Shown: in pieces, positions 1 through 64,000 of the stretch
Position numbering within the stretch: position 1 is the stretch's first letter
Layout of the letters: every line of letters starts with the position of its first letter
Assembly: GCA_017480425.1 (NCBI GenBank)
Contig: JAFVAR010000047.1
Location: 1-64,000 of the forward strand
Source of the DNA: a bacterium
Lineage (GTDB): Bacteria > Cyanobacteriota > Vampirovibrionia > Gastranaerophilales > Gastranaerophilaceae
Length of the DNA stretch: 64,000 nucleotides
Direction of reading: 5' to 3'
Program-made: the position numbers and the translations under genes
The notes under the pieces: model-generated
Told to the model about the DNA's origin: nothing
Database searches by the model: none
What the model saw: only the letters and a program-made list of their open reading frames with translations

Positions 1-362
1 TCTTTTTTAAGTTTTTTTAAATAATTTCCGTCGATAAATATATTATTTGCACTGACTAAAGTCAGATGTCTCTGCAATAAATTATAGTTAATTGCAACCT
101 TTTTGATATCTGCAACAGGTACATTGTTACTTTTTGCTTCAATATTATCAACCTTTAAAACAACTGTAAGCTTAGGAGATATTTTTAAATTTAATCCTGC
201 AATCGTTGTATTAACACCGGTTTTGTTAAAAATTAATGACTGCAGTTTATTTATTGTAATTTTATTGTTTACTACTTGCGGTAATAGAAATACTATTCCC
301 AGATAAAAAACAATTACGAATAACAATAAAATGCCAAAAGTTATTTTGAAAATCTTTTTCAT
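1..362 (-). CDS. AsmA-like / TamB-like membrane-anchored protein, N-terminal part (gene continues off the window)
   Basis: The reading frame starts at ATG 362 and runs open to the window edge (about 120 codons seen), so the protein is truncated only by the window. The N-terminus MKKIFKITFGILLLFVIVFY is a single uncleaved-looking membrane anchor. It is followed by a beta-rich stretch with LNLKISPKLTVVLKVDNIEAK, close in style to the start of AsmA/TamB/DUF3971 proteins, which bridge inner and outer membranes and move or assemble lipids and outer-membrane material. It lies 15 bp downstream of the TolC-like gene, so it is probably the last gene of the RND operon. Its Shine-Dalgarno (AGGAA) is rather far from the ATG. 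The family call rests on the anchor and short motif only; another membrane-anchored periplasmic protein is possible. Confidence 0.55.
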   Translation of the reverse strand, partial: MKKIFKITFGILLLFVIVFYLGIVFLLPQVVNNKITINKLQSLIFNKTGVNTTIAGLNLKISPKLTVVLKVDNIEAKSNNVPVADIKKVAINYNLLQRHLTLVSANNIFIDGNYLKKLKK

Positions 363-377
363 AAATATGTAAAATTC

Positions 378-1844
378 CTATAAATCGTCATTTTGTATAT
401 CTAAAATTTTCTTGTCATTTCGTTTTAGAGGAAGACCTATTTCTTTTTCCAAACTTGCTGCGGTTGTGTTGTAATTAAGCATAGCATTATAGAAATCTAA
501 ACGTGCATTAAGATAAGTATTTTCACCATCTTTAAGCTCTATTGCATCTCCGACTCCTGCTTTGTATCTTCCTGTTACCTGCCGGTATTGTTCTTTTGCC
601 TGATCTAATGCAAGCTTTGCTATTAAAATTGCCTCTCTGTCGGTTTCAAGGTCCATATAATTCTTTTTAACATTGAAATAAACATCATGCTTAATATTTT
701 TATACAGTGCATCAGCTCTCTTATATTCAGCTTTTGCTTCATGAACCTGTTTTTTCAATCTTAGCATATTAAACCCGCTATAATTCAAACCTAAACCGAC
801 TTGACCCGAACGAAGGTCATAGTCATTTCCAAGACCATTCTGATAGCTTCCGTAAATTCCTATATTCGGAGTAAATTCTCTTTTAGCTGCTCTCAAATTC
901 ATTTTAGCCGCCTCGGCATTTTTCTTTGCCGCAATAAGTTCCGGTCTTACTTCAAGTGCAGAATTAATTGCATCTTCTTCTGTTATGTCAAATAAATCTA
1001 ATGTAAGTTGATCACAAAGCTCGTAATTTGTATATTCCGGAATACCCATAATTTTAGATAATTGAACTTTTGCAACATCTAAAACATTCCTTGCTTTTAC
1101 CAAATTTAACTTTGCTTTACCTAAATTATATTCAGCAGTTACTACATCTAACTTCGGCTTTGTACCATAGCGATAAAAACCTTGAGCTTGATTTAATTGA
1201 AGTTCATAATCTGCAACCGTATCTTCGTATACTTGAACTTGAGCCTGCGCAAATAAAATATTGTAATAAGATGCTTTAATATTATAAATTACTGTATTAA
1301 TATTTTCTTTTGTATCTTCTTGCGTTGCTTCATAAAGCCTTTTTGCCATATCAGCAGTTGCTTTTGTTTTACCGAAATCAAAAAGCAGCATATCAGCGGA
1401 AACAGTTGGAACATAACCCATTGTTAAATACTGTTTCATAGGAACACCATATGGTCCGCCATCTGAGTACTTGTTACCGCTTCTTGAAACTTGTAACCCT
1501 GCACTTATTACAGGAAAGTAATTTGCCCATGCCTGACCTATTCTTGAATTATAAATATCTTCATTAAATATCGATGCCTGAATTGCAGGATTATATTTAA
1601 TAGCATTTTCTATACAATCATTAAGAGTAAACGCTGAATGAACCTCGTTTGTATATGGAGGTTGTTCAACTTCACCATTCTTCTTAGTTGCCCCATTATG
1701 TATCCCTTTTGTTTTTGTGACACTAACAGCCTGCGTATTATTTTTCTTCTTTTTAAATAGAAAGGCCTGAGCCGAATTAACAGATGTCAAAACAAAACAA
1801 GATAATATTAATAAACTTATAAACGATTTTTTATTAAATTTCAT
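378..1844 (-). CDS. TolC-family outer membrane efflux protein
   Basis: Outer-membrane channel of a tripartite efflux pump, 488 residues, the usual TolC/OprM length. I chose ATG 1844 (MKFNKKSFISLL) because it gives a clean signal peptide ending near SAQA at residue 27. It also sits one base after the pump gene's stop, with GGAAG as ribosome site inside the end of the pump gene. The mature part starts with a Lys-rich patch, then two OEP repeats of long coiled-coil helices; the first opens with FTLNDCIENAIKYNPAIQAS. The near-zero spacing to the RND pump and adaptor supports translational coupling and a shared substrate pathway. There is no lipobox, so it is probably not acylated. Confidence 0.93.
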   Translation of the reverse strand: MKFNKKSFISLLILSCFVLTSVNSAQAFLFKKKKNNTQAVSVTKTKGIHNGATKKNGEVEQPPYTNEVHSAFTLNDCIENAIKYNPAIQASIFNEDIYNSRIGQAWANYFPVISAGLQVSRSGNKYSDGGPYGVPMKQYLTMGYVPTVSADMLLFDFGKTKATADMAKRLYEATQEDTKENINTVIYNIKASYYNILFAQAQVQVYEDTVADYELQLNQAQGFYRYGTKPKLDVVTAEYNLGKAKLNLVKARNVLDVAKVQLSKIMGIPEYTNYELCDQLTLDLFDITEEDAINSALEVRPELIAAKKNAEAAKMNLRAAKREFTPNIGIYGSYQNGLGNDYDLRSGQVGLGLNYSGFNMLRLKKQVHEAKAEYKRADALYKNIKHDVYFNVKKNYMDLETDREAILIAKLALDQAKEQYRQVTGRYKAGVGDAIELKDGENTYLNARLDFYNAMLNYNTTAASLEKEIGLPLKRNDKKILDIQNDDL

Positions 1845-1845
1845 A

Positions 1846-4800
1846 CTATTCTTCTTCCTTCTTGTTGAAATACTTATCAACCAAATCTTGAATTATTACA
1901 TAAAACGCAGGAGTTAAAACTGTGCCGATAGTTGCAGCAACTATCATACCGCCAATTACTGTTGAACCTACCGAAATTCTGCTGTTTGCACCGGCACCTG
2001 AGGCAAATAACAACGGTAAAATACCTAAGATAAACGCCGCTTCAGTCATCATAATTGCCCTAAATCTTAAAACAGCCGCTTTAATCGCCGCATCCTGAAT
2101 AGTTAAGCCGTGCGCTTCATGTTCTTCTTTTGCGAATTCTACAATCAAAATCGATTGTTTTGCCGCAAGACCAATTAAAGTAATCAGACCTACCTGTGAA
2201 TATAAATCCAATGCCTGTCCCATCATTAATTGGAATATTAACGCACCGACAATTGCAACCGGTGAAATTAAAAGTACCGCAACAGGTATCATCCAACTTT
2301 CATACAGTGCAACCAGGAACAAGTATACGAACAACAGTGCGAATCCGACAACAAGTCCGGTCTGTCCCGAAGATTCAAGCTCCTGCAAAGATGTACCTGA
2401 CCAGGCGAATGTGTAATCTCTGGGCAAGATTTTTTTAGATAAATTCTGCATTGCCTTCATTGCGTCACCTGAAGATTTACCGCTTGCCGGTGAACCCTGA
2501 ATTTGTGCAGCTCTGAATTGATTAAATCTTGTTATAGAAACAGCTCCGACAGTTTGTTTCGGAGTAATCATAGTCATAATAGGAACAGGCTGCCCTTTTG
2601 TATTTATAACAAATATTTTTTGTAAATCTTCTATTTTGTTTCTGTAATCACCTTCAGCCTGCATAAATACTTTGAATACTCTGCCAAGTTTATTAAAGTC
2701 ATTTATGTATGAGTAGGACAAAGTTGATGCCAAAGTATCATGAAGTTCTGATAAATCTACTCCTTGTGCCAATGCTTTTTCATAGTCTATATCTAATTGA
2801 TACTGCGGAACATTTGCTTGGAATTGTGTATAAACATTCTGTAGTGCAGAATCTTGATTTGCTTTCGCAACGAATTCTTCCGCAAATGCAGCAACATCTT
2901 GTATGCTTGCGTTACCTGTAGACATAAGTTGGTATTCAAAACCTCCCATCATGCCTAAACCATCAATGGCAGGAGGAGAAAGCGTGAAAATTGCAGCTTC
3001 ATTTATATCTGCGGTACGTTTATATATTTCTGTTAATATTCCGTTATGAGAAAGGTCAGTTTGTTTTCCCTGAAATTTTCGGACAATCCAACTAATCGGG
3101 TTTACCCTTCTTTCACCCCATTCGGTTAACTGAATAACAATACTCGCTTGATTTGAAGGCCCAAATCCGCCAAATGCAATAACTCTATTTTGGTCAATGC
3201 CTTCTATACCATCTATTGCCTTTATAAATTTCAAACAAACATCTTTTGTTCTGTTTAATGAAGCCCCATCCGGAAGCGTTACTACGGAAATTAACATGCC
3301 CTGATCCTCATCAGGGATGAATCCTGTCGGAATAACTTTGAATAAACCTAACATTAAAAATACAATTGCAACATAGGTAACTATAGTTAATTTCTTATCC
3401 AGAACAAATTTTTTAACAACATCAATATAATATTTAGTCAGTTTATCAAAATATTCGTTGAAAATTTCAAGTCCTTTATTCAAGTATTCTTGCGCAGTTT
3501 TTACCCAAGTAAATTTATCAAAATCTCTCTTTTTCTTTGATGGGTTCAAAATAATAGAACACATTGCAGGCGAAAGTGACAAAGCACAAATTGCGGAAAA
3601 TGCAATTGATACCGAAATACAAACTGCAAATTGTTTATACATGGTACCTGATAAGCCACTCATAAAGCACATTGGAACAAAGACCGCCATAAGAACGGCA
3701 GCCATAGCAATCAACGAACCGCCAACTTCGCCCATAGTAATTTGTGTTGCTTCTAACGCTGATTTACCGTCTTCAATATGTCGTTTTACATTTTCAATTA
3801 CAACTATAGCATCGTCAACTACGACTGCCACCGCAAGAACTAATGCAAACAAAGTTAACAGGTTCAGAGACATTCCCAGAGCTTTTAAAGCAATAAATGT
3901 ACCGATTAATGAAACCGGAATAGTTACACAAGGTATAAGTGTTGCTTTAAAATCACCCAAGAATACAAATATAATAAAAATAACGATTAATGAAGTCAAA
4001 AGAATTGTAAACTCAACTTCTGACATTGATTCATGGATGAATGTTGAACTATCCATCATAATATCGAGTTTCAGAGAATCAGGGAGTGTTTGAGAAAGTT
4101 CTTCTATTGTTTTATAGACATTGTCGCATATTTCAACAGTATTTGCACCGGGAAGCGGCATTACCTGAATCAGAGCAGCCGGTTTTGTATTAACTATTCC
4201 AAACATTGAATAAGATTTTGCGCCTAATTCTACCCGTGAAATTTCTTTTAATCTTAGTTTTGAACCGTCAGAATTAGATCTGATTATAATATTCCCAAAT
4301 TCGTCAGGAGTCTGTAATCTGCCTTTTGTTAAAAGTGAAAGTTTCAAACTCGGATTTGCATCTGTCGGTTGATCTCCCAGAGCACCTGCTGAAAGTTGAA
4401 CATTTTGGTTTTGAATCGCATTTTTAATCTCTGAAATAGGAACTTTATAACTTGCAAGTTTTGCAGGGTCAAGCCAAATACGCATACTGTAATCATCAGC
4501 ACCAAATACGTTTACTGAACCGACACCTCCGATTCTTTTTATAGCATCTTTTACGTAAATATTTGCATAGTTTGTTAAGTCAAGCTGGTTCCAAGAATCA
4601 TCTTCGGATGCAAGATTTAAGATAATAGCACCGGCACCGCCGACTTTATTCTCAGCCGTTAGTCCTTGAAGTACGACTTCTTGCGGTAAAAGGGTTTGAA
4701 CCTGCTGAAGTTTATTTTGGACATTCATCAAGTTTATATCGTTATCCGTACCGGTTTTAAAAAAGATGTTTAAGTTATAAGCCCCGTCATAACTCGTCGA

Positions 4801-5067
4801 GGACATATAAATCATATCCTTAACGCCGTTAAGTTGAGATTCAAGAAGTGAGGCAATAGAAGATTCAATAACAGCGGCACTTGCTCCGGGGTAATACGCT
4901 GATATTGTAACCTGCGGCGGTGTAATGTTAGGATATTTTTCCTGCTGTAAACCAAACAGCGAAAGCAAACCCAAAATTACAATCAAAGCTGATATTACAA
5001 CTGCAAATCTCGGTTTTCTAATGAAAAAGTACAAGTTTTTTTTTATATCTTCTTTATTGATAGCCAT
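1846..5067 (-). CDS. RND multidrug efflux pump, HAE1/AcrB type inner-membrane subunit
   Basis: Proton-driven inner-membrane transporter of the AcrB/MexB kind, 1073 residues, close to the family norm of 1030-1050. It starts [20 protein letters not shown], with the first membrane helix at about 20-40. The two tandem Asp residues of the proton relay in helix 4 are present ([10 protein letters not shown]418 and D419). The two large periplasmic loops and the FDFKAT-like helix-6 entry ([10 protein letters not shown]) are also visible. It lies between the adaptor (36 bp upstream) and TolC (1 bp downstream), a standard hydrophobic-drug or bile-acid efflux arrangement. The substrate cannot be told from sequence. 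An apparent 211-residue frame on the other strand at 3458-4093 is a shadow. Confidence 0.96.
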
Positions 5068-5103
5068 TTTAATTCCTTTTTATTATGATGAATAAGTCTG
5101 TTA

Positions 5104-6285
5104 TTATTTTTTCTTCTCAGTTATTTCATCAGGTGTGTATTGTTTAGTTTTTACAGCTTGACCGGTTTTATAAATATCTTGAATACCTTTCATTACAACT
5201 ACATCATCCCAATCAAGACCTTTTTCTACAATCCAGTTATTCTCGTAATTTTCATTTACTAAAATATCTTTTTTAACTACCTTTCCGTCTTTTACAACCC
5301 AAACATAATAACCTGTTCCAACGTCGGTTTTAGTTGCAGATTGAGGGATAAGCATAACCTTTTGCGGATAATTAACTCTTAATGTTATATTAACGTAATC
5401 CCCTGGAACCAAAAGTTCATCCGGATTTTCAAATACAGCTCTCATTGTTACAGTACCGGTACTTTCATCAACTTTATTATCAACAAATTCTATTGTCCCT
5501 TCTTTTTCATAAGTTGAACCGTCAGCCAGTCCCAATAAAACCGATACTGTGCTTTCATCATTCGGATTTTCTTTATAATATTTTTTCAATTCAATGAAAT
5601 CACCACTCTTCAACGGAAAAATAACTTTCATCGGGTTTGTCGAATAAATTTGAGCAATAACACCTGTTGAGGGAGTAACATAATTGCCTACAGAAACAAT
5701 GGCTTTACCGATTCTTCCATCCATTGGAGATGTTATATTTGTATAACTTAAATTAAGATTTGCTTTGTTCATATCAGACATTGCACCATCTAATGCAGCT
5801 CTGTTTTTATTTCTTTGAGTGAGAGCATTATCGTAATATTCTCTGCTTACCAAATCTTCTTTTAAAAGTTGTTCTGCACGTTTCAAATCAATCTCGGAAT
5901 TATTATAAACAGCAGAATTTTCACTGACTCTCGCTCTTGCGCTTCTTGCAGCAAGCGCATATTCATCAGGTTCAATCAGAAATAATTTTTGTCCTTTTTT
6001 AACCACATCCCCTTCCTGAAAATATCTTTCCTGAAGCCAACCGCTGACACGTGCAATAATATCTACAGATTTTTGAGCTTCTATACGTCCTGTTGTACTG
6101 TATGTCGGATAAATTTCTTTTGATATCGGTTTCGCCACTTCAACCGTTTTTGGTTGCGACATCATATAAGACATAACTGCACCTGTAATCAATGTTTTAC
6201 CCTGATTCCAAATTATCGGAACAAGGACAACTGTTAAAATTCCTGCGGTAATTTTTGTTTTCTTATCTTTCCAATCTATTTTCAT
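5104..6285 (-). CDS. RND efflux periplasmic adaptor subunit (AcrA/MFP family)
   Basis: Membrane-fusion protein that joins the AcrB-like pump to TolC, 393 residues. An N-terminal helix at about 13-30 anchors it; there is no lipobox Cys, so a transmembrane rather than lipid anchor is likely. The first half of the biotinyl-lipoyl domain is at IIARVSGWLQERYFQEGDVV (about 75-95), followed by a coiled-coil hairpin. The second half is at YTNITSPMDGRIGKAIVSVG (about 180-200), then beta-barrel and membrane-proximal domains to the end. The first gene of the operon, it is preceded by AGAGAG and a promoter region shared with the divergent AI-2E permease. Confidence 0.94.
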   Translation of the reverse strand: MKIDWKDKKTKITAGILTVVLVPIIWNQGKTLITGAVMSYMMSQPKTVEVAKPISKEIYPTYSTTGRIEAQKSVDIIARVSGWLQERYFQEGDVVKKGQKLFLIEPDEYALAARSARARVSENSAVYNNSEIDLKRAEQLLKEDLVSREYYDNALTQRNKNRAALDGAMSDMNKANLNLSYTNITSPMDGRIGKAIVSVGNYVTPSTGVIAQIYSTNPMKVIFPLKSGDFIELKKYYKENPNDESTVSVLLGLADGSTYEKEGTIEFVDNKVDESTGTVTMRAVFENPDELLVPGDYVNITLRVNYPQKVMLIPQSATKTDVGTGYYVWVVKDGKVVKKDILVNENYENNWIVEKGLDWDDVVVMKGIQDIYKTGQAVKTKQYTPDEITEKKK

Positions 6286-6321
6286 ACTATTCTCTCTGCG
6301 TTTATATAATACCTATCTGCT

Positions 6322-6373
6322 ATTTTAACATGAAAATTATTTTTATATTAATTTTACGATTTCATGTTAGTAT
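6322..6373. promoter_or_regulatory. Symmetric divergent promoter region with 10-bp inverted repeat
   Basis: TAACATGAAA at 6326-6335 and its exact reverse complement TTTCATGTTA at 6360-6369 lie between the efflux operon (minus) and the AI-2E gene (plus). Each arm carries the TG of an extended -10 box: TGTTAAAAT on the minus strand (down to 6322) and TGTTAGTAT on the plus strand (6365-6373). Each promoter would start transcription about 27-30 bases before its gene. The arms extend upstream beyond the promoter match (the TTTCA part), so a regulator site overlapping both promoters is possible. Confidence 0.5.
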
Positions 6374-6406
6374 ATAAAGTAGTAGCTAAAGTATAGGAGG
6401 ATTTAT

Positions 6407-7402
6407 ATGGATAAAATGTTTCAAAAAATTAGCACTTCACAAAATATTATATTTTTGCTGGGTGTTATTATTTATACCATCTGTCTTTTTACAATAACAG
6501 ACATAGCTTTGATGCTATTTGTGACTTATGTTATAGCTTGTGCTTTGAATCCCATTGTTGACAAATTAGAGAAAAAATGCAATAGAAATCTGGCAGCTGT
6601 TATTGTATTTGGCGGTTTTATAGGTGGTATATTATTGATGTTTCTGCCAATTATAATTCTTGGCGGGAATGAAATTGCACACTTAGCTGCACAATACCCT
6701 CAGTATGTTGATCAAGTAAAAGATTTTATTATGAATTCTCCTGTTGTTGAACAGTTCGCTAACTCAGGCGGTTTACTCGAATCAATTACAACTATTTCCA
6801 AAGGCGGAATATATTTATTCGTATCAATAATTTTTACATATTTTTTAATAGTAGATAGAAATAAATTATTAGATGCAGTATTAAGATTTTTCCCAAAGAG
6901 ATCAAGAGAAAGAATTAGAGAAATATATGAAATTTCAGAAGAAAAATTAAGCAAATTTGTATCAGGTCAATTTATTGCATCTGCAAGTGTAGGCTTAATT
7001 ATGGTCATTGGCCTTTTAATATTAAGAGTTGATTCAGCAATTATATTAGGTTGTATTTCTGCTGTTTTAGATATTGTTCCGATTGTTGGCCCTGCAATCG
7101 CTTTAGTTATTTGCTTGGCAGTGGTATACAAAATGGGATGGACCGTTATAATATTAACAGCAGTAATTTTTGCAATTGCACAAATTGTTGAAAATAATGT
7201 TGTAAAACCATATGTATTCGGAAAATTTATGGATCTTCATCCGATAGTTATTTATATATTCTTGTTTGTTTGTGCAAAATACTTTGGAGCTGTAGGTGCT
7301 ATATTTGCTCCTGCAATAGCAGCAGATACTTGCGTTCTTATAGAAGAATTGTATTTAAAAAATATGGATGCAGATGTAGAACAAGAGGTAAATAGGGAAT
7401 AA
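6407..7402 (+). CDS. AI-2E family transporter / permease (PF01594 type)
   Basis: Polytopic inner-membrane protein of 331 residues, the normal family length, with about eight hydrophobic segments. It has the family's typical start (paired helices near 15-50), the central amphipathic coil (SRERIREIYEISEEKLSKF) and the conserved helix-loop IVPIVGPAIALV near residue 225. Members have been linked to autoinducer-2 export or to Na+(Li+)/H+ antiport; the real substrate here is unknown. AGGAGG lies seven bases before the ATG. It is a single-gene unit, divergent from the efflux operon and closed by a strong bidirectional hairpin. The gene should be read as a permease of unknown cargo. Confidence 0.88.
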   Translation: MDKMFQKISTSQNIIFLLGVIIYTICLFTITDIALMLFVTYVIACALNPIVDKLEKKCNRNLAAVIVFGGFIGGILLMFLPIIILGGNEIAHLAAQYPQYVDQVKDFIMNSPVVEQFANSGGLLESITTISKGGIYLFVSIIFTYFLIVDRNKLLDAVLRFFPKRSRERIREIYEISEEKLSKFVSGQFIASASVGLIMVIGLLILRVDSAIILGCISAVLDIVPIVGPAIALVICLAVVYKMGWTVIILTAVIFAIAQIVENNVVKPYVFGKFMDLHPIVIYIFLFVCAKYFGAVGAIFAPAIAADTCVLIEELYLKNMDADVEQEVNRE

Positions 7403-7438
7403 AAAAACAACAAATTTAGTTTTAGCTGAAAAATAAAA

Positions 7439-7474
7439 ATATCGGGTTGAATACTTATTCAACCCGATATTTTC
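7439..7474. terminator. Bidirectional rho-independent terminator
   Basis: A 15-bp perfect stem (ATATCGGGTTGAATA pairing 7439-7453 with 7456-7470), flanked by A-rich sequence on the left and TTTT on the right. It lies between convergent genes and can serve both. Confidence 0.9.
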
Positions 7475-7483
7475 AGATATTAA

Positions 7484-8509
7484 TTAATATACAAACTGAT
7501 AAGTTTGTCCATTCTTATTAATCGTAAATTGAAGCGGCTGCGGGTCATCTTTAAATTTTAAACAAAGTATTCTCATTGAAGAATTTGCTTTTAAATCATA
7601 ATTTTCAGGTAATGAATGAGAAAATCTTGTAGCTTCCTTTATAACTTTTGCCAGTCTTACATTGTTTGCAACAGTAAAGCCTAATGACAAACCGCCTGTC
7701 GCAACAGCCAAGGGAACTCCCAAATTATCTGCAACATCTAATCTATCCATATCTACAAATGTTGATGTCGTAATATCTTTTAATGCTGCAAGTCTTTCCG
7801 AATAAACTTTTTCTACTTTTATATCGGAATTTGAATTATTTTTAACAATATATTCAAATGCGTGAACATATTTATTTTCTTTGTTTTTTAAACGATATTC
7901 ATTAACTGTAACAGTAACATCAGCCTCTGCATTATAAAATTCTTCAGAATCAATACAAGTTAAATCAATCGGATCATTATCCTCCGAATACGGAATAGCA
8001 GAAGTTTTTTCATTTCCTTTTGACATTTTATCATTTATTTTACTCATGCCTGTTTTAAGCGGCTTTAAACCGTCAGGAAGAGTAAATAAACCGTCCGATG
8101 CGCCGGATCTTGCATAATCTATAAAATCAAACTTGTATTCTTTATATGCTTCTTTATCTTCAAGTGCTTCATATGCATAATTTTGACTTTTAAAGAAATC
8201 CGTAACCCCATTATTATCTTTATCATATTCTCCGTCGGTTACAATATATACATCCGTATCATGCAAAGCAGGGTAGAACTTCATATAATAGTGCTCATCA
8301 CCGTATGTTGCATAATATGCATTTCCTGTAAGCTTCTTAACTTCGATTTCATTACTTAAAATGTTATCTACGACAGGCACAACTGTTCTTATATTTTGAT
8401 TTTTTATTCTGTATGCATGATAGTCTTTAATCATGCCGGCTGCATTCGCAGTTGCCGAGAATAGTACAAGCAATGATAATACACAGATACCTTTTAGCAT
8501 TTTTTTCAT
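7484..8509 (-). CDS. Secreted protein of unknown function
   Basis: 341 residues with a clear signal peptide (MKKMLKGICVLSLLVLFSAT, cleaved near ANA at 21-23). I do not recognise a family. The mature protein is mixed alpha/beta and Asp/Lys-rich, with a Lys/Ser-rich low-complexity stretch around 155-175. A glycine-rich hydrophobic segment (VAVATGGLSLGFTVANNV-like, about 268-290) could be a membrane-associated hairpin. The last part is a beta-rich domain ending FTINKNGQTYQFVY. AAGGAG precedes the ATG well. It has its own terminator downstream and a 137-bp gap upstream, so it is probably transcribed alone. Confidence 0.7.
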   Translation of the reverse strand: MKKMLKGICVLSLLVLFSATANAAGMIKDYHAYRIKNQNIRTVVPVVDNILSNEIEVKKLTGNAYYATYGDEHYYMKFYPALHDTDVYIVTDGEYDKDNNGVTDFFKSQNYAYEALEDKEAYKEYKFDFIDYARSGASDGLFTLPDGLKPLKTGMSKINDKMSKGNEKTSAIPYSEDNDPIDLTCIDSEEFYNAEADVTVTVNEYRLKNKENKYVHAFEYIVKNNSNSDIKVEKVYSERLAALKDITTSTFVDMDRLDVADNLGVPLAVATGGLSLGFTVANNVRLAKVIKEATRFSHSLPENYDLKANSSMRILCLKFKDDPQPLQFTINKNGQTYQFVY

Positions 8510-8646
8510 ATTAGCTTTTCTCCTTTGTTACTAATTCAACACTTCCTTTTTTATGTTTTTAACTATAATCAACTTATTATTTTCTACGAAACATAGTCAT
8601 CATATAATAAACATGGTCTTTGTTCAATTTATATTCAAAATATGCA

Positions 8647-9228
8647 TTAAATTTTATTTAGCCATTTTGTGATTTGCTCTTTTACCAAAAATATTCCATT
8701 TTCAAACATAAATAACGGCTTATTTATCTCTTTTGCATTTGAAAAATCTTTAATTTCATTTATTATTTTATTTTTACATACTCCACCGGAATTTGTAAAA
8801 AGCGGAATAATTGTTTTATGCTCAAAGTTATTATTTTGCAAAAACGATTTTAGAGGTAAAGATACAGAAAAATTCCAAATTGGAGAAGCAACAAAAATAA
8901 TATCATAATTTGAAATGTCGATATCTTCTATTTTGGGTATAAAATCAGTCTTCATTTGTTTTCTTATCAGTTTAGACATTATAAAAATATTATTTGGATA
9001 TTTTTCAATCAGCTTTATCTCTTTTAAATCTCCGCCTATTATAGAATAAAGTTTTTCTGCGACATTTTTTGTATTTCCGCAATGAGAATAATAAACTGTC
9101 AATATTCTTTTATTTGATAAAATATCAGGCTTTTTATATTTAATGTTTTTCAATGCAATTATTTTTAAAGCAATAATTACAATTAACAAAAATAGTATAA
9201 CGCACATTATATAAAATAAAGTTACCAT
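8647..9228 (-). CDS. Membrane-anchored flavodoxin-like protein
   Basis: 193 residues. A single N-terminal membrane helix (about 3-25) is followed by a basic linker and a flavodoxin fold. The FMN phosphate-binding loop is the SHCGNT of ILTVYYSHCGNTKNVAEKL (about 43-60). The second FMN loop is FVASPIWNFSVSLPLKSFL (about 113-131), and the third is FTNSGG. It is likely a one-electron carrier or small flavin reductase held at the inner membrane. It lies 22 bp downstream of the PreA-type dehydrogenase, suggesting co-transcription and possibly electron transfer between them; that partnership is inferred from position only. Confidence 0.78.
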   Translation of the reverse strand: MVTLFYIMCVILFLLIVIIALKIIALKNIKYKKPDILSNKRILTVYYSHCGNTKNVAEKLYSIIGGDLKEIKLIEKYPNNIFIMSKLIRKQMKTDFIPKIEDIDISNYDIIFVASPIWNFSVSLPLKSFLQNNNFEHKTIIPLFTNSGGVCKNKIINEIKDFSNAKEINKPLFMFENGIFLVKEQITKWLNKI

Positions 9229-9250
9229 ATAATTACCCTGTTCATTACTT

Positions 9251-10432
9251 TTAACAACACATAGTTATTGCTTCTTTCGGACATATGTGGCTGCAAAGCG
9301 AACATCCGACACACTGTTCTCTGTTTAAGCTTAACCCTTCTTTATCAAGGTTTAATGCACTATATTCTGATTCAGAGCATATTTTTACGCATTTTCCGCA
9401 AGAAACACATGTTTCTTTATCAATAGATGGATATAGATGATTGTTTTTATTAAGTTTTTTGTGTGATGTAATTTTTTGAACCGCAATATTTTTTAGTCCT
9501 GATATATCATTAAATCCTTTTGATTCTAAATAATTCAAAAGTCCTGATTTTAAACCGTTAATTATTCCATATCCGTTAATCATAACTTCAGTGCATATTT
9601 GCACTGCATCAGAACCGAGTGTAATATATTGCGCCGCATCCTGCCAATCAGAGATTCCTCCCATACCTAAAATAGGTAAATTAGAAATTTGTCTTATTTG
9701 AGAGACACACTTAAAACCAATAGGTTTAACAGCTGCTCCTGACAATCCTCCATAAGTTGAATGTCCGTCCACATTAAGAACAGGCTCTAAAGTATCCAGA
9801 TTAATTCCCATAAAACTTTGTACAGTGTTAATTGCAGCTACACCATCTGCACCTGCTCTTTCAACAGCACGTGCAATCCAGGTAATATCTGTTACATTTG
9901 GTGTCAATTTAACAAAAACAGGCTTTGTGGCTACAGATTTTACCCAAGATGTTATAAGAATTGATATTTCTGCGCTCGTTCCTATTGCCATGCCGATATT
10001 TCTTTCAGGCATTCCGTGAGGACAAGAAAAATTAAGTTCATAAGCATCTATTGGCGTATCATTCAAAATTTGAACAAGATTTTGCCATTCTTCTCTTTCA
10101 ACCGGCGCCATAATACTTGCAATTATAACTTTTGTCGGATGTTTTGATTTAAGATATTTAATTCCGTCAACCCAATATTGTACAGTTTCATGACTTAGCA
10201 ATTCTATGTTTTGAAGACAAATAATCTTCCCTTTTTCTTTTATTGTTGCATAACGCGGACTTGCTTCAATCATTTCTAAATCATCAGGAGTTATTGTTTT
10301 TAAAACAGCTCCGCCCCAACCCATTTCAAATGCTTTATCAATACTTTCAATTGACGCTGTTGGAGGTGCTGATGCCAACAAAAACGGATTTTCAAATTCT
10401 ATTCCTAATATTGATGTTTTTAACGTAGCCAT
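9251..10432 (-). CDS. preA: PreA-type dihydropyrimidine dehydrogenase / dihydroorotate dehydrogenase-like flavoprotein with 2x[4Fe-4S]
   Basis: 393 residues: an FMN-binding TIM barrel of the dihydroorotate dehydrogenase family (about 1-310) with a C-terminal ferredoxin domain. The cluster Cys residues are at 342, 345, 348, 352 and 374, 377, 380, 384. The barrel carries the family's NFSCPHG motif and the GMGGISDWQDAAQYI phosphate-binding region. This matches PreA, the catalytic subunit that reduces uracil and thymine with NADH together with PreT. No preT-like gene is adjacent, so the electron partner could be elsewhere or could be the flavodoxin-like protein next door. Reduction of another pyrimidine-like substrate is also possible. 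Confidence 0.85.
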   Translation of the reverse strand: MATLKTSILGIEFENPFLLASAPPTASIESIDKAFEMGWGGAVLKTITPDDLEMIEASPRYATIKEKGKIICLQNIELLSHETVQYWVDGIKYLKSKHPTKVIIASIMAPVEREEWQNLVQILNDTPIDAYELNFSCPHGMPERNIGMAIGTSAEISILITSWVKSVATKPVFVKLTPNVTDITWIARAVERAGADGVAAINTVQSFMGINLDTLEPVLNVDGHSTYGGLSGAAVKPIGFKCVSQIRQISNLPILGMGGISDWQDAAQYITLGSDAVQICTEVMINGYGIINGLKSGLLNYLESKGFNDISGLKNIAVQKITSHKKLNKNNHLYPSIDKETCVSCGKCVKICSESEYSALNLDKEGLSLNREQCVGCSLCSHICPKEAITMCC

Positions 10433-10472
10433 TTATTAACCCTCATAACTTGTATTAATTTTAAATAAAATC

Positions 10473-12116
10473 TTACTGATGCAGCTTTTTAACCATGTAA
10501 CAATACATTTGGACTTGAGTTTTAACCCCTTCATTTATGCATTCTTGCATAAGTTTTTTTATATATGCTTTTTTATATTGATTTTTATGATATTCAAAAT
10601 AAAAACCATCTAATGTTAATCTTTTAATATCATCTCCGGCAGCTTCTCCATAATCACCGGCAAATTTTTCTGCACTTTTTATTGTTTCAAATTCTATATT
10701 TTTTATGTTTTTCTCTTTATTCCTTGCCTTTAACTTTATTATTTCTAATTTTTTATCTGACATATAGAATTTTACATTTTTATTTCCATCATTCAAATAA
10801 AGATAGTTCTCGGACTGCGAAAAAGGTTGAGCACTTTCTAAATATCCCATAGGATACACAAATCCGTTTTTGGCAAAATAGTAGAATAAACCGTAATTTG
10901 AATTTTTGTTATTTGTTATTTTGTCTGTCACAATTAAAATTCGCTCTTTTGATTTATTAACTTTTACTGTTGTATAGTAATAATTCTGTGGAAATTCGCT
11001 CAAAACAATTGAATAGTCAAAATAATCTTTGTTTGAATTATATCTGTCCGCAAGTTTTTTATTCATTAAAATTGTATTTAGCGGAATAAAATCAAACCTT
11101 TCATATTTTTCAAAAGTTTTTTTTCGTTCATTAAACTTTGTTTCAGGAACGTTTTCCCACTTTTCATCGGAATATGAAATAAACCAAGGTTTTTCCGGAT
11201 TGGTATATTCGTCATATTTAAATAAAACTTGAGGGAACAACTCTGTTGAATTTTCAACTAAATTATAAACCCTCATTCCGCTTTCTAAGGCACCGGAAGA
11301 ATATTCATTACATATAAAACTATCATCACAAACGTAGTACCTGTCTCTTGTGCCTCCGCTTATTACATGCTGAGGTTTTCTGTCTACCATTGTATAAATA
11401 TCGTAAACTACACCTTTCCAATCGCCATCAGCTATTTCACCAATCAAAAGTTCTTCTATTCCATCAACATTTACATCATAATATGCATACCCTATTTTTT
11501 CTTTTGGTTCAATTATGTTATACATATAACTCATATTTTCTTTTTCAAGTTTTGACGAATCCCATTTTTCCTCAATTGCAGTTATATGTTTTTCCAAAAT
11601 ATTCCGGTATAAATCTTCTCCTTTCATACCTTGATTTTTATAATATACAGAACCTTTTATCCCTTGAATATTTACCATTTCTCCAAGGTTGTAAAGAAGT
11701 TTAAAAGATTTTGGCGCTTCAGCACTGCTTATATAATTATATTGAACATCAGTAGGATGCTTTAACACAACATCATAGAGAATTCCGTTTTTATCAACAA
11801 GTTCGCCAATCTTTTTTCCGCCGGGCAGCATTGCATGATAAGAAGGACTTGCATACGCTTTTATACCAAACGTAAAGCCGCCAAAACCTGCCTTTTTAGA
11901 CTCTTTGTGATACACGGAAATTTTATCTTTTTCCTTTACAACTTCAAAAGTACCTTTTAATTCCTCAGGCAAAGTAATTGAAAACAACTTATTTTTAACT
12001 ATCACATCTTTGTTGTTTAGCACCTCTGTTTCAACACTTTTTTCTTGTGCATAAACAGGATTTAAAGACAAAATAATTGCACCGATAATTACATTAATTA
12101 TAAACTTATTTTTCAT
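10473..12116 (-). CDS. Secreted protein of unknown function
   Basis: 547 residues with a signal peptide (MKNKFIINVIIGAIILSLNP, cleaved after VYA near residue 23). I do not recognise a family. The N-terminal half (to about 190) is beta-rich. The middle contains DVNVDGIEELLIGEIADG (about 215-235), an Asp-rich loop of the kind seen in FG-GAP or integrin-like calcium-binding blades, so a beta-propeller segment is a reasonable guess. The C-terminal part is Lys-rich and helical. It is followed 40 bp later by preA and preceded 19 bp upstream by a flavin reductase, so it is embedded in a minus-strand run without a visible functional tie. Confidence 0.65.
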   Translation of the reverse strand: MKNKFIINVIIGAIILSLNPVYAQEKSVETEVLNNKDVIVKNKLFSITLPEELKGTFEVVKEKDKISVYHKESKKAGFGGFTFGIKAYASPSYHAMLPGGKKIGELVDKNGILYDVVLKHPTDVQYNYISSAEAPKSFKLLYNLGEMVNIQGIKGSVYYKNQGMKGEDLYRNILEKHITAIEEKWDSSKLEKENMSYMYNIIEPKEKIGYAYYDVNVDGIEELLIGEIADGDWKGVVYDIYTMVDRKPQHVISGGTRDRYYVCDDSFICNEYSSGALESGMRVYNLVENSTELFPQVLFKYDEYTNPEKPWFISYSDEKWENVPETKFNERKKTFEKYERFDFIPLNTILMNKKLADRYNSNKDYFDYSIVLSEFPQNYYYTTVKVNKSKERILIVTDKITNNKNSNYGLFYYFAKNGFVYPMGYLESAQPFSQSENYLYLNDGNKNVKFYMSDKKLEIIKLKARNKEKNIKNIEFETIKSAEKFAGDYGEAAGDDIKRLTLDGFYFEYHKNQYKKAYIKKLMQECINEGVKTQVQMYCYMVKKLHQ

Positions 12117-12135
12117 TCAGCTCGTTCCTTTTAAT

Positions 12136-12801
12136 TTATTGAAATTCCGCAATACGTTTACCCATCTCGAATGCAGACTGCATATCTTTAGGGAATTGCT
12201 CCTCTCTTACTTTAGCTTTATGTTTTTCATCAAATAAATCAATATCGTATTTTGAATAATCAATGAATTGGTATGTATCACAAGAATAAAGAGCTTCCGA
12301 ATAACCCAATACGTGCTCTAAGCAATGCACATTATCATTTAATATTAAAGGATAGTTATATTTTTCCATCATTTCTTTAGGACAATTCATTGTAAATATA
12401 ACCCCCGTAGGAATAACCTTTGGTCTAAGACTTTTAAGTCCGCCGGTTTCTTTATCAACAATATAAGTATGAATAGGAAACAAAAGCCGTTCCAAAAAAC
12501 TCCTGAATTCACCTGTCGGATATGAAAAATAAACAGGAGAACCTATTATTATTCCGTCCGCTTTTACACATTTTTCAAGAATCGGACGCAAATCATCTTT
12601 AATTGCACAAACACAATTTGTATTATTGCCCTTCCTTTTACACGCAAAACAGCTCATACAACCCTTAAAATTTACATCATAAAGATTATAATATTCGACT
12701 TCCGCTCCGACTGATTCAGCACCCATTTGAGCCTCTTTTAAAAGTTTTGCCGTATTAAAATTTTTTCTCGGACTTCCGTTTAATATAATAATTCTTTTCA
12801 T
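12136..12801 (-). CDS. NAD(P)H-dependent FMN reductase family / iron-sulfur flavoprotein-like
   Basis: 221 residues of the flavodoxin-like FMN reductase family. It opens with ILNGSPRKNFNTAKLL, the FMN phosphate loop, and later has IIGSPVYFSYPTGEFRSFLE, the second flavin loop. A compact Cys cluster follows the first half (C48, C51, C54, C63, C65). This resembles the cluster motif of the iron-sulfur flavoproteins (Isf) found in anaerobes, although the last spacing is longer than usual. It is probably a cytosolic electron-transfer or detoxification flavoenzyme acting on quinones, oxygen or peroxide. AAAAGGAG precedes the ATG. Confidence 0.8.
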   Translation of the reverse strand: MKRIIILNGSPRKNFNTAKLLKEAQMGAESVGAEVEYYNLYDVNFKGCMSCFACKRKGNNTNCVCAIKDDLRPILEKCVKADGIIIGSPVYFSYPTGEFRSFLERLLFPIHTYIVDKETGGLKSLRPKVIPTGVIFTMNCPKEMMEKYNYPLILNDNVHCLEHVLGYSEALYSCDTYQFIDYSKYDIDLFDEKHKAKVREEQFPKDMQSAFEMGKRIAEFQ

Positions 12802-12925
12802 TTATTCTCCTTTTATCTTTCCATTAAGACATACAAAAAACATGAAATAAAATACAAGTCCTATTTCTTTGCACTAATTATTATATATTAAAAACACAAA
12901 GTCTGTTTTTACTGTTTCTTAAATA

Positions 12926-14035
12926 TTAACGTTTCTTGTATCTGTCCCAACGGCAATTAAACTCTCTGACTGCCTCTGCAGCTGCTTCTTCAGAATACTT
13001 ATATTTTGAAAGGCTTATCATAATTCTGCCTTCAGAAGCTTCCATCATTTTTTTCTTAATTTTATACGGATACGTTTGATTACCGTCTAATTTTCCTTCA
13101 TGAACTGCAGCAATAATATCATCCATGTACATTTGCATATATTGCGGAATTTTTGGAAAACGCTTTATATATTCAGTTATAGGCATATTTTCTCTGTATC
13201 TGTTTCCGTTAGCGGTTGTTAAAAGAAAATTACCTATCGTATTCAACCCGCCAAGAGAGGCCGGTGTAATATGTTCTATTGAACCGGTTGATGCAATAAA
13301 AATACGTCTTGTTGCCTCTGTTTGCGATCTTGTCGCATATTTTACAACAAATGCATTTTTACTGCTTCCTGATGTTGGAAGAAAAAGCGCTTTATTTTTA
13401 ATATTATTAAATATTTCACGCTCATTTTCTTTAGGAATTATTTCATCCAGAGAACTCAAAAATACTTTACGTTTAAATGTATCACGACTGTCATTTTCAA
13501 TAATTATATGTCTGCACTTTGTTGTTTTTTCTCTGAGCTTCAATGCCGTAGACGGAGACAATTTTCTGGAAAGAGCATCAACCTCATCCAATACCATAAA
13601 TTCTTCAAGTTTCAACTTTGTCAAACAGCTGTTATATAACATTTGCAAACAATTTTGGATATTATCATCAGGATTTAAAGCCGCAAAATCTTTGAATATA
13701 GCATAAACTGATTTTTCTGTAGGTAAAAGATTATCAACAAAACCTGACAACAACGTTACAGAATCCAATGCAGTTCTGCATTTTGCCAAATTTTTTTCAA
13801 ATCCTTTAAGGGCGGTTGCAGGTATAATTTTTGTCCCTCTGTATGGACATGTAATGTTAATAAGTCTGCGTAAAGGCTTTCCTGCTGAAGTCGAACCTTC
13901 AAACGGAATATCATAATAATATTTTAGATAATTTTCCGGAGTTATTCGCTTCGGTTTTGACTTTGGCTCCTGCACAGACCTTCTACCCCCAGTATGATAT
14001 GGTATGAAATTTGTAGTAATAGCTGATACGTACAC
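12926..14035 (-). CDS. HNH-like protein of unknown function
   Basis: 369 residues starting at GTG, preceded by GAGGATGGTGA. Residues 254-278 carry an HNH-type signature: EHITPASLGGLNTIGN (E254 H255 G262 G263 N265 N269), then NGNRY. A Cys-containing CPYRG piece lies far away at 63-67, so the usual CxxC partner is missing or split by a helical insert of about 190 residues. HNH folds usually cut or nick DNA, but some are only structural. The N-terminus MYVSAITTNFIPYHTGG resembles that of other lineage-type proteins in this window. It sits 58 bp downstream of murG in the same direction, without a clear role in wall synthesis. Confidence 0.6.
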   Translation of the reverse strand: MYVSAITTNFIPYHTGGRRSVQEPKSKPKRITPENYLKYYYDIPFEGSTSAGKPLRRLINITCPYRGTKIIPATALKGFEKNLAKCRTALDSVTLLSGFVDNLLPTEKSVYAIFKDFAALNPDDNIQNCLQMLYNSCLTKLKLEEFMVLDEVDALSRKLSPSTALKLREKTTKCRHIIIENDSRDTFKRKVFLSSLDEIIPKENEREIFNNIKNKALFLPTSGSSKNAFVVKYATRSQTEATRRIFIASTGSIEHITPASLGGLNTIGNFLLTTANGNRYRENMPITEYIKRFPKIPQYMQMYMDDIIAAVHEGKLDGNQTYPYKIKKKMMEASEGRIMISLSKYKYSEEAAAEAVREFNCRWDRYKKR

Positions 14036-14092
14036 AAATCACCATCCTCAACGCTATAATATCAAAAATCAGCCAATCGGGCAAGTATTGTA

Positions 14093-15205
14093 TCATTTTA
14101 TTGATTTTACAAGCTGAGCAATTTCTTTAGCAGCATCATATTTAGCTAAATTTGAAGAATTCTGTTTTAAGTAGTTAATCCTTACGGGATTTTCTATCAA
14201 CCCTACAATAATTTCACGCAGTTTATTTGGCTCAAGTTCACTATCTTCAACATAAATACAAGCACCATTTTCAAGTAAAGATTTTGCATTAATTCTCTGG
14301 TGATTAGCCGCCGCATAAGGATAAGGTATCAATATAGGAGCAACTTCTGATGCACAAATTTCCGAAAGACTAAGAGAGCCCGCTCTTGATACAACAATAT
14401 CACTTGATTTTAAAACTGCTACCATATTATCAAAATACGGTCTTATTATCAAGTTTTTGTCACTTTCAAAATTCGGATAAAACTGTTTCAAACGCTCTAT
14501 AACTTCGTCATAATTTTTTTTACCGGTTTGGAATATTATTTGCAAATCAAATTCTTGAGAGAGTTCTCTTAATAGTTCAACAGTAGTATTATTAACAGAT
14601 TTTGCGCCTTGAGAACCACCCATAACACACAAAGTCAGCTTGTTTACAAGATTCATTTGCAACCTTGCGTCAGTTTTTGTGAGAGTTTTAAAATCTTCTC
14701 TTATCGGATTTCCTGTAACAATAGAATGTTTATTCGGAATAAATTTCTTTGCTTTATCAAATGCAAGAGAAACATATTTAGCTCTTTTGCATAACCTTCT
14801 TGTTACAAGCCCCGGCATTGCATCACAATCATGCATTATATACGGAGTTTTTGTTATTCTGCAAGCAAAAATCATTGGGGCGGAAACGTATCCTCCGGTA
14901 GCAAAAATTGCTTTCGGTTTATATTTCTTTATGTATCCTACAGAACGAATAATAGCCTTTACAAGTTTCATACCCCATAAGAAAAATTTCGGATTAAGCT
15001 TTCTTGGCATACCTGAAATACTCACATGCAAAAATTTGTATCCTTTTTTTGTTGCAAGTTCAAATTCCATGTTTCGTTTATTACCGACATAATATACCTT
15101 GTTTCCGTCATTTATCAGAGCATCCGCAACTGCAAGTGCAGGATAAATGTGTCCTCCCGTACCGCCTCCGGTTACGAAATAAGTGCTATTATATGTTTCT
15201 GCCAT
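14093..15205 (-). CDS. murG: UDP-GlcNAc:undecaprenyl-diphospho-MurNAc-pentapeptide GlcNAc transferase
   Basis: 370 residues. It makes lipid II from lipid I on the inner face of the membrane. The N-terminal VTGGGTGGHIYPALAVADAL is the MurG G-loop, and the second G-loop is VMGGSQGAKSVN (about 190). The donor-binding region near 265-290 reads SRAGSLSLSEICA, followed by PYPYAAANHQ, the typical MurG GAxT/E region. I chose ATG 15205, overlapping the end of ftsW by 17 bases; an upstream TTG two codons earlier is in frame. It is the third gene of murD-ftsW-murG. Confidence 0.96.
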   Translation of the reverse strand: MAETYNSTYFVTGGGTGGHIYPALAVADALINDGNKVYYVGNKRNMEFELATKKGYKFLHVSISGMPRKLNPKFFLWGMKLVKAIIRSVGYIKKYKPKAIFATGGYVSAPMIFACRITKTPYIMHDCDAMPGLVTRRLCKRAKYVSLAFDKAKKFIPNKHSIVTGNPIREDFKTLTKTDARLQMNLVNKLTLCVMGGSQGAKSVNNTTVELLRELSQEFDLQIIFQTGKKNYDEVIERLKQFYPNFESDKNLIIRPYFDNMVAVLKSSDIVVSRAGSLSLSEICASEVAPILIPYPYAAANHQRINAKSLLENGACIYVEDSELEPNKLREIIVGLIENPVRINYLKQNSSNLAKYDAAKEIAQLVKSIK

Positions 15206-16328
15206 TACCAAACCTTACCTTTTTAACATTATCTTTTGAAATATTTAACAAAATTCCTATCATCCATAAAGAAACCATTACGGAAGAACCGCCATAACTT
15301 ATAAATGGCATCGGAACACCGGTTGCAGGCACAAACGAACTTGCTACCCACATATTTAAAAACCCTTGAAAACATATAGAAAACGTAAGTCCCAATGCCA
15401 AAAGCTTTCCATACATATCCTGACATTTTGCCGAAATTGTAAAACCTCGCTGTAAAATTGTCCAAAATAAGCAAATAATAAGTAAACAACCAATAAAACC
15501 GTGTTCTTCACCAATAACCGCATAAATAAAATCGGTATGTGCCTCCGGAAGCCATGCCAATTTTTGCTTTGAACTTCCGTACCCGACTCCGTACAATCCG
15601 CCTGATGCGAATGCAACCAAAGATTGAATTATATTGTATCCTGCCCCCAAAGGGTCAGCCTCCGGATGAAGCCAAGTTGTAATCCTTGATGATTGATATC
15701 CTTTCAAACCTTTTAACAAAAGGAGCGGAATCATCATACTTGCACTCCAAAGAATAGTTTTAACCGAACCGCCCGCACAAAAATATATTGCAACAGAAGT
15801 AGCAAGCAAAAGAATTACCATACTAAGATTCGGCTGAATAAATATCAAACATATCATTATGAAAATAGGTAAAAATGCCGTTACAATTTTATCATTATCT
15901 AAAAGTATTGTATTTTTACTGAATACTGCCGCAAGAAGCAATACGACCGCAGGCTTTGCGAACTCTGACGGTTGAAGGCTTAACGGCCCGATATTTAACC
16001 ATCTTTGCGCACCATTAACCGTTGTACCTGCAATTTTTACGAGCACAAGCATTGCTATTACAAAAATTGTAAACGGTAAAGTATATGCTATAAGCTTTTT
16101 ATAATGAAAATTTGATAAAAATTTTAATCCGATAAATCCCGCAACAACACCTAAAATTTGCTGTATAAGAAATCTTGCAGGATTAAGCCCCATCTCTATA
16201 CATTTTGGTGCACTTGCAGAAAAAATAGCCATTAAACCAATCACAACAAGAAATGTGACAGCAATTAGCAGCGGTCTGTCAGATTGCATATTTTGAGCAT
16301 TTAAGTTTTGGCTATTTGGATAAGACAT
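15189..16328 (-). CDS. ftsW: Peptidoglycan glycosyltransferase / lipid II polymerase of the SEDS family
   Basis: 379 residues from ATG 16328 (MSYPNSQNLNAQ), an SEDS protein with ten predicted membrane helices. Family marks are TVNGAQRWLNIGPLSLQPSE (about 85-105), the GVGYGSSKQKLAWLPEAHTD loop, and PFISYGGSSVMVSL near the end. It polymerises lipid II at the septum together with a class B PBP. Overlap by 17 bases with the end of murD and 17 with murG shows tight coupling. A longer frame starting at 16409 exists but lies inside murD and gives an N-terminus with no SEDS similarity. RodA would look alike; the neighbours favour FtsW. Confidence 0.94.
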   Translation of the reverse strand: MSYPNSQNLNAQNMQSDRPLLIAVTFLVVIGLMAIFSASAPKCIEMGLNPARFLIQQILGVVAGFIGLKFLSNFHYKKLIAYTLPFTIFVIAMLVLVKIAGTTVNGAQRWLNIGPLSLQPSEFAKPAVVLLLAAVFSKNTILLDNDKIVTAFLPIFIMICLIFIQPNLSMVILLLATSVAIYFCAGGSVKTILWSASMMIPLLLLKGLKGYQSSRITTWLHPEADPLGAGYNIIQSLVAFASGGLYGVGYGSSKQKLAWLPEAHTDFIYAVIGEEHGFIGCLLIICLFWTILQRGFTISAKCQDMYGKLLALGLTFSICFQGFLNMWVASSFVPATGVPMPFISYGGSSVMVSLWMIGILLNISKDNVKKVRFGNGRNI

Positions 16329-17619
16329 ATTCTTTAAAAACTTCTCCTCTGTGTTCGTAACTGTTGAACATATCAAAACTTGCACAAGCCGGTGATAGCA
16401 AAACCACATCCGGCTTCAAGCTTATAGCTTTATCAATTGCGTTTTCCATACTCTCTTCTTTAATTATATTACTAAAACCGTTTTTTATAAGATTTGTTTC
16501 AAACCGTTCCGTTGCTTCCCCGATAAGTAAAACAGTATGAATATGTTTGTTTATGGAATTACACATTTCAGTCAGGTCGGTATTCTTATCTCTGCCACCT
16601 AAAATCAATGCAACATCTACATTATTAAAAGAATCAATCGCAACAATTGAAGCTTCCGGATTAGTAGCTTTAGAATCATTATAGAAAGTAATTCCGTCCA
16701 TTTCTCTTACTTTTTCCAATCTGTGCTCAGGAGCTTTGAATGACATTATAGCTTCTCTTATAGCTTTTGTGTCTATGTTTAGTAATTTTGCTATAACAAT
16801 TCCGCACATTATATTTTGATGATTATGATGTCCTAAAAGAGGACAGTCATTCAGAGTAATTATTTGTTCTCCTTTATAAAAAATAGTATTATTCTTTATA
16901 TAGCAATCTTTTTCATCATCAAAAAATACAACATTCTTACACTTTTGAGAAAAGTCTTTTAATTTTGAATCAGATGCGTTTAAAACAGAATACTCCGGAG
17001 CTTGGCTGCCTAAAAATAGCTTAGCTTTTGCTTTAAAGTAATTATCCAATCCTCCGTGCCAATCAATATGGTCGGGAGTAAAGTTTGTCCAACAAGCTAT
17101 TTTAGCTTTAAAATCTTTTGTCACCTCAGCTTGATAAGAGCTTACTTCGCAAACCAAAAAATCATGGTTTTCGTTAATTAATGATGTAGGAGGAACTCCT
17201 ATATTTCCGCATACCGGAGCATCATATTTTACTGATAAAATATGTGATACAAGAGCCGTCGTAGTTGTTTTACCGTTCGTACCTGTTATAACTATAAAAG
17301 GAATTTTGGTATTTCTGTATGCATATTCTATTTCTGAAATAATAGGAATATTTTTAGATTTTAATTTTTGAAAAATTTCGGATTTAGGAGGAATACCCGG
17401 ACTTGTGACAGCAAAAGATGAATTATTTATAAAATCATCACTGTGTTTTCCTGTTTCTATATTAATCCCAAGTTTCCTCAGTTCATCTATTTGCCCAAGA
17501 TATTGCTCTTTTGGAGCATTTCCTTCTGTAACATATACATCATGACCCTGTTGTTTTGCATATTTTGCAGCAGCAATGCCGCTTCTTGATAATCCTAATA
17601 TTAAAACCTTATCTGACAT
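16312..17619 (-). CDS. murD: UDP-N-acetylmuramoylalanine--D-glutamate ligase
   Basis: 435 residues from ATG 17619 (MSDKVLILGLSRSG), preceded by GGAGAG. It adds D-Glu to UDP-MurNAc-L-Ala in the cytosol. Visible are the N-terminal Rossmann domain, the ATP P-loop ITGTNGKTTTTALV (about 108-121), the Mur ligase central motif near WTNFTPDHIDWHG, and the C-terminal ligase motif FYNDSKATNP(E) with a later ALILGGRDKNTD. It is the first gene of the murD-ftsW-murG unit. murC, murB, mraY, murE/F and ftsQ are not next to it, so the classical division cluster is split in this genome. Confidence 0.96.
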   Translation of the reverse strand: MSDKVLILGLSRSGIAAAKYAKQQGHDVYVTEGNAPKEQYLGQIDELRKLGINIETGKHSDDFINNSSFAVTSPGIPPKSEIFQKLKSKNIPIISEIEYAYRNTKIPFIVITGTNGKTTTTALVSHILSVKYDAPVCGNIGVPPTSLINENHDFLVCEVSSYQAEVTKDFKAKIACWTNFTPDHIDWHGGLDNYFKAKAKLFLGSQAPEYSVLNASDSKLKDFSQKCKNVVFFDDEKDCYIKNNTIFYKGEQIITLNDCPLLGHHNHQNIMCGIVIAKLLNIDTKAIREAIMSFKAPEHRLEKVREMDGITFYNDSKATNPEASIVAIDSFNNVDVALILGGRDKNTDLTEMCNSINKHIHTVLLIGEATERFETNLIKNGFSNIIKEESMENAIDKAISLKPDVVLLSPACASFDMFNSYEHRGEVFKEYVLSK

Positions 17620-17692
17620 CTTTACTCTCCATGTATAGATTCTATTGTACTTCAAATGTATAATTTTAAACAATACATATTTATTAAATTTA

Positions 17693-17707
17693 TGTTAATC
17701 TTTTATT
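17693..17707 (+). promoter_or_regulatory. Extended -10 promoter abutting the start codon (leaderless candidate)
   Basis: TGTTAATCT (17693-17701) followed by six bases and then the ATG at 17708. The -35 region is weak and there is no Shine-Dalgarno sequence. With the normal distance from -10 to start site, the transcript would begin at or next to the A of ATG. Confidence 0.55.
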
Positions 17708-18583
17708 ATGAAGAAGTTAGCTTTAATTTTTACACTACTCATGTTTTCTATGATACACGCTTGCAATGCGGCAGAAGTATATGAGGAAGACGGGAAATTC
17801 GGTTTAAGAGAATCTAAAAACGGACAGATAATAACAGAGGCAAAGTATAAAAAACTTGTGCGTCTCGGAAATTCTTCCTGGATACTGCAAAGTGGTGTAA
17901 AATTCGGTATTTTAGCTGATAACGGCGATATTATAGTTGAACCTAAGTACAATCAAGCAGAAAGAGTTTTAGGTAAATTTGCCAAATTTGCAAAAGGCGA
18001 AAAATATGGAATTTATGATGAAATGGGATTTACCATACTTCCTGTGGAATATTCTTCAATAGATTTGTTATACGGCGGAATGTTTGTAACATGTAAAAAT
18101 TATAAATACGGCATTACAGACTTAAACGGTCAAGTTATATTAGATAATATTTTTGACGATATTTACATGCCTGATTTTAACACCATGGTCTTTGTATATG
18201 GCGGACAGGTTATGGAAATAACTCGAGACCCCGATGCAGCTGTATCAATACCATATGATATTCAATCAATCCACGAAGATTTAAATGCTCTAAAATTTAC
18301 TGATATAGCATCTAATCCGATAACTTCCACCGGCTATTACAGTGTAACCGTTACAGACTATATATTAAAATTAATTTCCTCAATTTCTCCGGCATACGAA
18401 GAAACAATTGATGAATTAATGTTTTCACAAGGAGCAGATACTGTAAACGTTCTAATGCGATTCGGCTGGCTTCCTAAGTTCCCTTTCGTTTATGCAAAAA
18501 AATATTATAAAAATGTAAAAAACCCATATAGCGGGCCTTTAAGCGGCATAAAGAAAAATTTAAAATTAAGAATGAAAGATTAG
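17708..18583 (+). CDS. WG-repeat containing secreted protein
   Basis: 291 residues. A signal peptide (MKKLALIFTLLMFSMIHACN, cleavage near CNA-AE) is followed by at least four WG repeats, short beta-strand units of the form KFG(L/I)xDxxGxxIxxPxY. Examples are DGKFGLRESKNGQIITEAKY, VKFGILADNGDIIVEPKY and EKYGIYDEMGFTILPVEY. WG repeats are thought to form beta-propeller-like or solenoid folds with unknown partners. The Cys at the end of the signal could be a weak lipobox (IHAC), making a lipoprotein possible. It is transcribed alone and divergently from murD. No Shine-Dalgarno is visible. Confidence 0.8.
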   Translation: MKKLALIFTLLMFSMIHACNAAEVYEEDGKFGLRESKNGQIITEAKYKKLVRLGNSSWILQSGVKFGILADNGDIIVEPKYNQAERVLGKFAKFAKGEKYGIYDEMGFTILPVEYSSIDLLYGGMFVTCKNYKYGITDLNGQVILDNIFDDIYMPDFNTMVFVYGGQVMEITRDPDAAVSIPYDIQSIHEDLNALKFTDIASNPITSTGYYSVTVTDYILKLISSISPAYEETIDELMFSQGADTVNVLMRFGWLPKFPFVYAKKYYKNVKNPYSGPLSGIKKNLKLRMKD

Positions 18584-18584
18584 A

Positions 18585-20465
18585 CTATAAAAGGTCTTCA
18601 TAAATATTATTATATTTTTCTATTGACTTAAAATCCCAATCAGTGTTGTAATTTAGGCAATTCTTAATAAGAATATTCCAACTTGAATGATTTTGTATAT
18701 AGAAATTTAATGCTCTTAATACAGTTTGTGTATAAAATTCATTGGGATTAAGTGAGAGTAAAAGATTTTCTTCTGTTTTAAAACCACACCCATCAATCAT
18801 ACTGTCAAAAATTTCAATAATACTGTCATTATAAATTCCGCACTTTGATGAAATCGGAATACAGCCGAATTTTATTGCATCAAGGTAAATATTACTTTTA
18901 GGATTTGTCCTGTTTGGCAGCATTATCATATCAGATGCAGCTAAAAATTGTAAAGTATTAATTGCCCCGTCAATAAATATCCACCGCCCATTAACAGAGG
19001 GATATTTTTCACAAAAATCAATAAATGATTTTACATATTCATTTTCCAAACCGTTTGGAATATTAATAATAATTTGAATGTTTTTGTTCAATTCAAACAT
19101 TTTTAGAATTGCAGCCACTGCAATATCAAATCCTTCATAATTTATATCATTAAGAATTTGCAAAAAGAACAGCGGGGCATCATAACAAGAATCTAAGTAT
19201 CCGCATATTTTAACTTCATCACTTACAAATAAATTGTCATCTGTGAATTTCGTGCGAATTCGGTCTTTATTGAACTCTTTTAGCAGATATTTTTTATTTT
19301 TGATTTTTTCTTCTCTAAAATTGCTTACATCAAAAGGGAAAACAATATCAAAATCTTTTACATCTTTTTTATCAATTACAAAGCCGCTATTGTTTTTTGT
19401 TTTAAGCACAGCATCATACATCGTTCCTGTCAGTTCTGAATTATCAAATATCTCATTATAATACGTTTTCGATTTTACAGCCCAAAAATCTGCTTTTTTT
19501 AGCGTTAAATACATCGGATTATAATAAGGGGTTTTAGCATTTTTCATTTGTGGAAATAATTTTACGACCCGCTTGTTTAAACGCCTAAACAATATATTTT
19601 CTTCCTGCTCATTGTCCTCTTTAATAAAATGTCTAAAAGTTGTGTAATTCTTGTATATAAGCTCAAGACAATCACTCATTTCCGAAAAATTTTTATGTAT
19701 AGGTAATTTAAAAAGTGCCGCAACATTCTGTTTAATATTCTTATCCCTACATAATCTTTGCATTGATTTTTTATCTGCAATATTGAGAAATGCCCAAAAC
19801 ATATCAAGGGATTTTATTTCATGAAAATCATTTATCGTTTGAAAAACTTTTATAGGATATTTCCTTTTTGATTCAAATTCCGCACCGAGAAAAAACGGGA
19901 TACAGTCTGAATGTATAATATCCGGTTTTATGTATCTTGCAAATATTCTTACAAATTTAAGATACACAGCAAGATATTTAATATCATTAAATTGTTTAGG
20001 ATAATCCGTTTTCGGAAATGCATCACAAAAAATGCCATATATTTGAATATTATTTTTTGTTTTTCTTAGTTTAAATAATGATGCTTCATATCCGGTATTT
20101 TGCAAAAAAGTATCCTCATTTTTTACCGGCTTACCTAAATGTTGATTATTATCCGATAGCGGAACGATAACACTTATTTTTTTATCAGGATACTGTTTTT
20201 GAAATGCCAGAATATAATCTTCCGGAAGATTTGCAGTCGTCACAAATAAAATTTCTTTAAAACTTTTTTGTCTAATTTTGCGAATAAGAGCCGACAAGTT
20301 TTTCCTTAAAAGTCGATACGTAATTTTATATTCATGCAATAAATCACTACTACAAGAACTTTTGCTTTCAGAAAAACTCTCAACTGAATTGTCTTCTTGA
20401 GCGTTTGTTAAGGATGCTTGCTCTTCCATGTCTTTAAAATTAACATGTTGGTTTGCATAAATCAA
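18585..20465 (-). CDS. Glycogen/starch synthase-like glycosyltransferase (GT5-type fold, altered active-site loop)
   Basis: 626 residues. After a Ser/Glu-rich N-terminal tail (1-45) come two Rossmann-like halves. The C-terminal half resembles glycogen synthase: SDMIMLPNRTNP (511-522), then IKFGCIPISSKCGIYNDSI, which parallels the family's SD..LPSRFEPCG...MRYGT.P....GGL.D. In that alignment the catalytic Glu of the E-x7-E motif is Asn and GGL is CGI. It therefore probably uses another sugar or is not a glycogen synthase. It overlaps csaB by the ATGA arrangement, so it is translated from the same mRNA and likely helps build the glycan that CsaB modifies. A later frame shift or break is not seen. 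Confidence 0.7.
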   Translation of the reverse strand: MIYANQHVNFKDMEEQASLTNAQEDNSVESFSESKSSCSSDLLHEYKITYRLLRKNLSALIRKIRQKSFKEILFVTTANLPEDYILAFQKQYPDKKISVIVPLSDNNQHLGKPVKNEDTFLQNTGYEASLFKLRKTKNNIQIYGIFCDAFPKTDYPKQFNDIKYLAVYLKFVRIFARYIKPDIIHSDCIPFFLGAEFESKRKYPIKVFQTINDFHEIKSLDMFWAFLNIADKKSMQRLCRDKNIKQNVAALFKLPIHKNFSEMSDCLELIYKNYTTFRHFIKEDNEQEENILFRRLNKRVVKLFPQMKNAKTPYYNPMYLTLKKADFWAVKSKTYYNEIFDNSELTGTMYDAVLKTKNNSGFVIDKKDVKDFDIVFPFDVSNFREEKIKNKKYLLKEFNKDRIRTKFTDDNLFVSDEVKICGYLDSCYDAPLFFLQILNDINYEGFDIAVAAILKMFELNKNIQIIINIPNGLENEYVKSFIDFCEKYPSVNGRWIFIDGAINTLQFLAASDMIMLPNRTNPKSNIYLDAIKFGCIPISSKCGIYNDSIIEIFDSMIDGCGFKTEENLLLSLNPNEFYTQTVLRALNFYIQNHSSWNILIKNCLNYNTDWDFKSIEKYNNIYEDLL

Positions 20466-21397
20466 GAATTTAATAATTTTTCAAACATTTCGCCTAAGTT
20501 GTCACTCTCAATTTCAATCAGCGGAATTCCATATTCTTTTGATAATTTTTCAACCTTTGGGTCATAATTTATTGCCGCAACTTTAACTTTTGATTTAATA
20601 CCGATAACATTTGCATGAAATCTCATTGCAACCAGATATTCCAATTCTGATAAACAATTTATGGCACTGTCTAATGACAAATTTTCAAATATTTTTACTT
20701 TCTGTATCCCTGATTCTTTAAGATATAGAGCAAATTGGTGACATATATCTTTATCATAAGAATCATGAAGTGATATTATATGAATTTCTTGAGTTTTAAA
20801 TTTTTCTGCAATTTGTTGTGCTAAGTTTTTTAAAAAAATAGGATTCTCCTGAATTTGCTTACAGTCCCTAAGCTGAATTCCCACAATATTTTTAACATTT
20901 TTGGGTTTCAATTCAAGTTCAAAAACAGGATCCTTAACTACTTTTGACTCAATTTCCCAAGATTCTAACAGTTCTTTTGATTTTACGTCCCTTACAGTTA
21001 TTTCATTTGCTTTTTTTAATATTATTTTTGTTAAAAATCTGCCGATTTTGGAATTTATCGGCCCTATTCCTTGTGCGAAAATAATAACTTTTTTCCTAAA
21101 AATCAAAGCACAAAAAATAACACCCAAGTAATAAATAAGGCTTTTTAAACTGGTTGCATCCTGCAATAAACTTCCGCCGCCGGAAATCAGTATATCCGTT
21201 TCCACAAGTGATTTCAAAAATCCAAACATTGAGCATGACTCAACATCATAAAGTTTTTTTGTTACTTCCGGTTTTGATGAAATTAATGTAATTTTTTCTG
21301 CCTTAAGTGATTTCAGTTTCTGAACCAATATTTTTGCAATTAATTCATCTCCGAAATTATCAAATCCAATGTAACCGGAAACGACATACTTTGTCAT
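20462..21397 (-). CDS. csaB: Polysaccharide pyruvyl transferase CsaB-like
   Basis: 311 residues of the polysaccharide pyruvyl transferase family (PF04230). CsaB transfers pyruvate from phosphoenolpyruvate to a ManNAc of a cell-wall glycan, creating the ketal that S-layer-homology domains bind. The N-terminal GYIGFDNFGDELIAKILVQ is the family's typical opening. ISGGGSLLQDATS (about 72-84) and the C-terminal MRFHANVIGIKSKV are further family marks. Start and stop both overlap neighbours by ATGA, giving a four-gene coupled unit with a sugar kinase and aldolase upstream and a glycogen-synthase-like enzyme downstream. In cyanobacteria and relatives this system anchors outer-membrane SLH porins. 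Confidence 0.87.
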   Translation of the reverse strand: MTKYVVSGYIGFDNFGDELIAKILVQKLKSLKAEKITLISSKPEVTKKLYDVESCSMFGFLKSLVETDILISGGGSLLQDATSLKSLIYYLGVIFCALIFRKKVIIFAQGIGPINSKIGRFLTKIILKKANEITVRDVKSKELLESWEIESKVVKDPVFELELKPKNVKNIVGIQLRDCKQIQENPIFLKNLAQQIAEKFKTQEIHIISLHDSYDKDICHQFALYLKESGIQKVKIFENLSLDSAINCLSELEYLVAMRFHANVIGIKSKVKVAAINYDPKVEKLSKEYGIPLIEIESDNLGEMFEKLLNS

Positions 21398-22332
21398 TGC
21401 TGAATGTTCTCCATAACTGCCTTAATATAAGGGATTGCTTGAATTGCACCATAATTTTGGGTTTGAAGTCCTGACACAACTGATGCAAACTTTGTAGCTT
21501 CATTAGGAACATACCCGTTTATAATTGCGTATAAAAATCCGCCGTTAAATACATCTCCGGATGCGGTTGTATCAATTGCCTTTGAAGTATTATAAAACTC
21601 TGTAAAACTTACTTCGCCGTGATACCCTGTATAATATCCATTATCAATGTGAGATTTTATTACAACAATTTTCACACCTTTATCCCAAAAATGTTTCATT
21701 ATCTTGTCAACCGAATCCATATCATACAGTCTTACGGCGTCACCTTTAAGGCTCAAGAATATAATATCTGTATATTCTACAATTTCTTCCAAAAATTCTT
21801 TTGTATCAGATGAACTCATAAAACAAGAAGTGTAGTTTGGATCATATGCAGTTAAAACATCATTTTCTTTTGCAATTCTAAAACTTTCTCTTACCATTTC
21901 TCTGGAGCTTGCGCTCAAAGACTGTACAACACCGGTTGAATATAATAATTTAAGTTTTTTTATATATTCTTCCGAAATATCTTCCACGGAAAGTTTTGTA
22001 GCAGCGGTTTTTCTTTTGTAATACAAAAGTTCTTTCTTATCCTGAGATTTGGATATAATATACATACCGTTTTGTTCTTCGTTGGTTTTAATTAACGAGG
22101 TATCAACATTTTCTTTTTTTAAACTGGAAATAATAAATTCACTAAATCCGTCATTACCGACTTTTGTTAAATAAGTCACACTTCCGCCGAGTCTTGCAAT
22201 TGTAATTGCGGTTGTAACCGTATCCCCGCCAAAAAATTTGTTTAATGTTGAACTCTCTGCAAGAGTTCCGTTAGACGACAGTTCAATTAAACATTCACCA
22301 ATAATAGCAATATCTATTTTTTGCTGCTCCAT
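21394..22332 (-). CDS. PfkB-family carbohydrate kinase, probably 2-keto-3-deoxygluconate kinase
   Basis: 312 residues. Ribokinase/PfkB fold with the N-terminal GECLIELSSNG and FFGGDTVTTAITIARLGG (sugar binding). The C-terminal catalytic motif is DTTASGDVFNGGFLYA, where the usual GAGD is ASGD but the catalytic Asp is kept. The gene directly overlaps a KDPG/KHG aldolase, and KDG kinases have this gene company, so phosphorylation of 2-keto-3-deoxygluconate is the best guess. The 19-base overlap with the aldolase and the ATGA overlap with csaB show one polycistronic mRNA. Fructokinase or another aldose kinase is an alternative. Confidence 0.82.
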   Translation of the reverse strand: MEQQKIDIAIIGECLIELSSNGTLAESSTLNKFFGGDTVTTAITIARLGGSVTYLTKVGNDGFSEFIISSLKKENVDTSLIKTNEEQNGMYIISKSQDKKELLYYKRKTAATKLSVEDISEEYIKKLKLLYSTGVVQSLSASSREMVRESFRIAKENDVLTAYDPNYTSCFMSSSDTKEFLEEIVEYTDIIFLSLKGDAVRLYDMDSVDKIMKHFWDKGVKIVVIKSHIDNGYYTGYHGEVSFTEFYNTSKAIDTTASGDVFNGGFLYAIINGYVPNEATKFASVVSGLQTQNYGAIQAIPYIKAVMENIQQ

Positions 22333-22946
22333 GCTTTATAATCCTTAATTTGCCTCAAGATATCCTTTGTTCTTATAGTAACTTCCTGAGGAGTAAACCC
22401 TTGATAAAAATCACGTCCGACACCTACTGCAACAGCTCCTGCTTTTATATATTTTACAACTTCATTGAGCTTTATATTTCCCATAGGCATGAGATTCAAA
22501 AACGGCATTTGCCTTAAAATATCTTCTATATATTGGATTCCGCCCATTGCTTCTGTCGGAAACAACTTTATGAGCGGGATTCTTGATTTCCAAGCATTAT
22601 AAGCTTCGTTTGCAGTTGTTGCGCCGGCAATAAATTGTACTCTCTTGTTTTTTGATATTTTAATCAAACTCATTTGGAAAATCGGAGAAGAAAATAAAAC
22701 AGCTCCGCTTTGGAAAGCAATATCTGCCTGCATTGACGTTATTATGCCGCCCGCACAAACGTGTGCAAATTTTGAAACTTCTTCAATTGCCTTATAACTT
22801 TGAGGGTGTTCTATATTAATTTCAAGCACTTTAATCCCGCCATCAACCAGAGCATGCGCTACTTCTACAATTTTTTTAGGTTCTTCACAACGAATAATCG
22901 GATATATTTTTGCCTCTCCAATCATATGTATATAATTATCATTCAT
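22314..22946 (-). CDS. eda: 2-dehydro-3-deoxy-phosphogluconate / 4-hydroxy-2-oxoglutarate aldolase
   Basis: 210 residues, the typical Eda length. It cleaves KDPG to pyruvate and glyceraldehyde 3-phosphate. Class I aldolase signature: the Schiff-base Lys sits in PLIKLFPTEAMGG (about 125-137). The Glu of VLEINIEHP (about 39-47) and the phosphate loop ending VAVGVGRDFYQG near 175-186 are also present. It is the first gene of the operon, with GAAGGA ten bases before the ATG. With the kinase it forms the lower Entner-Doudoroff / hexuronate branch. Its product pyruvate and downstream PEP relate chemically to the CsaB reaction, though that link is only suggested by gene order. Confidence 0.9.
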   Translation of the reverse strand: MNDNYIHMIGEAKIYPIIRCEEPKKIVEVAHALVDGGIKVLEINIEHPQSYKAIEEVSKFAHVCAGGIITSMQADIAFQSGAVLFSSPIFQMSLIKISKNKRVQFIAGATTANEAYNAWKSRIPLIKLFPTEAMGGIQYIEDILRQMPFLNLMPMGNIKLNEVVKYIKAGAVAVGVGRDFYQGFTPQEVTIRTKDILRQIKDYKAWSSKK

Positions 22947-23014
22947 TTGTATGTATCCTTCTCTAACCTATTCATTATATCATAAATATGTAGTATACTA
23001 ATTTTAGGAACAAT

Positions 23015-25000
23015 ATGAAAATTTTTCAAACTGCATTTCATACTATATTTGTGCTCTTGGTGATATGTTTCGTTTATTTTGTTACATATACTTTTATAGA
23101 ACCAAGGGCTTATGATTTTATGACCAAGTTTGCAGTAACACAAAGGTTGCCCTTTGATTATAAAAAACAAATTCGAGGTAATAACAACACAATTCTAATT
23201 ATTGTTGACAATAAAACAATAACAAAATATCGCTGGCCATGGAAAAGAAAAGTTTGGTGCAACATATTTGATTATTTATACAAATATTCTAAACCAAAAG
23301 TTATCGTCGGAGATTTCGTTATAACTGCACCCGATAGAGAAAATCCCGAATCCGACAGGCAATTTTATCGTTCTATTAAGCAGTTTGATAATTTGGTTTT
23401 AGGTTTTCTTCCAAAATATATAGATTGGGAAGATTCTCAGGAAGGATTGATATATGAAAAAGCATTTCTTGAAAAATATGCATTAAATAATGTAGAATTA
23501 CAAAACATTACTCTTCCGGAATCATTTGAGAGTATGTTTACTTACCCTAAAGAGTATATGGAGGTAGTAAAATATCCCGGTTCTATATCAACATATCCAA
23601 GCGCAATAAGCGGCAATTACAAAAAATATGCGGCCGGGACAAGAACAAGAAATTTTGAACATATTATTAATTACAAAGGTTCATATATACCATCGAGTGC
23701 TTTTAGAACTTTCTTATTAGCCAATAATTTCCCTAAAATTACGGTATCAAAAAAATATATTGAATTTCCAGAATTGAATTATAAGATAAAGCATACACTT
23801 ACTAATTTACAATCAATAGTTCCTATTAAATTTTATTCCATAGATTTTGAAGGATTTTCGCATAAAAAATATTCCGCATGTGATATTATTGATTCATACA
23901 AGAGCTTGGAACAAGGTAAAGAACCTAAAATTAATCCTGCAATTTTTAACAATAAAATTGTTGTTATAGGAGCAAAAGCTGATTTTGACGGAATAAATGA
24001 CCATCTGGAAACACCTATGTCAGAAAGTCATCCCGGAGCGGATGTCGTTGCTACAACTATTGATAACATTATGTATAATGATTTTCTGACAGTTATTCCT
24101 GATTGGATTAATGTAATAATTACTATTTTACTAATGCTTTTGAGTTATATCATAGTAAATAAAAATGAAACAATCCGAGCTGCTATTTATTCTGTAACAG
24201 CAATTTGTGTTTACTTTATAACAACTTATTTTTGTTACTACTATTCTATTGTTATAAATGTAATTACGCCAATTGTAATGTATATTATTGCAATAACAAT
24301 TTCATATGCTTACAGATATATTAAAGAAGCTATTTACAAAGAAAAAGTTAAAACTGCAATGGGCAAATATATTTCGGAAGACGTTATGAACCGTATTATG
24401 CTAAATATAGACAACTTGGGTCTAGGCGGTAAAAAAGCAATTGTTACGGTTTTATTTTCCGATATCAGAGGTTTTACATCACTCTCTGAAAGAATGTCTG
24501 CCCAACAAGTTACAGACCTGTTAAATGAATATTTTACTGCAATGGAACCTATTGTCTCTAAATACAACGGCATTATAAATAAGTTTATAGGCGATGCAAT
24601 AATGGCTGTTTTTGGAGAACCCATACAGAATGATGAGCATGCCGCAAATGCAGTAAAATGCGGATATGAAATGTTAAATAAAGTTCAAGAATTAAACAAA
24701 AAATGGGAAGAAGAAGGAAATCCAAAAATTGAAATCGGAATCGGTATTAATACCGGTGAAGTTTTTATTGGCAATGTAGGTTCGGAAAATAGAATGGAAT
24801 ACACCGTTATAGGAGATACCGTAAACCTTGCCAGCAGATTAGAAGGATATAATAAAACATACAAGACAAAAATGCTTGTCAGCAAGACAACATATGAACA
24901 TGTGAAAAAATTTGCTGATGTAGTAAAAATTCCGGAAGTCGAAATCAGGGGAAAAGCAAACAAAATTGATATATATGAAATTTTAAGAGTTAAGTTATAA
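23015..25000 (+). CDS. Class III adenylate/guanylate cyclase with CHASE2 sensor
   Basis: 661 residues. An N-terminal membrane helix (about 8-30) is followed by an extracytoplasmic CHASE2 domain (about 35-345, with NNTILIIVDNKTITKYRWPW near its start and VVIGAKADFDGINDHLETP near its end). Then come three membrane helices (about 350-430) and a cytosolic class III cyclase (about 465-661). Both metal Asp motifs are present (LFSDIRGFTSL and NKFIGDAIMAVFG), as is the transition-state loop GDTVNLASRLEGYN. The Lys of NKFIGD and the Thr of EYTVIGD fit ATP as substrate (class IIIb-like). It likely makes cAMP in response to an unknown periplasmic signal. AGGA precedes ATG by five bases. No cAMP-binding regulator is adjacent. 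Confidence 0.92.
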   Translation: MKIFQTAFHTIFVLLVICFVYFVTYTFIEPRAYDFMTKFAVTQRLPFDYKKQIRGNNNTILIIVDNKTITKYRWPWKRKVWCNIFDYLYKYSKPKVIVGDFVITAPDRENPESDRQFYRSIKQFDNLVLGFLPKYIDWEDSQEGLIYEKAFLEKYALNNVELQNITLPESFESMFTYPKEYMEVVKYPGSISTYPSAISGNYKKYAAGTRTRNFEHIINYKGSYIPSSAFRTFLLANNFPKITVSKKYIEFPELNYKIKHTLTNLQSIVPIKFYSIDFEGFSHKKYSACDIIDSYKSLEQGKEPKINPAIFNNKIVVIGAKADFDGINDHLETPMSESHPGADVVATTIDNIMYNDFLTVIPDWINVIITILLMLLSYIIVNKNETIRAAIYSVTAICVYFITTYFCYYYSIVINVITPIVMYIIAITISYAYRYIKEAIYKEKVKTAMGKYISEDVMNRIMLNIDNLGLGGKKAIVTVLFSDIRGFTSLSERMSAQQVTDLLNEYFTAMEPIVSKYNGIINKFIGDAIMAVFGEPIQNDEHAANAVKCGYEMLNKVQELNKKWEEEGNPKIEIGIGINTGEVFIGNVGSENRMEYTVIGDTVNLASRLEGYNKTYKTKMLVSKTTYEHVKKFADVVKIPEVEIRGKANKIDIYEILRVKL

Positions 25001-25017
25001 ACACAACCGTTACAGAT

Positions 25018-25052
25018 TTGACTTCAACTTATGTTTTATCTAATCTACAAGA
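25018..25052 (+). promoter_or_regulatory. Sigma70-type promoter ending at the start codon (leaderless candidate)
   Basis: TTGACT (25018-25023), 17-base spacer, TAATCT (25041-25046), six bases, then ATG at 25053. No Shine-Dalgarno is visible. The predicted first transcribed base is the A of the start codon. Confidence 0.6.
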
Positions 25053-25691
25053 ATGAAGAACCAATGCATTATATGTGATTTTGACGGTACAATTACGGAA
25101 AAAGACGGGCTTTACAGCTTTATAGAATTGTATGCCCAAGATGGCTGGGAAGATATTGAACAATTATGGATAGATGGTAAAATCAGTTCAAAAGAATGTC
25201 TTACTGAAGAATTTAAGTTAGTAAAAAATTTATCAGAAAGTTTAGTAAATAATTTTGTTGAAACTTTAAATATTGATAAATATTTTAAGGATTTTTATTC
25301 AGAAATAACTGCTCAAAACATTGATTTATATATTGTTAGTGACGGAATTGATTATTTTATAAACAGGATTCTGAAAAGATATAATTTAGAAAAAATCAAT
25401 GTAATATCTAATCACGGTGAATTTAAAAACGGAAATTTTATCCTAACATTCCCAAATGATTATTCATCCTGTAAAAATAATGCGGGAACATGCAAATGCA
25501 AAGTTCTTTCCGACTTAAGACAACAATACAATAAAATAATATATATAGGCGACGGAGCTTCTGATTATTGTGTATGTAATAAGGCTGATGTATTGTATGC
25601 AAAATCTTCTCTTAAAGAATTTTGCAAAAAAAATCAAATACAATTTCTGCCATTTTGCTCATTTAAAGATATATTAATGTCTTTCAAATAA
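25053..25691 (+). CDS. HAD-superfamily phosphatase (MtnX/phosphoserine phosphatase-like)
   Basis: 212 residues. The HAD nucleophile motif is CDFDGTITEKDG (D9 and D11), motif II is IVSDGIDYF, and motif III/IV is YIGDGASDYCVCNKADVLYA. Length and layout fit the MtnX-like / phosphoserine-phosphatase-like subfamily (HAD-IB with a helical cap), which dephosphorylates small metabolites. The 3' end overlaps the convergent MarR gene by 18 bases. Its mRNA appears to be leaderless. The exact substrate cannot be told; methionine-salvage genes are not next to it. Confidence 0.8.
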   Translation: MKNQCIICDFDGTITEKDGLYSFIELYAQDGWEDIEQLWIDGKISSKECLTEEFKLVKNLSESLVNNFVETLNIDKYFKDFYSEITAQNIDLYIVSDGIDYFINRILKRYNLEKINVISNHGEFKNGNFILTFPNDYSSCKNNAGTCKCKVLSDLRQQYNKIIYIGDGASDYCVCNKADVLYAKSSLKEFCKKNQIQFLPFCSFKDILMSFK

Positions 25692-26099
25692 TTTTAGATA
25701 CTTTGTTGTAATCGAAATAAATGCATCAAAATCTTTACCCGAAACAGTATCTAAAATATCATCCTCTTCCTGCATGATAGGCACTAACCTTTCTTCAATA
25801 TAACTCTTCCCTTCAGGAGTAAGATATATATGCAAATTCGGATATTTTCCCGGTTTAAGCTTCAAAATACCCTTTTTTTCGAGTTTTTTAACCGTAGAAT
25901 TTAATGTTTTTTTGCTTATTAAACAACTGTCTGCTATATCTTTTTGCAAACAACCTTCACCCATTGTTAATATCGCAAATAACAATGTGTATTCCGAATC
26001 AGTTATTTGCATTTTGTTCAGCAGAGAATTATAAATCTTATCCGTTTCACACAGAACTTTATGCAAATACTTTACTTTTTCACTGATATTATAATCCAT
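25674..26099 (-). CDS. MarR-family transcriptional regulator
   Basis: 141 residues, a winged-helix protein of MarR size. The recognition region is QKDIADSCLISKKTLNSTVKK (about 57-77), followed by the wing ILKLKPGKYPNLHIYLTPEG. It is divergently placed from the aminotransferase operon. A near-perfect 22-bp palindrome lies in the gap, the usual arrangement for a MarR protein that represses both itself and the neighbour. It converges with and overlaps the HAD phosphatase gene by 18 bases. There is no Shine-Dalgarno, and TATAAA sits six bases before the ATG, so the mRNA may be leaderless. The ligand is unknown. Confidence 0.86.
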   Translation of the reverse strand: MDYNISEKVKYLHKVLCETDKIYNSLLNKMQITDSEYTLLFAILTMGEGCLQKDIADSCLISKKTLNSTVKKLEKKGILKLKPGKYPNLHIYLTPEGKSYIEERLVPIMQEEDDILDTVSGKDFDAFISITTKYLKLFERH

Positions 26100-26160
26100 C
26101 GTATTTTTATATTACCATGCAACTGTTTAATTTCAAATATATTAAATTTTAATTTATGTA

Positions 26161-26182
26161 AATAATCCGATTTCGGACTATT
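26161..26182. promoter_or_regulatory. Putative MarR operator, 22-bp inverted repeat
   Basis: AATAATCCGA-TT-TCGGACTATT, with nine of ten arm positions complementary. It lies between the divergent MarR gene and the aminotransferase operon, directly next to a TTGAAA (26181-26186) that could be the -35 box of the operon. Confidence 0.55.
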
Positions 26183-26240
26183 GAAATTTAAATTTTTACA
26201 TGATAGTTTAATAGAGTTAATAGAAAATATGGAGATAACT

Positions 26241-27635
26241 ATGATTTGTTTAGAAAACAACATGATTACAGACGAAGAAGTTAAAAGACTTGACAATGAA
26301 TACAGCTCTTGGGGTGATACGGTTCATTATTCAAAAGACCCAAAAGTATTCAGAGGTTGTGAAGGTTCATACATGTATGATTCTAAAGATACGCCTTATT
26401 TAGACTTACAGATGATGTATTCATCTTGCAATTTTGGTTACAAAAACCAGAGAATAACAAACGCAGTTATTGACCAAATGAATAGCTTACCACAACTTAC
26501 GCCTAAGTTTATTCAACCTTATAAATCACTTTTAGCGGAAAAAATGTCAAAAATGATAGAAGCAAGATTTGGTGAAAAAGGAAGAATGCACTTTAACGTG
26601 GGTGGTGCTCAAGCAACCGAAGACGCAATAAAAATTGTCAGAAATTACACACACCGCAACGGATTTTTTGCATTCCAAGGCGGATATCACGGCAGAACAA
26701 TCGGTGCTACAGCGCTAACATCTTCGTTCAGATACAGAGAAAAATACGGACACTTTGCTGACAGAGCAAACTTTGTTCCATTCCCGTACTGTTTCAGATG
26801 TCCATACGGTATGAATTGTGAATCTTGTAATCATTTCTGTGTTAAACAGTTTGCAAGAAACTTTGAAAGCGAATATAAAGCAATATACGATCCGAAAACA
26901 GGCGAATGCGAATACAAAGCATTTATTGCAGAACCTATTTTAGGTACAGGCGGATACATAAATGCTCCTGAGTGGTACTTTAAGGAATTAAAAGAAATTC
27001 TTGATAGTTACGGCATTATGCTTGTTGTAGACGAAGTTCAAATGGGTATGTTCAGAACAGGTAAACTTTGGGCAATCGAAAATTATGATGTTGTTCCTGA
27101 TGTCATGACATTTGCAAAATCTATAACAAACGGTATGAACCCGCTATCCGGTTTATGGGCAAAAGAAAAATATATTGCTCCGAATGTATTCACTCCGGGA
27201 AGTGCACACTCTACATACTGTTCAAATCCGATAGGCATAAGAGCTGCACATGAAGTTATGAGTATTGTAGAAGAAGAACAAAGCAAATTTGAAACAGAAA
27301 TTCCAAGAAAATCAGCTTTATTTATGAGAGGCTTAAATTATCTTAAATCTAAATACAAAGAAGTTGGTGATGTTGGCGGTATCGGCTTTGCATTAAGAAT
27401 AGAGTTAACGCAAAAAGACGGATATACACCAAACAGAGAACTTTGTGATGCTATGCAAGAAGAAGGTTTAAAAGGAGATTTAAGCTACCACGGCAAAAAA
27501 TGCGGACTTGTTCTTAATAATGGCGGATTCTTCAAGAATATTATCACTCTTGTTCCTCAGCTATACATATCTGATGATGAAATTGAAATGGCAATAGATT
27601 TAATGGATCAATTACTGAGCAGGTTAGTAAAATAA
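26241..27635 (+). CDS. Class III (GABA/ornithine-type) PLP-dependent aminotransferase
   Basis: 464 residues from ATG 26241, chosen because GGAG lies six bases before it; an upstream in-frame start (26181) has none. Fold type I enzyme: the PLP phosphate region HFNVGGAQATEDAIKIVRNY, GGYHGRTIGATALTSS, the cofactor Asp in LVVDEVQMGMFRTGKLWA and the Schiff-base Lys in MTFAKSITNGMNP are all present. A Cys-rich insert (CPYGMNCESCNHFC) follows the FPYCFR segment, as in several amine:pyruvate and GABA transaminases. The amino donor is unknown. First gene of the MarR-controlled operon, it shares one base with the hydrolase gene (TAATG). Confidence 0.88.
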   Translation: MICLENNMITDEEVKRLDNEYSSWGDTVHYSKDPKVFRGCEGSYMYDSKDTPYLDLQMMYSSCNFGYKNQRITNAVIDQMNSLPQLTPKFIQPYKSLLAEKMSKMIEARFGEKGRMHFNVGGAQATEDAIKIVRNYTHRNGFFAFQGGYHGRTIGATALTSSFRYREKYGHFADRANFVPFPYCFRCPYGMNCESCNHFCVKQFARNFESEYKAIYDPKTGECEYKAFIAEPILGTGGYINAPEWYFKELKEILDSYGIMLVVDEVQMGMFRTGKLWAIENYDVVPDVMTFAKSITNGMNPLSGLWAKEKYIAPNVFTPGSAHSTYCSNPIGIRAAHEVMSIVEEEQSKFETEIPRKSALFMRGLNYLKSKYKEVGDVGGIGFALRIELTQKDGYTPNRELCDAMQEEGLKGDLSYHGKKCGLVLNNGGFFKNIITLVPQLYISDDEIEMAIDLMDQLLSRLVK

Positions 27636-28465
27636 TGTCATTGGATTTTATCTTCAAACATGATGATATAGAGCCAAAAGGTGCTATACTGCTTTTTCAC
27701 GGATTAACAGGAAGTCCTTTTGAATTAAAAAAATACGGTCAGTTTTTATTCAAAAACGGATATGATGTTTATGCAGAATGTCTCCCCGGACACGGAGATA
27801 ATTTTGAAGAAATTTATACAATTAAATACCAACAGTGGTTGGATTTTGCGTATTCAAGATTCAAAAATCTAAAATCCGAATATGAGGACGTGTATGTTTC
27901 GGGTCTGTGTTTGGGAGCAGTACTTGCTTTGGCTGTCGGAGAGAAATTTAAAGACGAAGTCAACGGCATAATTTCGCTTTCTACAACACTGTATTTGGAC
28001 GGATGGCGTTTGCCTTGGTACAAATTTTTAATTCCGCTTGCTGCATCAACAATATTGAGGTTCTATTATAATTATCCTGAATGTGAACCGCATGGAATTA
28101 AAAACGAAAAAACAAGAAGTATTGTTAAAAAGCTTCTTGCAAAGGGTGATGTTGGTATGAATGATTTTCCTATGACAGGATTTTATGAACTTTTAAAATT
28201 GTCCGCAGTTGTCAGAAAAAATCTGAAGTCTATTATTACACCAATTTTACTTATACATTCCCTTGAAGATGATTTAACAAGCGTAAAATCTGCAAATGTA
28301 GTATACAAAAACATCTCTTCATCAGATAAAAACTTAATTATTCTAAAAAACAGTTACCATATGGTTTTGTATGATAACGAAAAAGAATTTGTTTTTGATG
28401 AATCCATAAAATTTATTGAAGCGCACTTGAACAAAAAAATTAAAGAGGAGCTTGTACCATGCTAG
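27635..28465 (+). CDS. Alpha/beta hydrolase with Cys nucleophile (Est30/carboxylesterase-like fold)
   Basis: 276 residues. The oxyanion region HGLTGSP (22-28) and overall layout resemble Est30-like carboxylesterases. The nucleophile elbow, however, reads G90-L-C92-L-G94, so the usual Ser is Cys (codon TGT). Asp at 212/213 in HSLEDDLTS and H242 in KNSYHMVLYD complete a likely Cys-His-Asp triad. Cys elbows are known in dienelactone hydrolases and PHA synthases, where they favour thioester or acyl-transfer chemistry. Translationally coupled to the aminotransferase and overlapping the next small membrane gene by seven bases. An acyl-transferase, thioesterase or lactone hydrolase role is possible. 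Confidence 0.8.
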   Translation: MSLDFIFKHDDIEPKGAILLFHGLTGSPFELKKYGQFLFKNGYDVYAECLPGHGDNFEEIYTIKYQQWLDFAYSRFKNLKSEYEDVYVSGLCLGAVLALAVGEKFKDEVNGIISLSTTLYLDGWRLPWYKFLIPLAASTILRFYYNYPECEPHGIKNEKTRSIVKKLLAKGDVGMNDFPMTGFYELLKLSAVVRKNLKSIITPILLIHSLEDDLTSVKSANVVYKNISSSDKNLIILKNSYHMVLYDNEKEFVFDESIKFIEAHLNKKIKEELVPC

Positions 28466-28779
28466 AATGGTTATTCATAACAATATCTGCAATTCTTACC
28501 CTGTTTCTTATTTCCTATAAAACTTATATATGTAAATTGGAGCGTACACCAGCAATTTCTGTTTTTGTTTCGGCAATTACGGGGACCATGCTTTTATATG
28601 TGTTATCAGCAGCCGTCTTAACAGTAACTATAACCGGAATTTTTAATAAATTAATAATACTTTCTTTAGGATTATCTCCGTTTATTATAGGAAAAATGGC
28701 AACTTACGAAAAGGAAAATCTCTATTGTTACATTCAAATCTTAATAATTGTATTTGGAATTATTTATTTGCTATTATAA
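28459..28779 (+). CDS. Small membrane protein of unknown function
   Basis: 106 residues with three or four hydrophobic helices (about 2-22, 33-60, 64-80 and 88-105) and a short Lys/Arg loop after the first. I do not recognise a family. It overlaps the hydrolase gene by seven bases, so it is the third gene of the operon. GAGGAG before the ATG supports translation. It may be a membrane partner or a carrier for the product of the two enzymes; nothing in the sequence shows which. Confidence 0.65.
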   Translation: MLEWLFITISAILTLFLISYKTYICKLERTPAISVFVSAITGTMLLYVLSAAVLTVTITGIFNKLIILSLGLSPFIIGKMATYEKENLYCYIQILIIVFGIIYLLL

Positions 28780-28812
28780 AAAATATAATAAAAAAGAAAG
28801 AAAAAACGAGAG

Positions 28813-29556
28813 ATGCTTAAAAGATTAATATCAATATTTTTATTATTGATTATGATAACCTCCCCTGTTATAGCAGAAGAGAACATAAAAATAATTTCAG
28901 AAATTACACATGATTTCAACCTTTCAGCTAAACCGGAATATGTTGTATTAAGAACAAAAGAAGATATAAACTTAGAAGACGGCACTATTATTCCGCAAAA
29001 TACTCTTTTAACAGCAGAAGTAATGGAAGCGCAAAAAGAACGCAGGTGGCATAAAAGCGGTTTTATTGTTTGTAAATTAAATACATATTTAGTAAATGAA
29101 GAAAGCGAAACTGTTGATATTTCTGATAAAAATATATACTTGATTGCAAAAAAATATGAAGCTGTAAATAAAAAAGATGCAGCCATTCTGACGTCAGAAC
29201 TCGTACTTACACAAGCCGCATCAATAGTCGGTTCTTGTTTTATAATTTTTGCCCCTGTTGATATTGTATACTTTTTTACCAAAGGTGCAATTACCAAAGA
29301 AAAAGACCCGAATTGGTTCAAATCCGGTGTTTCATGTGCATATGATAACTCTATATGCTGGTTTTGGCTAAAAGGTAAGCCTATAGATTTAAAAGAAAAT
29401 GACTCAGTTAAACTTAAGAGTGTAAAAGAAAAAAGAGCATTAAAATTAACAAAACAAATCGAAAAAAGAAATGCCAAACAAGCAATAAAAGATAAAAAGA
29501 AACAAGCAAAATTAGAACAAAAACAAATTAAGAAAAAGGCAAAAGCAAAAATTTAA
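28813..29556 (+). CDS. Secreted/periplasmic protein of unknown function with Lys-rich tail
   Basis: 247 residues with a signal peptide (MLKRLISIFLLLIMITSPVI, cleavage near AEE). The middle includes EDGTIIPQNTLLTAEVMEAQ, a small beta-barrel-like segment seen in proteins with an SH3-like or TrbI-like domain. A hydrophobic stretch IVGSCFIIFAPVDIVYFF (about 139-156) may be a membrane helix or hairpin. The last 40 residues are almost all Lys, Gln, Ala and Glu and would form a charged helix. It lies 33 bp after the small membrane gene. An opposite-strand frame (28764-29477) is a shadow. No family recognised. Confidence 0.65.
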   Translation: MLKRLISIFLLLIMITSPVIAEENIKIISEITHDFNLSAKPEYVVLRTKEDINLEDGTIIPQNTLLTAEVMEAQKERRWHKSGFIVCKLNTYLVNEESETVDISDKNIYLIAKKYEAVNKKDAAILTSELVLTQAASIVGSCFIIFAPVDIVYFFTKGAITKEKDPNWFKSGVSCAYDNSICWFWLKGKPIDLKENDSVKLKSVKEKRALKLTKQIEKRNAKQAIKDKKKQAKLEQKQIKKKAKAKI

Positions 29557-29560
29557 CAAT

Positions 29561-30214
29561 TTATTTTTTCGAAAGTTCGCTATAAGAAGATTTTAAAATT
29601 CCAAAAGCCCATTTTGCAATAATAATACCACCAACAAGCCCGATTACGGAATCTAAAAATACCAAATTAAAATACTTACCTGCACACAGCGCACCGATTG
29701 CTAAAACCGAAGTTAACACATCCGATGCTATATGAAGATAAGCCGCTTTAAAGTTCAAATTTTCTTCATGATTATGGTGATGATGTTCGTCTCCGCAATG
29801 GTGACATTTGTGATTATGAAACGGATTATTACCGCCCATAATAAGCATACATAAAAGATTTACACCCAATCCTATTATCGCAACCAAGATTGCCTCTTCG
29901 AATGATATTCCAAGCGGTTTAAAAAATCTTTCAACCGACTCATAAATTACACCTAAAGCAGTCACACCAAGAAGAATAGCACTGACTCCTCCTCCTAAAG
30001 CATTGAGTTTATGCTCCTGTTCTTGAAATCTTGATACCAAAATACATACTATTAATGTTATAAGAAACGCAACCGCATGAGTTCCCATATGAAAACCATC
30101 TGCAGTCAAACCCATAGAATGAGTCATTATGCCATAGTATATCTCAGCAACCATCATTGCAATTGTTACAATTAAAACAGCTATAGTTCGTTTTCTTAAA
30201 ACCGTATTGTTCAT
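29561..30214 (-). CDS. Cation diffusion facilitator, DmeF/CzcD-like, lacking the C-terminal cytosolic domain
   Basis: 217 residues from ATG 30214. Six membrane helices with metal-site residues in helix 2 (GLTADGFHMGTHAVAF) and helix 5 (AAYLHIASDVLTSVL). A His/Cys-rich loop HNHKCHHCGDEHHHHNHEEN lies between helices 4 and 5, as in DmeF-type Co/Ni and ZnT-type Zn exporters. It ends ILKSSYSELSKK right after helix 6, so the usual 80-100 residue cytosolic dimerisation domain is absent. It is convergent with the previous gene, with only four bases between stops. Metal choice (Zn, Co or Ni) cannot be decided. Confidence 0.8.
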   Translation of the reverse strand: MNNTVLRKRTIAVLIVTIAMMVAEIYYGIMTHSMGLTADGFHMGTHAVAFLITLIVCILVSRFQEQEHKLNALGGGVSAILLGVTALGVIYESVERFFKPLGISFEEAILVAIIGLGVNLLCMLIMGGNNPFHNHKCHHCGDEHHHHNHEENLNFKAAYLHIASDVLTSVLAIGALCAGKYFNLVFLDSVIGLVGGIIIAKWAFGILKSSYSELSKK

Positions 30215-30261
30215 CTCTCTTACAACATAAACCAAAAAAGGAATATTCTCAATAAAAGATT

Positions 30262-30567
30262 CTATTTACTCTCCACTATATAACTCCAAATCGGATTTAA
30301 ATCACAATCCAAGAGACAAATATATGAAATTCTTTGTTTGCGGCATTTTTGGGCCTTCAAATCGCCATATCCGTATGCTATATAAGGAATAAAATTGCTG
30401 CCTACTTCTTGAGCATATTGTTCAACATGTTCCTTTTTAACAGTTATTTTTACATTTTCCTTATTGCACCTTTCACCATATTGTTTTGCAGCAAAATCCG
30501 AATACTCAGATGCCGTTGATGACAATACTGTTAAACAAAAAACTAAAGCTAATAAAACTCTCTTCAT
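30262..30567 (-). CDS. Small secreted protein of unknown function
   Basis: 101 residues with a signal peptide (MKRVLLALVFCLTVLSSTAS, cleaved near residue 20). The mature part is about 80 residues with three Cys (C34, C79 and C90 by frame position), one pair of which may form a disulfide. I see no known domain. It ends 47 bp before the metal exporter gene and could be co-transcribed. No Shine-Dalgarno sequence is present; an extended -10 box ends six bases before the ATG, so the mRNA may be leaderless. Confidence 0.6.
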   Translation of the reverse strand: MKRVLLALVFCLTVLSSTASEYSDFAAKQYGERCNKENVKITVKKEHVEQYAQEVGSNFIPYIAYGYGDLKAQKCRKQRISYICLLDCDLNPIWSYIVESK

Positions 30568-30582
30568 ACAACCATATTAACA
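30568..30582 (-). promoter_or_regulatory. Extended -10 promoter abutting the start codon (leaderless candidate)
   Basis: On the minus strand TGTTAATAT (30582-30574) is followed by GGTTGT and then the ATG at 30567. No Shine-Dalgarno and no good -35 box. Confidence 0.5.
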
Positions 30583-30617
30583 CAATCTGAAAAATATTCT
30601 ACTTTATAACCTGATGA

Positions 30618-30646
30618 TTTAAATAATCCGGATTTTGTGTTAGACT
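30618..30646 (+). promoter_or_regulatory. thrS promoter
   Basis: TTTAAA (30618-30623), 17-base spacer, extended -10 TG-T-TAGACT (30638-30646). This predicts a transcript with a leader of about 104 bases before the thrS start. Confidence 0.45.
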
Positions 30647-30654
30647 GTTAGGGT

Positions 30655-30756
30655 TAGTTAGAGGGATCCGCCTCATAGGGGTAAATGTAATTGACCGGTA
30701 GATGTGACTACTAATTAAAGGCAAATATTTACCCAAAAGGATAGAAAGAGGAAAAG
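30655..30756 (+). promoter_or_regulatory. Structured thrS 5' leader, possible autoregulatory element
   Basis: Two hairpins can be drawn. A short one has GAGG 30661-30664 pairing with CCTC 30671-30674. A long interrupted one has GGGTAAATGT 30679-30688 with ATATTTACCC 30725-30734, then AATT 30689-30692 with AATT 30713-30716, then GGTAG 30697-30701 with CTACT 30708-30712. The apical loop contains UGU, an anticodon for Thr. GAGG at 30748-30751 is the ribosome site. It has no T-box bulge sequence and no terminator, so control by translation is more likely, as for E. coli thrS; this is inference. Confidence 0.45.
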
Positions 30757-32550
30757 ATGGAAAAAAACAATGAAACTTTGAGAACGCTCAGGCACTCTTG
30801 TTCTCACATTATGGCACAAGCCGTACAAAAGCTGTTCCCACAAGCAAAGTTAGCTATCGGGCCGGCAACTGATGACGGGTTTTATTATGATTTCGATTTA
30901 ACAGACGGGTACGCATTTACTCAGGATGATTTAGTTAAAATCGAAGAAGAAATGAAAAATATCATTAAAGAAAACCTTACATTTGAAAAATACTATGTAG
31001 AAGACGTTGATGCAAAAATTGCTGAATTTAAATCAGAAGGCGAAATTTACAAAGCCGAATTACTTGAAGAACACAGGAATGACAAGCCTACACTTTATTT
31101 AACAAAAGATAAAGATGGTAACGTATTATTTAATGACCTTTGCGCAGGGCCACACATTCCTAATACATCATATATAAAAGGTAACGCTATCAAGTTACTA
31201 AAAGTAGCCGGTGCCTACTGGCGCGGTAACGAAAAAAACAAAATGCTTCAAAGAATTTATGCAACTGCTTACTGGAATAAAGAAGATTTGCAGGCTTATT
31301 TAACATTCTTAGAAGAAGCCGAAAAACGTGACCACAGAAAACTTGGTAAACAATTAGACTTGTTCTCAACTCGTGAAGAAATGGGCGGAGGTCTTGTATT
31401 GTGGCATCCAAACTTGGCTTGCGTTCGTGAACAAATCGAAAACTACTGGAGAGAAGAACACAGAAAAAGAGGATATGTAATTGTTAATACTCCTCAAATC
31501 GCAAAATCTACTCTCTGGGAAATTTCAGGTCACATGGACCACTACAAAGAAAATATGTTCTTTGTGCAAAAGGATGAAGACAGTGATGACCAATACGTTG
31601 TTAAACCGATGAACTGTCCGTTCCACATATTGATTTATCAAGCAAACAGATATTCTTATCGTTCACTGCCTTTAAGAATGGCTGAACTCGGAACAGTTTA
31701 TCGCAAAGAAAAATCAGGTGCTCTATCAGGTTTAACCCGTGTTCAAGGTTTCACTCAAGATGATGCGCATATTTTCTGTACACCTGAACAATTGGTTGAT
31801 GAAATTAACGCAATTATCGACTTTGTTGCAGATACAATGGCAATATTTAATATGGAATTTGAAGTTGAACTTTCTACCCGTCCTGAAAGCTTTGTTGGTG
31901 AAATCGAAAACTGGAATAAAGCTGAAGCAGGTTTAAAAGAAGCAATGGAAAGACGCGGAATGAAATACGATATCAACGAAGGTGACGGCGCATTCTACGG
32001 TCCGAAAATTGACTTCAAAGTTAAAGATGCTATCGGAAGGACTTGGCAATGTGCTACTATTCAGCTTGACTTCAATCTTCCTGCAAGATTTGACATCAAG
32101 TATCAGGATAAAGACGGCAGCATGAAAACACCTCTTATGCTTCACCGTGTAATTTTTGGTTCTATGGAAAGATTCCATGGCATTTTGATTGAACACTATG
32201 CAGGCGCATTCCCTGCTTGGCTTGCTCCTACTCAGGTTGCAATTGTTCCGATTTCCAACGAAAAACACGTTGATTTTGCAGAACAAGTTTATAAGAAAAT
32301 GCGCATGGAAGGCATAAGAGTTAACCTCGATGACCGTTCAGAATCAATGAATTACAAAATCCGTGAATCTTTACAAGACAAAAAGATAAATTATGTCTGT
32401 GTAATCGGTGATAAAGAAATTGAAACAAATTCTGTAGCCGTAAGAGCAAGAGGTATCGGACAAGTAGGTACAATGAGTGTTGATGAATTTATTTCTAAAC
32501 TAAAAGAAGAAATAAAATCACGTGCCAATTCATCATTTGCAAAAGCTTAA
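30757..32550 (+). CDS. thrS: Threonyl-tRNA synthetase (no TGS domain)
   Basis: 597 residues; charges tRNA-Thr. It begins directly in the editing domain: the HxxxH motif is H13-SCS-H17 and the partner site is FNDLCAGPHIPNT. The N-terminal TGS domain of E. coli-type enzymes (about 60 residues) is missing, as in cyanobacterial enzymes. The class II core follows, with the Zn ligand Cys in MNCPFHILIYQ, motif 2 near RMAELGTVYRKEKSGAL and motif 3 near LHRVIFGSMERF. The anticodon-binding domain is at the C-terminus. Structured leader upstream, strong terminator downstream: a single-gene unit. Confidence 0.97.
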   Translation: MEKNNETLRTLRHSCSHIMAQAVQKLFPQAKLAIGPATDDGFYYDFDLTDGYAFTQDDLVKIEEEMKNIIKENLTFEKYYVEDVDAKIAEFKSEGEIYKAELLEEHRNDKPTLYLTKDKDGNVLFNDLCAGPHIPNTSYIKGNAIKLLKVAGAYWRGNEKNKMLQRIYATAYWNKEDLQAYLTFLEEAEKRDHRKLGKQLDLFSTREEMGGGLVLWHPNLACVREQIENYWREEHRKRGYVIVNTPQIAKSTLWEISGHMDHYKENMFFVQKDEDSDDQYVVKPMNCPFHILIYQANRYSYRSLPLRMAELGTVYRKEKSGALSGLTRVQGFTQDDAHIFCTPEQLVDEINAIIDFVADTMAIFNMEFEVELSTRPESFVGEIENWNKAEAGLKEAMERRGMKYDINEGDGAFYGPKIDFKVKDAIGRTWQCATIQLDFNLPARFDIKYQDKDGSMKTPLMLHRVIFGSMERFHGILIEHYAGAFPAWLAPTQVAIVPISNEKHVDFAEQVYKKMRMEGIRVNLDDRSESMNYKIRESLQDKKINYVCVIGDKEIETNSVAVRARGIGQVGTMSVDEFISKLKEEIKSRANSSFAKA

Positions 32551-32570
32551 GATGATATAAAATACATTAA

Positions 32571-32601
32571 AAAAACGTCCTTGTTCTAAGGACGTTTTTT
32601 T
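32571..32601 (+). terminator. Rho-independent terminator of thrS
   Basis: AAAAACGTCCTT (32571-32582) pairs with AAGGACGTTTTT (32588-32599) around a GTTCT loop, followed by T residues. Confidence 0.92.
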
Positions 32602-32665
32602 AATAGCAAATTTTATTTTTATGCTTTTTTATATATATGTCATCAGTCGGAATAAGGAGATTTGA

Positions 32666-34526
<1,861 letters not shown>

Positions 34527-34571
34527 TTATATTATCAGAAACTTATAAGACATTCAAAGCAAAATATAATA

Positions 34572-35366
34572 TTAAACTTTAACTGCTTTTACATCCAAAT
34601 TATATTCTAAAATTGTTTCAGGTTGTTTTATTTTATCAGCCCAAGTTGTTTGAATATCACAAATTTCAGCATCATCTTTCATTATTTTATGTACATAAGT
34701 ATTATCGATATTCGTTTTATAAGTTGAACAAACCAAAATATCATCCAAAAATGATTCTTTATTAAATCTTATGCTTAAATTTTTAAGTGTTTTTGCTTTC
34801 TTAAAGTCACTCGGTGCAGTAGCTTCCGCCATATTAATATAGCTTTTATTATTAACATGATTATTAAAATCAATATCTGAAAGGTTATTTTTATGCTTTA
34901 TTTCAACAACTTTTTCTACAGTTTCGGCTAAAATGAATTTCTTATGCGCACCAAGAGGCATTTCCGGACAAACAACAAATTTTTGAGCAATTTCATCAGT
35001 TTTAACCGGACGTTTTGAATTTTCATCCAGTATAAACCAACAGCTGTTACCTTGCGCAAAAACTCTGTCTTTATAAAACAATTTATAATCCGCATAAATT
35101 TTGAGTTTTGTAACTTCAGATATCCAAATTTCAACTTTTATTTCTTCTGACCAATAAGGAAGATTCTCTAAAAACTCAATATTGAATTCTCCAACAACCC
35201 AGATTAAATGCTTTGGAAACAAATCATATGCTGCAACTCTCTTTGTTGCACAAAATCTTGCAAACGCATCTTGGAGATACATAATAGCAGAAATCGGGCG
35301 AAGTCTGTACTCATTCATATCCATATTATCCAGAATAACACTATAACTGTGAAAATATTTATCCAT
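34572..35366 (-). CDS. Acyl-ACP thioesterase (FatA/FatB-like, PF01643 type)
   Basis: 264 residues from ATG 35366 (MDKYFHSYSVIL), four bases after the stop of the gene upstream. Double hot-dog fold enzyme that releases fatty acids from acyl carrier protein. The N-terminal hot-dog has LRPISAIMYLQDAFARFC and LIWVVGEFNIEFLENLPYWSEE-like segments. The second has the catalytic region DIDFNNHVNNKSYINMA, with Asn and His in the family's N-x-H-V-N arrangement. Bacterial members help remodel lipids in gut anaerobes. It sits with a SnoaL-like protein and an acetyltransferase in a three-gene minus-strand unit. Confidence 0.85.
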   Translation of the reverse strand: MDKYFHSYSVILDNMDMNEYRLRPISAIMYLQDAFARFCATKRVAAYDLFPKHLIWVVGEFNIEFLENLPYWSEEIKVEIWISEVTKLKIYADYKLFYKDRVFAQGNSCWFILDENSKRPVKTDEIAQKFVVCPEMPLGAHKKFILAETVEKVVEIKHKNNLSDIDFNNHVNNKSYINMAEATAPSDFKKAKTLKNLSIRFNKESFLDDILVCSTYKTNIDNTYVHKIMKDDAEICDIQTTWADKIKQPETILEYNLDVKAVKV

Positions 35367-35370
35367 AACC

Positions 35371-35790
35371 TTACTCCAATGCGCCAATACCACGCAAAAT
35401 ACCTATCATGCCTTCGGCTGCAATATCATTCACAACCTTACCTTCATTATTAAAATAATAAAAATTCATAACACAAACAGAAATTTTTCTGCCTGTTGGT
35501 TTAATTCCCATAAATTCCCCATCATGCGTTCCTGTTAATTCCCACTTTACGGCAACTTTATCAACATCAGCAACAATATCCCGAATTTTCCATTTAACAT
35601 CGGAAAATCCTTTTCTCATCCAATGAACAACCGACAAATAACCATTTCCGCCATAAAGAGGCTCAGGATTTGCAGGCGTATAAAACGGAGCATCAGGTGC
35701 GACAAGAAAATCAGCCAATTCTTCATCTGCAGTGTTTATCATCGTTTCAAATTTAAACATAAGTTCTTTATTACGTTCGATTAAATTCAT
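35371..35790 (-). CDS. SnoaL-like / NTF2-like protein
   Basis: 139 residues of the cone-shaped NTF2-like fold: two N-terminal helices, then LVAPDAPFYTPANPEPLYGG, the helix YLSVVHWMRKGFSDVKW, and three long strands with VAVKWELTGTHDGEFMGI and PTGRKISVCVMNFYYF. This matches SnoaL / ester cyclase-like proteins, many of which act as small-molecule isomerases or have no known activity. SD AGAGGA before the ATG. Close spacing to the thioesterase suggests co-expression. The substrate is unknown. Confidence 0.78.
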   Translation of the reverse strand: MNLIERNKELMFKFETMINTADEELADFLVAPDAPFYTPANPEPLYGGNGYLSVVHWMRKGFSDVKWKIRDIVADVDKVAVKWELTGTHDGEFMGIKPTGRKISVCVMNFYYFNNEGKVVNDIAAEGMIGILRGIGALE

Positions 35791-35808
35791 ATTTTTCCTC
35801 TGCTATAT

Positions 35809-36384
35809 TTAGCTTGCCTTAACTTTTCTTATTACTTTTGCAGGAACTCCTGCTACAATAGTATTTTGCGGAACATCTTTTGTAACAACCGCATTGGCAC
35901 CGATGATTGCGCCGTCCCCGACTGTAACACCGGCAAGTATTGTTGCATTTGAACCTATCCAAACATTATTTCCTATTTTTATAGGTTTCGGGTATATATT
36001 CTGCCTTTTACTCGGCTTCTCATCGTGATTTAACGTTGCAAGCGTAACATTATGACCGATAAGAACACCATCCCCAATTGTTATTCCGCCTTGGTCTTGA
36101 AATTTGCAGCATGCGTTTATAAAAACATTTTTTCCAACAGTTATATTTTTACCGCAATCAGTATAAAAAGGGGGAAACAGCCTAAACGATTCATCAGTTT
36201 TTTTTCCTGTTAATTCGGAAAATAATTCAACAATTTCTTCAGGAGTATGATATTTATTATTTATCTCCATAGTAATTTTAATAGCTTCTTGACTTAATTC
36301 ATTAAATAACCTTAACATATCGCCTTTGACAACATTTCCGGCTTTCATGCATTCAAAAAACTTTGTTAAATCAGATTGCTGCAT
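35809..36384 (-). CDS. Sugar O-acetyltransferase (LacA/Maa, hexapeptide-repeat family)
   Basis: 191 residues, the standard length for maltose or galactoside acetyltransferases. A helical N-terminal Mac domain is followed by a left-handed beta-helix of hexapeptide repeats: [57 protein letters not shown]. The catalytic His is in [14 protein letters not shown]. It transfers acetyl from acetyl-CoA to a sugar hydroxyl in the cytosol. First gene of the unit, with AGGAGAG before the ATG. An apparent frame on the other strand is a shadow. Confidence 0.88.
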
Positions 36385-36523
36385 ATTTAGCTCTCCTAAA
36401 AACTCAACCTGCCAATGGTTTTATATTATCATAAAAAAAATTTCAAAATCAGCTATATGTGCTAAACGTGATATTTTGTACTATAATAACTATTACAAAT
36501 TTGTATTTAGGAAGTGATATGTG

Positions 36524-37447
36524 ATGAATTTAGACCGAAAGAAAAGATTTGCTGCAGGATTATCTATAAGCTCAAATATCGTTTTAACTTTTTTAAAAAT
36601 AATTGCCGGTATTTTATCAGGCAGCCTTAGTATAATATCCGAGGCAATACACTCAGTTAGTGATTTTATGGCATCTATATTAACATTTTTTTCTGTTGTT
36701 AAATCTTCTCAACCGGCCGATGCCGACCACCCGTACGGACACGGAAAATATGAAGATATGGCAGGATTTCTGGAAGGTATTCTAATAATTTTTGCTTCAG
36801 TTTTTATTATTTATAAAGCCGCAAAAAAAATCATTTTCGGTCTTCCTTTTGAATCAGAGAATGATATCGGAATTGCAGTCATGCTAATTGCTGTTATAAT
36901 GAATTTTTTTGTGAGCAAATTTTTATTTACAACCGCCAAAGAATCAAACTCTGTTTCTCTATACGCAGACGGAGAACACTTGAGGACAGATGTCTACTCT
37001 TCTCTTGGAGTGTTAATAGGACTTGTTTTAATAAAAATCACAGGACACACAATTTTAGACCCTGTTATTGCTATTTTGGTTGCAGTTTTAATTTATAATG
37101 CAGGATATTCTATTTCCAAAAAATCGCTAATGAGACTGTTGGACTATTCCCTTCCTGATTCGGACATAGAAAAAATCAAATCAATAATCACAAGCTACGA
37201 AAATGTAAAACTCAAAAAAGACAGTATAAAAGCTCGTCAAATAGGACCATCTGAGGATATTGACTTTATTTTGCAATTTCCGGAAGATACTTCAATATGT
37301 GAATGCCACAAAATATGCGAAAAAATTGAAAAACAAATTCGCTCTGTTTATATAGGAGCAACTATTTCAATACACTCAGAGCCTATTTGCTACAAAAAAA
37401 ATTGTCAGAATCATTGTCCGGCGCATAATAAAGTCTGTTCAAAATAA
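36524..37447 (+). CDS. Cation diffusion facilitator (FieF/MntE-like)
   Basis: 307 residues from ATG 36524; GTG 36521 is directly before it and equally possible with AGGAAG upstream. Six membrane helices with metal-site residues in helix 2 (SIISEAIHSVSDFMAS) and helix 5 (SLYADGEHLRTDVYSS), DADHPYGHGKYED in the loop, and a full C-terminal cytosolic ferredoxin-like domain. The end is unusual: CYKKNCQNHCPAHNKVC has four Cys and two His, a likely extra metal site. Zn, Fe or Mn export is possible. Unlike the other CDF gene in the window it keeps its C-terminal domain. Confidence 0.88.
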   Translation: MNLDRKKRFAAGLSISSNIVLTFLKIIAGILSGSLSIISEAIHSVSDFMASILTFFSVVKSSQPADADHPYGHGKYEDMAGFLEGILIIFASVFIIYKAAKKIIFGLPFESENDIGIAVMLIAVIMNFFVSKFLFTTAKESNSVSLYADGEHLRTDVYSSLGVLIGLVLIKITGHTILDPVIAILVAVLIYNAGYSISKKSLMRLLDYSLPDSDIEKIKSIITSYENVKLKKDSIKARQIGPSEDIDFILQFPEDTSICECHKICEKIEKQIRSVYIGATISIHSEPICYKKNCQNHCPAHNKVCSK

Positions 37448-37488
37448 AAAATAAACCTCTATACATTTTAAACAGAGGTTTATTTTTT
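37446..37488. terminator. Bidirectional terminator
   Basis: AAAAAATAAACCTCT (37446-37460) pairs with AGAGGTTTATTTTTT (37474-37488), with A and T tracts on both sides, between convergent genes. Confidence 0.88.
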
Positions 37489-37507
37489 ACATTTTTTATT
37501 GTTTGAA

Positions 37508-37930
37508 TTAAACATTAGCAGGTTGCTGTTCCTGTTGATTTTCAGCCTTTTTTTGAGGAACAAGCATAGAAACTACAGGATATTTTCTTGAAATAACTTC
37601 TTGGTCGTTATCATAAACAATGAAAGTTAAACTATCAATACTGTAGTCCATAACAACTTTAAGATCTTGTGCATAAGCATTGTATACAAAGTCTTCATTC
37701 GGAATATTAACTGTCAATTCACCTACAGAAATTTCATTTCCGGTAGGGGTTTTGACTTTAACTGCCAATTTATGTTCGCCGACAGACCAATTTGGACCGC
37801 ACATAATAGCCATATCGAATTTAAATTCGGCAGGCATAACAACAGTTGAAAATTTGTCATAAATGTTTATACAACTCAATTTATTGTTTTTAAAAGTTAT
37901 GTTTTCCGCTAATACTAAATATTGTGACAT
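37508..37930 (-). CDS. Small protein of unknown function (DUF6941-like)
   Basis: 140 residues from ATG 37930 (MSQYLVLAENIT), preceded by AAGGAG. The sequence is all beta: NNKLSCINIYDKFSTVVMPA, then FDMAIMCGPNW and alternating strands, ending in a Gln/Pro-rich tail. This resembles the DUF6941 group of small cytosolic proteins of unknown role, which I know only as a name; the match is by impression. No signal peptide. It is the downstream neighbour of a lytic transglycosylase, 52 bp away, in the same direction. Confidence 0.65.
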   Translation of the reverse strand: MSQYLVLAENITFKNNKLSCINIYDKFSTVVMPAEFKFDMAIMCGPNWSVGEHKLAVKVKTPTGNEISVGELTVNIPNEDFVYNAYAQDLKVVMDYSIDSLTFIVYDNDQEVISRKYPVVSMLVPQKKAENQQEQQPANV

Positions 37931-37982
37931 AATTTTACTCCTTCTTTTTACTGCAAACACATGTATATTCTATCACAAATAA

Positions 37983-38438
37983 CTAAATACCACTGTTTTT
38001 ATAATATCTGTAATCATTCATAATCCTGTTTACAAAAGGGCGAGTAGAACTCGGAATTGTATTATTATTTCTTCTGACTGCTTCAGGGCCTGCGTTATAC
38101 GCTGCTACTGCCAGCTCCATAGAACCGAATATGTTATACATATTTTTGTAATAAGAAATTCCGCCCTTAATATTTTCATCCAGATTATAAGGATTAAGCC
38201 CCATATGCTTTGCTGTAGCGTGAGATAACTGGAATACACCAATATGACCACCCGCACCACGTGCTGCCTGATTAAATCCGGATTCAGTTTTTGCGATACT
38301 TAAAACTATTGCAGGCTCAACACCCATAGACTTTGCCTGTCGTATTATATTTTGTTTAACATCCTCTGTAGACGAAGCAAAAACACTGCCTGCAAGCGAC
38401 AAAAATACCGCTAATGATATAAATCCTCTAAAAATCAT
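37983..38438 (-). CDS. Lytic transglycosylase (SLT domain)
   Basis: 151 residues from ATG 38438 (MIFRGFISLAVF), with GGAG just upstream; an in-frame TTG three codons earlier is possible. A signal peptide (cleavage after VFA) is followed by one SLT domain. The catalytic Glu is in AKTESGFNQAA, followed by GAGGHIGVFQLSHATAKHMG and the substrate-binding AVAAYNAGPEAVRR. It cuts the MurNAc-GlcNAc bond of peptidoglycan with anhydro-ring formation in the periplasm. Small single-domain form, as used by secretion and flagellar machines or in wall recycling. Confidence 0.9.
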   Translation of the reverse strand: MIFRGFISLAVFLSLAGSVFASSTEDVKQNIIRQAKSMGVEPAIVLSIAKTESGFNQAARGAGGHIGVFQLSHATAKHMGLNPYNLDENIKGGISYYKNMYNIFGSMELAVAAYNAGPEAVRRNNNTIPSSTRPFVNRIMNDYRYYKNSGI

Positions 38439-38533
38439 TTTCTCCAATTTTAAACACCTATTAATTAATCACACTTAGTAAAAACATGTTACCATAATTA
38501 GAAAATTTTAAAAACAGTTATTAAGCTAATTGT

Positions 38534-38564
38534 AAAAAAAGACAGACCGAAGCCTGTCTTTTTT
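38534..38564. terminator. Terminator of the Skp/OmpH gene
   Basis: AAAAAGACAG and CTGTCTTTTT pair around an ACCGAAGC-containing loop, with T tracts readable in both directions; downstream of the minus-strand OmpH gene. Confidence 0.85.
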
Positions 38565-38584
38565 AATGTTATAAAAACTTTAAA

Positions 38585-39025
38585 CTATTTTACAACCTTT
38601 TGAATTTCAGCAGTGATATCGTCGCCACCATAAATTACAACACCTTTAGAAATTACCATGTCATAACCTTTAGCTCTTGCTTGAGTTGTAATAGTTTCAG
38701 TTATGCTCTTGTCAATTGCTTGCAATTTTTCTTTATAATTTTTAGCAATTGCTTCTTGCTTTTTAGCAAGTTCTGCGTCATACTTTTTAGCCAACTTTTC
38801 TTTACCTGCTTGAGTTTGTTGCTTATCTACATCAGCCTTGCAATTCTTAACCCATTTTTCAAGTTCTTGAACCTTAGTTTGTTGCTCTTTCTTCAAAGCC
38901 TGAACTTGAGCAGACTTAGATACAACTGCTTGAACATCAATAACCGCAATTTTACCTTCTGCCATAACTGCATTTGAAACTGCAATTCCTGCAATAATTA
39001 ATGCTGATAAAACCAATCTTTTCAT
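38585..39025 (-). CDS. OmpH/Skp-family periplasmic chaperone
   Basis: 146 residues from ATG 39025 (MKRLVLSALIIAG). Signal peptide cleaved after VMA near residue 22. The mature protein starts EGKIAVIDVQAVVSKSAQVQ, the OmpH/Skp strand plus helix. A long Lys/Gln/Glu-rich coiled coil (about 45-115) and the closing strand RAKGYDMVISKGVVIYGGDD follow. Trimeric Skp holds unfolded outer-membrane proteins in the periplasm. One Cys in the coil (KNCKAD) is unusual. Own promoter (TATAAT at 39081-39086 on the minus strand) and own terminator. Confidence 0.9.
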   Translation of the reverse strand: MKRLVLSALIIAGIAVSNAVMAEGKIAVIDVQAVVSKSAQVQALKKEQQTKVQELEKWVKNCKADVDKQQTQAGKEKLAKKYDAELAKKQEAIAKNYKEKLQAIDKSITETITTQARAKGYDMVISKGVVIYGGDDITAEIQKVVK

Positions 39026-39233
39026 TTTGTCTTTCACCTTTCTCTTATATAAAATAAGCTATTCGCTTGTTTTTCTTTTTATTATAACCGACTGACCAAA
39101 TCAAATAGTATATACATATCGCAATTCTACCACAAACATAGACATGCAATATTTATGTTACAAAATATTAAAAAGTTAACAGGAGCGTTTATTTTCGGGA
39201 GATTAAGGGATTAAAAGCGGGTCTGTGAGGATG

Positions 39234-39370
39234 CCTGAACGAATTAAACAAAAAAGTTAATAATCAACTGGATTGCTTCGTCTTAATCAGGCTCGCAAAG
39301 ACGCTCTGTAAAAGGCTTTCACGCCCTGTCATTTCAAGGCATTTTTGCCGAGAAATCCGGCTTTTTATAA
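39234..39370. repeat. Degenerate intergenic repeat
   Basis: Contains GGATTGCTTCGTC (about 39280) paired in style with GGCTCGCAAAGACG, and CTGTCATTTCAAGGCATTT followed by GCCGAGAAATCCGGC. These word types recur as dispersed intergenic repeats in many bacterial genomes (ATTGCTTCGTC...CTCGCAATGACG and GTCATTCTGAGG...GAATCC). It has no coding potential, appears decayed and could be a remnant of a small mobile repeat. Its copy number in this genome cannot be seen from one window. Confidence 0.5.
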
Positions 39371-39381
39371 AATTTTCTCTA

Positions 39382-39396
39382 TGATAATATATAAAT
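39382..39396 (+). promoter_or_regulatory. Extended -10 promoter abutting the rimO start (leaderless candidate)
   Basis: TGATAATAT (39382-39390), six bases, then ATG 39397. No Shine-Dalgarno; -35 weak (TTTTTA at a 17-base spacing). Confidence 0.5.
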
Positions 39397-40695
39397 ATGA
39401 AAAAGATAGCTCTTATTAGTCACGGTTGTGCAAAAAACTTGGTCGATTCCGAACTTATTTTAGGTATTCTTGCTCAAAACGGATACGAAATAACGCTTAA
39501 TGAAGATGAAACAGATATAGTCGTCGTAAACACCTGTTCATTTATTTGTGATGCGGAAAGAGAATCAATCAGCACAATTCTGGAGCTTGTAGAAAAAGGC
39601 AAAAAGGTTATCGTAGCCGGTTGTCTTGCCCAAAAACATCCCAAGGAACTTAAAAAAGAAATTCCTGAACTTGCAGGAATAGTGGGTACAACAGATTTTA
39701 CCAAAATAGTAGAAGTTATAAAAAGCATTGATAACGACTATGTCGCAGAAGTCAGCAAAAAACCCGACTACATTTATCCGGAAAACATTGAGCGTCAACA
39801 AATAACAATGGGCGCAAGCTCATACATAAAAATTGCCGACGGATGTAATTACAGGTGCGGTTATTGTGTAATCCCATATTTGAGAGGAGATTATCACTCC
39901 AGAAAGATGGAAGACATCATATCCGAAGCAAAAAAACTTGTTTCTAAAGGAGTTACCGAAATTATACTAATAGCACAAGATACAACAGGATACGGGGTTG
40001 ATATCTATAAGAAACCGATGCTTGCCGAACTGTTAAGAGAATTAAACAAAATAGAAAATTTAGGCTGGATTCGTGTAATGTATGCTTATCCGACTCAAAT
40101 GAGCGATGAACTTCTTGACACAATTGCCGATTGCGATAAAGTTGTTAAATACGTTGACATTCCTCTGCAACACTCGCATCCGGAAGTATTAAAGCTTATG
40201 AGTCGACCCGCATTTGATTACAGAGAACTGATTGCAAACATAAGAAAAAGAATCCCGAATGTTTCTGTCAGAACGACTTTTGTTGTCGGTTACCCCGGTG
40301 AGACGGATGAACACTTTGAACATCTTGCAAAGTTTATTGAAGAAACACGTTTTGACAGAGTTGGAGTATTTACTTATTCAAGAGAAAAGGGCACACCTTC
40401 TTATAATATGCCCAACAGAGTTCCTGCAAAAATTGCCAAAGCCAGATACAACAAGCTTATGGAAATTCAACAAAAAATCTCACTAGAGCGAAATCAAAGT
40501 TTTATAGGCAAAACAATCCCTTGCATCATAGAGGCATATTCTGATAACGGCGAAGTTGTCGCAAGAAGCGAGTATGACGCACCGGAAATTGACGGCGTTG
40601 TAAATATCAAAACCGACAAACCCGTCGTCCCCGGAGACATTGAACAGGTTAAAATTATTGGCGCAACAGAATACGATTTGATTGGTGAAATATAA
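39397..40695 (+). CDS. rimO: Ribosomal protein S12 methylthiotransferase
   Basis: 432 residues; adds a methylthio group to an Asp of ribosomal protein S12. The N-terminal UPF0004 domain has the first cluster Cys residues (SHGCAKNLVDSE, NTCSFICDAERE, VAGCLAQKHPKEL). The radical SAM cluster is IADGCNYRCGYCVIPYLRG (about 152-170), and a TRAM domain occupies the last 65 residues. SHGCAKNLVDSE and NTCSFI are diagnostic for RimO rather than MiaB. Single gene with a likely leaderless start; two small genes follow after 165 bp. Confidence 0.96.
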   Translation: MKKIALISHGCAKNLVDSELILGILAQNGYEITLNEDETDIVVVNTCSFICDAERESISTILELVEKGKKVIVAGCLAQKHPKELKKEIPELAGIVGTTDFTKIVEVIKSIDNDYVAEVSKKPDYIYPENIERQQITMGASSYIKIADGCNYRCGYCVIPYLRGDYHSRKMEDIISEAKKLVSKGVTEIILIAQDTTGYGVDIYKKPMLAELLRELNKIENLGWIRVMYAYPTQMSDELLDTIADCDKVVKYVDIPLQHSHPEVLKLMSRPAFDYRELIANIRKRIPNVSVRTTFVVGYPGETDEHFEHLAKFIEETRFDRVGVFTYSREKGTPSYNMPNRVPAKIAKARYNKLMEIQQKISLERNQSFIGKTIPCIIEAYSDNGEVVARSEYDAPEIDGVVNIKTDKPVVPGDIEQVKIIGATEYDLIGEI

Positions 40696-40860
40696 TTTCT
40701 TATTGTGATTACAAAATCCGAAATCGCCTCACTGCTTGTATTTCACATAATCTATGTAAATTTTTGTAACAAAATTACAAAAAACCCTAAAGTTTTTCAA
40801 AAAAATGCCGTTATACAAAATGTAAGTCAAATACATAGTTGTTGAAAGGGATACTTTTTT

Positions 40861-41040
40861 ATGAAACGAGATGAACACGAAATGTTGGTTGAATATTCCG
40901 AAATGACCGCATTTAATTTTAATTCGGAAGAGTTTAAAGAAGTAAGAAGAGACTATTTGGAATGCAGAGACATGGTTTCTAATTTTACTCGACAAGTGAA
41001 AAACTATACAAGAAAATTTAGACCTGCAAAAAGTTACTAA
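40861..41040 (+). CDS. Small protein of unknown function (59 residues)
   Basis: An ATG frame of 59 codons, just under common length cut-offs. GAAAGGG lies ten bases upstream. The protein is highly charged (MKRDEHEMLVEYSEM at the start, RQVKNYTRKFRPAKSY at the end) and mostly helical, with no signal peptide. It sits 20 bp before a second small gene with a strong ribosome site, so the two probably form an operon between rimO and coaBC. Codon choice fits the neighbours. No family recognised. Confidence 0.6.
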   Translation: MKRDEHEMLVEYSEMTAFNFNSEEFKEVRRDYLECRDMVSNFTRQVKNYTRKFRPAKSY

Positions 41041-41060
41041 ATTTTAGGAGTATGTGAAGT

Positions 41061-41309
41061 ATGAACAATACTAAAAAAGATTTTTCTAACGGTTGTTTTT
41101 CGCCAAATTGGCTTGAAGTTGATTTGACAAATACTTCCGTCAGAGCGGATATAAATAAGGAGGTACGCCTAGAGAGCAAACGACGTAAGGATTTAGATAC
41201 ATTATTAAAAGAATTAGATGAAATCAAAGAAAACATTGAATTGGCTGTAGAAAAACAGCGAAGACTGGCAAAGCTTATGGGATTTTATACCGGTGAATTT
41301 GCGCAATAG
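41061..41309 (+). CDS. Small coiled-coil protein of unknown function
   Basis: 82 residues. AGGAG lies upstream of the ATG. After an N-terminal piece (NGCFSPNWLEVDLTN) the protein is a single amphipathic helix (about 35-72) rich in Glu, Lys and Leu, with heptad-like LLKELDEIKENIELAVEK, predicted to form a coiled coil. No membrane segment or signal peptide. It is followed by a terminator hairpin at 41342, closing a two-gene unit with the 59-residue protein. Function unknown; a small regulatory or scaffold role is conceivable. Confidence 0.65.
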   Translation: MNNTKKDFSNGCFSPNWLEVDLTNTSVRADINKEVRLESKRRKDLDTLLKELDEIKENIELAVEKQRRLAKLMGFYTGEFAQ

Positions 41310-41341
41310 ATTACGGTAAGTTGTCAGGAAATTTTAGAGTG

Positions 41342-41374
41342 AAATCGACAGAAGTTATGAGATTCTGTCGATTT
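41342..41374 (+). terminator. Rho-independent terminator of the small two-gene unit
   Basis: AAATCGACAGAA (41342-41353) pairs with TTCTGTCGATTT (41363-41374), followed by TGCTTT. Confidence 0.8.
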
Positions 41375-41395
41375 TGCTTTATTTAAAACCAGAAT

Positions 41396-41430
41396 TTGTT
41401 ACCTCGATATTATTGAGTTATAATGACACT
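41396..41430 (+). promoter_or_regulatory. Consensus promoter ending at the coaBC start codon (leaderless candidate)
   Basis: TTGTTA (41396-41401), 17-base spacer, perfect TATAAT (41419-41424), six bases, ATG 41431. There is no Shine-Dalgarno sequence between them. Confidence 0.7.
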
Positions 41431-42603
41431 ATGCTAAAAGGAAAAAATATTCTTATAGGGATAACCGGCGGAATTGCAGCGTATAAAATTTGTACGCTAA
41501 TAAGGTTATACAAAAAATCAGGTGCAAACGTCAGAGTTGTTGTAACTCCAAATGCATTGAATTTCGTAACAAAACTCACTCTTCAAAGCTTGTCCCAAAA
41601 TGAAGTTTTTTCTGACTGCTTTGAAATTAATGATTACAAACCGGAACACATTGCACTAACAGAATCAGATATTTTTATAATAGCACCGGCAAGTGCCAAC
41701 ACAATAGGAAAATTAGCTAACGGAATATGCGATAATCTTTTGTTATCAACTGCTTGCGCATTCAAAAAGCCAATCCTTATAGTCCCTGCAATGAATACAA
41801 ATATGTGGGAAAATCCTTTTGTACAAGATAATCTGGAAAAACTTAAAAATTGCGGTTTCCATATCTTAGAGCCGGATTCCGGATTTCTTGCCTGCGGAAC
41901 AAATGGCACAGGGCGGATGAGAGAACCCGATGAAATTTATGACAAATCGGTTGAAATATTAACAAAAAATAACTTTTTATCAGGTAAAAAAATTTTAATT
42001 ACCGCAGGCGGAACAAAAGAAAAAATCGACCCGGTAAGATACATTACAAATGCATCTTCCGGCAAAATGGGAATTGCGCTTGCCCGCAATGCTCAACAAA
42101 TGGGTGCAGAAGTTACTCTTGTATCAACTTTCAATGCAGATGGTGATTTTGAAAACATTGTTACACCAACTGCACAAGAAATGGAAACAACTGTAAAGTC
42201 GAAGTTAAATGAAGTTGATTGTGTGATTATGGCTGCAGCAGTTTCGGATTTTAGAGTAAAAGAATACAGCAGTCAAAAAATCAAAAAAACAAGCTCTGAC
42301 ACAATGACACTTGAACTTGTAAAAAATCCGGATATATTAAAAGAAATCTCCGATTTAAAAACAAATACAAAAATTATTGGTTTTTGTGCGGAAAGTGAAA
42401 ATTTGATAGAAAACGCAAAAGAAAAAATTAAAGCAAAAGGGTGCGATTTTCTTATTGCTAATGATATTTCAAGAAAAGATATCGGTTTTAACAGTGATGA
42501 AAACGAAGTTTATATTTTGGATAAAGCTCTGAATATTAAAAAACTTGATAAAGATACAAAAAATAACATTGCAAAGAGAATTTTGGAGGAAATTTTTGAA
42601 TAA
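41431..42603 (+). CDS. coaBC: Bifunctional phosphopantothenoylcysteine decarboxylase / phosphopantothenate-cysteine ligase
   Basis: 390 residues from ATG 41431 (MLKGKNILIGITGGIAAYK). Two steps of coenzyme A synthesis. The CoaC part (1-185) is a flavoprotein with GITGGIAAYK, the APASANTIGKLANGICDNLL loop and PAMNTNMWENP. The substrate-binding clamp Cys region is FLACGTNGTGRM. The CoaB part (about 190-390) begins ILITAGGTKEKIDPVRYITN and includes ASSGKMGIALA and the KIKKTSSD region. The longer upstream frame has no ribosome site and overlaps a terminator, so it is not used. The next gene starts inside its last codons. Confidence 0.95.
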   Translation: MLKGKNILIGITGGIAAYKICTLIRLYKKSGANVRVVVTPNALNFVTKLTLQSLSQNEVFSDCFEINDYKPEHIALTESDIFIIAPASANTIGKLANGICDNLLLSTACAFKKPILIVPAMNTNMWENPFVQDNLEKLKNCGFHILEPDSGFLACGTNGTGRMREPDEIYDKSVEILTKNNFLSGKKILITAGGTKEKIDPVRYITNASSGKMGIALARNAQQMGAEVTLVSTFNADGDFENIVTPTAQEMETTVKSKLNEVDCVIMAAAVSDFRVKEYSSQKIKKTSSDTMTLELVKNPDILKEISDLKTNTKIIGFCAESENLIENAKEKIKAKGCDFLIANDISRKDIGFNSDENEVYILDKALNIKKLDKDTKNNIAKRILEEIFE

Positions 42604-43267
42604 GTACGAAATTGTTCAAAAAATAGAAAAATTTGCACCGCCTGAAACCCAAGAAAAATGGGATGCTTCCGGATGGATTGTTGAGATTGTCGGTTCTGAA
42701 ATTAAAAAAATACTTTTTGCCCTAACTGTAACTCCAAACGTAATAAAACAGGCTGAAAATTTGGGATGCGACATGATAATTTCTCACCATCCGCTATTTT
42801 TCGTACCGTTTGAATATAAAAAATTCAACATATATTGCGCTCATACAAATTTTGATTTAGCACAAGGCGGAACAACAGACACTCTTATCAATAAATTAGG
42901 TTTGAAAAAATCTTATGATAACGGGTTCGTACGTATAGTTAATTTACCAAATCCGATTACAGTTGAAGAATTAAAAAATAAGTTGCTAAACATTTCGCCA
43001 AATTTGAGATACGTAAATAATTACGGAGTCGAAAAAATTTCTTCAATAGGATTCTGTGCCGGCTCAGGAGCGGAATTTATTAACGAAACAAACGTTGATG
43101 CTTTTGTAACAGGTGATTTAAAATTTCATACAGCTCTTGATGCCGACAAAGTTGTTTTTGACATCGGGCACTTTGAAAGCGAAATCTTTGCACCGCAAGT
43201 ATTAAAAGAAATAACAGGAGCAGGAGAAAACGGAGTTATTGCAAATGAAAAAAGCCCTTTTATTTAG
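42596..43267 (+). CDS. Nif3-like dinuclear metal-centre protein
   Basis: 223 residues from TTG 42596, which has GGAGG six bases upstream and overlaps the coaBC stop; the annotated-type upstream ATG lies deep inside coaBC. NIF3 family: the metal-binding SHHPLFFVPF (HH), YCAHTNFDLAQGG (H and D) and the C-terminal FDIGHFESE (H and E) are present. It is shorter than the usual 250-370 residues because the optional insert domain is missing. Members have been linked to GTP cyclohydrolase I-like chemistry or a metal-dependent hydrolase role, unproven. Translationally coupled with coaBC. Confidence 0.86.
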   Translation: MNKYEIVQKIEKFAPPETQEKWDASGWIVEIVGSEIKKILFALTVTPNVIKQAENLGCDMIISHHPLFFVPFEYKKFNIYCAHTNFDLAQGGTTDTLINKLGLKKSYDNGFVRIVNLPNPITVEELKNKLLNISPNLRYVNNYGVEKISSIGFCAGSGAEFINETNVDAFVTGDLKFHTALDADKVVFDIGHFESEIFAPQVLKEITGAGENGVIANEKSPFI

Positions 43268-43793
43268 TTTAATATTCATATTTTCCTCGTTCTGCGTATA
43301 TGCATATGAGACTATTATACTCAATTTTCCGGATGGCGAAGTCTGGGTTCCCGCTTATTACAAAAAAGTCGGAAATGAAGCTCTGCTTCAATACGTTCCC
43401 CAAGGAGAAAGCTCGGACTTATGGACTCGCTCTGTTGTAATTCACTCATATAATCATTCCGCATACCCTATGAACTCATTTATGGCAAATAACGTTGCAA
43501 GACTCCAGAAGGCAAACCCTACAGGTAAATATAAAACAATAAAAATGCGTGAAACAGATGCTATAGTAACGAGATGTACGAATGATTACGGCAAAATTCA
43601 AGGTCAATGCGAATTTTTTAGAGCAACTTTCGCCCATGACGGAATCGTGACAATCCACTATATGAATAAAAACAAGACTGATTTTAAAGATAATTACACA
43701 CTTTGGCTGGAAATTGTAAGACGTGCAAAATTGTATAATACATTCTATCGCAACGAAAGAATGATGAATAAAGCCGAATATTTTGAGTTATAA
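43245..43793 (+). CDS. Secreted protein of unknown function
   Basis: 182 residues from ATG 43245 (MKKALLFSLIFIFSSFCVYA), beginning inside the end of the Nif3-like gene. Signal peptide cleaved after VYA near residue 20. The mature part starts with beta structure (ETIILNFPDGEVWVPAYY) and has a pair of Cys near CTNDYGKIQGQCEFF (about 108-120) that could form a disulfide. No family recognised. Position suggests co-transcription with coaBC and the Nif3-like gene. Confidence 0.7.
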   Translation: MKKALLFSLIFIFSSFCVYAYETIILNFPDGEVWVPAYYKKVGNEALLQYVPQGESSDLWTRSVVIHSYNHSAYPMNSFMANNVARLQKANPTGKYKTIKMRETDAIVTRCTNDYGKIQGQCEFFRATFAHDGIVTIHYMNKNKTDFKDNYTLWLEIVRRAKLYNTFYRNERMMNKAEYFEL

Positions 43794-43836
43794 AAAGTTT
43801 TAGACTAATTATCATGAATGTGTAGCAAAAAATACA

Positions 43837-43862
43837 TGTTGCATTTGCAACACATATGTGTT
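43837..43862. promoter_or_regulatory. Two overlapping palindromes at the efflux-pump promoter
   Basis: TGTTGCA-TT-TGCAACA (43837-43852, perfect) overlaps AACACATATGTGTT (43849-43862, perfect). TAATAT (43864-43869) right after them is a likely -10, so a bound repressor would cover the promoter. Confidence 0.6.
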
Positions 43863-43893
43863 TTAATATCAATAACATAAGAGAAGGAAGCCG

Positions 43894-45462
43894 ATGGAAA
43901 ATACTATATCAGAATCACAAGAGTGGAAATTTAAAATTAATCCTTGGATAACCATGATTCCGATAATGCTTTCAATATTTATGTTTGCACTGGATGAAAC
44001 AATTTCTAACGTTGCACTTCCTTATATGGCAGGAACTTTTTCCATAAGCCACAATGAGTCAACTTGGATTATAACAAGTTATTTGGTCGCAAGCGGTATT
44101 GTAATCCCAACCGTAGATTTTTTCAGCCGGCTCATCGGGCGCAAACAATACTTTATACTTAGTATAATAATATTTACTGTTGCATCAATAATATGCGGAT
44201 TCGCAAACTCTATGGCAATGATGCTTATTGCAAGAATTGTTCAAGGTATAGGCGGCGGCGGAATTATGCCTATTGCACAAGCAGTAATTTTTGAAATATT
44301 TCCGAAAGAAAAACTTCCGCAAGCAATGGCAGTATTCGGTTTAGGTGTAATTATGGCGCCGATTTTGGGACCGTCTGTGGGTGGATGGATTACAGAAAAT
44401 TGGTCGTGGCCGTTCATATATTTCATAAACATTCCGTTTGGAATTATTTGTTATTTCTTAACCCAAAAATACGTTGAAGAACCACCTTATTCAAGAAAAC
44501 AATCTAATGTGAGAATGGATTTTTCAGGGTTCTTTTTCCTTGCGACTTGGCTTCTGACTTTGCAAATTGTACTGGATAAAGGTAATGATGCAGACTGGTT
44601 TGGTGCACCTTGGATTTGTAAATTGTTTGCAGTTTCCTGCATATCATTTATTGCATTCGTTTATATTCAAAGAAAAAAAGCAAAAACCGGTGACGGGCTT
44701 ATTAATTTGTCAATACTAAAAAACCATAACTTCTTAATCGGTACAGGCGGACAAATTGTTTTAATGGCAGTTTTAATGTCATCCGCAGCAATTCTTCCGT
44801 CAATGTTACAAAGATTATTGGGTTATACATCATTCTTGAGCGGTTTATCAATGATTCCGAGAGGCTTGGGATGTTTTATTGCATCAATATTAAGCGGTAT
44901 CCTCGTTGTCAGATTAGGAATAAAACCTGTTGCTGTTATTGGACTTGTAACGCTTGCAATCGGCGGATTACTGTTCGGAGAAATTAACACAAACATTGCC
45001 CTTGCTAACATTGCATTCCCGAACTTTGTATTTGGCGCAGGTATGGTGCTTTCTATGGTTCCGCTCTCAAATATATCTTGCGCAACACTACCAAATGAAG
45101 CACAGACGAATGCATCCGGAGTTCAGAATCTGTTTAAAAACATCGGAGCTGCAATCGGTACTTCAATTGCAACAACTATGATATCAAGGTTTTCTCAAAT
45201 GCACCAAATGATGATGGTTAAAACACTAAACGATACAAATCCGGTATTCACGGAACGTATAAGTGCAATAAGCTCAGCTTTTATGTCACAAGTTGATCCT
45301 GCTACCGCTGCACATATGGCACAAGGACAAATATACAGGCTTTTAAATCAGCAAGCCGCTTTATGGGGATATGTAGAAACCTTTAGATATTACGCTGTTG
45401 CCGTAATTCTTATATTACCTTTTGTTTATTTCTTAAAAGAAACAAAACACGAAAAGAATTAA
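43894..45462 (+). CDS. EmrB/QacA-type major facilitator drug efflux transporter (DHA2, 14 helices)
   Basis: 522 residues, the DHA2 family length, with fourteen membrane helices. Motif A-like region FFSRLIGRKQYFI after helix 2, RIVQGIGGGGIMPIAQAV (motif B, helix 4) and the antiporter motif C FGLGVIMAPILGPSVGGWI (helix 5) are all clear. It expels drugs or bile acids in exchange for protons. No EmrA-like adaptor or TolC is adjacent. AAGGAAG precedes the ATG. The promoter is overlaid with palindromes, suggesting local control by a MarR- or TetR-type protein encoded elsewhere. Confidence 0.93.
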   Translation: MENTISESQEWKFKINPWITMIPIMLSIFMFALDETISNVALPYMAGTFSISHNESTWIITSYLVASGIVIPTVDFFSRLIGRKQYFILSIIIFTVASIICGFANSMAMMLIARIVQGIGGGGIMPIAQAVIFEIFPKEKLPQAMAVFGLGVIMAPILGPSVGGWITENWSWPFIYFINIPFGIICYFLTQKYVEEPPYSRKQSNVRMDFSGFFFLATWLLTLQIVLDKGNDADWFGAPWICKLFAVSCISFIAFVYIQRKKAKTGDGLINLSILKNHNFLIGTGGQIVLMAVLMSSAAILPSMLQRLLGYTSFLSGLSMIPRGLGCFIASILSGILVVRLGIKPVAVIGLVTLAIGGLLFGEINTNIALANIAFPNFVFGAGMVLSMVPLSNISCATLPNEAQTNASGVQNLFKNIGAAIGTSIATTMISRFSQMHQMMMVKTLNDTNPVFTERISAISSAFMSQVDPATAAHMAQGQIYRLLNQQAALWGYVETFRYYAVAVILILPFVYFLKETKHEKN

Positions 45463-45466
45463 TAAT

Positions 45467-45501
45467 AAAAGATGCAGTATAATTATATACTGCATCTTTT
45501 T
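45467..45501. terminator. Bidirectional terminator
   Basis: GATGCAGTATA (45471-45481) pairs with TATACTGCATC (45486-45496), with A and T runs on the sides; shared by the pump and groEL. Confidence 0.92.
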
Positions 45502-45519
45502 AATTATATATAGCGGTAA

Positions 45520-47172
<1,653 letters not shown>

Positions 47173-47230
47173 TTATTTCCTTTCTTAAGTTAATAAGAGT
47201 AATTACTTACCATCTTTGCTCTTATTTACT

Positions 47231-47518
47231 TTATTCAACTATTGCTAATGCATCTTTGATAGACAAAATTTTGTATTCAACTCCGTCCATCTTAATTTCT
47301 GTTCCTGCATACTTTGCGTAAAGAATAATGTCACCTACATTAACGCCCATTGGTTCTTTTTCGCCTTTTTCATTTGTTTTACCTTCACCAACTGCTACAA
47401 CTTCACCCTTTTGAGGTTTTTCTTTTGCGCTGTCAGGAATAAATATTCCGCCTGCAGTTTGCTCCGTATCTTCAATAACTTTAATAACAATTCTGTCTTG
47501 TAAAGGTTTTAGTGCCAT
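47231..47518 (-). CDS. groS: Co-chaperonin GroES (HSP10)
   Basis: 95 residues: [20 protein letters not shown] at the start, the mobile loop [16 protein letters not shown], and [18 protein letters not shown] near the end. It caps GroEL. AGGAGG lies at ideal distance from ATG. The usual CIRCE element (TTAGCACTC-N9-GAGTGCTAA) is not found in the 130 bases upstream, so HrcA control is not supported by this sequence. Confidence 0.98.
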
Positions 47519-47679
47519 ATTATAATCCTCCTTATTTTCTTATTACAATTATATTTATACTATACATTTTGTACCTTTATTAAAATGTTAACGAAAAATT
47601 AATGATTCATATTTATGTAGGATGAAATTGTATATTAGCATGTAATATCATGCCAATATACGAAGCAAGGATAGCAAGT

Positions 47680-48261
47680 ATGAACATATCACAAATCAAC
47701 AATTCCGAGAATGAAACTAACATATTTAGTTTGCAAACAAATTTAATTAACAAAAAGCCGATGGGCTTAAACTTTGGCATGAAAACAATTAACAATAGCT
47801 GCTTCTATGCTAAAAAAGGTGAGCCTGCGTACATGAAGGCAATGGATGCAGATGAAGACGATGTTGTTTCTTTTGAAGAATTTAAAGATTATTGCAAAGA
47901 AAATGGTATTTCAACAAAGGATATGGCAAAAATGGTTCAAATATCAAATTCTTACAGAGCAATGCAAGCACAAAGAGAAGCTGAAAAACAATCTGAAATA
48001 AAAGAAATTGGCGCTGAAGCAGTTTATGCAAAACTCGGTGAAGACAAGTATGATAAAACTATGGATGCCAATAATGACGGTAAAATCAGCTATAAAGAGT
48101 ATATGGAATACTGTAAAGATAATTCTAAAGTACAGAAACAAAAATTTAACACACAGATTGGCAAATCGGAAGACGGCAAATTTGTGACAAAAAGCATAGG
48201 AAAAGCAATTAATGCGTATGCAAATAAAACTGCCGATAGTCTTGTAGAAAATATTATATAA
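47680..48261 (+). CDS. EF-hand calcium-binding protein
   Basis: 193 residues from ATG 47680 (MNISQINNSENETN); AAGGAT is upstream. An earlier ATG at 47650 is in frame but has no ribosome site. Two canonical EF-hand loops are seen: DADEDDVVSFEE and DANNDGKISYKE. Each is preceded by a similar helix and followed by a YC(K)E/DN stretch (KDYCKEN and MEYCKDN), so the protein is an internal duplication. The helix between them is Gln/Glu/Lys-rich. No signal peptide. A calcium sensor or buffer role follows from the family; targets are unknown. Confidence 0.82.
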   Translation: MNISQINNSENETNIFSLQTNLINKKPMGLNFGMKTINNSCFYAKKGEPAYMKAMDADEDDVVSFEEFKDYCKENGISTKDMAKMVQISNSYRAMQAQREAEKQSEIKEIGAEAVYAKLGEDKYDKTMDANNDGKISYKEYMEYCKDNSKVQKQKFNTQIGKSEDGKFVTKSIGKAINAYANKTADSLVENII

Positions 48262-48274
48262 AAGTTTAAAAACA

Positions 48275-48306
48275 AAGCCGGCTGCAGAAAATTCTGCAGC
48301 CGGCTT
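48275..48306. terminator. Strong bidirectional terminator
   Basis: A 15-bp perfect stem, AAGCCGGCTGCAGAA (48275-48289) with its complement 48292-48306; between the convergent EF-hand and Hsp20 genes. Confidence 0.9.
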
Positions 48307-48325
48307 AATTTACTCCTTTCAAAAT

Positions 48326-48793
48326 CTAGTGAACTGATAATTTTTTAATATTATCACTATCTTTTTGAACCTTCGGTGCTTTTATGCACAAAATACCATG
48401 TTCAAGTTTCGCATCAGTTTTTTCAATATCAATATCCTGAGGGAAATAAATCGTTCTGGAAAATTCACCATACCTGAATTCTGATTTTTTATAACCTTTG
48501 GTTTCTTCTTTGCTTTCCTCATCTTTTTTAGCATTTATCGTAATGTGATTCTTGTCGATATCAATATCCAAATCTTCCTTTTTAACTCCTGGAAGCTCTG
48601 CTTTTACAATATACTCATTGTCTTTTTCATGCAATTCTACAGGCATGGCAAACTTTTCGGAATCGCAATCTACATCCTCGTTGTAGATATACTCAGGGAA
48701 TAAGCTGTCGAAGTTTCTGTTTAGAATAGAAGTAATCTCATCATTTACTGATTTAATAAATCTGTCCGGTGTTTTTTTAATTAAGAATCTCAT
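48326..48793 (-). CDS. Small heat-shock protein (Hsp20/alpha-crystallin family)
   Basis: 155 residues from ATG 48793 (MRFLIKKTPDRFIKS), preceded by GGAGAACATC. An earlier in-frame start lies 14 codons upstream without a ribosome site. The alpha-crystallin domain (about 50-145) contains VELHEKDNEYIVKAELPGV, and KKEDLDIDIDKNHITINA and GEFSRTIYFPQDIDIEKTDA are typical. The C-terminal IxI motif is replaced by IKKLSVH. It holds unfolding proteins without ATP. Confidence 0.93.
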   Translation of the reverse strand: MRFLIKKTPDRFIKSVNDEITSILNRNFDSLFPEYIYNEDVDCDSEKFAMPVELHEKDNEYIVKAELPGVKKEDLDIDIDKNHITINAKKDEESKEETKGYKKSEFRYGEFSRTIYFPQDIDIEKTDAKLEHGILCIKAPKVQKDSDNIKKLSVH

Positions 48794-48884
48794 GATGTTC
48801 TCCTTTCTGTTTACTATATACATCACTTTCAACACTTTTATTATTACTCCGTTTTTGTCTAAACCCGATTTTTTTAACCAAAAA

Positions 48885-48898
48885 TTAACAATTGTTAA
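48885..48898. promoter_or_regulatory. 14-bp palindrome in the Hsp20 upstream region
   Basis: TTAACAATTGTTAA, perfect, in the 215-bp gap between divergent Hsp20 and the nucleotidyltransferase. Could be an operator; an AT-rich chance palindrome is possible. Confidence 0.3.
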
Positions 48899-49008
48899 AT
48901 TTAATCTTAACTATTGCATTCAAAGTTTTTGTATAGTACAAATATAAGTACCAATTAACATTTAGGTTTAGTATGTGTGTTTATCGGTTATTATAGAAAG
49001 GGGTTATT

Positions 49009-50196
49009 ATGAACATTCAAAGAATTTCCGCAACTCCGGAAGAATGCGGACAAACTGCTTTTAGAGCAAGCTTTGTTACTTTGTCAGAAAAAAACTTGGG
49101 CAGAAAAATTGCTGCCAATGTAGTAGATACTTTCAATGGTAAAATTTTGCCTGAAATTCAAAAGACTCAAATGGATGAATCTGCCAGATTAATTAAAGCT
49201 GCAGGTGCAGGAAGAGTAATCTCAAAGCCAGAAGACTTACAAGATAAAGTTAATTTCTTTGCACTGGCTGCAGGTTCGGGAAGTCGATTTAAAGAGCTTG
49301 CACAAACAGTTGGTGATTATAACAAAATAAGCCTTCCTTTCAAAGTTGATAAAGGACAAAATATTCATATGCTTGATTTTGCAATGACTATGGGAAAATT
49401 CTTTATCGGAAAAGAAGGTGTTAACAAAATCATTGCATCAGCTCCTTCAGGCTCATTTGGCGATATTGTTCAACACTACCTTGCAGGAAATCCGATTAAA
49501 GATACTGTTGTATGCTGCGGAGATAATGTATTCGGGGATAAAGCTTCAGATATGATGAAGTTCTTTGTAAAAGCAATTAATAATCCCGATAAACATGTTG
49601 CTCTTGTAGGTGTGGGAAGATCGCCAAAAATTGCGGCAAAACGTTTTGGTGTACTTGATGCAATCGGAAGTATTAATGATGAAACACTTAAGCTCAGAGG
49701 TTTTAGTGAAAAACCACCTTATGAAGAAGCCGTTAAACTTGCAGTAGACGGTCAAAATATTGCAAATACAGGACTTTTCTACATAAGCAAAGAAGCTATG
49801 GAAAAACTTATTGCTGAAATAAAGGGCGGAGTTAATAATATCAAGAAAAATGATGTAGAATTATATGATTTTGCAAATGCTGTAAAATATGTACACTCAA
49901 AATTACCTGAATGGTTTAATATATCCTCCGTTGAAGGTGCAGATATTAAGGTAGTTAAAAAATGGGAAGATGTCGGCGAACCTGCTGCATTGTATAAATT
50001 TGCAGATGATGTAAGAAAAGGTCATTATCTGTTTAATTTCCCAAGAGATTTGGCATATATGATTCAAACAGCATTCAAAGAGAGAATCCATTTGCATGAT
50101 AAACAGCCGCATATTATATTTACAGATTCTGCAAAAGTTTCGGCAGAACAAATTGCCGGCGCAAAAAATATAGATGGAGTAAACATAGTAGTATAA
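49009..50196 (+). CDS. Sugar-phosphate nucleotidyltransferase-like protein
   Basis: 395 residues. A short N-terminal extension (about 1-80) precedes a Rossmann-like NTP-transferase domain. VNFFALAAGSGSRFKELAQT (about 82-101) is the nucleotide loop with its Arg, and NKISLPF the following Lys. VVCCGDNVFGD gives the metal-binding Asp, and GFSEKP is the base and sugar loop. A likely activated-sugar synthase (NDP-sugar formation), but the C-terminal part has no hexapeptide repeats, so its product differs from GlmU/GlgC types. AAAGGGG before the ATG. Followed by a strong terminator. Confidence 0.78.
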   Translation: MNIQRISATPEECGQTAFRASFVTLSEKNLGRKIAANVVDTFNGKILPEIQKTQMDESARLIKAAGAGRVISKPEDLQDKVNFFALAAGSGSRFKELAQTVGDYNKISLPFKVDKGQNIHMLDFAMTMGKFFIGKEGVNKIIASAPSGSFGDIVQHYLAGNPIKDTVVCCGDNVFGDKASDMMKFFVKAINNPDKHVALVGVGRSPKIAAKRFGVLDAIGSINDETLKLRGFSEKPPYEEAVKLAVDGQNIANTGLFYISKEAMEKLIAEIKGGVNNIKKNDVELYDFANAVKYVHSKLPEWFNISSVEGADIKVVKKWEDVGEPAALYKFADDVRKGHYLFNFPRDLAYMIQTAFKERIHLHDKQPHIIFTDSAKVSAEQIAGAKNIDGVNIVV

Positions 50197-50225
50197 TTTC
50201 TGTGTAAAAATAAGAGGAGATTTGG

Positions 50226-50248
50226 GGCGGGGTTTTCCCCGCCTTTTA
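50226..50248 (+). terminator. Rho-independent terminator
   Basis: GGCGGGG (50226-50232) pairs with CCCCGCC (50237-50243) around TTTT, then TTTTATTTT. Confidence 0.9.
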
Positions 50249-50258
50249 TTTTAAAAAT

Positions 50259-50297
50259 AAAAAGAGGGAATTCAAAAATAGAAATACCCTCTTTATA
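50259..50297 (-). terminator. Terminator of the small secreted protein gene
   Basis: AAAGAGGG and CCCTCTTT pair around an AT-rich loop; the minus-strand reading ends in TTTTTATTTTTA. Confidence 0.75.
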
Positions 50298-50319
50298 AAT
50301 TTTTAAAGCAAATTTATTT

Positions 50320-50661
50320 TTAGTAATACAACAAATGGTCGTAACCGTTTCTTACATTCAAATATCTGTCCGTGCAGACAAATGCATAAGATTCATATGC
50401 TATTGAACCAGGATTATTAATTCCATACCATTGCTTTGCAACATTTCTGCCGGATGTAACATTTACAACTTCTAAGGGAGTTCCGCTTGCAATATATTTT
50501 GTAAGCATCGTATAAGTACCATAATTAGATGAAGGTCTTATGCTATCTGAATCAATATAATGCCCTTCTCCAATACGAACCCAATTTGTAGCAAAAGAAG
50601 GTGTACATAGCAATAATACTGCTGCAAAAGCGAAAACACCTCTTAATAAACCCTTTTTCAT
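50320..50661 (-). CDS. Small secreted protein (surface-adhesin E-like)
   Basis: 113 residues from ATG 50661 (MKKGLLRGVFAFAAVLLLC). A signal peptide is cleaved after SFA near residue 24. The mature part starts NWVRIGEGHYIDSDSI, which matches the opening of proteins with a surface-adhesin-E-like repeat. It then has a beta-rich core and one Cys (FVCTDRYL). The last residues are YDHLLYY. Function unknown; a cell-surface role is suggested only by the signal and motif. Confidence 0.6.
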   Translation of the reverse strand: MKKGLLRGVFAFAAVLLLCTPSFATNWVRIGEGHYIDSDSIRPSSNYGTYTMLTKYIASGTPLEVVNVTSGRNVAKQWYGINNPGSIAYESYAFVCTDRYLNVRNGYDHLLYY

Positions 50662-50861
50662 AAATCTCTCTATCATTTCTTTGAATAAAAATGCACTACA
50701 TGCTTAGTATAATAGATTAAATACATAGTGTTAATATATTTAATCTATAGTTGTATATATTTAGTACATTTGTTTTTGGGTTTTCAAAAAAATATAATGT
50801 TAGCAACACATGAAAACAGAAATTAACAAACGACTTGGAAACCGATTTTTTCCATAAAAAA

Positions 50862-50935
50862 TCGGGATGACAAGATTCGAACTTGCGACCCCCGCGACCC
50901 GAACACGGTGCGCTACCAAGCTGCGCTACATCCCG
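50862..50935 (-). tRNA. tRNA-Pro (anticodon CGG)
   Basis: A 74-base cloverleaf. The acceptor arms CGGGATG and CATCCCG (with discriminator A) pair in full. D arm GCGC/GCGC, anticodon stem CCGTG/CGCGG with loop TTCGGGT (anticodon CGG, reading codon CCG), and T arm GCAAG-TTCGAAT-CTTGT (G-U closing pair) are all present. CCA is not encoded. Confidence 0.95.
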
Positions 50936-51020
50936 ATAGTAAAATATTCAATTTTCAATTTTTGGGCGCAGCCTGGTTTATCTGCTAAACGTCTCGCATA
51001 AAGCTTGCGCTTTCTGACTC

Positions 51021-51067
51021 GACTGCCCCATTCCGAACTTGCCGCCGGCAACTTCTACATGGGCGAC
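51021..51067. repeat. Long imperfect hairpin repeat beside tRNA-Pro
   Basis: GACTGCCCCAT, GAACTTGCCG (51035-51044), CGGCAACTTC (51046-51055) and ATGGGCGACC form a nested imperfect inverted repeat. Right after it, CTACATCCCGATA (51072-51084) repeats 13 bases that match the 5' edge of the tRNA-Pro gene (50927-50939). Confidence 0.6.
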
Positions 51068-51094
51068 CCTGCTACATCCCGATAACCTCTATTC

Positions 51095-51114
51095 CCCTCT
51101 CCTTGAGGAGAGGG
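51095..51114. repeat. Perfect short hairpin repeat
   Basis: CCCTCTCCT-TG-AGGAGAGGG, followed by CAGGGTGAGG, a word known as a dispersed intergenic repeat in several gut-type genomes. Confidence 0.5.
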
Positions 51115-51326
51115 CAGGGTGAGGTGTCAACCCACCATTTGTTCCCATTGGCTACTAAAGTATATCGCACAAAAATACCAAAATCAAGGTTTTTGTTCGA
51201 CTATTTTTATCATATACATGACTTTCTATTTTTTATCATTAATAAAATATCATCTAAACGGATGAAATTTTCACAAATCAATCAAGTATAACAATAATTT
51301 TCCGATAATAATATAGGAGGTCTATT

Positions 51327-53042
51327 TTGTTTAACACTATGAACCCTATACGCCAAAATCCTTATCCACAGGCAAATGGCAATTATAAAACAAATAACGG
51401 CGCCGCTGACAAAGACGGGCATAATCATAATGCTCAAGATCAAAATCAAAAACGTCAAAATTCCCAAGTAATTGCCAGAGGAAGGGCTCAAGATATACAG
51501 AATCAAGACCAAGTAACAATTACACGCCCTGCGGTTAATTCTCCCGCAATGCAAGCATATCCGCAAACACAAACATATCAGGTTAATACACCGCCTATCA
51601 TTAGGCACACCACACCTATTCATCAGGTTAACCCGATGCAGTATCAAACACTGCAAAGCAGTTATCAGCCTATTGAACAGCCTGTTAGTGCAGAATCCGG
51701 TTCTATGAGCATGGCAAGAAACAACAGGGTCAACATTGCGCAAATTCTTAAAGATTTTAGAAACACCATAAAAGCAATCGCTACACCTCCTGAAATAGAG
51801 GAACAAGTGAACAGATATCTGATTGCAGTTGAAGAACAGGTTAAATCAGAACGCCCTCAAGTAAATCTGGTTCAAAGCAATTTAAAAATTGCGGCATCTT
51901 TATTGGATAAATATATTTCAGACACTCTGCACAAAGAATCTAAAGTTGTACAAAATTGGCTTGATGCACTATTTTTACAAAAAATAAACTATCAGTTTAA
52001 CGCAGAAGAAATTAATCCGAATTTCTTAGTAAAATTCCCAAATCAGGAAGAAAAACAATCAACACCCAAAAAAGAAGAAAATATAGGCAGTAATCAAGAA
52101 GACAACATTCAAAATTCTGCAGAAATTGAGCAAAATACTACTATTAGTCAAAATAATGTAGTTCAGTCTAATCAACAACAAGACCAAACTATTGAAATTG
52201 AACCGGAAGAACTTTCTTTAGAAGAGGAATTTGCTCAAGCTAAAAAGACAATTTCTAAAAAACCAAATATTACAATAATTCCGCAAGATACAAAATTAAA
52301 ATCATTGTTTGTGGAAGCTAAAAAGCATGCTTTTGCTAACAATCCTCAAAAGGCAATGGCAATATTTAAAGAAGCTTTCTTAAGAGCAGAAACACTAAAA
52401 GATAATGAAACTCAATCAAGAATTTGCCTTGAAATCGGTAAAATATATGATGACAACGACCACTTTGTACAAGCTTTGAACAGTTATAATAGGTCTTTGC
52501 AATACACAACTGACGTAAACGTAAAATCTCGTGCTCACTATTCAATGGCACAAATTTACGATGATGTAAACCAAACCGGTGCTGCACTTAATCACTATTT
52601 GACATCTATCTCTTATGCAGGAAAATCGGATGACCTAATCGGACAGTCAGACTCACTTACAAAAATGGCAAATATCTTCACTGAAAGATATGACCAAGAA
52701 GCATTTGAATATTATGATGTTGCACGCAAACTCGTCGAACAAACAACTGACTGTGCAATGAAAGGATATGTATTAAGTAATACTGCTGACGCATGCGTCC
52801 AATTCAGAAAAGGAGACAAGGCTCTTAAATATTATGCGGAAGCAGTTAAAAACTACGAAAAAACAAATTCTCCTGAGGAAATTGCAGAAAATTATCGCTC
52901 CGCAGCCGAACTTATGATTGGATTTAATAGCCCGAATAAAGCTAAATCATTGCTTAAAAAAGCTTTAGTAAATGCAGTAAAAACAAAAAATGAAGATTTA
53001 ATTTCAGAAATTAATACGCTGCTTGCATCTGTTGAAGAGTAA
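51327..53042 (+). CDS. TPR-repeat protein with long Gln/Asn-rich disordered N-terminus
   Basis: 571 residues from TTG 51327, chosen because a perfect AGGAGG (51315-51320) lies six bases upstream; the first ATG is 12 bases further. Residues 1-130 are Gln/Asn/Pro-rich and probably disordered. 135-235 form a helical domain (NNRVNIAQILKDFRNTIKAI), 235-310 another Gln/Glu-rich linker. About six tetratricopeptide repeats fill 325-571 (for example ARAETLKDNETQSRICLEIG-like units and DDNDHFVQALNSYNRSLQYT). TPRs are protein-binding scaffolds. No signal peptide. Function unknown. Confidence 0.8.
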   Translation: MFNTMNPIRQNPYPQANGNYKTNNGAADKDGHNHNAQDQNQKRQNSQVIARGRAQDIQNQDQVTITRPAVNSPAMQAYPQTQTYQVNTPPIIRHTTPIHQVNPMQYQTLQSSYQPIEQPVSAESGSMSMARNNRVNIAQILKDFRNTIKAIATPPEIEEQVNRYLIAVEEQVKSERPQVNLVQSNLKIAASLLDKYISDTLHKESKVVQNWLDALFLQKINYQFNAEEINPNFLVKFPNQEEKQSTPKKEENIGSNQEDNIQNSAEIEQNTTISQNNVVQSNQQQDQTIEIEPEELSLEEEFAQAKKTISKKPNITIIPQDTKLKSLFVEAKKHAFANNPQKAMAIFKEAFLRAETLKDNETQSRICLEIGKIYDDNDHFVQALNSYNRSLQYTTDVNVKSRAHYSMAQIYDDVNQTGAALNHYLTSISYAGKSDDLIGQSDSLTKMANIFTERYDQEAFEYYDVARKLVEQTTDCAMKGYVLSNTADACVQFRKGDKALKYYAEAVKNYEKTNSPEEIAENYRSAAELMIGFNSPNKAKSLLKKALVNAVKTKNEDLISEINTLLASVEE

Positions 53043-53182
53043 ATGATTAGTCATAAAAATGAAAATTCTTCTGTATTTAGTAAATTGTTGATTACAATAA
53101 TACATGATATCAAGTTATGATTAAATTTATAAAACATTTTTTAATTGTATAAAACCACCAATGACTAAATAATTATCTTTTG

Positions 53183-53191
53183 TGTTAAAAT
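53183..53191 (+). promoter_or_regulatory. Extended -10 of metG
   Basis: TGTTAAAAT at 53183-53191, about 28 bases before the start codon. The gene has a normal ribosome site (AAGAGGA). Confidence 0.45.
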
Positions 53192-53218
53192 CAAATTATT
53201 GATATTAAGAGGATAATT

Positions 53219-54772
53219 ATGGAAAGATTTTACATTACGACTGCAATTGACTATGTTAACGGTGCTCCGCACATTGGTCACGCTTATGAAAAGATTTTAA
53301 CTGATGTTATATACAGACATTACACCCAAAGATGTGACAAAACTTTTTTCTTGACAGGAACCGATGAACACGGCATTAAGATTCAAAAAACATCAAAAGA
53401 ACAAGGAATGAGCGAACAGGATTTTTGTGACATGAACGCTCAAAAGTTCAAAGATACTTGGAAAACCTTGAACGTTGATTATACAAAGTTCATAAGAACA
53501 ACAGATAAAGAGCACGAAAAAGTCGTACAAAAAATCTTCCAAAAACTTTTGGATAAAGGCGACATTTACAAACATTCTTACACAGGACTTTACTGTTCGG
53601 GTTGTGAAGCATTTTTGAGCGAAAAAGATTTAACTGAAGAAGGGCTTTGTCCTGACCACAAAAAGAAACCGGAAGTTGTCAGCGAAGAAAATTATTTCTT
53701 CCGTCTTACAAAATACAAAGACGCAATTATTAAGCACATTAAAACAAATCCTGACTTTATAGTTCCGTCTTTCCGTGCAAATGAGGTTTTAAACCAACTT
53801 GAAAACATTGAAGACATTTCAGTTTCACGTGCAAAATCCAATGTTAGCTGGAATATTCCGGTTCTTGGTGATGATGAACAAGGTATATATGTATGGATTG
53901 ATGCACTTTCAAATTATATCACAGCGCTAGGATATGATCCTGACGGCAGCAGTGAAACATTCAACACATTCTGGCCTGCAGATGTTCATGTAATAGGAAA
54001 AGACATATTAAAATTCCACAGCATTTATTGGATTGCAATACTTATGGCTTTGGATTTACCATTACCAAAACATATTCTTGCTCATGGTTGGATTACAATT
54101 GACCAGACAAAAATGTCAAAATCTTTAGGAAACGTAATTTCACCTATTGGAGTTTTGGAGGCATTTAATTTGGATATTCCTGACCCGCTTAGATACTATA
54201 TGGCATCTTCTGCACCTTGCGGTAAGGATGGAAATTATTCTGATGATGATTTTAAAGAAAAAGTAAACGCTCACCTTGCTAATTCAATGGGAAATCTTTT
54301 GAACAGAACACTTTCTATGCTTGTAAAATACTTTGCAGGTGATGTTAACCAAGAATTTTTAGGCAAAAATGAACTTGAACAAGCAGCAATAGATACAATA
54401 AAAGCAGTTAAACATCATTTCGATTATTTTGAAGTATCAGAAGCCGCACAAAAAATAATTGAACTTGTTGATATCACAAACAAATACGTTACGGATAACG
54501 CACCTTGGGCTCTTGCGAAAGATGGGCAAGAAGAAAAATGCGGAATTGTGCTTACTAACGTTCTCGAAGTAATGTGTGTCATTACCTCACTAATTTACCC
54601 ATTCTGTCCGAATATTGCCAAGTTAATGGCTGAACAGTTGAGTTTTGATTTATCAATCAAACTTGATGATTTAACATGTAAAAATTTGAAAGCAGGACAC
54701 CTGATTGACAAAGAAAATATTAAGCCTGTTTTCTTAAGAATGGACAGCGAACTGGCTGATAAAAGTAAATAA
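53219..54772 (+). CDS. metG: Methionyl-tRNA synthetase (short form)
   Basis: 517 residues, class Ia enzyme that charges initiator and elongator tRNA-Met. HIGH box at NGAPHIGHAYEK (about 15-26), zinc knuckle CSGCEAFL...CPDH (about 125-148), and KMSKS at TKMSKSLGNVIS. The helical anticodon-binding domain follows. It ends without the C-terminal Trbp111-type dimerisation domain, as in about half of bacterial enzymes. Extended -10 and AAGAGGA upstream. Single gene; it converges with a small hypothetical five bases away. Confidence 0.97.
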   Translation: MERFYITTAIDYVNGAPHIGHAYEKILTDVIYRHYTQRCDKTFFLTGTDEHGIKIQKTSKEQGMSEQDFCDMNAQKFKDTWKTLNVDYTKFIRTTDKEHEKVVQKIFQKLLDKGDIYKHSYTGLYCSGCEAFLSEKDLTEEGLCPDHKKKPEVVSEENYFFRLTKYKDAIIKHIKTNPDFIVPSFRANEVLNQLENIEDISVSRAKSNVSWNIPVLGDDEQGIYVWIDALSNYITALGYDPDGSSETFNTFWPADVHVIGKDILKFHSIYWIAILMALDLPLPKHILAHGWITIDQTKMSKSLGNVISPIGVLEAFNLDIPDPLRYYMASSAPCGKDGNYSDDDFKEKVNAHLANSMGNLLNRTLSMLVKYFAGDVNQEFLGKNELEQAAIDTIKAVKHHFDYFEVSEAAQKIIELVDITNKYVTDNAPWALAKDGQEEKCGIVLTNVLEVMCVITSLIYPFCPNIAKLMAEQLSFDLSIKLDDLTCKNLKAGHLIDKENIKPVFLRMDSELADKSK

Positions 54773-54777
54773 AATTA

Positions 54778-55194
54778 TTACTTAAATTTATACAAAGATT
54801 TAATATTTGGCAAGTTATTCATATCTACACAAATATCTTGTTCATAGTCTGGCGGAATATTAATATAATTATAAAAATTACAAATTTTAGCAGTTGGCAT
54901 CTGCAGTTCGTTTATACTGATATTTTCAGCATATTCTAAAGCTTTATAAAGAATTTCATAAATATCTTTAAAATATGCTAAATTCAACTCTAAATTATCA
55001 GTATAAATCTCATCATAATTAATACTATCATAATTATTTTGAAGATATATAGATAATTGTTGAACTAAAAAACTTAATATACTATAAGCAACATTAAGAT
55101 ACATGAGAAAATAGTTATAATCCGATTTTATATCTTTCAAATTTAAAGATTGATTATTATTCATAAGATTATTATTCATAAAATATTTATCCAT
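54778..55194 (-). CDS. Small protein of unknown function
   Basis: 138 residues, Asn/Tyr-rich with low G+C. It is helical in the middle (YFLMYLNVAYSILSFLVQQL, about 28-47, hydrophobic enough for a membrane-associated helix) and acidic at the end. No family recognised. No good ribosome site; TATAGT sits seven bases before the ATG, another possible leaderless start. It is divergent from an XRE regulator 56 bp away, which is a common layout for a regulated accessory or toxin-antitoxin-like pair, but no toxin fold is seen. Confidence 0.5.
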   Translation of the reverse strand: MDKYFMNNNLMNNNQSLNLKDIKSDYNYFLMYLNVAYSILSFLVQQLSIYLQNNYDSINYDEIYTDNLELNLAYFKDIYEILYKALEYAENISINELQMPTAKICNFYNYINIPPDYEQDICVDMNNLPNIKSLYKFK

Positions 55195-55250
55195 TTATAC
55201 AACTATATAGGTGGTAGAAGATTTAATAAATATACACCAAAATAGGTTGT

Positions 55251-55484
55251 GTGAAAAGAGATAAAAGTAAACACACAAAATCATATAAATTGATTGGGAA
55301 TAACATTCGCAACAGACGAAAGAAAATGAAGTTTTCACAAGAAGAACTTGCATTTAGAATTGATAGTGCAAGAAACTATATAGGCTGCATTGAGCGTGGA
55401 GAAAAAATTCCGAGTGTGACAATACTTTTAGATATAGCAAACGTGCTTCATTGTGATATTAAAGATTTATTTCGTAACGTATAA
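55251..55484 (+). CDS. XRE-family DNA-binding protein
   Basis: 77 residues from GTG 55251. One helix-turn-helix domain of the Cro/C1 type (about 15-75): IRNRRKKMKFSQEELAFRID, then SARNYIGCIERGEKIPSVTI, typical for the recognition part. It ends directly at the stop of the convergent GtrA gene. Probably controls itself and the divergent small gene at 54778-55194. No extra domain. Confidence 0.85.
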   Translation: MKRDKSKHTKSYKLIGNNIRNRRKKMKFSQEELAFRIDSARNYIGCIERGEKIPSVTILLDIANVLHCDIKDLFRNV

Positions 55485-55877
55485 TTACTTTTTAAATGCG
55501 AATTTCTTAAACAAAATATAAGTTATAACAGCAACTGTAGAAGTTGCAATAAATTGGCTTAAATATACGTTTAAACCACAATATTTAACTAAAACTTCCA
55601 ATAAAATTGCATTTATAATATAGCTGACTGCCCACGTTGAGCAGCATTTCAAATACTCGCTAAGCCAGTTATTTCCGCCTTTAAATACAAGATATTTTTG
55701 AGTTGTAAATGATATAACAGAAGACAGTGCCCAGCTGAGAGCAAGCGAATACTGATAAAAGGAATTGCCGGCAATTTGGCACAACAATACATATATAAGA
55801 TAAGACACGCAGAAATTAAAACCTCCGACAATCAAGTATCTTATCTTATCATCTAATTTAAACCAAAAGCTAAGCAT
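55485..55877 (-). CDS. GtrA-family membrane protein
   Basis: 130 residues with four membrane helices, the GtrA size. The start IRYLIVGGFNFCVSYLIYVL (about 12-31) and the helix-2/3 region ISFTTQKYLVFKGG are typical. GtrA-like proteins are thought to move or protect polyprenyl-linked sugars during glycan decoration. It is 13 bp downstream of the phosphohexomutase, which fits a glycan role. Specific substrate unknown. Confidence 0.85.
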   Translation of the reverse strand: MLSFWFKLDDKIRYLIVGGFNFCVSYLIYVLLCQIAGNSFYQYSLALSWALSSVISFTTQKYLVFKGGNNWLSEYLKCCSTWAVSYIINAILLEVLVKYCGLNVYLSQFIATSTVAVITYILFKKFAFKK

Positions 55878-55890
55878 ATCTGACCTTTTT

Positions 55891-58149
55891 CTAATAATTG
55901 TATTCAGGAACTATAAACTGCTCATTATTTGCGTCTTTTTCGACAAACTTCAAATAATAATTAAGAGCGGTTTCTTTAGAATTGTTATAAAAATCTTCAC
56001 TTATTAAAGATTTATGCAGTTCTGTTCTTTCTCCCGAATAGTTGCCCAAAATTCTTGAAAATTTGTTTATTTCTTCATAATTTTCTCCGCCTGAATATGC
56101 CTTTGTTTTGGCATCAGTACCAGACGGACGAATTTCTACATATTTATCTGAAAATTGAAGATAAGTTCCGTCACCGACAAATTTTACTGATTTTAAACTA
56201 TCAAAATCTAACTCTTCAAATGCGTCATTTAAAACATTTTTAACTTGTTCTAAATTAGCCTTACCCTCTCTTATCGCAATTGCAAGTGAAAGATAGAACA
56301 AATCATTTTGGGTTCTTTGTTTTTCGCCTTCTGCTTTTGCAAGTTTCAATTTTTCAATATCCGGTTCTGATTCGTTATAATATGCTATATCCTCTCTTAC
56401 ATCATATTTAGCAATAATATCATTTTCATCGAAAATTGATGCCAAATACTCTGATAATGTTGTATTTTCTTCTTCTAATTTAGCTGCCAGAGAAGACGCA
56501 ACAATAATTGCCTCGGTTGCGCTTTTTTCCCTCATTGCAATTGCTTTTCTGCCTCCAAGAGACTCGATTAAATCTTCTGAGCCCATAATCATACCGCCGG
56601 ATTCTTCCCCGCCAAATATCATTCTGGGCTGGATTCCCAGATTTATAGCATTTCCGAATACATCATCAACAATAACTTCTTTATCCGGAGCATTCTTAAT
56701 TTGAAGTTCAACTTTTTTCATTATATTAGCAATTTCTTTGAATCCGACAGGAACGTTTACAACTTTTATATTATTTGCCCCTGCCCATTCATCCCAAGAA
56801 AGAGCCGAAGCAGTTGTTTTTATCATAAATCTTGGATGATTTTTAAATTTTCCGTTATGCTTAAGTTGTTGAACACGATAATTCATAAGCATCAAAAATG
56901 CTTGATTTGCGCTATATACAGTGAGAATCCTGTCCTCATCAAGTTGAATATATGAAATTCCGTATTCATCAAGCATTGGTTCGTTTCCTATAGCTTCAAC
57001 CTGACATACTGTAAGTCTGTCGTGGTCAGGATCAGTAATTAAAACAACTGTACCCAATGCACAATTTTTAAGCACCCGTTCATAATGAAGCGACTCTATT
57101 ACAGGAAAATATTTTTCTCCGTTCGGTCGTTTTGCCAACACTGTTGCATCAACAGAATAATCATAAAAAGTTTTATTTCCCTTTGGGTCAGTATCATATT
57201 TACCTATTGAATGAAAAAATGGGTCTTCTTCTGTATTATTCCAAATGTACTTATCTGAAATTCCAAGTTTTTCCAATACTCTTGATAATGTTCTGTAAGC
57301 ACATCCGCCAACACTTTCAATAAACAATTTTGAATTCATCCTTTTAATGTTATCAAGATTTTCAGCAACTCCGGATTTTAAATAATCAACGTACAAATCT
57401 ATACCGTCATTAAATTTCGCCATGATACTTTCATCAATATGCGAATCATTTTTAGGAGCAATTTTAATCTCATAAGAGCCATTTTTATCAACAATATCAA
57501 AGATTTCCTGAATCTTATTTACAAATTCCAAAGATTCTTCCGGTAAATATTGGCTGCCTTGAGAATTTAAGTCTTTTGTGGCAGTTTTCACTGAAATTCC
57601 ATGACTTGATGTAATATATTCTCCGCCCATCAAGTCAAGTTTAAAAGCCAGAAATGATGCTAACCAGATAGGAATAGTTTTTCTTCCAACCGGAACAATG
57701 GTTTTTATTCCTTGTGCTGCTTGGATTCTTGCAATTGCATCCAAATAAAGTTCTGAATTATACCGAACTTCACTTGCCGCAATTTTGCGTAATTCTTTAC
57801 CACTATATTTTTCACGGGCAACGAGTGCTTTCGCAAGCGTCGCAAGTACAATACCTACGAGATTAATAGGAAAACGTGTGTCTTGCGGATACAAAATATT
57901 CTGCGGTCCTCTGATTCCTGCAGTAGACACTTTCGCTTCTTTTGAATAATTTGCAAACCACTCAAGCAAGTTTAATCCTTCAGGATTTGAATCACTATGA
58001 GGATAAAGGTGTTCTCTTTTCAGTAAAAACGTGAATCCGTTTTCGTTATCAAAATTCATTAAATCTAAATTTTTTATATAATCAGGAGTCTTTTCAAACA
58101 CGCTGTTAAAAAGCTCTTTTTCTAATTCACAAGTAGGTTTTCTGTTCAT
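55891..58149 (-). CDS. Large phosphohexomutase-like enzyme (PGM/PMM family) with altered active-site loop
   Basis: 752 residues, much longer than the usual 450-580. Domain 1 opens with KVSTAGIRGPQNILYPQD (about 93-110). The phosphoserine loop is GGEYITSSHGISVKTATKD, Ser-His as in TASHNP but with Gly instead of Asn-Pro. The metal site is VLITDPDHDRLTV (DxDxDR). The sugar-binding loop is FGGEESGGMIMG, and the phosphate loop in domain 4 is EIRPSGTDAKTKAYSGG. It probably interconverts hexose 1- and 6-phosphates. The extra length is spread over domains 2-3. It lies 55 bp after fliR in the same direction and 13 bp before GtrA. Confidence 0.82.
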   Translation of the reverse strand: MNRKPTCELEKELFNSVFEKTPDYIKNLDLMNFDNENGFTFLLKREHLYPHSDSNPEGLNLLEWFANYSKEAKVSTAGIRGPQNILYPQDTRFPINLVGIVLATLAKALVAREKYSGKELRKIAASEVRYNSELYLDAIARIQAAQGIKTIVPVGRKTIPIWLASFLAFKLDLMGGEYITSSHGISVKTATKDLNSQGSQYLPEESLEFVNKIQEIFDIVDKNGSYEIKIAPKNDSHIDESIMAKFNDGIDLYVDYLKSGVAENLDNIKRMNSKLFIESVGGCAYRTLSRVLEKLGISDKYIWNNTEEDPFFHSIGKYDTDPKGNKTFYDYSVDATVLAKRPNGEKYFPVIESLHYERVLKNCALGTVVLITDPDHDRLTVCQVEAIGNEPMLDEYGISYIQLDEDRILTVYSANQAFLMLMNYRVQQLKHNGKFKNHPRFMIKTTASALSWDEWAGANNIKVVNVPVGFKEIANIMKKVELQIKNAPDKEVIVDDVFGNAINLGIQPRMIFGGEESGGMIMGSEDLIESLGGRKAIAMREKSATEAIIVASSLAAKLEEENTTLSEYLASIFDENDIIAKYDVREDIAYYNESEPDIEKLKLAKAEGEKQRTQNDLFYLSLAIAIREGKANLEQVKNVLNDAFEELDFDSLKSVKFVGDGTYLQFSDKYVEIRPSGTDAKTKAYSGGENYEEINKFSRILGNYSGERTELHKSLISEDFYNNSKETALNYYLKFVEKDANNEQFIVPEYNY

Positions 58150-58204
58150 AATCTCTCCCTCTACCCAGATATTATACCATAATTCCGTTATATATTACAT
58201 TCCG

Positions 58205-58984
58205 CTAATAAATATTTGAAAAAGACAAGAAAAATTCAGATATTGTATTAATTAAAATAGGCATAATCCAAATCATAATCGCCGCTCCAAACACAGGTTT
58301 GAAAAGGAAACTTAATTGAAATACGTTAACCTGCGGAGCTGTTTTTGAAATTACACCCAAAATGATATCTTGACCAAGCGTTGCCAAAAGTACCGGAGAT
58401 GCGACTTGCAGCCCCATATACAAAACATTTGAAGTAGTAGTAATCAAATAGTCTAAATTGATAATTTTTTCAAGCGGAATTACAACTGCATATATAGGGA
58501 AAACTTCAAAACTCCTGATAAGAGCATTAAACAACCAATAAAAACCGCCCAGTTCAATAAATATAAGAAGTCCTAAAAGAGTAATAACACGACTTAAGAT
58601 AGATGTCTGACTGTTTGTTGTCGGATCCATTACCATAGCAGATGATAAACCCATTTGAGTATTAATCATATCGCCGCCTGCTTCTATTGCCAAAATAAAT
58701 AATTGAGCAATATACCCTACAATGGCGCCTGCCGCAAAATTTAATGTTAAAAGCAGAAGCGGTGAAACATCAGCAGGAGGCATCTCCGGCTTAAGTATCG
58801 GTGTAATTATAATTGTTAATATAAAAGCAAACGCAAGTTTAACCATACCTGCAATTTCTTTTCTGTTAAGAACTGGAGCAAATCTTATAAACCCAAGAAG
58901 TCTTGCAAATACAATAAAACCCGCAGAAAACCAGCGAGCAAATTCAGGAAATAACGCAGACATCTGGGTTACTATTTGGTCCAT
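58205..58984 (-). CDS. fliR: Flagellar export apparatus protein FliR
   Basis: 259 residues, standard FliR length, with six membrane helices. Typical are GFIVFARLLGFIRFAPVLNR at the start, LAFAFILTIIITPIL, and the conserved GGDMINTQMGLSSAMVMDP (about 110-128). The end has LFKPVFGAAIMIWIMPILI. It is part of the FliPQR export gate at the base of the flagellum. It shares one base (TAATG) with the secreted-protein gene upstream, so both are translated from one mRNA. Confidence 0.95.
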   Translation of the reverse strand: MDQIVTQMSALFPEFARWFSAGFIVFARLLGFIRFAPVLNRKEIAGMVKLAFAFILTIIITPILKPEMPPADVSPLLLLTLNFAAGAIVGYIAQLFILAIEAGGDMINTQMGLSSAMVMDPTTNSQTSILSRVITLLGLLIFIELGGFYWLFNALIRSFEVFPIYAVVIPLEKIINLDYLITTTSNVLYMGLQVASPVLLATLGQDIILGVISKTAPQVNVFQLSFLFKPVFGAAIMIWIMPILINTISEFFLSFSNIY

Positions 58985-59370
58985 TATTCTCCATCCCTTT
59001 CTTTTAATAATGGTGGTTCATCCAACTCATATTCATATTCGAAATATCCGGGAGGACAATCTATTGTTAAAATTTCAAAACCTTGAATTTCATCTATTAT
59101 TGTAGAATCTCCTTCTACTTTTACATTAAATACAACTTTTTCCTTGCCGCCTTTTGTAACAATAAATCTCGAAGCCCCTTCTTTTAACGGATGAACAATT
59201 AACGTATTTTTCTCATTCATAATTGTTACAAGCGGAAAAACATCAATGACATCATTATGTTCAATTTTAATATCAGTCAACTTTTCAGGATTAGAAATTA
59301 TGCAATCTTCTCTTGCCTGTACAGATAAAGTTATTAAAAATAAAGAAATAACCGCTAATATTTTTTTCAT
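58984..59370 (-). CDS. Secreted protein between fliQ and fliR (pilus-formation-N / CpaC-N-like)
   Basis: 128 residues with a signal peptide (MKKILAVISLFLITLSVQAR, cleavage after VQA). The core, IEHNDVIDVFPLVTIMNEKN then TLIVHPLKEGASRFIVTKGG and VVFNVKVEGDS, has the strand order and Gly-turn of the pilus formation N-terminal domain (the CpaC/RcpA N-domain). The last third is acidic with Glu/Tyr. Two Cys are in the mature part (DCIIS and IDCPPG). It is not a usual member of fliOPQR operons. Close spacing on both sides (2 bp and -1 bp) ties it to the flagellar genes. A periplasmic or rod-related partner is inferred only. Confidence 0.7.
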   Translation of the reverse strand: MKKILAVISLFLITLSVQAREDCIISNPEKLTDIKIEHNDVIDVFPLVTIMNEKNTLIVHPLKEGASRFIVTKGGKEKVVFNVKVEGDSTIIDEIQGFEILTIDCPPGYFEYEYELDEPPLLKERDGE

Positions 59371-59372
59371 AT

Positions 59373-59864
59373 TTATCTTCCTAACATTTTATTGATTTCA
59401 ACAAAATTACCTTTCGGCATTGGTGTTTTCGGAGCTGTTTGATACTTAATTTTTTGCCCTTTATCTATATATGGGACTTTCCCCGGATTTTTCATAACTT
59501 CTTCAACAGTGGGAACATTTTTGAACTTATCCTGTTTCATCTCTTCTTCAAAAGGAGTTGTATATTTGTAATAATCTGCAGGAAGTGCAAATGTGTCATT
59601 CTTGGTTATTGTTTGGAATGCCAAATTTGTCCCTTCCGTAAATAAGTTTGTAAGCAATTTCATAAAGCCTAAACCACCAATAATAATTACTAAAAATACC
59701 GCAAAAATTTTCGGTGCAGCAGCAATAGTCTGCTCTTGAACTTGAGTTACAGCTTGAATTATACCAACAACCAAACCAATCGCAGCCGCAGTTAATACAC
59801 ACGGCATTGATATTGATAACATTGTCATAAAACCTTTTGCTAAATATTCTGTTAGTAATTCCAT
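59373..59864 (-). CDS. fliQ: Flagellar export apparatus protein FliQ with C-terminal extension
   Basis: 163 residues from ATG 59864 (MELLTEYLAKGFMTM). FliQ is normally about 89 residues. The first 85 form the two membrane helices of FliQ, with AIGLVVGIIQAVTQVQEQTI (about 28-47) clearly conserved. Residues 90-163 are an added soluble tail with many Lys, Pro and Glu (DTFALPADYYKYTTPFEEEM, then PTVEEVMKNPGKVPYIDKG). I see no known domain in it. An earlier in-frame start overlaps fliP and lacks similarity. Downstream it is followed two bases later by the secreted-protein gene. Confidence 0.88.
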   Translation of the reverse strand: MELLTEYLAKGFMTMLSISMPCVLTAAAIGLVVGIIQAVTQVQEQTIAAAPKIFAVFLVIIIGGLGFMKLLTNLFTEGTNLAFQTITKNDTFALPADYYKYTTPFEEEMKQDKFKNVPTVEEVMKNPGKVPYIDKGQKIKYQTAPKTPMPKGNFVEINKMLGR

Positions 59865-59880
59865 TTTAAAACTATCCTTT

Positions 59881-60519
59881 TTAATTATAACTTTGTACCA
59901 AGCCCTGGACAATTAAAGCCCAACCGTCAACTGCAATAAATATAAGCAACTTAAACGGAAGCGAAATAATCGTTGGTGATAACATAAACATACCAAGTGC
60001 AAGCAATATGTTCGCAACAACAAGATCAAGTACAATAAACGGTACAAATACTATAAAACCAATCTCGAAAGCAGTTTTAAGTTCGCTTAAAATGTAAGCC
60101 GGTGCCACTTCCCAAATAGTTATTTCATCAGGAGATTTAGGCGGTGTTTTGTGCTTTAGTTCCACAAAGAACGCCAAATCACCTTCACGAGTTTGCTTTA
60201 ACATAAATTCTTTTAACGGTTTAGAACCTTCATCTACTGCCGCAATAAGGTTTTGATTCTTCTGATACGGCACGGAACCACGCTCATACATTTGTTGAAA
60301 AACACCACCCATAGTATAGAATGTTAAAATCATACACAATCCGATTGTTACAATTGCCGGCGGTACTTGTACACCCATTGCCGTTTTCAATAATGAAAAT
60401 ACTATTGTAAATCTTAAAAATGAAGTCATACAGCAAAATACAAACGGTATAAGTGAAAATAAAGACATCACCGTAAGCAGCTGCAAGACCGGATTCATAT
60501 TTTGTAAAGCGCTATCCAT
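59881..60519 (-). CDS. fliP: Flagellar export apparatus protein FliP
   Basis: 212 residues with four membrane helices and no cleaved signal peptide, shorter than the 245 residues of E. coli FliP. MSLFSLIPFVFCCMTSFLRFTIVFSLLKTA-type start, then MGVQVPPAIVTIGLCMILTF. The end, EIGFIVFVPFIVLDLVVANI and LALGMFMLSPTIISLPFKLL, is diagnostic. Five copies form the export gate core. It lies 25 bp after fliO and 16 bp before fliQ. Confidence 0.96.
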   Translation of the reverse strand: MDSALQNMNPVLQLLTVMSLFSLIPFVFCCMTSFLRFTIVFSLLKTAMGVQVPPAIVTIGLCMILTFYTMGGVFQQMYERGSVPYQKNQNLIAAVDEGSKPLKEFMLKQTREGDLAFFVELKHKTPPKSPDEITIWEVAPAYILSELKTAFEIGFIVFVPFIVLDLVVANILLALGMFMLSPTIISLPFKLLIFIAVDGWALIVQGLVQSYN

Positions 60520-60544
60520 TTTACTTTTGTTTCCTTAAAAATTA

Positions 60545-61057
60545 CTAACCCTTAATTTTTTCTGCCAAGCTTCTCATTACTGATTTATATTGCTGCGACT
60601 GTTCATTTTTTTGCACAGCATCAACAGTAACTACAGCTTCTTCTTGCGGTACTTGTTCAGGTTCACCCTCTTGTATCTTCTTCAAAGAATGATGAACTAT
60701 TGTATTTCTTATACCGCTTCTATCCATATAACAAGGCTTTGAAAGCATATCGATTGTATCTTTAAATGATTCGACAGATTTTGCAGCAAGTTGTGTCTCA
60801 GGCAAAATTTCTAATTTATCTAACTTTGACACAAGACAAGTTTTATCAGCATCTCCCGCAATAAGAAAATTTTCATGCCCTGTTGAAACTATGTATAGCA
60901 TTTTTCTTTGCCCAAGAGACATTGTATCTACAAGTTTTAAGTATTTTGATTTATGAATTCCCCCAACTGATGTTGCATTTTTAAATACCAAAAGTGCTAC
61001 AACAATAACTCCCACCATTGCTAAAGTATAAACAATAAAGTTTGCCAAATATCCCAT
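60545..61057 (-). CDS. fliO: FliO-like flagellar export assembly protein
   Basis: 170 residues from the second ATG of an ATG-ATG pair (61057), with GAGGAT five bases upstream. One N-terminal membrane helix (about 4-26) is followed by a small cytosolic domain of the FliO type: KYLKLVDTMSLGQRKMLYIV, then NFLIAGDADKTCLVSKLDKL. A disordered Glu/Gln-rich tail follows. FliO assists assembly of FliP. The gene order fliM/N-fliO-fliP-fliQ-x-fliR supports the call despite the weak conservation of FliO. Confidence 0.82.
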   Translation of the reverse strand: MGYLANFIVYTLAMVGVIVVALLVFKNATSVGGIHKSKYLKLVDTMSLGQRKMLYIVSTGHENFLIAGDADKTCLVSKLDKLEILPETQLAAKSVESFKDTIDMLSKPCYMDRSGIRNTIVHHSLKKIQEGEPEQVPQEEAVVTVDAVQKNEQSQQYKSVMRSLAEKIKG

Positions 61058-61122
61058 CATATCCTCGCTTTTTTTGAAAATAATTTCTCGTTATTTGTTT
61101 TTTAATGCTTTTTGTTAAAAAA

Positions 61123-62229
61123 TCAACCCTGATTTTCGTCAACTTCAAAGTCACTGTAATCAAAATCTTCACCTTCATGATTTTCCTCTGAATTCTCAGA
61201 TGAAGGCTCATCAATTTCAGGTGCCGCAGAATCCGCAGATGAATTTGAATCACTGACTTTTTCGATTCTTACTCCAAATCGGTCATTAATTATCACAAGT
61301 TCTCCCATTGCAACAACCTTACCGCCGACCTTTAACGAAACTTTATTATCGTAAACGGAACATAAGTCAACGATTAGTCCTTCTTCTATGCTCTTAAGTT
61401 CACCCAAGGTAACTTTTACTTTGTCAAACTCAGCCATCATATCGACCTGTATGCTGTCCCACAAATTTGTATTTGCATCTTCGCTCATACTGCTTCCTCC
61501 GCCCATATCATATGGTTCTATAATTTTTATATTTGGTTTAACTTGAAATTTCTGTATAATATTGTCGCAAACAAGTGTCATTTCCGAAGATTTACTATTT
61601 TCGAAAACAACTATATCGCCAATATCCAACTTTTTTATATCTGCAACGGGAAATGTTGTTGAACCCAAAATCAAGTTTACTTCCACTAAACTGCTTGCAA
61701 AATCCATATCATTAAATCTTACTTCTGAAGTATCAATATTTTGTGGTGACAAAATATCTTTCGGAACAGATATAATGAATTTTGCAGCATTATCAGAACT
61801 TTCGCTTTTGACAAAATATGTTAAGTGCAATATTTCGTTATAACGCCTTTGCGGATCTATAGTAAAATTCGGGGCAAGTGATTCATACAAAAAATCATTA
61901 AAGGCAGTTACAATCCTAGCTTCAAGCTCTGATACTTCAGTTAATTCAAATTTTCTGTTATTTTTACCTAAAACTTTATCTAAAATAACATTAATTGCTT
62001 CTTGAGAAATTCTTATATATACATCATTCTTAGAATTTATTTTTACTTTGGTAACAAAAAAAGTTTCATTTTGTGCAAGAACATTCATGTTAGTACTGAT
62101 TGAGGCAAGTTTATATTCAAATCCGTCAAAAAAGAACTCGTTGCTGCAATTCTTGACAACAGGTGTAAAAATTGAATCATACCAGTTATATTGCTTATAT
62201 AATTCATCAAAAAATACTGAATTTATCAT
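61123..62229 (-). CDS. FliM/FliN-family flagellar switch protein with two SpoA domains
   Basis: 368 residues. 1-175 form a FliM/CheC-like middle region. The first SpoA domain is at about 180-240 (LVEVNLILGSTTFPVADIKK) and the second at about 258-326 (VKVTLGELKSIEEGLIVDL, FliN-like). An acidic disordered tail follows (330-368). The N-terminal CheY-binding peptide of FliM is absent. Dual SpoA layout is known from type III secretion SctQ and some FliY variants. It probably forms the rotor C-ring or export-sorting platform. First gene of the operon; the start is divergent from ftsZ. Confidence 0.84.
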   Translation of the reverse strand: MINSVFFDELYKQYNWYDSIFTPVVKNCSNEFFFDGFEYKLASISTNMNVLAQNETFFVTKVKINSKNDVYIRISQEAINVILDKVLGKNNRKFELTEVSELEARIVTAFNDFLYESLAPNFTIDPQRRYNEILHLTYFVKSESSDNAAKFIISVPKDILSPQNIDTSEVRFNDMDFASSLVEVNLILGSTTFPVADIKKLDIGDIVVFENSKSSEMTLVCDNIIQKFQVKPNIKIIEPYDMGGGSSMSEDANTNLWDSIQVDMMAEFDKVKVTLGELKSIEEGLIVDLCSVYDNKVSLKVGGKVVAMGELVIINDRFGVRIEKVSDSNSSADSAAPEIDEPSSENSEENHEGEDFDYSDFEVDENQG

Positions 62230-62432
62230 ACCTAATCCCTACTATAGTCCACCGATATCATAGACTATTTTAAAGATAAAGAAATCAACTGTTTAGATGA
62301 ATTTTTAGACATGTTAATTTATATTACAATTCATGCAAAAAAACCGTCTTCAAAACTTTACATTTGTCTTCGTTTAAAATAGTATGTTAATATAGTGGTA
62401 TAGTATAGAAAAGTAAAAAAAGAGGAATAGTC
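62230..62432. promoter_or_regulatory. Divergent region between flagellar operon and ftsZ, with ftsZ promoter
   Basis: On the plus strand TTGTCT (62364-62369), 18-base spacer, and extended -10 TGTTAATAT (62385-62393) give an mRNA start near 62400. AGAGGA lies just before the GTG start of ftsZ. No other feature is clear. Confidence 0.5.
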
Positions 62433-63599
62433 GTGGACAATTTAGGACCGGATATTTTTGGAAGAAGAGATGTTGAAAGTATTCAATCATCTGACAATAT
62501 GAGCCAATACGGCGCGCCAGCAGTTAACCCTGCTAAAATTAAAGTTATAGGTGTCGGCGGCGGCGGCGGAAATGCAGTTAACCGAATGATTAAAGCCGGA
62601 TTATCAGGCGTAGAATTCTGGTTAATGAACACTGATTTACAGATTTTAAATACTTCTTTGTGCAAAAATAAAATACAACTTGGCGCACAATTAACAAACG
62701 GACTTGGTGCCGGCGGAGAACCTCAAGTTGGTGAAAAAGCTGCTGAAGAAGCTCAACAAGAAATTACTCAAGCTATTGAAGGCGCAGATATGGTATTTGT
62801 AACAGCAGGTATGGGCGGAGGAACCGGTACAGGTGCAGCTCCTGTTGTTGCAAAAATTGCAAAGGATCTTGGTATATTAACAATCGGTGTTGTTACAAAA
62901 CCGTTCTCTTTTGAAGGAAAAAGAAGACAAAATCAAGCTCTTCAAGGGTTAGAAAAATTAAGAGAAGCTGTTGACGCACTTATTGTTATTCCGAATGATA
63001 AATTACTTGATGTTGTTGACAGACGTGTATCGCTTCAAGAATCATTTATTGTTGTTGACGAAGTTCTTCTGAGAGGTGTTCAAGGTATCTCTGATATCAT
63101 TACTATTCCGGGTTTAATAAATGTTGACTTTGCAGATGTTAAGTCTGTAATGGCAGCTTCCGGTTCAGCATTGATGGGTATTGGCAGAGGCACAGGCGAA
63201 GGCAGGGCTATTGAAGCAGCAAAAATTGCAATTAATTCTCAATTATTGGAAACCTCAATTAATGGTGCTTCCGGTGTCATTGTTAATATCACAGGCGGTC
63301 CTGATATGACATTGCACGAAGTTACTGACGCAACAAATATCATTAATGATGCGGTTCTTGATGATGCAAGAGTTATAATCGGTGCTGTTGTTGATGATAA
63401 CATTCAAGGTGAAATCCAAATTACTGTAATTGCTACAGGTTTTGAACTTAAGTCTCAAATGCCTATTGAACAAAAAGTTGAAAATCGTTCAATCAGTGCA
63501 GCTGAATTCTTTTCAGGAGCATTCAACAATACTCCTCAAAAAGCACCTACAATGACATCATTTGCAGATATTCAGATTCCTGATTTCTTAAGAAAATAG
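62433..63599 (+). CDS. ftsZ: Cell division protein FtsZ
   Basis: 388 residues from GTG 62433 with AGAGGA upstream. Tubulin-like GTPase that forms the division ring. Signature GGGTGTG at residues 128-134, [17 protein letters not shown] at the N-terminus and the T7 loop [11 protein letters not shown]. The C-terminal conserved peptide IQIPDFLRK ends the protein. ftsA and ftsQ are not adjacent: ftsZ here is separated by about 45 kb from murD-ftsW-murG. It ends at a clear terminator. Confidence 0.98.
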
Positions 63600-63620
63600 T
63601 AAAATTTAAAAATAAATAGC

Positions 63621-63662
63621 AGAGTCGAGCCATATAAATAGTGTGGCTCGACTTTGCTTTTA
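63621..63662 (+). terminator. Rho-independent terminator of ftsZ
   Basis: AGTCGAGCCA (63624-63633) pairs with TGGCTCGACT (63645-63654), followed by TTGCTTTT. Confidence 0.88.
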
Positions 63663-63673
63663 GAAAGGAGTTT

Positions 63674-63979
63674 ATGCACATATTACCAATTACACAAAAA
63701 ATAAATAGTTTTTCTGCATCCAAATATGACAAAAAAGCTGAAGGATACAGAGGATACACCGCTGTAAATCCCAAAAATTCAATAGCTAAAAGTATCCGTG
63801 CACTTGATAAAAAAATTATAACAAATATTAATAATATTTATCTTGGCTACAGAGAAGATAAAGAATTAATGGAAACTATGATTCACCGATATTCATTCAT
63901 TGTAAGTGTAGAAAAAGAAATTTTATACAGTAAATATTCTAAAAAACTTCAAAGAGCTTTACCGGCTAAATTTTTGTAA
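63674..63979 (+). CDS. Small protein of unknown function
   Basis: 101 residues from ATG 63674 (MHILPITQKINSFSASKY), with AAAGGAG seven bases upstream; a longer frame runs from inside the terminator and is not used. Residues 1-40 are polar with a Tyr/Gly turn (AEGYRGYTAVNP). 45-95 are two charged helices (IAKSIRALDKKIITNINNI, KELMETMIHRYSFIVSVEKE). No signal peptide or membrane helix. No family recognised. The N-terminal signature resembles that of other hypotheticals in this window. Confidence 0.65.
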   Translation: MHILPITQKINSFSASKYDKKAEGYRGYTAVNPKNSIAKSIRALDKKIITNINNIYLGYREDKELMETMIHRYSFIVSVEKEILYSKYSKKLQRALPAKFL

Positions 63980-64000
63980 TTTTTAGTTGTGTATAAAAAA

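Follow-up and report, generated by a model that had tools for sequence, protein, structure and literature searches.

The closest described relatives of the system reported here are the flagellar export apparatus with its hook-basal body and the non-flagellar type III secretion systems (NF-T3SS), among which the 'Myxo' type of the Myxococcales is a flagellum-derived exporter devoid of a motor. FliE, FlgB and FlgC, used as flagellum-specific markers by Abby and Rocha (2012, PMC3459982), are all absent from the Myxo type. In Rhizobiales, RhcC1, a stand-alone outer-membrane secretin N-domain for which a linker function was proposed, has its gene among the core genes of the T3SS (PMC3459982). Concerning Melainabacteria, the available parts of two studies (Di Rienzi 2013, PMC3787301; Soo 2014, PMC4040986) report genes common to four genomes out of four, namely flgG (twice), flgC, fliF, fliH, flhA (twice), fliI, flgE, fliP, fliQ, fliR and flhB, and such sets are called there flagellum genes or an incomplete flagellum. 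According to the same parts, ACD20 carries gene 0008 between fliQ (gene 0007) and fliR (gene 0009). No description of a second conserved system was found in the open-licence literature searched, the available parts of these two studies included.

The window analysed here, a stretch of 64,000 nucleotides from a member of the Gastranaerophilaceae (assembly GCA_017480425.1, contig JAFVAR010000047.1), holds an export-gate operon in which a small gene, called X hereafter, separates fliQ from fliR. Judging from sequence, this operon is part of a second flagellum-derived export system (System 2), separate from the motility flagellum. The thirteen genes shared by the four Melainabacteria genomes match it in kind and are very probably the same genes as those of System 2. 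X itself is read, with a probability of about one half, as a component of System 2 that would form a periplasmic ring, collar or linker round the gate and rod, its tail docking to a partner.

Gene X in the export-gate operon

The operon lies on the minus strand in the order FliM/N-like, FliO, FliP, FliQ, X and FliR, according to Pfam identification. Its features are the following.

61123..62229, minus strand: FliM/N-like protein with C-terminal SpoA domain(s); FliN and SctQ models both matched, below their cut-offs
60545..61060, minus strand: fliO2; PF04347, 33 bits, and TIGR03500 below its cut-off
59881..60519, minus strand: fliP2, 212 aa; lacks the signal peptide and the N-terminal segment present in the flagellar FliP of this genome
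59373..59864, minus strand: fliQ2, 163 aa from ATG; Pfam FliQ
59373..59590, minus strand: conserved extension of about 75 aa at the C-terminus of FliQ2, which the flagellar FliQ of this genome (91 aa) does not have
58984..59370, minus strand: X, predicted secreted beta-sandwich protein of 128 aa between fliQ2 and fliR2
59314..59370, minus strand: predicted signal peptide of X, residues 1-19, from sequence reading, the nearly invariant A19 and a model helix at 2-13
59086..59313, minus strand: predicted beta-sandwich of the CpaC-N / VirB9-N type, covering about residues 20-95 of X, from AlphaFold models, Pfam and fold searches
59050..59064, minus strand: tail of X, first [LI]DxPP motif (residues 103-107, IDCPP)
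59011..59025, minus strand: tail of X, second [LI]DxPP motif (residues 116-120, LDEPP)
58205..58984, minus strand: fliR2; Pfam FliR

The open reading frame of X has an ATG start, begins 2 bases beyond the fliQ stop at 59373 and is overlapped by one base by the fliR start at 58984 (TAATG). The coupling to export-gate genes on both sides, claimed by the original prediction, is thus borne out by these junctions and by the Pfam identity of the neighbors. The signal peptide claimed at the same time holds too: MKKILAVISLFLITLSVQA reads as a cleavable one, and its residue A19 is nearly invariant in the alignment of X homologues. The gene is confirmed as real. The closest pairs of X sequences give dN/dS values of 0.07-0.13, indicative of purifying selection, and the protein diverges fast, with about 20-60% identity across the order. 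In the tail, residue D104 of the first [LI]DxPP motif is invariant in all 23 order-wide X sequences, and a scan of 1020 ORFs for this motif produced ten matches, eight of them in X.

Homologues of X were found in 32 of 34 genomes of the same genus; a broader sampling gave 48 of the 50 genomes listed. X precedes fliR in all 30 same-genus loci read and follows fliQ wherever the contig reaches this gene; the spacing of fliQ2, X and fliR2 amounts in most loci to few-base gaps or overlaps. At E<=0.001, an order-wide X profile had matches in 213 of 383 genomes, which belong to 39 of the 51 genera, the weakest of these matches being possibly false. The location between fliQ and fliR was observed in thirteen genera of family f1 (g18, g22, g24, g25, g26, g30, g31, g32, g36, g41, g44, g46 and g48) as well as in families f2, f3 and f6, with about 1.1 kb of extra sequence between X and fliR in one f3 genome (G048). 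The expectation that X would always stand between fliQ and fliR in relatives therefore holds among close relatives and does not extend to the examined genomes of g20, g27 and family f7, where X is missing between fliQ2 and fliR2. X is also absent from the same operon in the examined genomes of f9 and f15, two other families of the class, which agrees with the predicted restriction to this lineage. For this reason, the sequences are best read as indicating an order-level addition, lost by some lineages. Three public records titled 'uncultured Acinetobacter sp.' (L032, L035, L070) carry an X of the Gastranaerophilales type, and these names look wrong on that account.

This distribution bears on the notion that X is a passenger using the operon for its expression and working elsewhere in the periplasm. 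Some lineages have indeed lost X and kept the operon, as such a notion would allow. The position of the gene is nevertheless kept across much of the order despite its fast divergence, and no relocated copy of X was detected in the g20 and g27 genomes listed, so that a passenger is highly unlikely.

System 2 and the motility flagellum

The original prediction assigned X to a flagellar operon, and on this point it is incorrect or at best incomplete. The same genome carries on another contig (C43) an ordinary flagellar arrangement, fliP (with signal peptide), fliQ (91 aa), fliR and flhB, without X, and the candidacy of X as a flagellar gene proper was rejected. FliP2 shares 79-80% identity with the only FliP that genera g18 and g20 possess, against 42% with the flagellar FliP encoded on C43; the paralogy of the two gate sets is judged on identity and distribution. 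The genome of the window is estimated to be 70% complete, in 52 contigs, and its annotation comes from searches and selected stretches.

FliP of the window type and its full-length FlhA are present in all 19 Gastranaerophilales genomes sampled, and 11 of the 19 possess in addition the flagellar FliP and FlhA. Eight genomes from six genera contain only the FliP, full-length FlhA and FlhB of System 2, without the flagellar set. The same partition is found for other components. FlhB occurs in two copies in genomes with the flagellar set and in one copy in those without. The FliG C-terminal domain (FliG_C) was found once in each of 6 out of 14 genomes, which also have the flagellar set, and is absent from the 8 others, all of which have System 2 and no flagellar set. 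C-terminal domains of the rod/hook families are present in 14 of 14 genomes, with 2-3 copies in the absence of the flagellar set versus 6-8 in its presence. System 2 therefore appears, on these sequence data, to be kept throughout the Gastranaerophilales.

These observations make it very improbable that the motility flagellum of this lineage includes X as an additional component. The neighboring FliO, FliP, FliQ and FliR homologues do obtain better scores with flagellar models than with non-flagellar ones, and some X-bearing genomes also have a flagellar set; however, genomes devoid of flagellar FliP, FlhA and FliG retain X together with its operon, in agreement with the X-less flagellar fliPQR-flhB operon located elsewhere in the genome of the window.

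The gene content of System 2 can be illustrated with G138, a genome without the flagellar set, in which flgF/G-like genes, flgB, flgC, an SLT lytic transglycosylase gene, fliE, fliF, a gene in the position of fliG, fliH, flhA2 and fliI are contiguous. System 2 possesses its own FlhA, FlhB, FliF, FliE, FliH, FliI, rod proteins and lytic transglycosylase, and is devoid of the FliG C-terminal domain. The protein encoded at the fliG position (L143:10774-11769; L136:422-1453) lacks FliG_C and shows at most a very weak match to FliG_N, in one member (E 0.0072). A FlhA-like protein of about 495 aa, whose match is confined to the cytoplasmic half (FlhA profile 303-655), also occurs in 19 of 19 Gastranaerophilales genomes sampled, for example at L138:9621-11105 (G000:C46), L137:9224-10702 and L141:11539-13020; in G044, its gene adjoins fliJ/fliK-like, flgD and flgE genes. 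A further ORF of 216-286 aa with pieces resembling the FlhA C-terminal part was noted in two genomes of the same genus (G000:C10:71415-71933; G033:C17:92752-93411).

System 2 proteins are nearer to flagellar than to injectisome models and in most cases do not reach the curated cut-off of either. FliE of the window's genome passes its cut-off with 56.2 bits, FliP2 misses that of the fliP model by 0.15 bits, and the gate proteins all remain below the SctR, SctS, SctT and SctV equivalog cut-offs, FliP2 passing one broader EscR/YscR subfamily model. System 2 has homologues of the gate, the MS ring, the ATPase and the rod proteins of the flagellar export apparatus and hook-basal body, and it shares with the motility flagellum FliE and, in G138, FlgB-, FlgC- and FlgF/G-like proteins. 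It differs from the flagellum in being a second copy beside a normal flagellar set, in scoring below most flagellar equivalog cut-offs, in the lack of FliG_C, and in having a FliQ tail, a short FliP and the inserted X. With the Myxo NF-T3SS it has in common a flagellar descent, the lack of a motor and the lack of any dedicated secretin seen so far, whereas, unlike that system (Abby and Rocha 2012, PMC3459982), it keeps FliE, FlgB and FlgC.

Concerning the outer membrane, 13 of 14 genomes yielded a single secretin gene and G145 yielded two, and none was seen in the System 2 loci read. The single secretin of most genomes is probably that of type IV pili. Since most genomes have only this one, no dedicated outer-membrane channel of System 2 is known. 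The second secretin gene of the flagellated G145 is a 452-aa frame (G145:C7:40246-40734).

A tentative proposal can be made at this stage: a motorless, flagellum-derived exporter kept by an entire order of gut and environmental bacteria, in which a stand-alone VirB9-N/CpaC-N ring protein would replace the secretin or the P/L rings for crossing the envelope, might represent a branch of its own in type III secretion, placed between flagella and injectisomes. If the second machine is real, many supposed flagellar genes of gut Gastranaerophilales would not serve for swimming, motility calls made from such genes would be wrong, and a common group of animal-gut bacteria would harbor an unrecognised type III exporter. 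It would moreover be a living intermediate with a rod and without a motor, and would bear on the evolution of secretion systems from flagella.

Domain type of X

A resemblance to the N-terminal region of CpaC was part of the original prediction and finds some support in profiles. The corresponding Pfam family, PF13629, matches 19 of 30 members of the genus, weakly (best E 0.0016), and its gathering score of 23 bits is exceeded by two orthologues from other genera (24.7 and 24.5 bits), several others reaching 12.7-20.2 bits; X of the window itself gave no match to this family at E<=1. The best match to PF03524 (VirB9/CagX) was obtained with a member of family f3 (28.0 bits, E 2.4e-6), below the cut-off of 34.2 bits. 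A search of the X profile against PDB sequences gave no meaningful match.

AlphaFold models were produced with a pLDDT of 84.7 for X of the window and of 91.1 for a divergent member, L128. The L128 model is the more informative, the window model giving only weak Ig-like matches in the structure search (E 0.12 and above). For this model, Foldseek ranked first the N-terminal domain of VirB9 from the R388 type IV secretion system (E 3.2e-4), and VIA-align placed it close to TrwF (Z 9.0, rmsd 2.3 over 80), DotH (8.6), VirB9 of X. citri (8.0) and CagX (7.7). In the same alignments, S-layer/Big-type and phage Ig-like domains score level with the VirB9-type ones, and because of this tie the fold alone is no proof of a link with outer-membrane channels. 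Taken together, the Pfam matches and the fold comparisons favor the reading of X as an isolated domain of the kind that occurs where outer-membrane channels have their periplasmic base. Its predicted fold is like that of the N-terminal region of CpaC/RcpA and of the N-terminal domains of VirB9, CagX, TrwF and DotH, with weak to moderate sequence similarity. Unlike these proteins, X consists of the domain alone followed by the [LI]DxPP tail: no secretin domain was found in the 128-aa ORF, which stops after the tail, and the CpaC/RcpA secretin and VirB9 C-terminal domains are missing.

Proposed position of X in the machine

According to the favored model, Sec would export X to the periplasm, as its signal peptide suggests, where it would fold as a single beta-sandwich of the kind described above. 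Several copies would then encircle the export gate and rod of System 2 as a ring or collar that links them to the outer envelope, and the [LI]DxPP tail at the C-terminus would dock to a partner. N-terminal domains of VirB9 are known to form rings in type IV secretion systems. This property, the signal peptide and a FliQ2 tail that probably faces the periplasm are the reasons why a ring or linker is favored. The orientation of the FliQ2 tail is deduced from the way in which FlhB wraps round the FliPQR base, at the loops of FliQ (PMC7064499). This tail is kept in Gastranaerophilales, where it ends in a motif like PNFVETNKILGR, and takes another form in families f9 and f15.

The nearest precedent for X as a linker is, by analogy, RhcC1, although the latter has the PF03958 secretin N domain and X matches the PF13629 / VirB9-N type instead. 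The periplasmic bushing or anchoring function put forward by the original prediction is plausible. On the sequence record, X is dispensable in evolution, being missing in g20, g27, f7, f9 and f15, and this counts against the favored model, as do the single secretin gene of most genomes and the equally high scores of S-layer/Big-type and phage Ig-like domains. As for the docking tail, an LDPPP sequence carried by the lytic transglycosylase of an f7 genome was considered as a shared docking motif and rejected; it is treated as chance because it occurs in one of the four short transglycosylases found (189-230 aa).

Two other roles at the gate have to be weighed. The conserved and probably periplasmic FliQ2 tail, together with the tight coupling of X to fliQ2 and fliR2, could point to an assembly or stability factor for FliR2 and FliQ2, in a FliO-like role, perhaps binding this tail and remaining outside the finished machine. 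Such a factor is unlikely: the FliQ2 tail is found also where X is missing, and the predicted fold of X is like that of structural ring domains, not that of known chaperones.

Alternatively, X could be a separate cap or plug closing the System 2 gate until FliE assembles. In Salmonella, the periplasmic gate is sealed by a beta-cap formed by the N-terminal strands of FliP and FliR (PMC12403130). Compared with the flagellar FliP of this genome, FliP2 starts 37 alignment columns later; it lacks the N-terminal segment that contributes to this cap, so that a secreted beta protein encoded between FliQ and FliR might take its place. FliP2 is, however, equally short in the X-less L148 (g20) and L165 (f9). 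A short FliP2 therefore needs no X, and this weakened role is distinctly unlikely. The ring or linker model remains the preferred one and, if the second machine is real, X would offer a concrete first handle for the purification of System 2.

As regards exported proteins, an N-terminal F-x-G motif was considered as an export signal of System 2 and rejected, as it showed no consistent enrichment compared with internal sequence or with a genome devoid of System 2. Proteins starting with MGMAASQARFLGLTARKxNVEYEGQQINQ recur in several genomes (L137:831-1970, minus strand; L144:4876-6435, minus strand; L146:14561-15820, plus strand) and, from their sequence, are possible exported proteins.
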